Source: Lachnospiraceae bacterium (GTDB taxonomy: Bacteria; Bacillota; Clostridia; Lachnospirales; Lachnospiraceae). From it: a DNA stretch of 42,575 nt. This document shows positions 1 through 42,575 of this stretch, piece after piece. A model generated the notes under the pieces. It saw only the letters and a program-made list of their open reading frames with translations, did not search any database and was not told the DNA's origin. The position numbers and the translations under genes are program-made. The number at the start of each line of letters is the position of its first letter. Position 1 is the first letter of the stretch. The stretch lies in NCBI GenBank assembly GCA_017455005.1, contig JAFTBX010000035.1, positions 1 to 42,575 on the forward strand. The letters run 5' to 3'.

Positions 1-721
1 AAGACGGGCAGATGACCTTGGAGAGTGAACTTGTATAGAATACGCGTCCGGCCAGATCAAGAGACTTGATCGGGTTGACGGATTCACCGGAGAAACGAAG
101 CTCCGTATACGGATCATCTTCCAGGATGACCTTGTCATATTTGCATGCAAGCGCGTAGAGCTTCTCCCGCTTTTCCTGCACTGCGGTATATCCGGTCGGG
201 TTCTGGAAGGAAGAAATGGTATAGATCATTCTGACTTCCGGATGTGTCTTCAGGATCTCTTCTACCGCATCTGTATCGATACCGGACTCGTCTATTCCGA
301 CGCCAAGAAGCTTTGCTTCATAGGCCAGGAAAATGTTGTAGCAGCTCGAATAGGACGGCTCTTCGACGATGACGCCGTCTCCTTTGGAAATCCAGAGTTT
401 GGACACAATGTCAACTGCCTGGGTGCCGCCGCTGACGATAAAAAGATCGTTCTTCTCAAAATCAAATCCGTATTTCGCAGCCAGGCGCTCTTTCAGTGCC
501 TGAACGAGCGGCGGATAACCCACGATTGAACCATAGGTAAACAGTTTGTTGTCGCCGGTGTCCAGAGCTTCCTGATAAAAGCGTTTCATATCCTCAACCG
601 GGAATGTCACAGGTGACGGATTGCCGTTGGCAAAGCTGATCAGGCCGGGCTTCAGTGCCGCTTCGGCAAACTGTCGGATGACAGATCCCTTGATATGCTT
701 CATACGTTCTGCTACCTGCAT
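1..721 (-). CDS. PLP-dependent class I/II aminotransferase, 3' part cut by window edge
   Basis: The first 240 residues of a fold-type I aminotransferase are present; the C-terminal part lies beyond base 1. The start ATG at 721 follows an AAGGAGG ribosome site 7 bases upstream. Visible family marks are the N-terminal ISFANGNPSP segment, SGGTQAVD (cofactor phosphate pocket), SSFQNPTGY (the Asn/Pro pair that contacts the pyridine ring), LEDDPYTELRF (the Asp that binds the pyridine nitrogen), and SSLSK just before the cut, whose Lys should be the Schiff-base lysine. The pattern fits the 2-aminoadipate/MocR-like or aromatic aminotransferase branch, so it probably moves an amino group between an amino acid and a 2-oxo acid in the cytosol. 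The substrate cannot be read from this. An intrinsic terminator sits directly in front of the ribosome site, so expression from the upstream operon is probably limited or attenuated. Confidence 0.9.
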   Translation of the reverse strand, partial: MQVAERMKHIKGSVIRQFAEAALKPGLISFANGNPSPVTFPVEDMKRFYQEALDTGDNKLFTYGSIVGYPPLVQALKERLAAKYGFDFEKNDLFIVSGGTQAVDIVSKLWISKGDGVIVEEPSYSSCYNIFLAYEAKLLGVGIDESGIDTDAVEEILKTHPEVRMIYTISSFQNPTGYTAVQEKREKLYALACKYDKVILEDDPYTELRFSGESVNPIKSLDLAGRVFYTSSLSKVICPS

Positions 722-732
722 ACGGTAACCTC

Positions 733-785
733 CTTAAAAAAGAAACGTCCACAGGCGAAAGCTTATGCTTCCTCCATGTGAACGT
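733..785 (-). terminator. Intrinsic terminator after the HlyD-like gene, abutting the next ribosome site
   Basis: On the minus strand an imperfect stem of about 17 pairs (arms starting ACGTTCACA and ending TGTGGACGT, inner part GGAAGC/GCTTTC) is followed at once by TTCTTTTTT. The T run runs directly into the AAGGAGG ribosome site of the aminotransferase gene. It ends the PilT-like/HlyD-like unit, or works as an attenuator for the aminotransferase. Confidence 0.8.
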
Positions 786-848
786 CGTTGTTCAAAACAA
801 AAACTACAACATTTCAGAGCTGCTTATCAAGCAAAATATATAGGTCGG

Positions 849-2252
849 TTATCTGTACAGCAGCTGGCCGTCATGCACCGTTTCCGTATCCAGCACGATG
901 TGGTCATAGACCTGCAGGCCGTAGGATGAGTTCTTGCGGACAATGCTATAGCCGTTCGCGCTCTCCAGGATCTCCACTTTTTTGAATACCGTATAGCCCT
1001 TGTTGATGTTATATGCGCCTTTCAGTTCCTTAAGCGGTCCGATCTGATAACGGTCTTCCGTGTCAGACGGGGAAGCGCATACAAAATCGCCGGTCTGCAG
1101 CGGGCACTGCTCGTTGCAGTCCACATAACAGTACTCTTCATCCGTGTTGTAGATATCCGGTATAACAAACTGTGTGCTCGTACCCGTTTCACCCACGACC
1201 GCCTTAAAAAATCCCTGGTTGCCGTTTTCATCCGCCGTCAGGTAACGGATCGGGATGATGCTGAAGTTCTTGGTCGTGATCGACTTATCCGGTATCTTCA
1301 GACCGGAGACATCGTTGGTCACGATCTCAAACTTGACGAATCTGTCCGAGGTGAACTGGATCTGATAGCTGTCCAGACTTAAAATGCCGTACTGGTTGCC
1401 GTCCGCACCGCTGACGATCTTGAACCACGCCTGCGTTGAAAAGCCCTTGTCAGAAAAGCTGATACGCAGCGAATCCTTGTCGCCGAACTCCTGGACGTCC
1501 TCCTTTTCGAGCGGGAACGCGATCTTCCAGTTCTCTGATGTGATCAGCTTGTAGGCAGGATCCCCGGCGGTCACGATATCCCCTGACTTCAGGATCTTTC
1601 TGTCATAGGATGACTGATTGAAGAGACTGCTCCCAAGATCTGTATCCGTAATACCTTCATAGCCGTCCGTATAGCTGCAGACCGTACCGGTCATATCGGA
1701 ATAATACTCCTTGAAACGGATACCATCCGCGCGCATTTCATCGGAAAGCGTACTGAAAATGTTGACGCTGGCGTACTCGATCACATGCGCGTCAAGCGTA
1801 TCCTTGGTCTGGTACAGGGTCTTAAAGTCACGGTTTGAAAAGCTCCGTGAGTCATGCAGCATCTCCATGCGGATATCAGCGATCTTGGAAGAGTTTAAGA
1901 CTTCAATCTCCGAGGCGTGCGTCTGAATATAGTTCATCAGGTCGCCTGTCTCATCGATGGAATAAACCGGATTGCCGTTTGCGACCTTCCGCCCGTCCGC
2001 GACATAATAATAAATATATCCGTTATCTGCAGCCTCGACGATCTGCTCGTCTCTTAAGATGATGCCGGTGTAGGTATGCTCCTTAACGAGACTGCCCTCT
2101 TCGACCTCATAGAAATTGACCTGAACGCGGTTGCGGATCGAAAAAAAGGTAAAAACAAAGTAGGCAGCCATAAGTATCACTAACAGCTTGCCTACACTTG
2201 GCTTAAAAATATTCAGTATTGTACGTTGAAATCTGTTCTTCCTGTGCGCCAT
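849..2252 (-). CDS. HlyD-like membrane-anchored protein
   Basis: 467 residues. A basic N-terminus is followed by one membrane segment (about residues 21-41), then an outside region that begins like a HlyD/biotinyl-lipoyl hairpin: YTGIILRDEQ, an AADNGYIYYYVADG stretch and a KVANGNPVY beta turn, with a helical section in between and beta-rich repeats after it. No ABC transporter or outer-membrane partner lies beside it, so a role as an efflux adaptor is doubtful. Proteins of this shape occur near cell-division genes in Lachnospiraceae (recalled from the family, not visible here). The gene starts 13 bases after the PilT-like gene and is closed by the terminator at 733-785, so the two form one unit. 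Membrane topology is well supported; function is unknown. Confidence 0.7.
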   Translation of the reverse strand: MAHRKNRFQRTILNIFKPSVGKLLVILMAAYFVFTFFSIRNRVQVNFYEVEEGSLVKEHTYTGIILRDEQIVEAADNGYIYYYVADGRKVANGNPVYSIDETGDLMNYIQTHASEIEVLNSSKIADIRMEMLHDSRSFSNRDFKTLYQTKDTLDAHVIEYASVNIFSTLSDEMRADGIRFKEYYSDMTGTVCSYTDGYEGITDTDLGSSLFNQSSYDRKILKSGDIVTAGDPAYKLITSENWKIAFPLEKEDVQEFGDKDSLRISFSDKGFSTQAWFKIVSGADGNQYGILSLDSYQIQFTSDRFVKFEIVTNDVSGLKIPDKSITTKNFSIIPIRYLTADENGNQGFFKAVVGETGTSTQFVIPDIYNTDEEYCYVDCNEQCPLQTGDFVCASPSDTEDRYQIGPLKELKGAYNINKGYTVFKKVEILESANGYSIVRKNSSYGLQVYDHIVLDTETVHDGQLLYR

Positions 2253-2265
2253 CGAAGCTTAGTAA

Positions 2266-2685
2266 TTACAGAGCCACCGCCACGTACTGCTTGCAGCTCT
2301 CCGGCAGATCATGCTCGTCCATGGAAACGCTGACAACAAAAGTAATACCGAAGTTCTCACCGAGAGCGGCGATCTTCGCGATCGCGTCGGAGATATCCGC
2401 GCCCATCATGTTGGCAACGGTAAGGAAACCATCCAGGAACATATATTCAAGGTCGTGGTCCTGAGAAATGATACCGCTTAAGAAACCGATATATCCTTCC
2501 TCGGAGTTGACCGGGAAGTTGCTGATATTGATCAGTCTGATTTTATTTGAAAGCTCATACATATGCTGTGAGCTCTTGTCAACATATACAACTGTGCCGT
2601 TGGCATCCTTGACCGCCTGGGCAGCCCGGCTGAGAAGTTCCTTTGTCTTGCCTTTGCCCTTGCTGCCTACAATTAACTGAACCAT
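2266..2685 (-). CDS. Small P-loop ATPase (often named 'PilT-like')
   Basis: 139 residues. It opens with MVQLIVGSKGKGKT, a full Walker A motif at residues 7-14. A hydrophobic strand ending in Asp (LEYMFLDGF, about residues 79-87) fits Walker B. It is much shorter than true PilT (about 350 residues) and lacks the secretion-ATPase domains, so the common name 'twitching motility protein PilT' is misleading. It probably acts as a soluble nucleotide switch. It has its own promoter (2743-2771) and is followed after 13 bases by the HlyD-like membrane protein, which suggests the two work together. The coding call is sure; the role is not known. Confidence 0.8.
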   Translation of the reverse strand: MVQLIVGSKGKGKTKELLSRAAQAVKDANGTVVYVDKSSQHMYELSNKIRLINISNFPVNSEEGYIGFLSGIISQDHDLEYMFLDGFLTVANMMGADISDAIAKIAALGENFGITFVVSVSMDEHDLPESCKQYVAVAL

Positions 2686-2715
2686 GTCTTATCCTCCATA
2701 AAGGTCATTGAATCC

Positions 2716-2734
2716 GTAACTGGGGTACAGTTAC
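2716..2734 (-). promoter_or_regulatory. Perfect 7-bp hairpin in the leader of the P-loop ATPase gene
   Basis: GTAACTG and CAGTTAC face each other around a 5-base loop, between the -10 box and the start codon. It has no T run behind it. It could stabilise the message or bind a regulator; this is a structural observation only. Confidence 0.4.
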
Positions 2735-2742
2735 TTTCCTAA

Positions 2743-2771
2743 ATTATATTACACAGCCGAACCTTTAGCAA
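2743..2771 (-). promoter_or_regulatory. Sigma-A promoter of the P-loop ATPase/HlyD-like unit
   Basis: On the minus strand: -35 TTGCTA (2766-2771), a 17-base spacer, and a perfect -10 TATAAT (2743-2748), with the gene starting 58 bases further on. Confidence 0.75.
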
Positions 2772-2838
2772 GGAGTTTTCTCCGAATTCCTACGGAAAAA
2801 ACAAATGTCACTTTTTGAAGGATGATGAATAATGTGCC

Positions 2839-4626
2839 TCAGGATCTTTCCAGTATGCGCCAGAGCGTCGTCCGCGAAATACCGAGACGCTCCGCGGTTT
2901 TTCTACGGTTGCCGCCTTCTTCGTCCAGGACCTGCAGAACTGTCCTGTAAGTGATCTCTTCCAGCGTTTCACGCGGGCTTAACGGTTTGATCGCGGTTTC
3001 CTTGACAGTTTCCGTCAGCCTTCTGTCCGTTTCCTTTTCCGAAGCGACGATATCGCGGATCGCTTTGAGGGATATCGTTTCCTCCGTGCAGTCGAGGATC
3101 AGCTGCATGAGGACCCGTTCCAGCTGCACATAGTTTCCGGGCCAGTCGTAAGCCGCGAGCTCCCGGATGCCTTCCGCTGTGATCTTTGCTGACCTGGTAC
3201 CGTGTTTTTCACCGAAATACTCTTCAAATCCGTCCACGATCAGCGGGATATCTTCTCTGCGTTCTCTCAGTGCAGGAACCGGCATCTGGATCGCGTAAAG
3301 CTCCCTGACGGAACGCTGGATCAGCATCTTCACATAATCACTGCCGTTATCTTCAATAAGCATGATCAGACGCAGCTGCCTGCTCAGGTTGGTGTTTCTC
3401 AGATAGGAAAAGAGCGTGTCCGCGTCCTGCTGGTTCAGATGCTCCAGCCCGAGAAAGATCAGTGTCGTGCCCGTGCGGAAGGAAAGCAGCCCGTCGTCAC
3501 CGTAGAGCCGGCGCCATCCCTTTTCATTGATCACCGCGCAGTCCAGAAGGTAGCAGCCTTCATTGGAAAGCACGCTGTACATGCCGATAAAGCGCGCCAC
3601 AGTGTCGGCATGAGTACCTTTTTCGCCGCTGACCACGACGTGCATCGCGGATTCACAGGCTTTCTGCGCGCGGCCGAGGACCGGGCTTCCGTTTTTACTG
3701 AAGAAACGGCCCATGTTGGCCATATCCGTATCGGCGGAATCATAGGCGGAAAGACCCGCGACATTGACGGGAAGCGTCCCCTCATTCTCACGGAGATGGA
3801 AAATGACCATCTGTTCATCATGGTAGTAATGGACCCTGCCGACGATGAGATACCGGCTGCCGCCCGCGGTGCGCTGGGTCCTGAGCGACGAATAACGAAG
3901 AACATCCGGTATCATCCGCGCAAGCGCCTTTCGAATCTGCTGGCTGTCCCGTTCCATCGGACGGGCGAGAAGCAGCTCTCCGTTTGCGCTGAAAGCGTAA
4001 AGCAGTTCCTGATTGTACTCCAGCTCAGACTCACAGACCTCACTCATCATCCGGATCATGCCGGTCTCCGAATAATGCCTTACAGCTTTGCTGATGGCCT
4101 TTTCGATGCTGCGGGCGCTGGACTCGATGAGCTCGGCGGCGATCCCCACTTCTTTTGCGGCCGTCAGTCCTTCCATATCGCAAAGAACTTTGTCTATGCC
4201 TTCCGATTTCAGCCGCTGGAGCACGTCGATCGACCCCTGTTTGTCATGGATCGTGAAGATATCGACATTGACGCCGAGTACGTCGCAGAGCGTCGTTGCC
4301 GCATTGGTGATCCCCGGATACCCGACGATCGCAAAACGGGTGCACTGCTCCATCACGCTTGTAAGGGCGTTCTGGATATCATAAGGCGTCAGCTCCACCT
4401 CGATCACCGGCAGGCTTGTCGCGTTGCGGATCAGATCCGCGGTTCCTCCTCTTGAGATAATAACGTCAAAGGGGCTGAGATCCATATTGCGGACGCTCTC
4501 TTCTCCGTGCGTAGTATTGCCTACGATGACCTGCAGACTGATATCATTCCTTGAAGCGGTAACGGTCTCAAAGACCTGTTTCATTTCCGGGTACGGTGCT
4601 ACTGCAAGGATCCTGATCTTTCTCAT
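2839..4626 (-). CDS. PrpR-type regulator with a degenerate sigma-54 AAA+ domain
   Basis: 595 residues. Residues about 30-170 match the PrpR N-terminal sensor fold (DVIISRGGTADLIRN, LPVIEVELTPYDIQNAL), which binds small metabolites in characterised members. Residues about 315-510 align with the sigma-54 activator AAA+ domain, keeping the tail motifs PALRERREDIPL and AAYDWPGNYVQLERV. The working parts are gone: the Walker A position reads SGEKGTHADT without the lysine, no GAFTGA sigma-54 contact loop is present, and the Walker B position reads LIFLGLE. A Fis-type helix-turn-helix closes the protein (about 570-592, GGNRRKTAERLGISRTTLW). It should bind DNA and sense a ligand but probably cannot drive sigma-54 open-complex formation; action as a sigma-A activator or repressor is inferred. 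The upstream racemase-family gene is the nearest plausible target. Confidence 0.85.
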   Translation of the reverse strand: MRKIRILAVAPYPEMKQVFETVTASRNDISLQVIVGNTTHGEESVRNMDLSPFDVIISRGGTADLIRNATSLPVIEVELTPYDIQNALTSVMEQCTRFAIVGYPGITNAATTLCDVLGVNVDIFTIHDKQGSIDVLQRLKSEGIDKVLCDMEGLTAAKEVGIAAELIESSARSIEKAISKAVRHYSETGMIRMMSEVCESELEYNQELLYAFSANGELLLARPMERDSQQIRKALARMIPDVLRYSSLRTQRTAGGSRYLIVGRVHYYHDEQMVIFHLRENEGTLPVNVAGLSAYDSADTDMANMGRFFSKNGSPVLGRAQKACESAMHVVVSGEKGTHADTVARFIGMYSVLSNEGCYLLDCAVINEKGWRRLYGDDGLLSFRTGTTLIFLGLEHLNQQDADTLFSYLRNTNLSRQLRLIMLIEDNGSDYVKMLIQRSVRELYAIQMPVPALRERREDIPLIVDGFEEYFGEKHGTRSAKITAEGIRELAAYDWPGNYVQLERVLMQLILDCTEETISLKAIRDIVASEKETDRRLTETVKETAIKPLSPRETLEEITYRTVLQVLDEEGGNRRKTAERLGISRTTLWRILERS

Positions 4627-4712
4627 CTTTCCTGATTTTCCTTCGGTAACAATAGTTTATCAAATAACTGTCGTGAAGCGGTTTGTTTCACTATGGAACG
4701 CCTGCTTACATT

Positions 4713-4762
4713 TGTACATTGTATTACTTATGTATATTGTACACGTTATAGCGTGGTTTCAA
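4713..4762 (-). promoter_or_regulatory. Operator-like 31-bp dyad and probable promoter of the PrpR-like gene
   Basis: TGTACA occurs at 4713-4718 and 4738-4743 and the bases between continue a partial mirror (TGTACAnTnTA ... TAnAnTGTACA). TTGAAA at 4757-4762 (minus strand) can act as -35; the best -10 matches (TACAAT, twice) fall inside the dyad, but neither has ideal spacing. The arrangement suggests repression, perhaps autoregulation, at the promoter. The rest of the 343-base gene-free stretch 4627-4969 holds the two stem-loops listed next and AT-rich sequence in which I see nothing else. Confidence 0.35.
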
Positions 4763-4774
4763 GCACACATTAAT

Positions 4775-4810
4775 AAAAAAAATACTATCGCAGTTTCGTG
4801 TAAGCAATAG
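4775..4810 (-). terminator. Intrinsic terminator downstream of the racemase-family gene
   Basis: Minus-strand stem CTATTGC / GCGATAG (one G-U pair, 12-base loop), then TA and eight T. A second copy of the 5' arm (ACTATCG, about 4835) could compete for the same 3' arm. It separates the racemase unit from the promoter of the PrpR-like gene. Confidence 0.75.
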
Positions 4811-4908
4811 CTCAGCCTGTCTCGATAGTTTAAATTTGAAACACATAACTGTTCACCATATCAAACACATATATTTATGCATTCTGTATATTTTTACATA
4901 TAATAGAA

Positions 4909-4943
4909 TACCGCTGTCAGACCGGGAACGGTCCGCAGCGGTA
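4909..4943 (-). other. Stem-loop just behind the racemase-family gene
   Basis: Outer arms TACCGCTG / CAGCGGTA with an inner GACCG / CGGTC stem. It begins 26 bases after the stop codon. What follows on the minus strand is AT-rich (TTCTATTATATG) but not a clean T run, so it may be an upstream helper terminator or an RNA 3'-end stabiliser. Confidence 0.5.
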
Positions 4944-4969
4944 TATAACCATCTTCGTATTCAGTTATC

Positions 4970-5650
4970 TCAGTCTTCTTCCGCACCCTGAAGCATTGCT
5001 TCGAACATCTCGTCAGCAGGATCAATGATCGGAAGCTTCGTCACCTTCGCAATCTCTTCCTTCAGATACGGGAAGTGCGTGCAGCCGAGCAGGAAGCATT
5101 CGCAGCCGTTTTCTTCAAAATAGCGCGCAAGCGTATCCACGCCGCAGCGCTTCATGATCTCTGCCGGCGGAAGGCCCTCTTCGATGCTGCTGACCATACT
5201 CATGTTGCCGGAGCCGATCATGTAGATCTGGTCATTGCTCTCGATCAGCGTCTTTTCAATGTTGAAGGTGGACAGGTTGTTGGCCGCGACGCATCCGACC
5301 CTGTTATAGGACTTGCCGAGCTTGCGGTATACCTGCAGCGGCGTATAGATCCTTACACCCTTCTCTTCCTTATAGGTCTCAAAATCAAAAGCGCCGGAAA
5401 GGGAATTACAGTAGATAAAGAAATCCTTTATGCCGTCAGCGATCGCAGCGTCAAAGATCTCATCCATGCGCTTATGCTTCTCCTCATAGCTGGAATACTG
5501 AAACTTGAGCTGCGCATCGCAGCTGTCAGAGACCGGCATATAGACCGGATAAACGACAGGAAGCTCATACTCCGCGTTTTTTTTGTTGAGATAATCGACG
5601 CCCATCTGTGTATCAACCGGCGTGCCGGCAATCACTGCAACCTTAATCAT
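4970..5650 (-). CDS. Aspartate/glutamate racemase family protein
   Basis: 226 residues from the ATG at 5650, chosen because AGGAGG lies 7 bases before it; a start 27 bases upstream has no such site. The two-cysteine layout of cofactor-free racemases is present: CNSLSG (about residue 90) and GCTHFPYL (about residue 190), where the cysteines act as acid/base pair across the active site. The N-terminus IKVAVIAGTPVDTQMG is the usual first strand. The family includes aspartate, glutamate and hydantoin racemases and maleate isomerase, so the substrate is open. It is not typical murI, since the first cysteine lacks the usual ACNTAS context. A TGA-TAAAAT extended -10 lies about 60 bases upstream. The metabolite-sensing PrpR-like regulator encoded downstream may respond to a related compound (inference). 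Confidence 0.85.
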   Translation of the reverse strand: MIKVAVIAGTPVDTQMGVDYLNKKNAEYELPVVYPVYMPVSDSCDAQLKFQYSSYEEKHKRMDEIFDAAIADGIKDFFIYCNSLSGAFDFETYKEEKGVRIYTPLQVYRKLGKSYNRVGCVAANNLSTFNIEKTLIESNDQIYMIGSGNMSMVSSIEEGLPPAEIMKRCGVDTLARYFEENGCECFLLGCTHFPYLKEEIAKVTKLPIIDPADEMFEAMLQGAEED

Positions 5651-5727
5651 GTCTGAACCTCCTGTTTCGCATTTCATGATCCTTATCAGTTAAATTTTAT
5701 CATAGTATGCTGCACGGCACATTTTCG

Positions 5728-5773
5728 AATAAAGAATAAGTGGGAATGAGAAAAAGTTATATCTCATTCCCGC
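5728..5773 (-). terminator. Intrinsic terminator of the rodA-mgsA-dac unit
   Basis: Perfect 10-bp stem GGGAATGAGA / TCTCATTCCC (5742-5771) with a 10-base loop, starting 9 bases after the carboxypeptidase stop, followed on the minus strand by the T-rich ACTTATTCTTTATTCG. Confidence 0.85.
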
Positions 5774-5779
5774 CTTGAT

Positions 5780-6769
5780 TTACTGTGATTTGGATGCCAG
5801 TGTTTTATGACCGGCATATAGGTATTCGTAGATCGGTGAATTCATGACGACGGAGATATACTGCTTTCCGTCACTGTCCGCTTCGGATCCAAGCACCAGA
5901 CAGAATCCCGCGGCATTGGTATGGCCTGTTTTGCCGCAGATCACGTGCATATTGTCCGCAAAAGTAAACTTGCCGTTTAAAAAGCCGTTGCCACTTGTCC
6001 AGGTAACTTCTCTTTCCGGCTGCTCCCGGTCATCCTTATTGGTGACCTTACAGCTGTACTCCGCAGTCCCGGCGATCTCACGGAATGTCTTGTTCTTCAT
6101 TGCTTCGTTGAAGATCAGATACATGTCATAAACCGTGACATAGTGCTCTTCATCCGGAAGTCCGTGCGGATTGACAAAATGTGAGTTGGTCGCGCCAAGC
6201 TCTGCAGCGCGTTGGTTCATGACAGCTGAAAAACCTTCAACGTCGCCGCTGATATGATGTGCGATCGCGACTGCAGCATCGTTGCCGCTCGGAACCATCA
6301 GGCCGTACAGAAGGTCTCGCAGCGGAAGCTTGTCTCCGGGCTTCAGATCTGCCATGGAAGATCCGCTGACCGTGATCTTTGACTCCTCCGGAATCGTAAC
6401 CATGGAATCAAGATCACCTCTTTCCAGTGCGATCAGGCAGGTCAGGATCTTGGTTGTCGAAGCCGGATATACGCGCTCATAAACATTATGCTGGGAGATG
6501 ACTTCCTTGCCGTCAACGCTGAAGAGACCGAACGCGTGGGCATTCACGCCGTCAGCATCAAGGTCTCCGTCCGAGGAAGGAACGCAAAGATCCGCGGCAA
6601 AGCCGTCCGGACGGATCTCGTCTTCATTGGTAATGAGTGTCAGAAGCCCGTCCTTGGGAAAAGCATAATGGTTTTCGAATTCTTTCTCGCTGCAGCCCGT
6701 AAATAAAAGCACAGCCGCAATACTTAAAACCGCGAGTGCTGCGCGGCCTACGCAATGATTAATGTTCAC
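5780..6769 (-). CDS. D-alanyl-D-alanine carboxypeptidase, lipoprotein (DacA/DacF family)
   Basis: Serine peptidase of the S11/PBP5-type family that removes the last D-Ala from peptidoglycan stem peptides outside the cell. All three active-site motifs are present: SxxK (PASTTKILTC), SxN (SGNDAAVA) and KTG (CGKTGHTNAAG). The N-terminus carries a lipoprotein signal ending LLFTGC; with the GTG start at 6769 the lipidated cysteine is residue 26, a normal length, and GGAG lies 4 bases before that GTG. A TTG further up at 6793 would give a longer, less typical leader. 329 residues; shorter than PBP5-type enzymes because it lacks the C-terminal amphipathic anchor, replaced here by the lipid anchor. 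It overlaps the end of mgsA by 11 bases and is the last gene of the rodA unit. Confidence 0.85.
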   Translation of the reverse strand: MNINHCVGRAALAVLSIAAVLLFTGCSEKEFENHYAFPKDGLLTLITNEDEIRPDGFAADLCVPSSDGDLDADGVNAHAFGLFSVDGKEVISQHNVYERVYPASTTKILTCLIALERGDLDSMVTIPEESKITVSGSSMADLKPGDKLPLRDLLYGLMVPSGNDAAVAIAHHISGDVEGFSAVMNQRAAELGATNSHFVNPHGLPDEEHYVTVYDMYLIFNEAMKNKTFREIAGTAEYSCKVTNKDDREQPEREVTWTSGNGFLNGKFTFADNMHVICGKTGHTNAAGFCLVLGSEADSDGKQYISVVMNSPIYEYLYAGHKTLASKSQ

Positions 6770-7148
6770 GCCACTCCAGTTCTCCGTTTCCAAGTGCTAA
6801 AACGAGCAGTTCCGCAGTCGCCAGGTTCGTGGCGATCGGGATGTTGTAGACATCGCAAAGCTTCACGATGTCGTTGACATCCGGCTCGTGCGGTGCCGGG
6901 TGATGCGGATCCCTGAGGAAGATCACCATATCCATGTCGTTGTTGGCGATCTGCGCAGCCATCTGCTGCTGTCCGCCCAGATGTCCGGGCAGGAACTTGT
7001 GGATCCTTAAGTTCGTCACCTCTTCTATCAGGCGACCCGTTGTCGCCGTGGCGTAAAGGTCATGCTTTGAAAGGATGCCCTTATACGCGATGCAGAAGTC
7101 CTGCATCAGTCTCTTTTTAGCGCTGTGTGCTACAAATCCTACGTTCAT
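6759..7148 (-). CDS. mgsA: Methylglyoxal synthase family protein with altered active-site motif
   Basis: 129 residues from the ATG at 7148, which follows GGAGGAGATCG; in-frame codons further upstream belong to the region near rodA and do not match the family. MgsA turns dihydroxyacetone phosphate into methylglyoxal and phosphate, a bypass of lower glycolysis. The fold marks are there: NVGFVAHSAKK, LYATATTGRLI (phosphate pocket; usually ATGTTG), LPGHLGG, VIFLRDP, APHEPDV and NIPIATNLATAE. The Asp of the GGDQQ motif, the catalytic base in E. coli MgsA (Asp71), is Gln60 here (GGQQQ); Asp80, His87 and Asp90 are kept. It may be a weak or repurposed enzyme. The position between rodA and a carboxypeptidase gene is a common Clostridia arrangement. 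Confidence 0.8.
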   Translation of the reverse strand: MNVGFVAHSAKKRLMQDFCIAYKGILSKHDLYATATTGRLIEEVTNLRIHKFLPGHLGGQQQMAAQIANNDMDMVIFLRDPHHPAPHEPDVNDIVKLCDVYNIPIATNLATAELLVLALGNGELEWREH

Positions 7149-7198
7149 CGATCTCCTCCATACCGGAAACACTGTCTCCGGTGATCCCCCATTGGCTG

Positions 7199-8323
7199 CT
7201 ACAACTCTTTGGTCTGCAGCCCGATATTGGAAACCAATCCTATTCCAAGATAAAGCGAAAGCAATGATGATGCTCCACGGCTGAAAAACGGAAGCGTCAC
7301 ACCCGTATTCGGAAACAATGCGGTTGCGACAGCAATGTTGGTAAATGTCTGAAAGCCGATCCAGGCAGCCACCCCTGTACAGATAATTGCCCCGGCGAGA
7401 TTTTTGGACTTGCCGGCGATCCAAAGGATGACGAGGATCAGCGCAAGATACAGGCAGAGGATCGCCAGACAGCCGCGAAATCCGAGTTCCTCTCCCATGA
7501 TTGCGAAGATGAAGTCTGTATCTTCCTCAATCAGGAAATTGCCTGCTTTTACTGATCCGATATCCGTGTTGTAAAGACCCTTTCCGAAAAATCCGCCGGA
7601 ACCGATCGCCATGATCGAGTTGGCCTGCTGGAAAAAGGTGTCTGAATACTCTGTCGGATAAAGAAAGCTCAGGATTCGGTTCTTCTGATAGTCCTGAATA
7701 AACGGGATCAGCTGGTAGTTGTCCGTTGTAAACAGGAAAATGATGAGTCCCGCAAAGATTGCGATCAAAACACCGAAGATCAAAATCCATGTTATGCTCA
7801 GTCCGGAGACCAAAAGCATTGCTGCAAATATAACTGTAAGAATAATGGTGGTACTTAAATTCGGCTCAATAAAAACGAGCAGTGCCGGAATGGCGAAAAG
7901 CAAAATTGCGAGAAACAGGTTTCTGGGCTCATTGACCCGGTCCTTAAGCCTTCCGAAAAGACCGCCGAAAAACACGATCAGTCCTGCTTTTACGAACTCC
8001 GCAGGCTGGATCTGGCCTATGACCGGTAGAACGATCCATCTGCCGGCGCCTTTATGAACGGCTCCCCAGATGGCAACTGCAACAAGCATGATCAGTACGA
8101 TAATGTAGAAAAGCGAATTGTAGCGGATCAGGCGGTTATAATCAATAAATGATATGACCAGGCACAGACCGAAGCCGACAAGCGAGCCGATGATCTGTCT
8201 TGATACGATCGCCGTGTCCATATTCGAAGCAGACCGGAGGATCAGCACGCCCAGGAAATTCAGGACGGCGACCACGGCCAGCAGAAACAGACTATGCGCT
8301 TTTATACTGTACTTAAACTTCAT
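7199..8323 (-). CDS. rodA: RodA, SEDS-family peptidoglycan glycosyltransferase
   Basis: 374 residues with about ten membrane segments. RodA polymerises lipid II into glycan strands during side-wall growth, working with the class B PBP encoded just upstream (mrdA). Recognisable pieces are DYNRLIRYN, RWIVLPVIGQIQPAEFVK, the extracellular loop IGSGGFFGKGLYNTDI, EEDTDFIFAIMGEELGF and FPNTGVTLPFFSRGASS, which are RodA/FtsW signatures. Length fits RodA. The ATG at 8323 has no Shine-Dalgarno site, and the -10 box ends only 15 bases before it, so the message is nearly leaderless. mgsA follows after 50 bases. Confidence 0.93.
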   Translation of the reverse strand: MKFKYSIKAHSLFLLAVVAVLNFLGVLILRSASNMDTAIVSRQIIGSLVGFGLCLVISFIDYNRLIRYNSLFYIIVLIMLVAVAIWGAVHKGAGRWIVLPVIGQIQPAEFVKAGLIVFFGGLFGRLKDRVNEPRNLFLAILLFAIPALLVFIEPNLSTTIILTVIFAAMLLVSGLSITWILIFGVLIAIFAGLIIFLFTTDNYQLIPFIQDYQKNRILSFLYPTEYSDTFFQQANSIMAIGSGGFFGKGLYNTDIGSVKAGNFLIEEDTDFIFAIMGEELGFRGCLAILCLYLALILVILWIAGKSKNLAGAIICTGVAAWIGFQTFTNIAVATALFPNTGVTLPFFSRGASSLLSLYLGIGLVSNIGLQTKEL

Positions 8324-8338
8324 ACTTGTTCAATATAT

Positions 8339-8367
8339 ATTATACTCTGCTAACGCGTGATTGTCAC
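8339..8367 (-). promoter_or_regulatory. Sigma-A promoter of rodA
   Basis: Minus strand: -35 GTGACA (8362-8367), 17-base spacer, -10 TATAAT (8339-8344). Expected transcription start is about 9 bases before the rodA ATG. Confidence 0.7.
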
Positions 8368-8440
8368 GAAAAAACAACACGAAAAATGCCAATTTGTCAC
8401 GATTTATGACAACAAATTAACGAATTATGTCTTTTTGTCA
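8361..8440. repeat. Cluster of four TTGTCA / TGACAA sites upstream of rodA
   Basis: TTGTCA at 8361-8366, 8394-8399 and 8435-8440 and its complement TGACAA at 8407-8412. Two copies extend to TTGTCACGA; the second and third form an inverted pair with a 7-base gap. The first overlaps the rodA -35 box. The layout resembles multiple operator sites for one DNA-binding protein. Confidence 0.45.
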
Positions 8441-8449
8441 TCATTTTGA

Positions 8450-8488
8450 AGCAAAAACGCTTTGGCAGAGGCCGGATCGGCCCCTGCC
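8450..8488 (-). terminator. Intrinsic terminator after mrdA
   Basis: Stem of 11 pairs (one G-U) GGCAGGGGCCG / CGGCCTCTGCC with a 3-base loop (8464-8488), then AAAGCGTTTTTG on the minus strand. It separates radC-mreCD-mrdA from rodA. Confidence 0.7.
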
Positions 8489-8502
8489 CATAGTGTATTT
8501 CT

Positions 8503-11427
8503 TTAACCGCCGACGACATTGATGATCTCAATGCCACGCGCGTTGCCATTGATGATCGACGGAAGGTCGATCTCACCATAGTAGTAATCGTAGACACGCC
8601 TTGCGAGTCGCGCCGCGTTACCTGAAGAATATCCAAACGGGATAACGACGGTTACTGCGATCTCGGGATCGTCATAGGGCGCGTAACTGATAAACTCAGC
8701 ATGGTTGCCGCGGGTCTTTACCTCCTCGGCGGTACCTGTCTTGCCGGCGACCTCAACGGTCGTATACCCCTGGAATACTCTGCTGGCGACACCGGTCGTA
8801 ATGACGGAACGGATACCGCTTCTGACGATCCTCCATGTTGAGTCCATCAGCTGAACGGTGTCGATCTGTTCTGCCGGGAATGTCTGGATCAGATTGCCGT
8901 CCGGATCCGTTTCCTTCTTAAGCAGCGTAAGGTTGAAGAGCCTGCCGTTCGCAAGCGCGGTCGCGTACCTTGCGAGCTGAACATTGTTATAGGAGTTGGT
9001 ACCCTGACCAAACGCGGAACGCTCCGGATCAGAGTCGGTCATGTGCGGTTCTTTTTCGTCGATCTGGATACCGCTGACACGGTCGAGACCAAACATGGAT
9101 ATATATTTCTGCAGACGCTCGATACCGAGGTTTGTCGAGTAGACCTCCTCTCCCGTTTCCGGGTCTCTGGTCGTAGCGAGCCTGTGGCCGTACTCCGCAA
9201 AGCTGTAGTTGCAGGAGTTTTCAATCGCACCCGCAACTGTCAGCGCCTCATGACCGGGTCGGCCGATCCAGCACTTGATGTTGGGTTCCACTTCTTCATA
9301 TACACCGGAACAAAATACGGTCTCGTCGATGCCGACAGCACCTTCTTCAAGGACAGCAGCAGCTGCGAGGGGCTTAAATGTGGAGCCGGGCGCCTTGTTG
9401 GTCTGCGTCGCGGAATTGATCAGCGGAAGGGACTGGTCATGCAGGCATGCGTTAAAATATTCGCGGTCGTTGATACGGTTATTGTCATAACCCGGGTAAG
9501 CAACGAGGGCACGCACATCGCCCGTATTGACATCGGTAATGACGACGGAACCCATACAGGGATCCAGCGCCAGCTGAGCCGGCGTAATGTCGATATCCTT
9601 GATACGGTCGATCAGGAACTGGTAGGCATAGTCCTCACCGTTCATGTCAAGCGCATTGTAAAGCTCCGCATTTTCCGCGAGAACGCCCTGCTCGTAGAGC
9701 GCCATGCAAAGAAGCCTTCCGGAAAGACCTTCTCTTCCGATCAGCATATACCGGTAGATCAGTTTGTTGAACTCCCGGTCATTTTCCAGGTCCGAAAGGA
9801 TCTGCTCGGAGATCCTTTCATAGATATCTTCCGCGTCACGATACTTCTCGTCATCGCTCAGATCCAGACTGTCAACATTGACCCATCCCTCGGATATACC
9901 GGAGTAAATATAGTCGCGCAGGCTGATCGTATCATTCTTCCAGCTTAAATAGCTTTCTCCGTAAACATCGATCTTGTTCTTATCAATGATGCCGGTCGAG
10001 CTCTGTCCGAGGTAATCATTGATATAAGCCATATAGGCGACGTATTCGGTGGAAAGCTCCGCAAGCGGTACGCCGTAGCCGCTGGTCAGTTCATAACGGA
10101 TCCTGTCCATGACGGTGCTTTTATGTCTGGTAAATGCCTCCGCGATCTGCGCTTCCGCCGGTCCGCGGTTTTCCACATCAAAGAAATGCTCCGTGTCGAG
10201 GATGTTGTTGTTGATGAACTGGTAGTAAGCCTCATCGACGGAGATCACGATCTCGGAGGACTCCTCCGGAAGCTCTATGTCCGCAGCCGCCATGTTGACG
10301 ATCTTATTCGCGAGGATACCCGCGAGCTGCTGCTCCAGAAGATGGTAGACGCCGATCTGGAGGTTCTGCTGAATCGTCAGATAGAAGTCGTTGCCGGCAG
10401 AAGGCTGCGTTTCGTTGATGATCTCCAGGATCTGCCCGTAGTTATCGACGTGCATGTCACGCTGGCCCTTGCTGCCCTGCAGATGCTGCTCCATCGTCTT
10501 TTCAATGCCGGTGGCGCCGACAAGATCCGTGATCATATAATCGGGGTTGGTCTTCTGCAGCTCTTTCAGCCTTGTCTCGTCCTGAATCGCGCCGGTGTAA
10601 CCGATGATATGCGAAAAGTACTTTGCGTTATTGTAGCGACGGATATAGGACTCTTCTACGCTCATGCCTCTGAGTTCACCCTGATTTTCAAGGAGCTCCG
10701 CCATACAGTTTTCGTCGATGTCCTCGGCGATCGTACTGGTCTCATAGCGCTGGAACGCCGTCTGCCGCATCGCGAACAGGATCTTGACCATGTCGAGCAT
10801 GGTCTTGTCGTCCGGGATGACCGGTGCGCCGGCGTCGTCCTTGATGGAGTCAAAGGCGTAGTCATGCGCTTTTTTGCGGAAGGCTTCCTCCGCGGTCATC
10901 GAAGAAGGATACTTCACCTCTCCGTTTTCGTCCGCCTTATCAAGCTCCGATGATGAAGTACCGTATACATTGGCGATAAAACGCCTCCTTGCGGACTCGC
11001 TCGTTGTCGTAAAACGGAACGTGCCGTCCTCGTTCAGCGCAACTTCAAAACGTGTGACGATATTGACGTTGTGCTTTTCCAGGATCGTCGCCAGCTTGAA
11101 AAGCATCAGGTTACGTTCATTGTAGGACTTATATGCGCCGTTATCCGCGATAACCACGTTGTACGCGAGACGGTTATATGCAAGAAGGTTGCCGTCCGCG
11201 TCGTAGATATTGCCTCTGGCACCGGGAATCTTGATCGAACGTTCGGTCATCTCGATAAACTGATCCGAATAAGAGTCGCCCTCGACCACCTGAAGATTAT
11301 AGAGTTTATTCATCAGGATGCCGAAAAGACATACAAAAAACAGGCCCAGCGCTGCAAGACGTATCTGCAGCGGATGGTCCAGTTTCTCGTGGATCAGTCC
11401 GAATATGTCTTTAAGTCTCTCCCGCAA
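8503..11427 (-). CDS. mrdA: Penicillin-binding protein 2 (class B PBP), unusually long
   Basis: 974 residues. Transpeptidase that cross-links new side-wall peptidoglycan, partner of RodA. One membrane anchor (about residues 24-44), then the dimerisation/pedestal domain (ARGNIYDADGNLLAYN at about 70) and the transpeptidase domain with SxxK at 682-685 (GSTFK), SxN at 738-740 (SCN) and KTG at 896-898. Class B elongation PBPs are usually 600-750 residues. The excess is mainly a helical, acidic block of about 250 residues (roughly 370-622) between YLTIQQNLQIGVYHLL and GSVVITDVNTGDVRA, two segments normally almost adjacent. The start is TTG at 11427, with AAGGAG 5 bases upstream. It lies 11 bases after mreD. 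Confidence 0.93.
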   Translation of the reverse strand: MRERLKDIFGLIHEKLDHPLQIRLAALGLFFVCLFGILMNKLYNLQVVEGDSYSDQFIEMTERSIKIPGARGNIYDADGNLLAYNRLAYNVVIADNGAYKSYNERNLMLFKLATILEKHNVNIVTRFEVALNEDGTFRFTTTSESARRRFIANVYGTSSSELDKADENGEVKYPSSMTAEEAFRKKAHDYAFDSIKDDAGAPVIPDDKTMLDMVKILFAMRQTAFQRYETSTIAEDIDENCMAELLENQGELRGMSVEESYIRRYNNAKYFSHIIGYTGAIQDETRLKELQKTNPDYMITDLVGATGIEKTMEQHLQGSKGQRDMHVDNYGQILEIINETQPSAGNDFYLTIQQNLQIGVYHLLEQQLAGILANKIVNMAAADIELPEESSEIVISVDEAYYQFINNNILDTEHFFDVENRGPAEAQIAEAFTRHKSTVMDRIRYELTSGYGVPLAELSTEYVAYMAYINDYLGQSSTGIIDKNKIDVYGESYLSWKNDTISLRDYIYSGISEGWVNVDSLDLSDDEKYRDAEDIYERISEQILSDLENDREFNKLIYRYMLIGREGLSGRLLCMALYEQGVLAENAELYNALDMNGEDYAYQFLIDRIKDIDITPAQLALDPCMGSVVITDVNTGDVRALVAYPGYDNNRINDREYFNACLHDQSLPLINSATQTNKAPGSTFKPLAAAAVLEEGAVGIDETVFCSGVYEEVEPNIKCWIGRPGHEALTVAGAIENSCNYSFAEYGHRLATTRDPETGEEVYSTNLGIERLQKYISMFGLDRVSGIQIDEKEPHMTDSDPERSAFGQGTNSYNNVQLARYATALANGRLFNLTLLKKETDPDGNLIQTFPAEQIDTVQLMDSTWRIVRSGIRSVITTGVASRVFQGYTTVEVAGKTGTAEEVKTRGNHAEFISYAPYDDPEIAVTVVIPFGYSSGNAARLARRVYDYYYGEIDLPSIINGNARGIEIINVVGG

Positions 11428-11438
11428 TTGCTCTCCTT

Positions 11439-11975
11439 TTATGCCGCGCTCTGGCCTCTCAGTTCATCGATCCTGTCCATCCTGCGGTTCGCCGCAAGCA
11501 GCAGCCGGTAGACGACAAGCGTTACCAGCAGGGTGAAAAAGATCTCCGGAATAATGATGTGCACAAGCGAATAATTGAAATACAGCTCTCCGATCGTCAT
11601 ATACCGATAAGCCAGGATCGCGAAGTTATAAAAAACCTCGCTGACCAGGCACAGCAGCAGCGGCAGGATGATCGAATCCGACCGGTAGGTATGGCTGAAC
11701 AGACCGCTGAAAAATCCCAGATAGCTGTAGATCAGAACAAACAGCCCGAAAGGTTCCGTGTAAAACAGGTCCATCATGAGTCCCGCAAAAAGGCCGCAGA
11801 GGATCCCCCACTCTGTTCCGTAGATGAATCCGTACGAAAAGGTGATGATCAGGATCAGATTGGGTACTGCCGCGAAAAACGTAAGAAACGGAAATACGCA
11901 GGTCTGCAGGATAAATGCCGCCACGACCAGCAGGAAATAGATCAGTATTCTTTTGGCGATGACTTTGAGCTTCAT
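11439..11975 (-). CDS. mreD: Rod shape-determining protein MreD
   Basis: 178 residues, about five membrane helices, with the family's FPFLTFFAAVPNLILI, FSYGFIYGTEWGILCGLFAG and MMDLFYTEPFG stretches (the GxxxGLxxDLFY-type region is the MreD mark). MreD is an integral membrane part of the elongation complex and acts with MreC to control the RodA-PBP2 synthase. I place the start at the ATG whose A is shared with the TGA stop of mreC (TGATG), which implies translational coupling; a TTG one codon upstream is also possible. Confidence 0.9.
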   Translation of the reverse strand: MKLKVIAKRILIYFLLVVAAFILQTCVFPFLTFFAAVPNLILIITFSYGFIYGTEWGILCGLFAGLMMDLFYTEPFGLFVLIYSYLGFFSGLFSHTYRSDSIILPLLLCLVSEVFYNFAILAYRYMTIGELYFNYSLVHIIIPEIFFTLLVTLVVYRLLLAANRRMDRIDELRGQSAA

Positions 11976-12829
11976 CAAAGATCCCCGGGCGTCACAACGC
12001 CGTCTTCCGTCTTCACCTGGGTGATGACGAGTACTTCCTGTATGTTATCGAAATCAGCGACCGGGATCAGCTTGCCCGACTTGGTAAGGTGCTGACTGTT
12101 GATGCTGATATCCGACGCATAGCCGATCAGGATACCGGGCAGGAACTTGGTGCTTAAGGGCGAAGTGATGACAGCGTCACCGTCGTTGAATACAGCATTT
12201 TTATCAATGTTCGTGATGTTGAGAGTACCGTCCTCATACGCCGTAATGTTGCCCTGCACAAGGCAGGTGTCCGAACTGTACTGGGACATTGCGTATACGT
12301 TGGACTCATCGTCGATAATGGAACGGACGGTCGCGTAATTGGCGCCGACTTCCGTTACGATGCCGACCAGGCCGCCGCCGCAGAGGACATTCATATCTCT
12401 TGTGATACCGTCAGCCAGTCCTTTATCGATGCGGAATACCCGAAACCACTTCTGCGAATCCCTCGCGATGACCCTTGCAGCCACCTTCGGATACTGCATA
12501 TAATCCTGATCGAGTTCATAAAGGGCGCGCAGGCGCTCAAGCTCGAGCATATCCGAACGAAGCCGGTTGTTTTCTTCCGTCAGTACTTCAAGACGGCCCT
12601 GCAGGCGTTCGTTCTCCGCATAGACCTCATGAAGATGCCGCTGCTCCCTGATCCTGTTCGATACAGTAGTGCCGAAACGGTTGATGCCGCTTTGGATGGG
12701 CGTCAGAAAATAGCCCGCATAATAGCGGACCGGTTCCAGCACGGAGCTTTGCACATAGCTTACGACCATCAGAAAGCCGCAAAGGATCGTGATGACGATC
12801 AGTATATTTTTAGAAAGTCTGTTTTTCAA
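11975..12829 (-). CDS. mreC: Rod shape-determining protein MreC
   Basis: 284 residues. A short cytoplasmic start, a membrane helix (about 8-25), a coiled coil (about 62-110, RLQGRLEVLTEENNRLR...) and the paired beta-barrel domain (VAARVIARDSQKWFR, GIVTEVGANYATVRSI, SPLSTKFLPGILIGY). MreC sits outside the membrane and activates the PBP2-RodA pair. The start codon is TTG and overlaps the TGA stop of radC (TTGA), so translation is probably coupled. mreB, which usually precedes mreC, is missing. Confidence 0.92.
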   Translation of the reverse strand: MKNRLSKNILIVITILCGFLMVVSYVQSSVLEPVRYYAGYFLTPIQSGINRFGTTVSNRIREQRHLHEVYAENERLQGRLEVLTEENNRLRSDMLELERLRALYELDQDYMQYPKVAARVIARDSQKWFRVFRIDKGLADGITRDMNVLCGGGLVGIVTEVGANYATVRSIIDDESNVYAMSQYSSDTCLVQGNITAYEDGTLNITNIDKNAVFNDGDAVITSPLSTKFLPGILIGYASDISINSQHLTKSGKLIPVADFDNIQEVLVITQVKTEDGVVTPGDL

Positions 12830-13623
12830 TAAGCAATACCGGTTTCTTCTGCCATAACGCCGTCCGGCGTTTCATAGATAAACTTGAAATCCGCGACATC
12901 GGTTTCTTCCGGAACGCCGTCCAGCTGTTCCATAATGCCGCTGTCGACGAAACTGATGAAGCAGTTGTCGCCAATGATAATCGAATCACGAATCGGAATA
13001 TTCATCATGCGTCCGCACCGCATCAGATTGAAGGTCATGACAATGTCGTCATTGCTTGGCGTCGGCCGCCCGCTCGGATGATTGTGGATCATGATAAAAG
13101 CAGCCGCGCGGTTCTTAAGTGCTGCCGTAAAGATCTCCCTGGAGGATACCGCAGAACGGTTGACCGTACCGCGGCTCACCATCACGCTCCGGATAAAACG
13201 GTTACGGGAATCAAGCAGCATGAGATGCACTTCCTCTTCGTTGGCGTGGCGCAGATGCTCCATATAGTAGCCGGCAACAGACGCGGGATCATTGAGCTTT
13301 AAGTGCTCTTCCGCCCTGCGTCGGGAAATACGCCTGGATATCTCGGCAACGCACAACAACTGGAGAGCCTTGACTCTTCCGACGCCTTTGATGGCCTTAT
13401 AGTCCTCCTGGCTCCAGTGCATAAGCCGAAGCAGGCCATCCGTGCTGTCCTCGGAATAAAGGATCTCCTCTGCAAGCAAGACTGCGGACTTTTCCCTGGA
13501 GCCGGTCTTCAGGATCACAGCCAAAAGCTCGGCATCCGTAAGCGCTTCCACCCCGCAGGCTTCGCATTTTTCGTATGGACGCAGATCCGCCGGGAGATCC
13601 GCGATCAGTTTGTGTTCTGGCAT
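12826..13623 (-). CDS. radC: RadC family JAMM/MPN+ protein
   Basis: 265 residues. An N-terminal helix-hairpin-helix region (LTDAELLAVILKTGS, about 28-42; KGVGRVKALQLL, about 78-90) is followed by the MPN+ metalloprotease-like core with the zinc motif HNHPSGRPTPSNDD. The biochemical role of RadC is unsettled; the old DNA-repair name is not well supported. Position directly before mreC is common in Firmicutes, though mreB normally lies between. It has its own promoter (13665-13693) and heads the radC-mreC-mreD-mrdA unit. Confidence 0.92.
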   Translation of the reverse strand: MPEHKLIADLPADLRPYEKCEACGVEALTDAELLAVILKTGSREKSAVLLAEEILYSEDSTDGLLRLMHWSQEDYKAIKGVGRVKALQLLCVAEISRRISRRRAEEHLKLNDPASVAGYYMEHLRHANEEEVHLMLLDSRNRFIRSVMVSRGTVNRSAVSSREIFTAALKNRAAAFIMIHNHPSGRPTPSNDDIVMTFNLMRCGRMMNIPIRDSIIIGDNCFISFVDSGIMEQLDGVPEETDVADFKFIYETPDGVMAEETGIAY

Positions 13624-13664
13624 ATAAAAAATATCTTTTTCCGGCTAGGAACGATCACGCGCAT

Positions 13665-13693
13665 ATTCTACCACAAATAAAAATCGGTGTGAA
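13665..13693 (-). promoter_or_regulatory. Sigma-A promoter of the radC-mreCD-mrdA unit
   Basis: Minus strand: -35 TTCACA (13688-13693), 17-base spacer, -10 TAGAAT (13665-13670) preceded by TGG (extended -10). The -35 box lies inside the terminator hairpin of the preceding unit. Confidence 0.6.
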
Positions 13694-13706
13694 CAAATCA
13701 CACCGA
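13672..13706 (-). terminator. Intrinsic terminator of the long flippase-to-ynbB unit
   Basis: Stem TCGGTGTGA / TCACACCGA (13684-13706), followed on the minus strand by TTTTTATTTG. The plus-strand side also has an A/T-rich flank, but no plus-strand gene needs it. Confidence 0.88.
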
Positions 13707-13780
13707 AAATTTAGATAAAATTAAAGAGTGTGTACTGCGTATGAACGTGGCGTGAAAACGCGTTTGCCTCATGTATGCGG

Positions 13781-15061
13781 TCAGAGCTCCAGGAAGCCGT
13801 CTTCCAGCATCTGCTGACAGCTCATAACTACGCCGAGCTTGGAGTGCGGATACGTGATGCCGCCCTGGAAGAATACGGTATATGGATCGCGGAGCGGTCC
13901 GTCGGCGCTCAGTTCGATGGATGAGCCGCTGATAAAGCTGCCGTTTGCCATGATGATATCACTGTCATATCCGGGCATCGGGCTGGGTTCCGGCGCCACG
14001 AACGCGTCGACTGCAGAAGCCCTCTGTACGCCGCGGCAGAAGGATATGATCTTCTCCGGGCTTCCGAGCGTGATCGCCTCAATGATGTCATATCGGGGAT
14101 CCGAGGATCCCGGAGCAGCAGGATAACCGAGACGCTCATAGACCGCGGCTGCAAGCATGGCGCCCTTCACGGCGCCTGCCGTCACGGTCGGGGAAAGGAA
14201 GATGCCCTGATAAAGCAGACGGTTATTGCCTAGGGACGGTCCGAGTTCCTTCTCAAGTCCCGGTCCGGTAAGACGGGCCGCGGCTCGTCCCACGCACTCT
14301 TCTGTTCCCGCTATGTATCCGCCGACCGGTGCGATGCCGCCGCCGGGGTTCTTGATCAGCGAGCCGACGACCATATCCGCGCCGACTTCCGAAGGCTCGA
14401 TCGTCTCTGTAAACTCTCCGTAGCAGTTGTCGACCATGACGATGACATCCTTTTTCACGGTACGGATGAACCTGATCAGTTCACCGATCTCTGCAGTGGA
14501 AAATGTCCTTCTCGCGGAATAACCGCGGCTTCTTTGGATCTCGACAAGACGGGTCTTTTCATTGATCGTGGCACGAATTCCTTCAAAATCAAACCCGCCG
14601 TCCGGCAGCAGCTCCACTGAACGGAAGCCCACACCGTACTCTTTCAGCGATCCCCTGGCGCCGCTCAGTCCGATGACAGTCTGCAGCGTATCGTAGGGCA
14701 TCCCGACCGGTGAAAGGATCTCATCTCCCGGGCGCGTATTTCCAAACAGCGCGACAGTAAGCGCATGCGTACCGCAGACGATCTGGCTTCTGACCAATGC
14801 GTCTTCCGTACGGAATATATCGGCATAGACTTTTTCCAGACGGTCTCTTCCGAAGTCATCATATCCGTATCCGGTGGTCTCGAGCATACATGCGCCGGAA
14901 ATACCGTTTTCCTGCATCGCGCGGATGACCTTCAGCTGATTATACTCCGCAGTTTCATCTATCTTACGGAAATGCTCCTGCAGGCGGTCCTCTTCTTCAC
15001 GGACCAGCGCAGCAATGCGTTCATCCACGCCGAACATCCGGTAAATGTTTTCTGATCTCAT
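13781..15061 (-). CDS. Methionine gamma-lyase family protein (YnbB-like, 'aluminium resistance protein')
   Basis: 426 residues, PLP enzyme of the cystathionine/methionine lyase superfamily. The marks are CGTHALTVALFG (about 96-107, cofactor phosphate pocket), VEIQRSRGYSARR, VDNCYGEF (Asp211 toward the pyridine nitrogen) and VGSLIKNPGGG with Lys237 as the likely Schiff-base lysine. The exact reaction of this branch is not known; the aluminium-resistance name is a legacy label. It follows miaA as in Bacillus relatives. The ATG at 15061 has AAGGAGA 8 bases upstream, which puts the start inside the last 41 bases of miaA. The last gene of the unit. Confidence 0.88.
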   Translation of the reverse strand: MRSENIYRMFGVDERIAALVREEEDRLQEHFRKIDETAEYNQLKVIRAMQENGISGACMLETTGYGYDDFGRDRLEKVYADIFRTEDALVRSQIVCGTHALTVALFGNTRPGDEILSPVGMPYDTLQTVIGLSGARGSLKEYGVGFRSVELLPDGGFDFEGIRATINEKTRLVEIQRSRGYSARRTFSTAEIGELIRFIRTVKKDVIVMVDNCYGEFTETIEPSEVGADMVVGSLIKNPGGGIAPVGGYIAGTEECVGRAAARLTGPGLEKELGPSLGNNRLLYQGIFLSPTVTAGAVKGAMLAAAVYERLGYPAAPGSSDPRYDIIEAITLGSPEKIISFCRGVQRASAVDAFVAPEPSPMPGYDSDIIMANGSFISGSSIELSADGPLRDPYTVFFQGGITYPHSKLGVVMSCQQMLEDGFLEL

Positions 15062-16091
15062 CCAATGGGTCTCCTTCGTCTATATTGATCCAGATCACGT
15101 CCCGCTCTCGCTTGAACCAAGTGAGCTGACGCTTGGCAAATCTTCTTGTATTGCGCTTGATCAGGCGCACCGCCTCATCAAAGCTTGTCTCGCCCCTAAG
15201 CCATCCGTACATTTCCTTGTAACCGATGCCCTGGGCTGCCGTCAGTGAAAGCGGTGAGCTTCCATGATATAACGTTTCCGCTTCTCTGGCAAGGCCTTCT
15301 TCCACCATCTCATCGACTCTCCGGTCGATCTTCCGGTAAAGTCTCTCTCTGTCCCCGTAAAGAACAAAGTACGTATAGTCATACGGGCTGTATGCCGGTC
15401 CGTTCAGCCGCTTTTCGCTTTCTCTTGCATTGTGATCCGAAATCTTTTCACCGTGAACACGGTAAAACATAAGCGCACGGATCACACGCTTGATGTTGCC
15501 GGCATCGATAAGCTCCGCGGATGCAGGATCCACAGCCAGAAGCATATCATGAAGCCTGCAGGGTCCGTCCGGTTCCAGTGCGGCAGCTTCCAGCATTTCC
15601 CGATATGCGCTCATCTCCCCGGACTCCGGCTCTTCCGTAAAATCAATGTCATAAAGCAGCGCCTGGATATAAAACCCGGTGCCGCCGCAGACGATGGGGA
15701 TATGGCCGCGCGAAACTATATCCGCGATCGCGGCTTTTGCCATCTCCTGGAACCGGACGACATTGTAATCTTCATCCGGGTCCATGACATCGATCAGATG
15801 ATGCGGAACGCCCTGCATCTCTTCCGGAGTGATCTTGGCGGATCCGATATCCATGCCGCGGTAGACCTGCATGCTGTCAGCGCTGATGATCTCACCGCCG
15901 ATTTCCTTCGCCAGACGTACCGCCGCGCCGCTCTTTCCGGTCGCAGTCGGTCCCGTAATGACAATGACACGTGGCTTGACTGCCGGCGATTCCCCGGCAT
16001 GCGCCGGATCTGCCAACGCAGTCATGCCGCTGCCTGCGGCCCCGGAGCAATCCGTATATGTATTCGGTTTTGTATCTACTCTTTCCTTCAT
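15021..16091 (-). CDS. miaA: tRNA dimethylallyltransferase MiaA
   Basis: 356 residues. Transfers the dimethylallyl group to N6 of A37 in tRNAs that read U-starting codons, giving i6A, the substrate of MiaB encoded in the same run. The P-loop is GPTATGKS (47-54), followed by IISADSMQVYRGMDIGSAK, VCGGTGFYIQALLYDIDF and RRFAKRQLTWFKRE, all MiaA signatures. The family normally starts about 5 residues before the P-loop strand, so some 38 extra N-terminal residues (Gly/Ala/Ser-rich) are unusual. No good ribosome site precedes the ATG at 16091; an ATG at residue 23 is an alternative. The gene lies 32 bases after mutL and overlaps the next gene by 41 bases. Confidence 0.93.
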   Translation of the reverse strand: MKERVDTKPNTYTDCSGAAGSGMTALADPAHAGESPAVKPRVIVITGPTATGKSGAAVRLAKEIGGEIISADSMQVYRGMDIGSAKITPEEMQGVPHHLIDVMDPDEDYNVVRFQEMAKAAIADIVSRGHIPIVCGGTGFYIQALLYDIDFTEEPESGEMSAYREMLEAAALEPDGPCRLHDMLLAVDPASAELIDAGNIKRVIRALMFYRVHGEKISDHNARESEKRLNGPAYSPYDYTYFVLYGDRERLYRKIDRRVDEMVEEGLAREAETLYHGSSPLSLTAAQGIGYKEMYGWLRGETSFDEAVRLIKRNTRRFAKRQLTWFKRERDVIWINIDEGDPLDEIRKHLPDVRRG

Positions 16092-16123
16092 TCAGATATG
16101 CAACAAGGCAATTTTGCATCTTC

Positions 16124-18340
16124 CTACACGATGCGCTTAAAGATCTTGTCGATCTCCGTCTTCGTCCAGCGGGCGATCGTCGGGCGTCCGTGCGGGCACA
16201 TGTACGGATTATCCAGCATCAGAAGTTCACTGATGAGTGCGCGCATTTCCAGCTCCGAAAGCGGACGGCTGCCTTTTACGGCCGCCTTACAGGACATCGA
16301 CGCAATCTTATACTTCATGTCCTCCGACGATATGCCGCGCGTTTCTTCACTCATGCTCTGGATCAGGTCCATGAGCAGCTCTTCCTCGCCGAGGCCCGGC
16401 AGGTTGGATGGCACAGCGCGCACCACATAGTCCCTGTCTCCGGCCGCCTCGATCTCATAGCCTGCCTCTTCGAAGCTTCCGAGGTTTTTCTCCATCAATG
16501 CCGATTCCTTTGCGGACAATGTCAGCACCAACGGCGGAAACAGCATCTGTGAACTGACCGCATGATCGCGGATCAACCTGGTAAAACGCTCGTAGTTGAC
16601 CTTTTCATGCGCAGCGTGCTGGTCAATCAGGTACATCTCATCGTGAAACTCGATGATCCAGTACGTTTCAAAGATCTGTCCGATCATCTTAAACTGCGGC
16701 ACATTGGCAGCATTGATAAAGGCGTCCGCGTCTTCGCGCTTCCTCCGGTTCGGATCGGATACTGCCGGTGCAGGATCTGCTTTTTTGATTTCCTCAACCG
16801 GATGTGGTTCCGGCAATTCGTGTGAAACAGCTGCAGACTGATCTTCCCCCGCCTTTACAGGCGCAGCGGCAGGAATATCCTGACGGGCTGAGGGTGCCGG
16901 GACAGTTATATCCTGATGAGCCGAAGGAGCTGCAGAAACGGTACCGGCAGCATTCACCTGCTGTACGGCAGCGCTCTTTTTCAGTTCCGTTTCAATGTCG
17001 GAGACATAATCAAAGCGCCGGCTCTTTTCGAACGGCTGAGGGTCTTTACCGTAGGGATCGGCTTGAAACGCGCTCCGCACCGGTTTTTGCGGCTTTTCAA
17101 GAGCCCTGGCGCCGTCCACGACGTGCTCCTGACGGACAAGTGCCTCGTTCAGCGCGCTTCGCACGGCGTCGTAAACGGCACGGCTGTCCGCAAAACGCAC
17201 CTCAACCTTGCGAGGGTGGACATTAACGTCTACATCCTCCGGCGCAAGCTCGACATTGAGCACGACCATCGGGAAACGGTGCATCATCAGAAACGGTGCG
17301 TAAGCGTCCTCCGCAGCCTTTCGCAGTACTTCGGAACGAATCGCGCGGCCGTTTACAAAAAATACTTCAAAGTCACGTTTGCTTCGTGCGATGACAGGCT
17401 TTGCCGCGTAACCGGTCACACGGATCCTGCCCGCAGCCTGCCGCCGCTCTCCAAGCGCCTGCTTCTGAGCGGGGCTAATAAGGTACCCGGACATGCGTTC
17501 CACCGCTTTCGCGACGGAAGAAGTGTTTTCCCCGCCTGTAAGCTTCCCGTCAACGTTTTTTTGCTCCTTTCGGAAGATGGAATCAATAACCGCATCCGGA
17601 TAACGCTTACTGCCGTCTGTATAAGCCGCAGCGGGGTCTGTTCCGTCAACTCCGGCAGCATATGCTCCGCTGTCCACTTCGATCAGGTTTGCGGCGGCTT
17701 CCTGTCCGTAGATCAGATAGATCACATCCTTCAGCTTGCCGTTGCCGCTCGTATGCAGCATGCTTCTGCCGTCAACCGTCAGCGAGATACTGATCGAAGG
17801 ATGGGCAAGCGCTGCTTTTTCGACAGTATCGATGACATAGGAGTTTTCGACGGCTGCCGATTTTAAAAACTGCCGCCGTACCGGGATGTTGGCGAGAAAA
17901 TCCCGAACGATAACGGTCGTTCCTACGGGCGCGCCTACTTCACGGGAGGAACGCTCCACGCCTTCCGATATCCGGTACTGAAGTCCCGTCATTTCCTCCG
18001 CTGTCCTGGATATAAGCTCTGTATCCGAGACAGCCGCGATCGACGCAAGCGCCTCACCGCGGAAACCCATCGTACGTATGTGTTCGATATCCTCCGCCGT
18101 CATCAGCTTGGAGGTCGCGTGCCGGATAAATGCGGTCGGAATCTCCTTCATAAGAATGCCGCAGCCATTATCTGTAACGCGGATCAGCTCCAGGCCGCCG
18201 CCACGGATCTCGACGCTGATCGCATCCGCGCCGGCATCGATCGCATTGTCCAGAAGTTCCTTGACAACGCTTTCAGGCCGTTCCGCTACTTCGCCCGCAG
18301 CGATCTTATCGATTGTCTCTTTGCTCAGTACATGGATCAT
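16124..18340 (-). CDS. mutL: DNA mismatch repair protein MutL
   Basis: 738 residues. N-terminal GHKL ATPase: IAAGEVAERPESVVKELLDNAIDAGA (Glu/Asn of motif I kept), DNGCGI, TMGFRGEALASIA, GTTVIVRD. The middle region (about 425-540) is a Pro/Ala-rich low-complexity linker. The C-terminal domain contains the endonuclease motif DQHAAHEKVNYE, plus SCKAAVKG and CPHGRPTI, so this is the nicking type of MutL found in bacteria without MutH. It is recruited by MutS, whose gene is 54 bases upstream. The start ATG at 18340 has only a weak purine stretch before it. Confidence 0.96.
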   Translation of the reverse strand: MIHVLSKETIDKIAAGEVAERPESVVKELLDNAIDAGADAISVEIRGGGLELIRVTDNGCGILMKEIPTAFIRHATSKLMTAEDIEHIRTMGFRGEALASIAAVSDTELISRTAEEMTGLQYRISEGVERSSREVGAPVGTTVIVRDFLANIPVRRQFLKSAAVENSYVIDTVEKAALAHPSISISLTVDGRSMLHTSGNGKLKDVIYLIYGQEAAANLIEVDSGAYAAGVDGTDPAAAYTDGSKRYPDAVIDSIFRKEQKNVDGKLTGGENTSSVAKAVERMSGYLISPAQKQALGERRQAAGRIRVTGYAAKPVIARSKRDFEVFFVNGRAIRSEVLRKAAEDAYAPFLMMHRFPMVVLNVELAPEDVDVNVHPRKVEVRFADSRAVYDAVRSALNEALVRQEHVVDGARALEKPQKPVRSAFQADPYGKDPQPFEKSRRFDYVSDIETELKKSAAVQQVNAAGTVSAAPSAHQDITVPAPSARQDIPAAAPVKAGEDQSAAVSHELPEPHPVEEIKKADPAPAVSDPNRRKREDADAFINAANVPQFKMIGQIFETYWIIEFHDEMYLIDQHAAHEKVNYERFTRLIRDHAVSSQMLFPPLVLTLSAKESALMEKNLGSFEEAGYEIEAAGDRDYVVRAVPSNLPGLGEEELLMDLIQSMSEETRGISSEDMKYKIASMSCKAAVKGSRPLSELEMRALISELLMLDNPYMCPHGRPTIARWTKTEIDKIFKRIV

Positions 18341-18394
18341 GGATCTTAAAGCCGCCTCACCGGCAATACTTCATTCTCAGGTCTGAAGCCCTGT

Positions 18395-21154
18395 TTACTT
18401 CAGCTTCAGCTGCTCCTGCAGTTCATTTAACAGGAAAAACGCTTCCATCGGTGTAAGGTGCGTCATGTCGGTTTCCCGGATCTTATCTGCCGCAGCCTTC
18501 TGCGCGTTATACTGTTCACTCGTGATAGGGACATGGATGCCGGTCGCGCCGGATCCGGAACCATACCGGCTGCCGCCTTCTTCCGCTACCTGACTTAACG
18601 GCTCTGCCCCGAAGGCAAGCGTCTGCTGCAGGCCGCCGGACCTTTCCACAGATGGTTCCGTCTCCTGACGGGAATCAGCCGGCGTATCGATCCTTGCGGC
18701 CGCGTTCGCGATGTCAGACATGCTCAGCTGCTCCGCAATCTCATTCGCCCTGTCCGTGACCTCTGCGGGGACGCCTGCGAGCTTTGCCACAGCGATACCG
18801 TAGGACTTGTCCGCGCCGCCCGGTACGATCTTTCTTAAGAAGATCAGGTCGTCGGCATTTTCCTTGACAGCGATGCAGTAGTTATGCACGCCCCGGATCT
18901 TTCCTTCCAGTTCTGTCAGTTCATGATAATGCGTCGCAAACAACGCCTTTGCGCCAAGCTTTTTCTTGTCACTGATATATTCGACGACCGACCAGGCGAT
19001 GGAAAGTCCGTCATAGGTCGAAGTACCGCGTCCGATCTCGTCCAGGATCAGAAGGCTCTTCGACGTCGCGTTGCGTAAGATATTCGCGACCTCCGTCATT
19101 TCCACCATGAAAGTAGACTGTCCGCTCGCAAGGTCGTCCGACGCGCCGACTCTCGTAAAGATCCGGTCGCAGATCGCGATATCGGCTGATCTTGCCGGCA
19201 CAAACGATCCGATCTGCGCCATCAGCGTGATCAGCGCAACCTGGCGCATATACGTGGACTTGCCGGCCATGTTGGGGCCTGTGATGATGGCAATGCGGTC
19301 CGCCCCGTTATTGAGAAGCGTATCGTTCGCTATGAAGCTTCCGTCTTTCAGCATCAGCTCCACGACCGGATGCCGGCCGTCCCGGATGTCGATCCGTCCC
19401 TGTTCATTGATCTTCGGGCAGACATAGCGGTTTCTGGTGGCGACATTGGAAAGTGAACAAAGAACATCCAGATAAGCGATCGCCTTCGCGCTCTGCTGTA
19501 TACGCTGCGCCTCGCCGGCGACACGGTCCTCGATCTCGAGGAAAAGCTCGTACTCAAGGCTCTTCAGTTTCTCGTCTGCGCCGAGGATCTCGGAAGAAAG
19601 CTCCTCGAGACGTTCAGTCGTATAGCGTTCACCGGTCGTCAGCGTCTGCTTCCGGAGAAAATAATCCGGCACCTGCGACTTGAAGGTATTGGTCACCTCG
19701 ATGCAGTAGCCGAAGTTTTTGTTGTATTTTACTTTGAGCGTCCGGATCCCGGTCTTTTCCCGCTCTTCATTTTCAAGGTCCAGGAGCCATTTGCGTCCCT
19801 CGGTCTTTGATGCGCGCAGCCTGTCCACATCCTCATTATATCCCGTGAGGATCATGCCGCCGTCGCGGATGGAAACGGGCGCTTCCGGATCGATCGACAT
19901 CTCAAGAAGCGAACAAAGATCCGTAAGCGGATCAAGCTCACTTCCGAGCCGCTGCAAAAGTCCTGCGTCAAATCCGGAAACCAGGTTCTTGATGGCGGGA
20001 AGCATGCTGATCGACTGGCGGAATGCCAGAAGGTCAAGTGCATTCGCGCGCCTGGTACTGAACTTCGCAAGGAGTCTCTCCAGGTCATAGACCGGGCGCA
20101 GATACTCCATGATCTCCTCGCGGTCGATGAAACGTTCGTTTAAATCACTGATCGCCTCCTGGCGTTCTTCAATCTGCGCTTTCTTTAAAAGCGGCTGCGA
20201 GATCACGGTACGAAGGAAGCGGGAACCCATCGCGGTCTTTGTCTTATCCAGCACCCAGAGCAGCGTTCCCTTTTTGTCCTTTTCACGCATGGACTCAAGG
20301 AGCTCTAAGTTCCGCATCGTCGCAGTGTCGATAACCATGTACTCGGACGTGCTGTACGGATGGATGGACGTGATATATTCGACGCTTGAAAACTGCGTGT
20401 CATAGACGTATCTCAGCACGCCGCCCGCAGCAAGGATACCGGCAAACATATCGGAAAGTCCGAGACCGGCAGCATTGGCATGAAAATGTTCCTCCAGAAG
20501 CTCCTGGCATCGTCCTTCATCGAAATAACGCGCCGGCACCTCCGAAGGCGTTACGCCCCAGCGGTCCCGGATCATCGCAATGTCGGCGCCGCTCAATAAA
20601 AACGCCGCGTCACAGATCAGCTCCGACGGCATGAAGCGGTTGATCTCGTCGTAAAGCTCCTTGAGCTCCGTGACCTGCGTCACATAGTAGTCTCCGGTAC
20701 TGACGTCGATCGCGCTGATGCCGAAGGCTTCCAGAACGTAGCTGACGCACATGAGGTAATTGTTGCGGCTGTCGTCGAGGGCTTCATTTTCCGTAAGCGT
20801 ACCCGGCGTCACAACACGGATCACGGAACGCTTGACGAGGCCTTTCGCAAGCTTCGGATCTTCGACCTGCTCTCCGATCGCGACCTTGTAGCCCTTCCGG
20901 ACCAGGCGCGCAATATAGTTATCCGACGCGTGGAACGGGATGCCGCACATGGGTGCGCGTTCCTCCATGCCGCAGTCCTTTCCTGTCAGCACCAGATCCA
21001 GTTCCTCCGAAGCGATCTTCGCGTCATCAAAAAACATCTCATAGAAATCGCCGATCCGGTAAAACAGGATACAGTCGGGATATTCTTTTTTGGTCTCCAG
21101 ATACTGCTGCATCATCGGCGACAGCTTCCGGATCTGTTCAGGTGTCAGTGCCAT
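18395..21154 (-). CDS. mutS: DNA mismatch recognition protein MutS
   Basis: 919 residues. The mismatch-contacting motif (FYRIGDFYEMFFDDA, about 29-43) is near the N-terminus; the ATPase has Walker A GPNMAGKST, the VPA...ICDRIFTRVGASDD region, LLILDEIGRGTSTYDG (Walker B) and LFATHYHELT. It binds mispairs in newly copied DNA and passes the signal to MutL. The part around residue 830-885 is an extra polar linker before a conserved C-terminal helix. ATG at 21154 with GGAG about 6 bases upstream. It lies between miaB and mutL in the same unit, a frequent Clostridia order. Confidence 0.97.
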   Translation of the reverse strand: MALTPEQIRKLSPMMQQYLETKKEYPDCILFYRIGDFYEMFFDDAKIASEELDLVLTGKDCGMEERAPMCGIPFHASDNYIARLVRKGYKVAIGEQVEDPKLAKGLVKRSVIRVVTPGTLTENEALDDSRNNYLMCVSYVLEAFGISAIDVSTGDYYVTQVTELKELYDEINRFMPSELICDAAFLLSGADIAMIRDRWGVTPSEVPARYFDEGRCQELLEEHFHANAAGLGLSDMFAGILAAGGVLRYVYDTQFSSVEYITSIHPYSTSEYMVIDTATMRNLELLESMREKDKKGTLLWVLDKTKTAMGSRFLRTVISQPLLKKAQIEERQEAISDLNERFIDREEIMEYLRPVYDLERLLAKFSTRRANALDLLAFRQSISMLPAIKNLVSGFDAGLLQRLGSELDPLTDLCSLLEMSIDPEAPVSIRDGGMILTGYNEDVDRLRASKTEGRKWLLDLENEEREKTGIRTLKVKYNKNFGYCIEVTNTFKSQVPDYFLRKQTLTTGERYTTERLEELSSEILGADEKLKSLEYELFLEIEDRVAGEAQRIQQSAKAIAYLDVLCSLSNVATRNRYVCPKINEQGRIDIRDGRHPVVELMLKDGSFIANDTLLNNGADRIAIITGPNMAGKSTYMRQVALITLMAQIGSFVPARSADIAICDRIFTRVGASDDLASGQSTFMVEMTEVANILRNATSKSLLILDEIGRGTSTYDGLSIAWSVVEYISDKKKLGAKALFATHYHELTELEGKIRGVHNYCIAVKENADDLIFLRKIVPGGADKSYGIAVAKLAGVPAEVTDRANEIAEQLSMSDIANAAARIDTPADSRQETEPSVERSGGLQQTLAFGAEPLSQVAEEGGSRYGSGSGATGIHVPITSEQYNAQKAAADKIRETDMTHLTPMEAFFLLNELQEQLKLK

Positions 21155-21195
21155 GTGTGCTCCACTTATAATATATGTTCAGCTTATCGTTTTTT

Positions 21196-22869
21196 TCAGG
21201 CAAGGCTGCCAGTATAGTAAAATCCGTGGCTTTCTTCGAGCCTGACTTTCTGTACCGTGCCGATGAGTTTCTTCTGTTCTTCCGGGTCTGCGGGCACATG
21301 CACGGTCGTGCCGTTTTCCAGTTTGCCGGTGATCATCATGGGATCATACTCGCTGATGTCCTCAAAAAGGACCGGCAGTGTTTCCCCGCGGAACCGCTCC
21401 AGGCTCTGTGCGGCAAGGCGGTTCTGGAGATCCAAAAGCCTGTCAAAGCGGTCTTTAACCGTCGCTTCATCGATCTGGTCCTCATAGGCAGCCGCCGGCG
21501 TTCCTTCCCTCTTGCTGTAGATAAAGGTAAAGGCCTGGTCAAAGCGGACCTTCCGAACAACGTCGAGCGTCTCCTGAAAGTCTTCCTCCGTCTCTCCCGG
21601 GAAGCCTACGATAATGTCTGTGGTGATCACGATATCCGGCATAGCCTCCCTGAGGCGCGCCGCCCGGTCAAGGAAACGTTCCTTGTCATAATGCCGGTTC
21701 ATCCGCTTCAGTATCCTCGAAGATCCGGACTGAAGCGGCAGATGGAACTGATGACAGACATGCTTTGATGCCGCCATCACTTCGATCAGTTCATCTGACA
21801 GATCCTTCGGATGCGATGTCATAAAGCGGATCCTTTCAATGCCGGTCTCCCCGGCAAGCAAGTCCACCCGCTTCAAAAGTTCAGGGAAAGAAACAAAGGA
21901 TGCCGCCTTGCCGTCATCTGCGGCAGGACCCTGATCATCGCTTACGGAAACGCCTTTATAGGAATTGACATTCTGCCCGAGCAGCATGATCTCCTTTACG
22001 CCGTCTTCCGCCGCCCTGCGGATCTCCGCGAGGATCTCCTCCGGAGTACGGCTCTTTTCACGTCCGCGCACATAAGGTACGATGCAGTACGAACAGAAGT
22101 TGTTGCAGCCGAACATGATATTGATGCCCTGCTTGAAGGGGAATTTGCGCTGCTGCGGGAGTTCTTCGATGATATCGCTGCTGTCGCGCCATACCGATAC
22201 GACCGGTTTGCGGTACAGTTTTTCAAGGTCTTTCCGGTTTCCCGCATTCAGGCCGTATCGAAGCAGCTTTTCGTAACGCTCATAGTCTGAAGAGGAATCG
22301 ATGAGGACAGCATTGCCCGCATGCGCCGCTTCGAGGCTGTCGACCAGGCCCGCGCGCTTACGGTGCAGCATGAAAAGCAGCTCCGGAAACTTGTAAAGGT
22401 TGTGTGTGCCGAAGATCAGGTCGATGTAGGCATACTTCTTCCGAAGCTTCTCCACCTCGTCCGTTTCCTGCATCATGCAGCCGCAGACCGCGATGATCCG
22501 CTCCGGATGTGCCTTTTTCATGTTTTTGAGTCTTCCGAGCCTGCCGTAGAGATGCTCGTTGGCGTTTTCCCGCACTGTGCAGGTATTGAAGATCACAAAG
22601 TCGGCATCTTCTTCCGCTTCCGTGATCTCATAACCCGCCTCCCTCAGGATCCCGCAAAGCTTCTCGGAGTCCCGTGCGTTCATCTGGCAGCCGAAGGTGA
22701 CGACCGCAGCGGATAATTTCTTATTCGAACCGGATACGCACTCATCACCGGACGCATATGACTCTCCGATCTCCTTCAGCTGCGCAATAAAATAATGCTG
22801 CCGCTCCGGTTCCGTTACCGGGGCAGCCGCGAGAACATCGTTATTAATATAGTTTAAGATATCCGTCAT
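21196..22869 (-). CDS. miaB: tRNA-2-methylthio-N6-dimethylallyladenosine synthase MiaB
   Basis: 557 residues. Radical-SAM methylthiotransferase that converts i6A37 to ms2i6A37. The N-terminal UPF0004 domain holds three cluster cysteines (VTFGCQMNARDSE, NTCTVRENA, AVCGCMMQ); the radical-SAM cysteines are in GCNNFCSYCIVPYVRGRE; a TRAM domain ends the protein (VLFEDISEYD ... GTVQKVRLEE). About 55 residues precede the first domain, a little longer than most MiaB, and another poorly conserved stretch (about 182-240) lies before the radical-SAM core. The start overlaps the stop of the HAD gene (ATGA), suggesting coupled translation. Confidence 0.95.
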   Translation of the reverse strand: MTDILNYINNDVLAAAPVTEPERQHYFIAQLKEIGESYASGDECVSGSNKKLSAAVVTFGCQMNARDSEKLCGILREAGYEITEAEEDADFVIFNTCTVRENANEHLYGRLGRLKNMKKAHPERIIAVCGCMMQETDEVEKLRKKYAYIDLIFGTHNLYKFPELLFMLHRKRAGLVDSLEAAHAGNAVLIDSSSDYERYEKLLRYGLNAGNRKDLEKLYRKPVVSVWRDSSDIIEELPQQRKFPFKQGINIMFGCNNFCSYCIVPYVRGREKSRTPEEILAEIRRAAEDGVKEIMLLGQNVNSYKGVSVSDDQGPAADDGKAASFVSFPELLKRVDLLAGETGIERIRFMTSHPKDLSDELIEVMAASKHVCHQFHLPLQSGSSRILKRMNRHYDKERFLDRAARLREAMPDIVITTDIIVGFPGETEEDFQETLDVVRKVRFDQAFTFIYSKREGTPAAAYEDQIDEATVKDRFDRLLDLQNRLAAQSLERFRGETLPVLFEDISEYDPMMITGKLENGTTVHVPADPEEQKKLIGTVQKVRLEESHGFYYTGSLA

Positions 22870-23711
22870 AACAGTATCTCACTAAGCTTTTCAAAAGATC
22901 CGATCTTCGCGTCGCGCAAATCTTCCGGCACTTCCCCGAAGCCATAGGAAGCCCAGATAAAGCCGACCCCCGCGCGTTTTGAACTGAGCGCATCCTTTAA
23001 GATATCCCCGACATAGACCGGCGTCTGAAGGCCGTAGTGCTCCATGATGATGCGGATCGTCTGATCTTTTTCCACACCTGTATCGCCGTAGCTGAGCCAG
23101 CCTTCAAAAAGCTCTGCAGTTTCCGAAAAGCCGGTAAATAGCTCAATATAGCCCTTTTCGCAGTTGGATACGATAAAAAGACGGTACTTTTCCTTCAGTG
23201 CGCGCAGAGTTTCAGCCACCGCAGGATAGACGTCCGCGCCATATTTGCGGAGGAAGTCGTATTCATACTCCATCGAACGCCAGACCATGAATTCATAGAC
23301 GGTCTCGATGTCTTCCGCGGTGAATGCCGGCGTCGCTATAGAACCGGCTGAACCTGTTTCTTCCGAACAGCCAATCCCGGCAACACCTGCAAAGCTGAGA
23401 GGCTCCTTTCGTTTTTGCATCTGCTCCGAAAGCATATGCGTAAAAGGCGCTTCCCCCTTCAGCGCACGGCGGAAGGTCTTTAAGAACAAGTCCGGACAAA
23501 AACCTTCCAGTTCCGGATAAAGATGGTGAAAGATCTCGATCGTCGGCTGACCGAGTTCTCCCATGATCTGCTCTTTCGTAAAGGTTCTCTTTCTCAGCCC
23601 GAAGCAGTCACAAAACTCCGCGGAAGCAGCCGAATACGCCTTTGCAAGCGTTCCGGTCGAGTCCCAGAGCGTACCGTCCACATCAAAAATAATCGAATCA
23701 AACTCTCTCAT
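22866..23711 (-). CDS. HAD-superfamily hydrolase (phosphoglycolate phosphatase-like)
   Basis: 281 residues from the ATG at 23711, the first residue before the catalytic motif (MREFDSIIFDVDGTLWDS); the 50 codons upstream in frame belong to another gene's territory and look non-coding. Motif I is DVDGT (Asp nucleophile and Asp acid/base), motif II FIVSNC, and the late motif VGDILKDALSSKRAGV carries the metal-binding Asp. The cap is helical (Gph/PpaX type). A Ser/Gly/Ala-rich stretch of about 20 residues (about 116-138, AGIGCSEETGSAGS...) interrupts the cap and looks like a flexible insertion. The substrate is unknown. It starts 7 bases after the DUF896 gene and overlaps miaB by 4. Confidence 0.88.
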   Translation of the reverse strand: MREFDSIIFDVDGTLWDSTGTLAKAYSAASAEFCDCFGLRKRTFTKEQIMGELGQPTIEIFHHLYPELEGFCPDLFLKTFRRALKGEAPFTHMLSEQMQKRKEPLSFAGVAGIGCSEETGSAGSIATPAFTAEDIETVYEFMVWRSMEYEYDFLRKYGADVYPAVAETLRALKEKYRLFIVSNCEKGYIELFTGFSETAELFEGWLSYGDTGVEKDQTIRIIMEHYGLQTPVYVGDILKDALSSKRAGVGFIWASYGFGEVPEDLRDAKIGSFEKLSEILL

Positions 23712-23718
23712 ATGAAAA

Positions 23719-23952
23719 TCAATACTTGCGGTCGGGGTTAAACTTGTCGCCGAGGTTGGTGACAGAGCCGTCATCTTCCTTGATGTCAATGTTGTCGAGA
23801 TTGCTGCGGAGGGAAGCTCGGACGGCAGCGATATATTTCTGCCGAAGCTCCGCCTGCTCATTTTTCTCAGCCGGCGTCAGTCCTGCCGGCGTCTTGGATT
23901 TATGAAAAAGTTCGTTGATCCTGTCGAGATCCTGTTGTGTCACAAACTGCAT
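23719..23952 (-). CDS. DUF896 family small protein (YnzC/YozV type)
   Basis: 77 residues. Matches the DUF896 helical hairpin: a first helix (DLDRINELFHKSK), then LTPAEKNEQAELRQKYI and AAVRASLRSNLDNIDI. The family is widespread in Firmicutes and poorly understood; the B. subtilis member YnzC was linked to the SOS region, but that does not define the role here. The ATG at 23952 has GGAG 8 bases upstream, inside the end of the preceding gene's stop region (gap 3 bases). Tail DGSVTNLGDKFNPDRKY is basic and polar. Confidence 0.88.
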   Translation of the reverse strand: MQFVTQQDLDRINELFHKSKTPAGLTPAEKNEQAELRQKYIAAVRASLRSNLDNIDIKEDDGSVTNLGDKFNPDRKY

Positions 23953-23955
23953 AAC

Positions 23956-25827
23956 TCATTCTCCATTATACTCATTCATATCTTCAATGATCGCAAGCGC
24001 TGTTCGGATGCCATCTACTGCCGCAGAGGTGATTCCGCCGGCATATCCCGCGCCCTCTCCGGCCGGATACAGGCCGTACAGCACCGTATGCTCTGCCGAA
24101 CCATCATTTTCTGCCGCACCCTCGGGCATAAGCTGCGCAAGCCTCCCCGCGGTTCTGGTGATTCGTACCGGGCTGGAGGTCCTTGCCTCGACGCCCGCGA
24201 TCACCGCCCTCGGATCGTCGTACCCCGGAATCGTCCTTGCAAAAGCCTTCATACCGTCAAGCACGGCTTCCGCAACGTACCCGGGCAGCATGCCCCGAAC
24301 ATCGGCAGCAGCGGCGTAGCCCTTGAAGCAGGGCGAAAAACGCTCCCACGAAGGGTCAGCATTTTCTTCCGCGTTCCAGATCCCGGAAGGTTCCTTCACA
24401 TCCGCTTTAAACTCCCCGTAGGTCTCATAAGGTATGATCCCGTTGAGCGATTGATAGGCGGCTTCTTCCAGACCTCGCTGAAAGCTTAACCCGGAAAGCG
24501 GGTCATCGGAACGCATGTAGTCATCCGGCGTAACATTGACGATCAGCGCAGAGTTTGCGGTGCCGCTGTCCCGTCTGTGATAACTCATACCGTTGATACA
24601 GAGGCGCCCCTCCTCCGAGGAACTGTTAACCACGTAGCCCCCAGGACACATACAGAAGCTGTATATGCTGCGTCCGTTTTCCGCCTGATGGGTCAGCTTA
24701 TACGGGGAAGGTCCAAGTATCGCTGCCTTATCTTCGAGGCGCTCTGCGCCGTACAGAGCACGGTCCACAAGTTCCTGCGGATGCTGCACCCTCACGCCGA
24801 CTGCAAAAGCCTTCGGTTCCATGTAAATACCGTCAGCATGCAGCATTTCATAGGTATCCCGCGCGCTGTGTCCGGTCGCAAGGATGACATGCCTTGTATC
24901 GATTCGCTCGCGCTTACCGGTCTTTAAGTCCGTATAAAGCACTGCAGAGACTTTTCTTCCATCGGCCGCATCCACCTTAAGCTGCGCAGCACCTGCTTGA
25001 TCATCATACACCAGGCCGTCAAATCTCGAGTGAAAGCGGTACTCACCGCCCGCTTCTTCCACATATCGGCGGATACTGCGGATAACGCCTACAAGCACAT
25101 CTGTGCCGATATGCGGCTTCTGGTCATAAAGGATGCTTTCATCCGCGCCGAAGCGCACAAAAGTCCGCAGCACATATTCGATAAAACCGCCCTGCTCCAT
25201 GATCGAAGAGTTGAGCTTGCCGTCGGAAAAAGTTCCCGCGCCGCCCTCGCCGAACTGGATGTTGCAGTCAGGGTCAAGCTTGCCGCTTTCAAAGAAAAGA
25301 TCTGTCTTGCGCGTGCGCTCTTCCACCGGGCCTCCACGCTCCAGGATGATCGGCTTTAAGCCGCTTTCACTAAGCGCGACCGCAGCGAACAGGCCGCAGG
25401 GACCGGATCCGACGATGACAGGACGATATACCTCCGTACCGTCATTTTCCGACAGGTGCTTTTGCAGTTTCGGTACAGCGAAAGGCTTTTTCGTTTCCTG
25501 TGTAATGCTGCGGTTCCTAAGACCCTGGATATATTGAAGCTCCGTTTCCGCTGTCGGTCCCGTCACGGAATCATGCAGCCTTAAATCCAGCGAATAAACA
25601 AAGAAAATGTCGTTTTTATCCCTGGCGTCTGTCGAGCGCCGGAGGATCCTGAGCTTCCGGATGTCTTTCACGCGGCATTTGAGCATCTTTGCCGCGCGTT
25701 CGTAAAGAAGCTTCTGCTCCCGCTCCTTTGCCTTTTTCGTCCAGCCGCCCGTGGACGGATCCACATCCGCCGAGCCTCCCGGGCAGACTTCAAATATCGG
25801 TATTTTCAGCTGATTGATCCTGATCAT
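23956..25827 (-). CDS. Uncharacterised FAD-dependent oxidoreductase (COG2509 type)
   Basis: 623 residues. N-terminal domain of about 130 residues (IRINQLKIPI, then KMLKCRVKDIRKLRILRRS) precedes a Rossmann FAD site VIVGSGPCGLFAAVALSESG (about 137-156) with ILERGG after it. Later marks are IQFGEGGAGTFSDGKLNS, HVILATGHSARDTYEML, YSFCMCPGGYVVNSSSE and the closing YPAGEGAGYAGGI. These are features of the large FAD-dependent dehydrogenase family COG2509, for which no reaction is firmly known. It overlaps the following COG2081 gene by 4 bases, so two unrelated flavoproteins are produced together. Confidence 0.85.
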   Translation of the reverse strand: MIRINQLKIPIFEVCPGGSADVDPSTGGWTKKAKEREQKLLYERAAKMLKCRVKDIRKLRILRRSTDARDKNDIFFVYSLDLRLHDSVTGPTAETELQYIQGLRNRSITQETKKPFAVPKLQKHLSENDGTEVYRPVIVGSGPCGLFAAVALSESGLKPIILERGGPVEERTRKTDLFFESGKLDPDCNIQFGEGGAGTFSDGKLNSSIMEQGGFIEYVLRTFVRFGADESILYDQKPHIGTDVLVGVIRSIRRYVEEAGGEYRFHSRFDGLVYDDQAGAAQLKVDAADGRKVSAVLYTDLKTGKRERIDTRHVILATGHSARDTYEMLHADGIYMEPKAFAVGVRVQHPQELVDRALYGAERLEDKAAILGPSPYKLTHQAENGRSIYSFCMCPGGYVVNSSSEEGRLCINGMSYHRRDSGTANSALIVNVTPDDYMRSDDPLSGLSFQRGLEEAAYQSLNGIIPYETYGEFKADVKEPSGIWNAEENADPSWERFSPCFKGYAAAADVRGMLPGYVAEAVLDGMKAFARTIPGYDDPRAVIAGVEARTSSPVRITRTAGRLAQLMPEGAAENDGSAEHTVLYGLYPAGEGAGYAGGITSAAVDGIRTALAIIEDMNEYNGE

Positions 25828-27044
25828 GTCAATGTAGTCGATCCTGTATTATCATAATTTGCTGCCGCCAAGCCCGCGATCCTGCCGCAGGCCCATGCAA
25901 AATGGAGATTATAGCCGCCGCAGTCCCCATGGACATCGAGGAGCTCTCCACAGACATATAAGCCCGGAAGCCTTCGGCACTGCATATCCGCGGGGTCGAT
26001 CTCGCTTAAACTGATGCCGCCTGCGCAGCACTGCGCGCGGTCAAAGCCCGCGGTGCGGTGGATCTCAAATACATGATGGAGACACGGTTTATCATTCATC
26101 TCAATATCCGCTTTGAGGCTGACGGGAAGTCCCGTTTTCAGCGCTGCGGACGCGACGGCACTCAGCTGCATGACGGGGATCCCGCTCAGCGAGTGCTCAT
26201 TTAACTGGATCTCGCCGCTTTCAGATAAACTGAGCTTTCTGCCGGCTTTCGTCCCGATGACAAGCGTCACCGTACCGTCCGCCCGCACGCCCTTCCAGTC
26301 GCGCAGCAGTTCATCCTTCGAATAAAGCGCGCATAACGCAGGAAGAAAGCTATGAAATCTAAGACCGAGGTCCTTCAGGAAGGGATAGAGCGAACTGTCC
26401 GAACCTGTGACGGGGTAAGCATTTGATCCCGCGGCCAGGATGACGGCGTCACAGTTTACCTTGTAAGCGGCCGTATGGCCGTTTTCCGGCGCATAGTACT
26501 GCACTTCCCAGCGCCTTTCCGCCCCGCCGCTCACAAAGCGCACTAAAGCAAGCTTTGCGCAAAAGCAAAAACGCACGCCGAGCTCTTCCGCACGTTTCAA
26601 TAACGCAGCTTTAACACCCCTTGCGTCCTGATCCTTCGGATAGACATAGCCGGTCTCATCAAAACGGTAATGTCTGATTTCCGGTTCGATCCCAAGCCTG
26701 CGGAAGGTATCGATACAGTCTTCACACGTAAAAGCATCAAGGACTGCAGATACGAAGTCCTCTGCATATGCTCTGTCCCGGGCGATATCATGGCTCTGAC
26801 CGTCTTCATCCGTAAGAAGGCAAAGCGTCTCTTCCAGAGAATGATAATGCCTCGTGCCCACATCCGTGTTGGTGTAATTACAGCGGCCCGCGCCTGTAAG
26901 TAGGAGCTTGTTTCCGGCGCTTTTCATATGTTCCAGCACCAAAACATCGGCCCCATGTTCTGCCGCGCTAATGGCAGCCATGAGACCGGACGCACCGGCA
27001 CCGATGATAATGATTTGATTTCTCTTCTCCGGCATATTCATCAT
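25824..27044 (-). CDS. NAD(P)/FAD-dependent oxidoreductase, HI0933/YhiN family (COG2081)
   Basis: 406 residues. The FAD-binding start is IIIIGAGASGLMAAISAAEHGA (about 11-32), followed by the family mark NKLLLTGAGRCNYTN and ending with GLYVCGELLDVHGDCGGYNLHFAWACGRIAG. Function of the family is unknown. It comes shortly after the flippase gene (84-base gap) and overlaps COG2509 by 4 bases. The start is uncertain: three ATG codons lie within four positions (27044, 27041, 27035) and none has a clear ribosome site; the third begins at MPEKRNQ. Confidence 0.87.
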   Translation of the reverse strand: MMNMPEKRNQIIIIGAGASGLMAAISAAEHGADVLVLEHMKSAGNKLLLTGAGRCNYTNTDVGTRHYHSLEETLCLLTDEDGQSHDIARDRAYAEDFVSAVLDAFTCEDCIDTFRRLGIEPEIRHYRFDETGYVYPKDQDARGVKAALLKRAEELGVRFCFCAKLALVRFVSGGAERRWEVQYYAPENGHTAAYKVNCDAVILAAGSNAYPVTGSDSSLYPFLKDLGLRFHSFLPALCALYSKDELLRDWKGVRADGTVTLVIGTKAGRKLSLSESGEIQLNEHSLSGIPVMQLSAVASAALKTGLPVSLKADIEMNDKPCLHHVFEIHRTAGFDRAQCCAGGISLSEIDPADMQCRRLPGLYVCGELLDVHGDCGGYNLHFAWACGRIAGLAAANYDNTGSTTLT

Positions 27045-27128
27045 ATATGGTTTACGTCGTCATTTGCAGATCTCAGCCTTTACAGGCGGGCCTGTACGCG
27101 GGATCCGCAGCCGATGACGCGGTCACTC

Positions 27129-28997
27129 TTACATCAATCCGAGTCTGTGCAGGACTTTATAGATCCGAAGTCCCATCGGCATCTCAAGGAGTTCCTCCTT
27201 GTTAAAGGCCCGAAGCACGATCAGCGCCGGGAAATAAACCAGCACCGCGATGCCGATGCAGACGGCGATCATCAGCGCAAGTCCTGCCTTGCGGTCCGCG
27301 AAGCCTGCAGGCAGCAGGCCCTTCATCGCGAAATAAACAAAGAAAACGACAACGCCCATGATGGCGGACGCTATAAACGGCACAAAAAAGGTCTTCCACT
27401 TGCTTAAGGTATACGGCACGTGGCGATGCATGCAAAAGCTGTTCAGCAGGCATACGACCAGCGCAAAGACAGCATTGGCATAGATCACGGCATGGATGTC
27501 ATGCTTGACATACATAAAGCCGATCAGTGCGACGACATGGATAATAAGCGCAACAACCGCGTTCCTAAGAGGCTCGGAGAGATAACCGAGTCCCTGCAGG
27601 ATGCCGTTCGTGATCGTCGAAAGTGAAAACAGGATGATCGGGACCGCGCCCCAGCGCAGAACGTCGATCAGCAGGGTATTATCCTGCCCCGAAAAAAGCA
27701 GGCTGCAGATCGGCTCCGCGAGTACGAAGAGGCCGACAGCTGCCGGCATGGAGATCAGCATGACAAACTGCTGGCTCAGCTTGATCTTCTGAACTACAAG
27801 ACGCGTGTTCCGTTCCGCGACCGCGTTGGTCAGTGAAGGTATGACGGACGAGCTTAAGGAGTTCGCCATTGCCACCGGGATGTTGAAAAGGATACGGTAT
27901 TCACCGAACACACCCCAGAGGAAAACGACCGAGCCCGCAAGACCGAATGTGCCCATCATACGGCTGAACAGAAAGTCGTCGAGAACTGTACTGATGTTAT
28001 AGACCGTCGAGCTTAAAAGGATCGGCAGCAAAGTGATGAGAAGGACGAACGCGATCTGCCCCGCACTCTCCCGTTTATATCCTCGTCCGACAGCTCTCGC
28101 AGCGCCGAGGACCTCTCCGCCGCCCCGTCTTCCGCGGGAGCGCGGTCTCCTCGCCGCGTTTCTTCCGGAAGATGCACGGCCTTCCGAAGCATCATAAACT
28201 CTTCCTGAAGAGCGGGCCGATGTCTCCTCATAATCATCGTCATAGGCATCGGGCTCATCCTGCCTGAAGGAAGCCGCAGGACTGAACTCGTCCTGATCAC
28301 CGCCGTTACCTGCAGGAAGCCGTCCGTAAAGCAGCATCAGAAGAATAAAGAACAGCAGCGCAACAAGCGCTCCGGCACCGGTACCGATCGTACCGCCTGC
28401 CGCGCCGAATGCATAACTGTACTCCGTAGAGTTATAGACAAGGTTTGCCCTGAGTCCGTAGTTAAAGAGCAGCAAGGCCATGACGATCGAGACGACGGCG
28501 TTTACGACCTGCTCGAAGATCTGTGATACCGCGGTCGGGACCATATCTCCCGTGCCCTGGAAATAGCCGCGCAGTACACCGAGATACGCCATGACCCACA
28601 CGGTCGGCGCCAAAGTACGAAGCGCGTACTCGGTAAAAGGTTTATTCATCGCCACGGCGATCGGATGCGCAAAGAAAAACATCACGCCGCACATCAGGCC
28701 GCCGACCAGCGTCGCGTAGATAAAGGCGACGCGCAGCGTCATCCTGACGTCGTCATAGCGCCCGTGCGCAAGCCTTACCGAGATGACCTTGGAGATCGCG
28801 GTCGGCAGTGAATAAGAGCTGAGGATGAGAAGTATATTGTAAATGCTGTAAGCGGAGGTATAGTATCCGTTGCCGCGGGTCCCGATGACATCGATCAGCG
28901 GGATACGGTAAAGCATGCCGATCAGCCGGCAGACAATGCCGGTGATCGCCAGGATGCTTCCCTGCGCTATGAAATTGTGTTTTGCATTTGTTTTCAT
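27129..28997 (-). CDS. SpoVB/MurJ-like polysaccharide flippase with a charged cytoplasmic insertion
   Basis: 622 residues, about 14 membrane helices, MOP-superfamily exporter. Conserved parts include GSILAITGIVCRLIGMLYRIPL, GNGYYTSAYSIYNILL, SYSLPTAISKVIS and RGYFQGTGDMVPTAVSQI. Members flip lipid-linked sugars such as lipid II or, in spore formers, SpoVB substrates; which one applies cannot be told. Between helices 6 and 7 lies an extra hydrophilic loop of about 85 residues (226-310): acidic first (about 232-258, with DAYDDDYEE), then Arg-rich (about 283-293, RRPRSRGRRGG). Such a loop is normally short. The start codon lies 10 bases from a strong stem-loop (29008-29056). Confidence 0.9.
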   Translation of the reverse strand: MKTNAKHNFIAQGSILAITGIVCRLIGMLYRIPLIDVIGTRGNGYYTSAYSIYNILLILSSYSLPTAISKVISVRLAHGRYDDVRMTLRVAFIYATLVGGLMCGVMFFFAHPIAVAMNKPFTEYALRTLAPTVWVMAYLGVLRGYFQGTGDMVPTAVSQIFEQVVNAVVSIVMALLLFNYGLRANLVYNSTEYSYAFGAAGGTIGTGAGALVALLFFILLMLLYGRLPAGNGGDQDEFSPAASFRQDEPDAYDDDYEETSARSSGRVYDASEGRASSGRNAARRPRSRGRRGGGEVLGAARAVGRGYKRESAGQIAFVLLITLLPILLSSTVYNISTVLDDFLFSRMMGTFGLAGSVVFLWGVFGEYRILFNIPVAMANSLSSSVIPSLTNAVAERNTRLVVQKIKLSQQFVMLISMPAAVGLFVLAEPICSLLFSGQDNTLLIDVLRWGAVPIILFSLSTITNGILQGLGYLSEPLRNAVVALIIHVVALIGFMYVKHDIHAVIYANAVFALVVCLLNSFCMHRHVPYTLSKWKTFFVPFIASAIMGVVVFFVYFAMKGLLPAGFADRKAGLALMIAVCIGIAVLVYFPALIVLRAFNKEELLEMPMGLRIYKVLHRLGLM

Positions 28998-29007
28998 AAT
29001 CAGTTAA

Positions 29008-29056
29008 GGACTTTCCGGATACAGATAACGCCGTGTCATCTGTATCCGGTCAGTCC
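29008..29056 (-). promoter_or_regulatory. Strong stem-loop directly before the flippase start
   Basis: GGACT-tt-CCGGATACAGAT pairs with ATCTGTATCCGG-tc-AGTCC around an 11-base loop: 17 pairs with one 2x2 internal loop. A smaller stem GGGCTT / AAGCCC lies beside it (about 29057-29072). On the minus strand no T run follows, so it is unlikely to be a terminator. The only purine-rich stretch before the start (GGAAAG) is inside the 3' arm, so the fold could limit ribosome access. Confidence 0.5.
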
Positions 29057-29103
29057 GGGCTTATCCAAGCCCAGGAAAGATTAAACTAGCTGATACAAAA
29101 TAA

Positions 29104-29700
29104 TTATCTGGTATACCCGAGTTTGGTAAGGATCGCTTCCTGCTTTTCTTCCATGAGAGCCGCGTCATCCGTCGTCATATGGTCATAACCGATCAGGTGC
29201 AGAATGCTGTGCGCGATCTGGAATGCGTACTCTCTTCTGATGTCATGGCCGTACTCATCCGCCTGGAACAGACAGTGATCGATGGAAAGGATGATGTCTC
29301 CCAAAAGGAGTTCGCCGGTATCGGGATTAAATACCCCGTCTGCCATATAGGCAAATTCATCCGTCACCGTCAGCTTATCAATATCCGAAAAATCGCCGGG
29401 TTTTTCAAACTCGATCATCGGGAAGCTGAGCACATCGGTACTCTTATCCATGCCACGATTTGTGTTGTTGAACTCACGGATCGCCAGGTCATCAACCAGG
29501 ACGACATTGACCTCGGCTTCATACTGGCAGTTGTGCTGCTCCAAAGCCTCCAGGATCACATTGTTCGCGATCTCTTCATACTCATCCTGCTTCAGGAACC
29601 GACGAAGGTTCATCTTCTGCTGCGCAGTCGCCTCAATGCCCATTTCACGGTCAAATGCGGGACTATAACTGGGATACTCATTTTCTACAATAATTGCCAA
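29104..29700 (-). CDS. ybeY: rRNA maturation endoribonuclease YbeY
   Basis: 198 residues. Single-strand RNase needed for 16S rRNA 3'-end maturation and ribosome quality control. The zinc site HxxxHxxxxxH is HSILHLIGYDH (His164, 168, 174; the usual Gly after the first His is Ser). MDKSTDVLSFP and LLLGDIILS are further family marks. The TTG start at 29700 gives MAIIVENE, which aligns with the usual MxIxIEN start; about 25 extra residues (YPSYSPAFDREMGIEATAQ region) precede the core. Ribosome site is weak. It follows phoH after 83 bases, the standard phoH-ybeY pairing. Confidence 0.93.
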   Translation of the reverse strand: MAIIVENEYPSYSPAFDREMGIEATAQQKMNLRRFLKQDEYEEIANNVILEALEQHNCQYEAEVNVVLVDDLAIREFNNTNRGMDKSTDVLSFPMIEFEKPGDFSDIDKLTVTDEFAYMADGVFNPDTGELLLGDIILSIDHCLFQADEYGHDIRREYAFQIAHSILHLIGYDHMTTDDAALMEEKQEAILTKLGYTR

Positions 29701-29783
29701 TGTTCTGCTTTCTGCACGGATACGTCCGTGCGCGTGTATTATAAAATGCAGCCGTGGAGCTTATGGCCGCGGGTGCCCGTTGA

Positions 29784-30770
29784 TCAGCGCCTGTGCTTTT
29801 CCTGCTGGCGAGCCTCGTACTCATCATACGCCTTTACGATCTTCTGTACAAGAGGATGACGTACTACATCTGCCGCCGTAAGCTCGGCGAAACCGATATC
29901 ATCGATCCTGGAAAGAACCTTCATGGAGACTTCCAGGCCGGATATCTGACCCTTTTCAAGGTCCTTCTGCGTCAGGTCGCCGGTAACGACGACCTTGGAT
30001 CCGAAACCGATACGGGTAAGGAACATCTTCATCTGCGCAGGCGTCGTGTTCTGCGCCTCGTCCAGGATAATGAAGGCGTTGTCGAGCGTACGGCCGCGCA
30101 TATAGGCAAGCGGCGCTACCTCGATCAGGCCCTTTTCCTGATTCGCGACAAAGGAGTCTGCGCCCATGATGTTGTAGAGCGCGTCGTACAGCGGCCGGAG
30201 GTACGGATCGATCTTCTGCTGCAGGTCGCCGGGAAGGAAGCCGAGCTTCTCCCCCGCTTCGATCGCTGGCCTGGTCAGGATAATGCGCTGGACCTCCTGG
30301 TCCTTGAATGCCTTAATGGCAAGCGCCATGGCAAGATAGGTCTTGCCTGTACCGGCGGGACCCACGCCGAAAGTGATCATCTTTGAACGGATAAGGTCGA
30401 CATAATTCTTCTGCCCGAAGGTCTTGGGTTTGATCGGTCTGCCGGTAATACTTCTGCAGATGATGTCCCGGTCGATCTCGACCATTTCTTTTTCCTGGCC
30501 GTTTCCTTCCATGCTGAGAGAAAGGATATAGTCCACCTGCTGCTCACTGATGCTGCCGCTCTGCTCGCTTAAGGAAAGCAGTCCGTCCAGGACGGCTGCA
30601 GCGCGCTCAGCATTGACCGCGGCGCCTTCCGAAGTGATCCGCACGGTTCCGTTATGTTCTGTTATATCGACCTCCAGGGCTCGCTCGATCTTTTTCAGAT
30701 ACTTGTCAAAGCTTCCGAAGATGTTCTTTTCGTGTTCAATGGGGATATCTCTGGTGATTTCTGCCGGCAT
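29784..30770 (-). CDS. phoH: PhoH family ATPase
   Basis: 328 residues from the ATG at 30770, chosen because AAAGGA lies 7 bases before it; an upstream in-frame ATG at 30821 has no site and the extra residues look unlike the family. N-terminal KH-like region (about 20-75), then the PhoH ATPase domain: [17 protein letters not shown] (Walker A about 137-144), [40 protein letters not shown] (Walker B) and [13 protein letters not shown]. Predicted RNA-linked helicase/ATPase that works with YbeY, encoded next. The rpsU terminator upstream means phoH is probably driven from the 79-base gap before it, where I see no clear promoter. Confidence 0.92.
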
Positions 30771-30849
30771 ATAGGATCCTTTAATAGATAATAGTCCTGA
30801 AAGCAACTGCTCGTGCCGCATCCTGCCGAATACGGATAAAAACAGTTAC

Positions 30850-30893
30850 CCCTTGAAAAACATTTAGCCTCTACTCCGGCGGAATAGAGGCTA
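30850..30893 (-). terminator. Intrinsic terminator of rpsU
   Basis: Perfect 9-bp stem TAGCCTCTA / TAGAGGCTA (30865-30893), 11-base loop, then AATGTTTTTC on the minus strand, starting 6 bases after the rpsU stop. Confidence 0.88.
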
Positions 30894-30899
30894 TCTTTC

Positions 30900-31076
30900 T
30901 TAGTTGTACTTACGCTTCCTTGCTGCCTCAGACTTCTTCTTACGTCTGACGCTCGGCTTCTCGTAATGTTCTCTCTTACGAATCTCCTGCTGAATACCAG
31001 CCTTGGCACAGTTTCTCTTGAATCTGCGAAGAGCGGAATCCAAAGACTCGTTCTCCTTAACGATAACGTTTGACAA
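30900..31076 (-). CDS. rpsU: 30S ribosomal protein S21, TTG start
   Basis: 58 residues beginning [18 protein letters not shown] and ending in the basic [18 protein letters not shown]21 sits on the small subunit near the anti-Shine-Dalgarno end of 16S rRNA. The family's first residues (MSNVIV) are matched only if the TTG at 31076 is the start; GGAGG is 10 bases before it. The in-frame ATG at 31124 would add 16 residues not found in S21. It has its own promoter and terminator, so it is a single-gene unit. The poor start codon may set a low or controlled rate. Confidence 0.95.
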
Positions 31077-31160
31077 AGACCCCTTACCTCCCTCCGGTGG
31101 CCGTTTATGTAGCTTCATGTACATGCCACAAGTGTGCGGGGTATAATTGCACTGCTTAAC

Positions 31161-31189
31161 GTTATATCATAATTTTCCAGACTATGCAA
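31161..31189 (-). promoter_or_regulatory. Sigma-A promoter of rpsU
   Basis: Minus strand: -35 TTGCAT (31184-31189), 17-base spacer ending in TGA (extended -10), -10 TATAAC (31161-31166). The leader is about 75 bases. Confidence 0.7.
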
Positions 31190-31218
31190 GAAAATTTTTT
31201 CTTTTGTTTTACAGTATC

Positions 31219-32349
31219 TTATTCCATCGCCTCGAGCAGCTTCATGACGGTACTTTCGTACTTATCGACCTGCGCGCCGACGATCGGGTCGCCGATCATA
31301 TAGCCCTCGCTGTCGATAAAGAACGTGGTCGGGAAGCCGGTCACCGGGAAAAGCTGTTCAACATGCTCCGGAGCCTGAATATTCAGATAAGTCACGCCGT
31401 TTTCTTCCAGGATCTTCTGACATTCTTCCACTTCACCGTCGTTGCTGCTTTCATACATCAGGCCTACGACAGCGCAGTTTTCCTCCATCAGACGTTGATG
31501 GATCTGCTCAAGTTCCGGCATCTCGTTGATACAAAAGCCGCACCAGGAGGTCCAGACGTTGAGCATTGTGATCTTATGTCCGGCAAAGAGATCTTCACTG
31601 CTGACGGTATTGCCATCTGCATCCGTGGTAACAAAACTGAGCTTTTCTCCGCTGCGCACAGCGATTACTTCTCTTGCGCCGGTGAGTATGATGTCCGCTT
31701 TGGCCGCTTCGACCTCTTTTTGCACCTCGGAAAAGACGGTTTCGTCATCTGAAGCGCTGTCAGCTGCCGCGTCACTTCCTTCCGATTCAGATGCCAGCTT
31801 CAGCCAGAAATATGCAGTATCGCCGGCGGTGCCTGCAGGCATTAATTCGTATGCCGGTAAGGATGAACCGTCCAGAACATTACGCAGCTCTTCTTCGCCG
31901 CGTCCGCCGTTGATTGAGATCATCATGAACAGTTCTTTAACATCATCCGCGATCGTCATGAACTCTTCTTCGGTCATCGCATCAAGGGATGCAAGGCTTG
32001 CGGGATAATAATAAAGGCCTGCAAGGTAGATCCCGTCCGTCACTTCCGCGTCAAGCTCCTGCAGCCAGATGCTGTCGGAATATGTGTCTTCCGCTTCAAG
32101 CCTCGGAAAATAAAGTCCGTTATGCGGGAACTCATGATATTCCGAAGAGTTTTCCGAAGCAGCTGACGTTTCAGCGGACGCCTCTGCAGTAGTTTCTGTC
32201 CCGACTGTCTGTTCTGCAGGTCCATTCTTCCCGCATCCGGAAAGACAAAGCAGAGAAGCTGCAAGAAGCAGCATAAGGCCGCTGTTTAAAAAGCCTTCAT
32301 ACTTTGACCGGCTGGTCTTTTTTGTATGCTTATCCATCGTCATCGTCAT
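31219..32349 (-). CDS. TlpA-type thiol-disulfide lipoprotein
   Basis: 376 residues. A lipoprotein signal with lipobox LSGC puts the lipidated Cys at residue 39. Next comes a Thr/Ala/Ser/Glu-rich linker (about 45-72), then a mixed domain of unknown type (75-195, YHEFPHNGLYFPRLEAEDTY onward), an acidic Ser/Ala stretch, and a C-terminal thioredoxin fold (about 225-376) with WTSWCGFC (Cys270, Cys273), INEMPELEQIHQRL and GFPTTFFIDSEGYMIG including the cis-Pro site. It should reduce or shuffle disulfides outside the membrane; the partner is unknown. ATG at 32349 follows GAGGAGG by 8 bases. A tRNA terminator lies upstream; its own promoter is not evident. Confidence 0.87.
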   Translation of the reverse strand: MTMTMDKHTKKTSRSKYEGFLNSGLMLLLAASLLCLSGCGKNGPAEQTVGTETTAEASAETSAASENSSEYHEFPHNGLYFPRLEAEDTYSDSIWLQELDAEVTDGIYLAGLYYYPASLASLDAMTEEEFMTIADDVKELFMMISINGGRGEEELRNVLDGSSLPAYELMPAGTAGDTAYFWLKLASESEGSDAAADSASDDETVFSEVQKEVEAAKADIILTGAREVIAVRSGEKLSFVTTDADGNTVSSEDLFAGHKITMLNVWTSWCGFCINEMPELEQIHQRLMEENCAVVGLMYESSNDGEVEECQKILEENGVTYLNIQAPEHVEQLFPVTGFPTTFFIDSEGYMIGDPIVGAQVDKYESTVMKLLEAME

Positions 32350-32395
32350 GCTGCAGGCCTCCTCACTTCAAAACCCTTATAATCAATCAAGAATA

Positions 32396-32425
32396 AATAA
32401 AAATAAAAGCCCTGATGATCAGGGC
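32396..32425 (-). terminator. Terminator of tRNA-Pro(GGG)
   Basis: Perfect stem GCCCTGAT / ATCAGGGC around one base (32409-32425), followed on the minus strand by TTTTATTTTTATT, 6 bases after the tRNA end. Confidence 0.9.
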
Positions 32426-32430
32426 CTTCG

Positions 32431-32504
32431 TCGGGGTGACAAGATTTGAACTTGCGACCTCTCGGCCCCCAGCCGAGCGCGCTACCAAACTACGCCACAC
32501 CCCG
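32431..32504 (-). tRNA. tRNA-Pro, anticodon GGG
   Basis: 74 nt. Acceptor CGGGGTG / CACCCCG, anticodon stem CTCGG / CCGAG with loop CTGGGGG (anticodon GGG), T stem GCAAG / CTTGT with loop TTCAAAT, discriminator A. CCA is not encoded. Confidence 0.95.
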
Positions 32505-32549
32505 TTATGATGATCGGTGTTCGGAACAAACCGTTGCGCCGACCATATA

Positions 32550-32578
32550 TTTATATCACCTTTGACAAAGAAACGCAA
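32550..32578 (-). promoter_or_regulatory. Sigma-A promoter of tRNA-Pro(GGG)
   Basis: Minus strand: -35 TTGCGT (32573-32578), 17-base spacer ending TGA (extended -10), -10 TATAAA (32550-32555), 45 bases before the tRNA. Confidence 0.65.
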
Positions 32579-32599
32579 GCACTAATTCGTTTAGAACAC

Positions 32600-33175
32600 T
32601 TACTCCACAAAAGAGATACCGTCCGTCTCGCTCATTGCGCCGACACGGGCCAGGGACTCTACCTTGACACCGGCCGCGCGGAGCATCTTGCCGCCCGGCT
32701 GGAAAGCTTTTTCCACTGCAATGCCGATGCCGCAAAGATGGGCGTTTGCCTGTTCCACCAGGCTCATCAGGCCTGCAGCTGCCTCACCGGTCGCAAGGAA
32801 ATCATCGATGATCAGTACACGGTCAGACGGGCCAAGATACTGCTTCGAAACCGTCACATCCGAGATGATGCCTCTGGTAAAGGAACGGACAGTCGCCATA
32901 TAGCAGTCTTCCGGCGTGTTGCGTGTCTTGCTCTTTTTGGCGAAAACAACAGGACATCCGAAAACAAGGCCGACAATGCAGGCGATACCTATACCGGATG
33001 CCTCGATCGTCAGGATCTTGTTGACATTGTCTTTCGCAAAAAGCCTCTTCCACTCGTCCGCCATTGCCTTAAACAGCATCGGATCCATCTGGTGATTTAA
33101 AAACCGGTCAACCTTCAGAATATCATCCCCGATTACAACACCGTCCTGTCTGATACGCTCCTCCAATAACTTCAT
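32600..33175 (-). CDS. xpt: Xanthine phosphoribosyltransferase
   Basis: 191 residues, the usual length. Converts xanthine and PRPP to XMP for purine salvage. The PRPP-binding signature is RVLIIDDFLATGEAAAGL; other family marks are LNHQMDPML near the start, LTIEASGIGIA (5'-phosphate loop region) and CGIGIAVEKAFQPGG. The ATG at 33175 follows GGGAG by about 6 bases and a strong promoter (33206-33234). A purine riboswitch, frequent before xpt in Bacillus, is not present: only about 25 bases lie between the expected transcript start and the gene. Control may instead act at the promoter, which carries an inverted repeat. Confidence 0.94.
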   Translation of the reverse strand: MKLLEERIRQDGVVIGDDILKVDRFLNHQMDPMLFKAMADEWKRLFAKDNVNKILTIEASGIGIACIVGLVFGCPVVFAKKSKTRNTPEDCYMATVRSFTRGIISDVTVSKQYLGPSDRVLIIDDFLATGEAAAGLMSLVEQANAHLCGIGIAVEKAFQPGGKMLRAAGVKVESLARVGAMSETDGISFVE

Positions 33176-33205
33176 TCGCAGCTCCCCCTTCGCTTTAGTA
33201 CATAT

Positions 33206-33234
33206 ATATTAGACGCAGTTACAGGGTGCGTCAA
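33206..33234 (-). promoter_or_regulatory. Strong sigma-A promoter of xpt with an inverted repeat in the spacer
   Basis: Minus strand: -35 TTGACG (33229-33234), 17-base spacer, -10 TAATAT (33206-33211). GACGCA (33212-33217) and TGCGTC (33227-33232) form an inverted repeat that spans the spacer and enters the -35 box, a good place for a repressor. Confidence 0.7.
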
Positions 33235-33304
33235 GGACAATTTGTGATTTTTCTGTCATGATGATTGCATAAATAAACAAGTGCTGCTATACGCCCTTCT
33301 GATA

Positions 33305-33349
33305 TATCAAAAGCGCCTGCTGCACCTCAACAGTACAACAGACGCTTTT
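33305..33349 (-). terminator. Terminator of the rubredoxin gene
   Basis: Arms AAAAGCGTCTGTTG and CAGCAGGCGCTTTT (14 positions with G-U pairs, 33309-33349) about 30 bases after the stop, followed by TGATATATC on the minus strand. Confidence 0.7.
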
Positions 33350-33377
33350 CAATGCATCGGTCTTCTGTGGTTAAAGC

Positions 33378-33542
33378 TTAAGCCTCAGCCTCTTCGAACT
33401 CGTCCTTGCCTACGCCGCAGAGCGGGCACTCGAAATCAGCAGGAAGGTCTTCGAACTTGGTTCCGGGAGCGATATTGCCATCAGGATAGCCTGCAGCCTC
33501 ATCATATTCCCATCCGCAAACAGAACATACATACTTTTTCAT
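33378..33542 (-). CDS. Rubredoxin
   Basis: 54 residues, the normal size. The single iron is held by two CxxCG loops: [11 protein letters not shown] (Cys6, Cys9) and [11 protein letters not shown] (Cys39, Cys42). [17 protein letters not shown] between them is the rubredoxin middle region. It passes single electrons in the cytosol, often to oxygen- or peroxide-reducing enzymes in anaerobes, and supports an anaerobic life-style. ATG at 33542 has AAGGAG 8 bases upstream. The acidic tail EEAEA closes it. It is a single-gene unit with its own promoter (33646-33674), a hairpin in the leader and a terminator. No partner gene such as rubrerythrin or desulfoferrodoxin is beside it. Confidence 0.96.
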
Positions 33543-33599
33543 TGTAATTCTCCTTTTTTCTCAAATTGCTTTCAGAACAGATGAATCGGTACCATATAC

Positions 33600-33626
33600 G
33601 CACCGGACCAGCCGGCTCTTCAGTGC
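33600..33626 (-). promoter_or_regulatory. Hairpin in the rubredoxin leader
   Basis: GCAC ... GTGC arms (33600-33603 and 33623-33626) enclose a perfect 8-bp palindrome AGCCGGCT. It lies in the roughly 100-base leader between promoter and ribosome site. A regulatory or stabilising role is only a possibility. Confidence 0.35.
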
Positions 33627-33645
33627 CATAGAGCACTTTTGTCTT

Positions 33646-33674
33646 ATATTATCGAAAAATCCGTTTTGAGGCAA
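33646..33674 (-). promoter_or_regulatory. Sigma-A promoter of the rubredoxin gene
   Basis: Minus strand: -35 TTGCCT (33669-33674), 17-base spacer, -10 TAATAT (33646-33651). Confidence 0.7.
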
Positions 33675-33730
33675 TCGTAATTATGCAAATTTAATAAAAA
33701 TCTAAGAAACCGTTATCCGTGGCTACAGCC

Positions 33731-33760
33731 GGCCAGATGGTCCGTTTATTTGATCTGGCC
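33731..33760 (-). terminator. Possible terminator overlapping the end of alaS
   Basis: Perfect 8-bp stem GGCCAGAT / ATCTGGCC that contains the last codons and stop of alaS. A T-rich stretch (TTTCTTAGATTTTTATT) follows, but about 25 bases later, so termination efficiency is doubtful. Confidence 0.4.
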
Positions 33761-36379
33761 CTTAACGATCTCGACTGCTTTCTCAAGAGCAGCCCCGATA
33801 CCGCTGACATCCGTACCGCCTGCCTGCGCCATGTTCGGACGTCCGCCGCCCTTGCCGCCGATCATCGGAGCGATCTCACGGATAATGTTGCCTGCCATTG
33901 CGCCGCGCTTCACTGCACCGTCTGTTGCGGAAGCGATCAGAGTCGCCTTGCCGTCAACTTCCGCGCCGAGCACAACGACGGAGTCACCAAGCTTATCCTT
34001 CAGGTTGTCGCTGAGCGTACGGAGCGCATTGACGTCGGAAGCGTCAGCCTTGATGCAAAGCACCTTGATGCCTGCAACGTCGACAGCATTGGCAGCTGCG
34101 TCACCGACAGAGTTGCCGGCAAGCTGTGCCTTCAGTTTCTCGTTCTCATTCTTCGCTGCCTTAAGATCCTCCATCAGCTGGGTGATCTTTCTGACAAGCT
34201 CGGAGGGCTGGGACTTAGCGGCAGCTGCTGCAGCAAGAAGCTCGTCCTCCTCGGTCTGGTAGTATGCAAGAAGGTTGTCGGAAGTAAGCGCCTCAATACG
34301 ACGTACGCCTGCCGCGATACCGGACTCGCTGATCAGTTTGAAGGAGCCGATCACGCCGGTGTTCGTCACATGTGTACCGCCGCAAAGCTCGGTAGACGGT
34401 CCCATCGTAACGACACGGACGGTATCGCCATACTTCTCTCCGAACAGAGCCATCGCGCCGGTCTTCTTCGCATCCTCAAGGCTCATCTCCTGGGTTACGA
34501 CCGGATGATTTTCCTTGATCAGGGTGTTGACGATCTTTGAAACCTCAGCCAGCTCATCCTTCGTCATCGCCTGGAAGTGCGTAAAGTCGAAACGCAGACG
34601 GTCCTTGTCGTAGTAAGCGCCGCTCTGCTCGACATGGCTGCCGAGGACCTTACGAAGCGCATACTGCAGAAGGTGGGTCGCGGAGTGGTTCTTCGCGGTT
34701 GCCGCACGTTCAGCTGCGTCAACTTCCAGTTCCACTTCCTGACCGACTCCGATCATGCCACGGGTCATCACGCCCACATGGCCTATCCTTCCGCCCTTGA
34801 GATGGATGGCCTCTGCCACTTTGAACTCACCGTCTCTGCTGCGGATCACGCCGCAGTCACCGATCTGTCCGCCCATGGTTGCGTAGAACGGCGTCTCATC
34901 GGTGATGATGGTGCCGCGCTCACCCTCAGACAGCGCCTCGGTCAGCTCTTCTTCTGTCGTCAGCACCAGGACCTTGCCGGTTCCTTTCAGCTGCTCATAG
35001 CCATTGAATACGGAAGTAATGGTCGGGTCGATCAGGTCGTAGACCGTCGCGTCCGCGCCCATGTAGTTGGAATGCTTGCGGGCCTTGCGCGCGGTCTCTT
35101 TCTGGACGCGCATGCACTCGTCGAAGCCCTCACGGTCAACAGAGTCGCCTTTTTCCTCCAGGATCTCGATGGTAAGGTCGATCGGGAATCCGTAGGTGTC
35201 ATACAGCTTGAAAGCGTCCGCGCCCTTGAGGGTCTTCTCGCCTGCCGCTTCCATATCAGCCATCATGCCGTTCAGGATGCCCATGCCGGCGTCGATGGTC
35301 TTATTGAACTTATCCTCTTCCTCGGCGAGAACCTTGAGGATCATAGCCTGCTTTTCTTCAAGCTCCGGATATCCGTCCTTGTTGAGCTCGATGACACGCT
35401 TTGCCATCTCCGGCATGAAGTCCTTGGTGATGCCGAGCTTGCGTCCGTGGCGGACCGCTCGGCGGATAATACGGCGAAGTACATAGCCGCGGCCTTCATT
35501 GGAAGGCATAATACCGTCGGAGATCATAAAGGTACTGGACTTCGCGTGGTCGGTCAGGATACGAAGGGAAATGTCCTTCTCATGATCAGCGTGATAGACA
35601 ACGCCGCAGAGCTCCGCGATGTACTCGAGGATCGCCTTGTTGGTATCAACGGTATAGATGGACTCCTCATCCTGTACAACCATCGCCAGACGCTCGAGGC
35701 CCATGCCGGTATCGATGTTCTTCTGAATCAGGTCGGTATAGTTGCCGTGGCCGTCGTTATCAAACTGTGAGAAGACGATGTTCCAGACCTCTACAAAGCG
35801 GTCGCCTTCACCGCCCATGACGTCCTCGGGACCATTGCCCCACTTCTCGCCGCGGTCATAATAGATCTCGGAGCAGGGGCCGCAGGGACCTTCGCCGTGC
35901 TCCCAGAAGTTGTCTTCCTTGCCGAAGCGATAGATACGCTCAGCCGGAACGCCGATCTCGTCTCTCCAGATATTGAAGGACTCATCATCGTCCAGATATA
36001 CCGAAGGATACAGGCGGTTCGGATCGAGGCCTACATCCTCCGTGAGGAATTTCCATGCAAACGGGATGGCTTCCTTCTTGAAATAATCTCCGAAGGAGAA
36101 GTTGCCCAGCATCTCGAAAAATGTACCGTGACGCGCTGTCTTGCCGACATTTTCAATGTCGCCGGTACGGATACACTTCTGGCAAGTCGTGACTCTGCGG
36201 CGCGGAGGGATCTCCTGGCCGGTGAAGTACGGCTTGAGCGGGGCCATGCCCGAATTGATCAAAAGTAATGAATCATCATTGTGCGGGACCAAAGAGAAGC
36301 TCTTCATCTTGAGATGGCCGTTTCTCTCGAAGTAGTCCAGAAACATGCGTCTTAATTCATTAACGCCTCTAACCTGCAT
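33746..36379 (-). CDS. alaS: Alanine--tRNA ligase
   Basis: 877 residues, full length. Class II catalytic core at the N-terminus (RRMFLDYFERNGH, TTCQKCIRTGDIENVG, ARHGTFFEMLGNFSFGDYFK), the tRNA-recognition region, the editing domain with its metal sites HSATH and CGGTHV, and the C-terminal C-Ala domain (GGKGGGRPNMAQAGG). It charges tRNA-Ala and removes mischarged Ser/Gly. ATG at 36379 follows AGAGGA by 8 bases. No T-box leader is visible in the 179 bases upstream. The stop codon lies in a hairpin. Confidence 0.98.
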   Translation of the reverse strand: MQVRGVNELRRMFLDYFERNGHLKMKSFSLVPHNDDSLLLINSGMAPLKPYFTGQEIPPRRRVTTCQKCIRTGDIENVGKTARHGTFFEMLGNFSFGDYFKKEAIPFAWKFLTEDVGLDPNRLYPSVYLDDDESFNIWRDEIGVPAERIYRFGKEDNFWEHGEGPCGPCSEIYYDRGEKWGNGPEDVMGGEGDRFVEVWNIVFSQFDNDGHGNYTDLIQKNIDTGMGLERLAMVVQDEESIYTVDTNKAILEYIAELCGVVYHADHEKDISLRILTDHAKSSTFMISDGIMPSNEGRGYVLRRIIRRAVRHGRKLGITKDFMPEMAKRVIELNKDGYPELEEKQAMILKVLAEEEDKFNKTIDAGMGILNGMMADMEAAGEKTLKGADAFKLYDTYGFPIDLTIEILEEKGDSVDREGFDECMRVQKETARKARKHSNYMGADATVYDLIDPTITSVFNGYEQLKGTGKVLVLTTEEELTEALSEGERGTIITDETPFYATMGGQIGDCGVIRSRDGEFKVAEAIHLKGGRIGHVGVMTRGMIGVGQEVELEVDAAERAATAKNHSATHLLQYALRKVLGSHVEQSGAYYDKDRLRFDFTHFQAMTKDELAEVSKIVNTLIKENHPVVTQEMSLEDAKKTGAMALFGEKYGDTVRVVTMGPSTELCGGTHVTNTGVIGSFKLISESGIAAGVRRIEALTSDNLLAYYQTEEDELLAAAAAAKSQPSELVRKITQLMEDLKAAKNENEKLKAQLAGNSVGDAAANAVDVAGIKVLCIKADASDVNALRTLSDNLKDKLGDSVVVLGAEVDGKATLIASATDGAVKRGAMAGNIIREIAPMIGGKGGGRPNMAQAGGTDVSGIGAALEKAVEIVKGQIK

Positions 36380-36423
36380 ACAAATTTCCTCTCAATATAT
36401 TTTTTCTTTACAGTACTAATCCT

Positions 36424-36558
36424 TTAATCTGTTTCTTCGGTATCTTCATCCGCTTCCATCATCCGCAGCTTATCGCGGAAGACATCCGGATCTTCATGGG
36501 ACGCGGACTCCAGATTCCGGACCAGAACTCTGCGTAGTTCCGGACCTTTCAGTTCCTT
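36424..36558 (-). other. 44-codon open stretch in frame after the stop of the YtxH-like gene
   Basis: Directly after the TGA at 36559-36561 the same frame stays open for 44 codons (KELKGPELRRVLV ... MEADEDTEETD) to a TAA at 36424. The codons (CTG, CCG, CGG, GAT, GAA) look like those of real genes here. It has no ATG, GTG or TTG start. It could be the former C-terminus cut off by a stop mutation, a UGA readthrough product, or the start-less remnant of another gene. alaS follows 44 bases later. Confidence 0.45.
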
Positions 36559-37428
36559 TCAGTCGATCTCGTCGTCAGTGATCGTGACTGTCGGCTTTTC
36601 TCCGAGCACACGCTCCGCTTCATAGGCAGCTTCCTTGATCTGCTCCGCAGCATTATCGCCGAGCTCATCAAGTACGTTGGCCGTTTCAATCGCCTCTTCC
36701 TCGGCTTTATTCTCAACATACGTTCCTGCTTCAGCGGCCTTTTCCGCAGCTTCTGCTGCAGCCTCTGCAGCCTTGTCGGCAGCATCGGCAGCTGCTTCTT
36801 CCACAGCTTCATTGATGCTCTCTGCGTACTTCTGACCGCCGGCGATCACATCCTCCGCAGTCTGGCAGCCGCAGTCGGCAGCATTGTCCGCTGTTTTATC
36901 CGCTTCTGCCGCAGCCTTTGCCTCGGTCTCGTCCGCAGATCTTACTACGTCGTCAAAATCGCCGTCTTCAAAGTCAGTGAACTCGTCTTCGCCCTTGATG
37001 CGCTCCGCAACGTCTTCAGCCACCTCGTTAACCTTCTGGCTGATATCGGAACCCATCTCCTTAAGGTTGTTGATTACTTCTTCCTTTGCGGCTTCCGGAT
37101 CCTCATCAAACTTTGCCTTGATCTCCTTGGCAGCCTGGACAGCGCCCGCGCCGGCAGTTTTCGCAATGTCAGCGGATTCAGTCACAACCGCACCGGCTGC
37201 CTTGGCCAGTTCCTTCGCCTCTTCCTTAACATTGCCTTTTTCCTTGATTGCAACATAGGTGCGCTTAGCAGCTTCCTTCACGTCGCCGGAGGCCTTCTTC
37301 ACGTTCCTGATCTGCTCTTCATCCGCAAAAGTCGCATTGCCATAATCTTTCAGGTACTTCGCAACGCCGGCTGCAACGCCCGCAATGATCAGGGTTCCGA
37401 GTAAACCGCCAGCTCTTCTCTTAGACAT
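36559..37428 (-). CDS. YtxH-like Ala/Glu-rich membrane-anchored protein
   Basis: 289 residues from the ATG at 37428, which has AAAGGAGA 6 bases upstream; an in-frame codon 30 bases earlier lacks a site. A basic start and one short hydrophobic segment (GGLLGTLIIAGVAAGVA, about 7-23) resemble YtxH-type proteins, then a very long Ala/Glu/Lys helix-forming region with repeated acidic-alanine heptads (about 70-110 and 205-240, AAADAADKAAEAAAEAAEK-type), interrupted by an acidic patch (about 146-158, FEDGDFDDV) and a lone CGC near 188. It is likely a membrane-anchored, extended amphipathic helix or coiled coil, possibly stress-related as in YtxH families. Function unknown. An in-frame extension follows its stop. 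Confidence 0.7.
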   Translation of the reverse strand: MSKRRAGGLLGTLIIAGVAAGVAKYLKDYGNATFADEEQIRNVKKASGDVKEAAKRTYVAIKEKGNVKEEAKELAKAAGAVVTESADIAKTAGAGAVQAAKEIKAKFDEDPEAAKEEVINNLKEMGSDISQKVNEVAEDVAERIKGEDEFTDFEDGDFDDVVRSADETEAKAAAEADKTADNAADCGCQTAEDVIAGGQKYAESINEAVEEAAADAADKAAEAAAEAAEKAAEAGTYVENKAEEEAIETANVLDELGDNAAEQIKEAAYEAERVLGEKPTVTITDDEID

Positions 37429-37502
37429 AGTAAATCTCCTTTCAAAAGTTGTAATCAAAGCCGTATATCAACTCAGAAAATAAAAAGTTTATCTCATCGG
37501 TA

Positions 37503-37964
37503 CTATTTAAACAGAAACTCCGGCCCGAAACTCACCGGAAGCAGTTTTTCCAGTTTATATACTTTATAATCCTCCGGCGATCTCGCAAGAACGACATCAA
37601 ATTCCTTCGGATCACAGAACTCCCGCAAGACCTGACGGCATGTGCCGCAGGGCGTCGCATAGGTGGGCAAAGCTTCCGGATGGAAATCGCAGCTTTCAAG
37701 GAAATCCCCGTCGCCCGCCACGACCGCGATGGCACTAAACTCCCTCTCGCCCTCGGAAACTGCCTTGAACACAGCCGTCCGCTCCGCACAGATCGTCGGA
37801 GTATAGGCAGCATTTTCAATATTGACACCACAATAGACTCTGCCGTCTTTCGTCAGCAGAGCCGCCGCTACATGATACCTGCTGTAAGGCGCGTAGGAAT
37901 TATGCAGCTGATCTATCGCCATCCTGATCAGGTCACTGTAATCTTTCATCATATCTTTACACAC
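37503..37964 (-). CDS. cdd: Cytidine deaminase
   Basis: 153 residues. Converts cytidine and deoxycytidine to uridine forms in pyrimidine salvage. Zinc ligands are Cys59 in TICAERTAV and Cys106/Cys109 in TPCGTCRQ, with Glu61 as the proton carrier; NIENAAYTPT and the APYSRYHVAAALL strand are further marks. Size is slightly above the usual 130-140 residues of the tetrameric type; the extra is C-terminal (KVYKLEKLLPVSFGPEFLFK). The GTG at 37964 has a partial anti-16S match (GGTGAT) 5 bases upstream; ATG at 37952 or 37949 is also possible. The structured RNA at 37965-38149 ends directly before this start on the same strand. Confidence 0.95.
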   Translation of the reverse strand: MCKDMMKDYSDLIRMAIDQLHNSYAPYSRYHVAAALLTKDGRVYCGVNIENAAYTPTICAERTAVFKAVSEGEREFSAIAVVAGDGDFLESCDFHPEALPTYATPCGTCRQVLREFCDPKEFDVVLARSPEDYKVYKLEKLLPVSFGPEFLFK

Positions 37965-38149
37965 AAAATATCACCCAAGGTGCCGTCGGTTTATAAGTGA
38001 CTCCCAGCTCTAAGCCAGGTGGGTATTCTCGGAGACCGTTTCAGCCATCCGCCTGCATAAGGGCGGCCCGACATCCACATCATCAATACTGAACTCCCGT
38101 ATGTCAATTTGTGGAAGTAATTGAATAAACCAAACGTACATCTCAGGCT
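37965..38149 (-). ncRNA. Structured RNA directly upstream of cdd (6S-like RNA or new cis-regulatory leader)
   Basis: About 185 nt starting some 7 bases after a good promoter and ending with TTTT at the cdd GTG. Stems read on the minus strand: TCCACA/TGTGGA (38110-38115 with 38074-38079); CCGCC/GGCGG (38062-38066 with 38049-38053); CCTGGCT/AGCTGGG (38013-38019 with 38003-38009); GTCGG/CCGAC (38068-38072 with 37985-37989); and ACCCA/TGGGT (38020-38024 with 37974-37978). The last two cross each other, so they form a pseudoknot or exclude one another. Size, own promoter and lack of coding potential are compatible with a 6S RNA, and the closing motif CGACGGCACCTTGGGTG looks familiar to me from clostridial 6S RNAs, but I cannot confirm this. 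The alternative is a cdd leader that hides or shows the GGTGAT ribosome site. This fills most of the long gene-free stretch between cdd and tRNA-Pro(UGG). Confidence 0.5.
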
Positions 38150-38155
38150 GTACTT

Positions 38156-38184
38156 ACTATACCATAAAATGGACGTTTATACAA
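38156..38184 (-). promoter_or_regulatory. Promoter of the structured RNA upstream of cdd
   Basis: Minus strand: -35 TTGTAT (38179-38184), 17-base spacer ending TGG (extended -10), -10 TATAGT (38156-38161). Confidence 0.7.
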
Positions 38185-38273
38185 TCCATGTATCTCTACA
38201 TGGCCCGTACAATACAGACCGTCGGAATGCAGTTTTTAGGTGCAAAATCACTATATGCTTCGTGTTCTGAAAC

Positions 38274-38291
38274 TGTGGGCGTCCGCCCACA
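38274..38291 (-). repeat. Perfect 8-bp hairpin
   Basis: TGTGGGCG / CGCCCACA with 2 bases between, 2 bases from the larger palindrome at 38294-38351. The 80 bases beyond it (38190-38273), up to the RNA promoter, hold nothing I can identify. Confidence 0.6.
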
Positions 38292-38293
38292 CA

Positions 38294-38351
38294 TTCGAAA
38301 GGTCCGGGTACATCCGAATGTAAACATTCGTTCGTACCCGGACCTTCCGAA
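38294..38351. repeat. 58-bp near-perfect palindrome downstream of tRNA-Pro(UGG)
   Basis: The two 29-base halves match as inverted repeats at 24 positions: an outer arm AAGGTCCGGGTAC / GTACCCGGACCTT, a 3-base mismatch, and an inner stem CGAATG / CATTCG with loop TAAA. It begins 11 bases after the tRNA 3' end. No T run follows on the minus strand, so it is not a standard terminator, though it may help tRNA 3' processing or slow polymerase. Other options are a small repeat element or an attachment-type scar. Confidence 0.7.
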
Positions 38352-38362
38352 ATGCTGTTCAG

Positions 38363-38436
38363 TCGGGGTGACAAGATTCGAACTTGCGACCTCTTGATCC
38401 CAAATCAAGCGCCCTACCAAGCTGGGCCACACCCCG
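38363..38436 (-). tRNA. tRNA-Pro, anticodon UGG
   Basis: 74 nt. Acceptor CGGGGTG / CACCCCG, anticodon stem CTTGA / TCAAG with loop TTTGGGA (anticodon TGG), T stem GCAAG / CTTGT with loop TTCGAAT, discriminator A. CCA is not encoded. Anticodon TGG can read most Pro codons; the GGG species at 32431 covers CCC/CCU. Confidence 0.95.
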
Positions 38437-38447
38437 AAAGCCAAATA

Positions 38448-38476
38448 ATCTTATCATAATCCGGCTTTTGAGTCAA
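38448..38476 (-). promoter_or_regulatory. Sigma-A promoter of tRNA-Pro(UGG)
   Basis: Minus strand: -35 TTGACT (38471-38476), 17-base spacer ending TGA (extended -10), -10 TAAGAT (38448-38453), only 11 bases before the tRNA 5' end. No terminator separates it from the kinase gene upstream. Confidence 0.75.
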
Positions 38477-38498
38477 GTTTGTTTTCTTGATCCTTATC

Positions 38499-40301
38499 TT
38501 AGCACGCTTCCGACTGGCCCGTTTTCATGGTGATCCAGAACTCTACGCCGCCGTCGACTTCGATGTCGCCTTCATTGACAGGATACGGACCTGCCGCAAC
38601 GTTTCGTACGCCGTAAGAGCCGCCGTGGGCTTCCATGATCGCTTTGACGATGCTTAAGCCGATGCCGCTGCCGCCATACGCGCGCGTCCGGGCCTTATCG
38701 ACCTTGTAGAACTTCTCCCAGACCTGTGTGAGGCTTTCTTCCGGAATCGGCTCTCCGTCATTATAGACGCTGAGCCGCCAGCCGCCATCTTCCGGCTGCA
38801 GCCTTACGATGATCTTCCTTCCGCGGTCCAGATGGTTTATCGCGTTGCTCATGTAGTTGGTGAACACCTCTTCTACCTTGAACTCGTCAGCACACACGAC
38901 TGCCGGCTCCGAAAGATCCATGGTAAGCGCGGCATTTGCCTCTTCCAGCTTTAAACGGTTGGAGGAAACCACGCTCCGAATCAGTTCTCCCAGATCAAAG
39001 GTCTCACGATCGAGCTGTACCTCTCCGTATTCATAGCTCATCAGGGAAGTCAGCTGACGGACCATCTTATTCATCTTCGCGGACTCATCCACGATGACGG
39101 AGCAGTAATAATCCCGGCTCTCCTTATCGTCCGCGATGCCCTCGATGATCCCTTCAGCGTAGCCTTCGATCAGTGCGATCGGGGTCTTCAGCTCATGGGA
39201 CACGTTCGCGATGAAATCCTTTCGCATCTCATCGATCTTTTCCTTTTGATGGATGTCCTCCTGAAGCTTCGCGTTTGCTTCCTGCAGCTGCTCATTAGTA
39301 TCGCGCAGGCGTTCGATTGCCTCACTCAAACGATCGGACATCGTGTTCATCGAATCGCCCAGCAGGCCGATCTCATTTTCAGCCTCGCCCTCATAACGCG
39401 CGCTGAAATCGAGGTTGGACATGCGCTCGGAAAGATGCGCGAGCTCGTTGATCGGCTGCGTCATCCGACTGGCGGCAAAGTAGACCGCAATGCTGCCGAG
39501 CACAAGAAGAATCGCTCCCGTGATCAGACTGAAGCGTGTGCTGATCTCCGCACCTTCATTAATACTGGCAAGCGGCATGGACATCAGGAAGTTGGTGCTG
39601 CCGTCTGAAAATGTTCCCCAGCACTCGAGATAGCTCGAGCCGGAACGGCGGTCATAAAAGATCTGCGTCTCATAGTTTTCATTCTGGCGCAGGGTACGGA
39701 TTGTTGTGGGCTCGCCGCCCTTATCGGATGATCCCAGCACAGAAGAAAACGGCCACAAGGATCCAATCGAAGACCCGCCCGTCTTGCCGCCGTACACGGA
39801 ACTGCTGCCCGCACTCTCGCCTGCTGCATTTCCGGTATCCTCACTGTCCAGGATCCCTTCACCGCTTTTTCTCTGCGGCGCAGGGATCTCCACGGTCGTG
39901 TTCTCCGCAAAGACGTCCCTGTACGTCAGGTACAGCCTGAGCTTCATCGCGAGCCACTCACCCTCACGGCTTGTGGCCGCCATTTCCGAGCCGGTCTCGT
40001 CCGTCATGACGATATCGATGTTGGAACGCTCGTTCAGCGCACGGAAGATCGCGATCGTCGGCGTATCCTCGACGTTCTGTCCGTACTCTTCCTCGATCAG
40101 GTCAAAGACCGTCTGGTCATTGTTGCCCGCGATGGTTACGACCTTGTCAATCGTCTCATAGGCAACATCGAGCATATGGATACGGCGGTTTAAGTAATAA
40201 TCCTCCAGGAAAAAACGGTTCACAAAAACCATCGTCAGCAGCAGTGCCGCAACGATGGCGATAAAGATCAGTGTAAATGTTGTCTTGATCGAGCGTTTCA
40301 T
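38499..40301 (-). CDS. Sensor histidine kinase
   Basis: 600 residues. Two membrane helices (about 9-30 and 258-276) frame an outside sensor domain of about 225 residues, followed by HAMP (about 278-330), a coiled coil (330-360) and the kinase: H box DFIANVSHELKTPIALIEGY (His369), N box FTNYMSNAINHLDRGRK, G boxes YNDGEPIPEE and GGSGIGLSIVKAIMEAHGG. It pairs with the OmpR-type regulator encoded 54 bases upstream. Within the sensor, residues about 143-197 are a Gly/Ser-rich low-complexity insert (GNAAGESAGSSSVYGGKTGG-like), probably a disordered loop. The signal cannot be read; membrane or envelope stress is a guess. Confidence 0.93.
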   Translation of the reverse strand: MKRSIKTTFTLIFIAIVAALLLTMVFVNRFFLEDYYLNRRIHMLDVAYETIDKVVTIAGNNDQTVFDLIEEEYGQNVEDTPTIAIFRALNERSNIDIVMTDETGSEMAATSREGEWLAMKLRLYLTYRDVFAENTTVEIPAPQRKSGEGILDSEDTGNAAGESAGSSSVYGGKTGGSSIGSLWPFSSVLGSSDKGGEPTTIRTLRQNENYETQIFYDRRSGSSYLECWGTFSDGSTNFLMSMPLASINEGAEISTRFSLITGAILLVLGSIAVYFAASRMTQPINELAHLSERMSNLDFSARYEGEAENEIGLLGDSMNTMSDRLSEAIERLRDTNEQLQEANAKLQEDIHQKEKIDEMRKDFIANVSHELKTPIALIEGYAEGIIEGIADDKESRDYYCSVIVDESAKMNKMVRQLTSLMSYEYGEVQLDRETFDLGELIRSVVSSNRLKLEEANAALTMDLSEPAVVCADEFKVEEVFTNYMSNAINHLDRGRKIIVRLQPEDGGWRLSVYNDGEPIPEESLTQVWEKFYKVDKARTRAYGGSGIGLSIVKAIMEAHGGSYGVRNVAAGPYPVNEGDIEVDGGVEFWITMKTGQSEAC

Positions 40302-40355
40302 ATCATTACTTGCCCGGCAGGCAGCCGCTTATGGCAGCAGATACCTGCTGTTGCA

Positions 40356-41030
40356 TTATTCTTCTTCAAACTTATATCCCATGCCCCAGATCGTCTTGAT
40401 CTGGTTACCGCAGTCACCGAGCTTTGCGCGGAGCTTCTTGACATGCGTATCGATCGTCCTTGAGTCACCGAAATAATCAAAATCCCAGACATTGTTCAGG
40501 ATGTTTTCACGGCTTAACGCAATGTTCTTATTGGCGATGAAATAGTCCAGCAGTTCAAACTCCTTAAAGCTCAGATCCACAGGTTCCCCGTTCGCGCGGA
40601 CCGTATGTGCCGAACGATCCAGCTCCACGCCGCCGCAGGTAATGACATCCGTATCACTCACATGGGCTCTTCGTAAGATGGCTTCCACTCTCGCGGTCAG
40701 GATCTTGGGTGAAAACGGCTTCGATATATACTCATCAACGCCCAGCTTGAAGCCCTGGAGCTCATCCTGTTCCTCGCCGCGCGCCGTCAGCATGATGATC
40801 GGCACGGAGGAAACCTTGCGGATCTCTTTCAACACCTCCCAGCCGTTCATCCTGGGCATCATGACATCGAGCAGGATCAGGCTGATGCTTTTATCCGAAA
40901 AGAAGGTCTCAACCGCTTCTTCGCCGTCGCCGGCCTCCACTACGTCATACCCGCGCACCTTCAGGAAATCCCTGATCAGCTTGCGCATACGTTCTTCATC
41001 ATCTACTACCAGTATCTTAACGTTCTGCAT
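40356..41030 (-). CDS. OmpR/PhoB-family response regulator
   Basis: 224 residues. Receiver domain with the acidic pair DDEE (Asp10, Asp11), phosphoacceptor Asp55 (LILLDVMMPRMNG), Thr in IIMLTARGEE and Lys in YISKPFSP. The C-terminal winged helix (about 127-222) has FKEFELLDYFI and the recognition region SRTIDTHVKKLRAKLGD. Phosphorylated by the kinase encoded downstream, it should regulate sigma-A promoters. GGAAAG lies before the ATG at 41030. Only 14 bases separate it from the helicase gene, so helicase, regulator and kinase may share a transcript. Confidence 0.95.
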   Translation of the reverse strand: MQNVKILVVDDEERMRKLIRDFLKVRGYDVVEAGDGEEAVETFFSDKSISLILLDVMMPRMNGWEVLKEIRKVSSVPIIMLTARGEEQDELQGFKLGVDEYISKPFSPKILTARVEAILRRAHVSDTDVITCGGVELDRSAHTVRANGEPVDLSFKEFELLDYFIANKNIALSRENILNNVWDFDYFGDSRTIDTHVKKLRAKLGDCGNQIKTIWGMGYKFEEE

Positions 41031-41044
41031 ACTTTCCCGCCTTC

Positions 41045-42475
41045 TTATCCTATGCCGATGCGGAAGCCCGTGGCTTCCCGCACAAAGCGCGATCTTTGAT
41101 TTTTTTTATTATATGCGAACTTTGTGTAGGAAATGTGAAGAAAACGCCTTGCTCTCGTCATTGCCACATAAAACATACGCCGCTCTTCCTCGAGGCTGCC
41201 GCCGGCTTCCTCTCTGCCGGACGCTCCTTCCTTACCGGCGCGTCCCGGCGTCACCGCCTCTTCCGCGCGTAAGATAAATACCGCGTCAAACTCGAGCCCC
41301 TTGGATGCGTGAAATGTCATCGGCTGCACCGTTTTTGTCGATAGCTCCTTCGCAAACGGCGCCGAGTTTTCTTTCATGGCGCCCAGCATTTGCAGGAAAA
41401 TGCTGCCTGCCCGATGCGTCCTGTATAATACGCCCACGCTCGTACCTTCGGGAAGCGCCGCGATCATGCGGATCACGCCCTCGCCTTCCGCATACGCGTC
41501 CCGGTAAGCCGTTACTCTGAGCTTAGGTCCTTTTTCGTGTGCTGTCTTCAGCTTCTTCCTGAACCTTTTCCGGTTGTGCCGGATCAGCCTTGCGGACGCG
41601 CGGACGATACGGCCGGTAGACCGGTAGTTTTCCGTAAGCTTCACGATCCTGCACTTCGGATACGCCTCCGGAAAGCCGAGCATGATCGCAGGCTCCGAGC
41701 CACGGAACGCGTAGATGCTCTGGTCGTCGTCTCCTACGATAAAAAGGTTATCCACAGGCGCGGAAATAAGACGGATGATGTCATACTGGACGGGGTTAAT
41801 GTCCTGAAACTCATCCACGAGGATATACCGGTAACGCCGGCGAAGTACCGCAAGAGCTTTAGGGTCGTTTGTAAGAAGCTCCCTGCAGCGGACCAGCATG
41901 TCATCAAAGTCGATGAGGCCGAGACGCTTCATTTCCCGGTCATAGTACGGAAGGACCTTTTCGGCCTCGCTTCCGTCTGCACTGAGTCCGTTTTTGATCC
42001 TTCCGACTTCCGCAAGGAGCTCGTCATAATAGTCGGAGGTATACTGCCGCCCGGGGAATACTTGTTCTGCCGCCTTTTTTAAGAGGCGGATCGCTTCCTT
42101 CTGCTCGACCAGCTTAAGCTGGTCCGGTACAAACTCCCGCAGGATGGCATAGAAAACAGAGTGAAACGTACCGAAGGTCACTTCCGCCGCGTTTATGAGC
42201 CGCATGGTCCTTTGACGCATTTCCGCTGCAGCAGTCCTCGTAAAGGTGATGACGAGAATCTCCGAAGGCCGCACCCCGTGCTCTTCAATAAGATGCCGGA
42301 TACGGTTTGAGATCACCGTCGTCTTGCCGCTTCCGGGTCCTGCGATGACCATCATCGGCCCGTCTTTATGTTCAATTGCCTGCCGCTGCGCGGCACTGAA
42401 CTGAGTCATGAATCCTGTTGCTTGTTCTTCTTTCGTATCATATCGGTAAGTCGGGTCTGCAGCGACCTCCCGCAT
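41045..42475 (-). CDS. Compact UvrD/PcrA-type superfamily 1A helicase
   Basis: 476 residues, versus about 720 for PcrA/UvrD. All main SF1A motifs are present: AGPGSGKTT (I), TFTRTAAAEM (Ia), VDEFQDINPVQYD (II), VGDDDQSIYAFRGS (III), LTENYRSTGRI (IV), TFHASKGLEFDAVFI (V) and MFYVAMTRARRFL (VI). The missing length is mostly the 2B domain between motifs IV and V and part of 1B. A 3'-5' DNA unwinding or translocation role in repair or replication is inferred. ATG at 42475 has AAGGA 7 bases upstream; an internal ATG at MTQFSAAQRQ is a less likely start. It abuts the stop of the upstream gene with no gap. Confidence 0.92.
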   Translation of the reverse strand: MREVAADPTYRYDTKEEQATGFMTQFSAAQRQAIEHKDGPMMVIAGPGSGKTTVISNRIRHLIEEHGVRPSEILVITFTRTAAAEMRQRTMRLINAAEVTFGTFHSVFYAILREFVPDQLKLVEQKEAIRLLKKAAEQVFPGRQYTSDYYDELLAEVGRIKNGLSADGSEAEKVLPYYDREMKRLGLIDFDDMLVRCRELLTNDPKALAVLRRRYRYILVDEFQDINPVQYDIIRLISAPVDNLFIVGDDDQSIYAFRGSEPAIMLGFPEAYPKCRIVKLTENYRSTGRIVRASARLIRHNRKRFRKKLKTAHEKGPKLRVTAYRDAYAEGEGVIRMIAALPEGTSVGVLYRTHRAGSIFLQMLGAMKENSAPFAKELSTKTVQPMTFHASKGLEFDAVFILRAEEAVTPGRAGKEGASGREEAGGSLEEERRMFYVAMTRARRFLHISYTKFAYNKKNQRSRFVREATGFRIGIG

Positions 42476-42575
42476 TCAACATTCCTTCTTCCGGCGGAGC
42501 ACCATCACCTCATAGGGCATCAGGCGTAACTTCTTCGTGCAGTCGATGTCATCCTCATCCATTCCCGCGACACTG
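42476..42575 (-). CDS. C-terminal end of an unidentified gene, cut by the window edge
   Basis: 33 codons, ending KLRLMPYEVMVLRRKKEC then TGA at 42476-42478. The stop is immediately followed by the helicase ATG. The LxPYEVxVL ending resembles the last beta strand of GH13 glycosidases (typically LxPYEAxV), which is weak evidence. Otherwise the product cannot be named. Confidence 0.6.
   Translation of the reverse strand, partial: SVAGMDEDDIDCTKKLRLMPYEVMVLRRKKEC

Follow-up and report, generated by a model that had tools for sequence, protein, structure and literature searches.

The locus analysed lies on the minus strand of a 42,575-nucleotide stretch of Lachnospiraceae DNA, referred to here in its whole length as the window. 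Read along that strand, a tRNA-Pro(UGG) gene is followed by a long hairpin, an extended -10 promoter element, a 6S RNA gene, cdd, an open reading frame of 299 amino acids and alaS. The principal features are the following.

38363..38436, minus strand: tRNA-Pro(UGG), the neighbour upstream of the 6S gene
38179..38184, minus strand: weak -35 element read from the sequence, TTGTAT, with a 17-nucleotide spacer to the -10 element
38156..38164, minus strand: extended -10 element of the 6S gene read from the sequence, TGG-TATAGT; an extended -10 occurs in a similar place in 21 of the 24 6S genes of the genus
37968..38152, minus strand: 6S RNA (ssrS-type), matched over its full length by RF00013 at 56.4 bits and by the genus covariance model R1 at 198.9 bits
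37503..37952, minus strand: cdd, cytidine deaminase, 149 amino acids (TIGR01354, 137.1 bits against a cut-off of 113.65; PF00383 also above cut-off)
36559..37458, minus strand: 299-amino-acid open reading frame between cdd and alaS, which follows 6S where cdd is missing from the locus (G013, G022)
33746..36379, minus strand: alaS, alanine--tRNA ligase (TIGR00344, 975.5 bits)

Comparison with Rfam identified the RNA at 38152-37968 as 6S RNA (RF00013, 6S/SsrS). The match exceeds the curated cut-off of 46.4 bits, has an E value of 1e-8 for the whole window, covers model positions 1-187 of 187 and is the only 6S match in the genome assembly, which is about 80% complete. A scan of 37800-38300 against Rfam at E ≤ 10, riboswitch models included, returned besides 6S only a snoRNA match (13.2 bits, against its cut-off of 39), and a riboswitch or other Rfam family was therefore ruled out. 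The sequence-only reading had described a structured RNA of about 185 nucleotides and had offered two identities for it, a pyrimidine-sensing leader of cdd or the organism's 6S RNA; the full-length match bears out the structured RNA and, together with the covariation described below, shows the second identity to be right. The stretch is thus a 6S RNA, a member of a known family of RNA polymerase regulators, and not a new pyrimidine switch. It resembles RF00013 in its length of 185 nucleotides, its closing stem, internal region and terminal stem, its CCACC segment and its single occurrence in the assembly. It differs in belonging to a divergent genus-level group, for which a strict-filter Rfam search missed nine of the 24 genomes where R1 found 6S (G001, G002, G004, G008, G009, G017, G019, G021 and G023, at 156-200 bits); the R1 score of the window's own 6S is that of a sequence included in the model. 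This divergent group may be under-annotated.

The consensus fold and the model R1 were both derived from an alignment of 15 6S sequences from the genus (A1). Three elements of the fold are needed below.

38135..38147, minus strand: 5' arm of the 6S closing stem (A1 columns 6-18)
37974..37985, minus strand: 3' arm of the 6S closing stem (A1 columns 176-187, 98.8% of cells paired)
38018..38024, minus strand: ACCCACC, the conserved 3' side of the 6S central region, with CCACC invariant in 15 of 15 sequences

The fold comprises 42 pairs, and 97.8% of alignment cells are paired compared with 29-53% when the structure is slid along the alignment, a measure on which a structure derived from A1 itself is favoured. 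Fifteen of the 42 pairs change on both sides, and both-side changes were counted in 46 cells, against 12.3 in shuffles and 0-9 in slid controls; none of 500 shuffles attained any of the five measures used. The rod of closing stem, internal region and terminal stem is therefore kept by compensatory change within A1, and the conserved structure stands against the lack of covariation that the sequence-only reading had named as grounds for abandoning it. The covarying fold has no crossing helices. Predicted stability of 38152-37946 was at chance level (z -0.43; 68 of 200 shuffles fold as well). Because stability alone proves nothing here, it was discarded as evidence for structure, which comes instead from the family match and the covariation.

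The only helix that the sequence-only reading spelled out, ACCCA/TGGGT, had been said to include the GGTGAT ribosome-site bases of cdd. Its ACCCA arm is the first five bases of the ACCCACC segment at 38018..38024. In A1, 85.3% of its cells pair, compared with 83.5% in shuffles and 15-55% when slid; its covariation score of 0.034 falls below the 0.038 and 0.044 obtained after sliding by one and two columns, and 125 of 500 shuffles equal or exceed it. The TGGGT arm pairs instead with the 5' end of the RNA, in the 6S closing stem. With covariation inside both slid and shuffled controls, this helix was rejected.

The extended -10 promoter proposed upstream of the RNA fared well. An element of this kind lies 2-6 nucleotides before the 6S match in 21 of the 24 genus 6S genes, compared with 10% of shuffled upstream regions by the scoring of the script used, so that, judged by sequence, 6S has a housekeeping-type promoter of its own. 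Possession of an extended -10 coincides exactly with adjacency to cdd, in either order: the same 21 genes have both. A consensus scan of 37400-38500 found three promoter-like sites against 1.6 expected, and no terminator-like sites against 1.2 from shuffles; the 6S promoter is not among the three because its -35 element is too weak for the rule. A promoter-like TTGACA-17-GATGAT, matching the consensus at 10 of 12 positions, lies inside the 6S gene at 38107-38079.

Between the tRNA gene and the 6S promoter there is a very stable hairpin (38355-38291, minus strand); the predicted energy of 38362-38262 is -58.3 kcal/mol (z -9.7), and the closest relative, G012, has by eye a hairpin of like shape with another stem sequence. 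The hairpin may serve to terminate the tRNA transcript, although it has only a short T run. Two genomes of the genus have a different layout: the 6S match begins 2 nucleotides (G016, locus L041) and 14 nucleotides (G022, locus L044) after tRNA-Pro(UGG), with no extended -10 between. From this spacing, 6S in G016 and G022 is likely cut from a tRNA-6S co-transcript. G013 likewise lacks the extended -10, and its tRNA-Pro is 252 nucleotides off and followed, by eye, by a terminator-like hairpin.

The distribution of the pair was followed through 25 genomes of the genus. R1 found exactly one 6S gene in 24 of them, the miss being G015, which is 59% complete; cdd was found in 23 at E ≤ 1e-10 and was absent from the results for G015 and G022. 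Same-strand tandems of 6S then cdd occur in 18 of the 24 genomes with 6S, separated by 10-184 nucleotides from the 6S match to the first aligned base of cdd. Three genomes (G004, G017 and G021) have the reverse order, cdd then 6S, with gaps of 56-82 nucleotides. In the remaining three, 6S does not lie beside cdd: in G013 and G016 cdd is on another contig, and G022 has no cdd match. The 6S gene of these three sits after tRNA-Pro and before the 299-amino-acid frame (G013, G022) or alaS (all three), that is, among the window's neighbours minus cdd, which indicates that 6S persists without cdd behind it. The RNA thus does not always precede cdd, a point on which the idea of a cdd leader depended: six of the 24 genomes have no cdd behind 6S, three of these with the order reversed. 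The tandem is a neighbourhood at the level of the genus; it is no leader that senses a metabolite. Many loci of the genus have a match to the 299-amino-acid frame, placed after 6S or cdd and before alaS; the frame has no NCBIfam match, and its only Pfam match, to an apolipoprotein family, is sub-threshold.

We also built a tree of cdd from 22 genus sequences and 8 from outside, leaving out G010, whose cdd is cut by a contig end. The cdd genes of G013 and G016 group with the outside sequences, and the three reversed cdd genes fall within the tandem group. Support is weak at most forks (6 of 27 were starred), and we therefore draw no firm history from this tree.

At the junction itself, the cdd start codon ATG 37952 lies 15 nucleotides after the 6S match, in agreement with the close contact first described. 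A short motif at the junction had been taken as the cdd ribosome-binding site.

37970..37975, minus strand: GGTGAT, partly within the closing stem; not a conserved ribosome-binding site

The first two bases of GGTGAT are the last two G of the 3' arm of the closing stem. The motif is 17 nucleotides from ATG 37952 and 5 nucleotides from an in-frame GTG at 37964, the only start that it could serve, and in G012 the GTG is not an in-frame start (sequence there: GGGTAAAC). GGTGA overlaps the 6S end in one of the 18 tandem spacers, that of this species (G000), while 12 of the 18 carry a Shine-Dalgarno-like 5-mer outside 6S that begins within 14 nucleotides of the start codon. Assignment of GGTGAT as the ribosome site was not borne out. 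What remains of the notable contact with cdd is the adjacency, a trait of the genus (21 of 24 genomes), and not the overlap with a ribosome site.

We then considered where 6S transcripts could end. In this species, 7 of the 12 bases that follow the closing stem are T, and 15 of 18 spacers have 6 T or more among the 12 positions downstream of the closing GGG, with no control for T-richness. Two of the three tail-poor spacers, G005 and G018, carry a hairpin terminator instead. By the script's rule, also with no control, terminator-like hairpins lie between 6S and cdd in five of 18 spacers (G003, G005, G010, G014 and G020), and G018 adds a sixth by eye. A hairpin between the genes suggests that in these six relatives 6S and cdd are probably transcribed separately. 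The spacer of G000 has no terminator by the same rule, under which its arrangement of stem and tail was not called one.

Beyond the genus, the strict-filter Rfam search found 6S in 85 of 99 genomes, our own included, at E ≤ 0.1, 75 of them above cut-off. Seventy-five of the 90 loci in a first set lay outside the genus, and none of these had cdd 3' of 6S in the flank examined, mostly about 2.5 kb and less than 300 nucleotides behind 6S in G084, G088 and G098; in two genomes (G045 and G074) the same strand carries cdd upstream of 6S. An even draw of 150 genomes of the family, in which cdd matches weaker than E 1e-20 were not counted, gave cdd in 142, 6S in 142 and both in 136, 134 of them outside the genus. 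Pairs were selected visually and their distances then computed. In none of the 134 was 6S found within 3.5 kb 5' of cdd, nearness across contig breaks being invisible because only 22 of them have both genes on one contig.

The opposite order recurs. In nine of the 134 genomes (G115, G176, G210, G118, G144, G199, G045, G165 and G138), a same-strand cdd is found at most 3.5 kb to the 5' side of 6S, compared with about 0.3 expected at random (0.31, by simple arithmetic assuming 3.0 Mb genomes and independence). The two genes are directly adjacent only in G138, at 155 nucleotides. A deoA-like gene separates them in G115, G176 and G210, and a PEP-carboxykinase-like gene in G045, G118, G144 and G165, with a weak match (23%) in G199; neither is found between them in G138. 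These names come from one representative each, and the PEP-carboxykinase-like protein scores under the NCBIfam cut-offs. A deoC match precedes cdd in eight of the nine, with none in the stretch examined for G199.

A separate collection of cdd loci came from named genomes. Among the best 80 of 136, R1 placed 6S 5' of cdd in six (L169-L173 and L175), all from this genus, and 3' of cdd in four (L174, L176, L177 and L192, the last cut by a contig end). The reach of R1 was such that 35 of 35 family loci with Rfam 6S matches were recovered. Taken together, loci outside the genus with 6S 3' of cdd were L249-L256, L065, L174, L176, L177 and L192. In most of them a deoC-cdd pair precedes 6S, and what lies between cdd and 6S is a deoA-like gene, a PEP-carboxykinase-like gene or neither of the two; L176 and L254 gave no deoC match. 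In order-level relatives, two further arrangements were seen: tRNA-Ala lies 11 and 3 nucleotides 3' of 6S in G067 (C14) and G088 (C33), and two genomes of one genus (G080, C13; G093, C3) have two tandem 6S genes 8-51 nucleotides apart.

We hold with good confidence that 38152-37968 encodes a 6S RNA predicted to bind the housekeeping RNA polymerase, with cdd likely expressed by read-through from the 6S promoter. Family membership predicts that the RNA binds the housekeeping holoenzyme, would hold it back in stationary phase and template short product RNAs on it, and would be abundant, with high levels in that phase. Transcription from the extended -10 promoter would continue into cdd, and 6S would be freed either where the closing stem and T-rich tail act as a weak terminator or through processing; termination may be the rule and read-through the leak. 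Read-through is the simplest source of cdd mRNA because the gap is 15 nucleotides and no terminator was called by the rules used, and we infer it because 15 nucleotides leave no room for a separate promoter. Judging from this layout and from the example of ygfA in E. coli, cdd is likely co-transcribed with 6S here. The locus holds an ordinary 6S gene in an unusual neighbourhood.

Two points speak against full read-through: the T-rich tail could end most transcripts before cdd, and the internal TTGACA-17-GATGAT might drive cdd alone. Together they describe a 6S transcript that stops at the closing stem with its T-rich tail, and a cdd gene transcribed separately from a promoter inside 6S, an arrangement that we regard as unlikely in this species. 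It is favoured by the tails in 15 of 18 spacers, by the hairpin terminators in two of the three exceptions, by the five terminator-like hairpins and by the promoter-like site itself. That site, however, falls in bases held by 6S conservation and has a poor -10, the scan that yields three sites expects 1.6, the T-richness and hairpin counts are without controls, and the stem and tail of this species were not called a terminator.

We are more doubtful still of a broader proposal, that 6S and cdd form a recurrent functional unit in Lachnospiraceae-type bacteria. In the family, 6S would stand at the 3' end of a deoC-cdd-(deoA or PEP-carboxykinase-like) cluster; in this genus it would have moved to the front as the 5' leader of the cdd mRNA, and pyrimidine salvage would track 6S. 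A dual role, in which the closing stem hides GGTGAT before GTG 37964 and folding of 6S blocks cdd translation, seems very improbable. The GGT of the motif does fall within the predicted closing stem, and the motif is 5 nucleotides from a GTG in the cdd frame, but the overlap is confined to one spacer in 18, a Shine-Dalgarno-like 5-mer of their own lies beyond 6S in 12 of the 18, and the closest relative does not have the GTG as an in-frame start.

A cis-acting, pyrimidine-sensing leader of cdd is rejected, and we give it almost no credence: for it there is the tandem order in 18 of 24 genomes, and against it there are the 6S match with no Rfam riboswitch match, the occurrence of this RNA with no cdd after it in G013, G016 and G022 and on the 3' side of cdd in G004, G017 and G021 (6 of 24 genus genomes in all), its absence from the 3.5 kb 5' of cdd in all 134 non-genus genomes with both genes, and the want of a conserved expression platform, with GGTGA overlapping 6S in one species, spacers ranging over 10-184 nucleotides and ACCCA/TGGGT showing no covariation. 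A clear 6S match and homologues unlinked to cdd are what the sequence-only reading had itself said would refute the switch.

With the locus read as a 6S gene leading a likely co-transcribed cdd, one candidate pyrimidine riboswitch is removed, and a second kind of 6S-plus-metabolic-gene tandem can be set beside the ssrS-ygfA unit. Should the link to cdd be functional, the question of why 6S genes accompany nucleotide-metabolism genes could be tested in Firmicutes; as it stands, the result is mainly one of annotation, of a divergent 6S group and its neighbourhood. Searches combining 6S with cytidine deaminase, cdd, Lachnospiraceae, synteny, ygfA and Firmicutes/bsrA found no 6S-cdd link in the literature covered, subscription journals lying mostly outside that scope. 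Within the same literature, 6S RNA and cytidine deaminase occurred together only in a Borrelia transcript map, where either term appears once, and 6S RNA in Lachnospiraceae only as a listed Rfam-predicted 6S. Within the literature covered, cdd appears to be new as a partner of 6S; the 6S family and the tandem of 6S with a metabolic gene are known.

The arrangement of 6S leading a metabolic gene is a known one because of precedents in E. coli and Coxiella. Passages of PMC2848244 describe co-transcription of E. coli 6S with ygfA, a gene order kept throughout gamma-proteobacteria, and state in 2010 that its functional significance was 'presently not known'; a passage of PMC4064990 locates Coxiella 6S in the ygfA 5' UTR. 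In lactic acid bacteria, the neighbours of the 6S gene are likewise described as conserved, and in several Streptococcaceae a tRNA gene touches 6S (in part of PMC8414754). The neighbours named there are rarA, upsA and tRNA-Lys, compared with tRNA-Pro, cdd and alaS here, and the tRNA-Ala behind 6S in G067 and G088 resembles the tRNA-Lys behind 6S in several Streptococcaceae (same source, in part). The window shares with E. coli ssrS-ygfA a 6S gene followed by a metabolic gene on the same strand, co-transcription being known in E. coli (PMC2848244 and PMC4064990, in the passages cited). It differs in that the partner is cdd and not the folate gene ygfA, that the tandem is seen in one genus, and that co-transcription here is a likely reading of the gene order.
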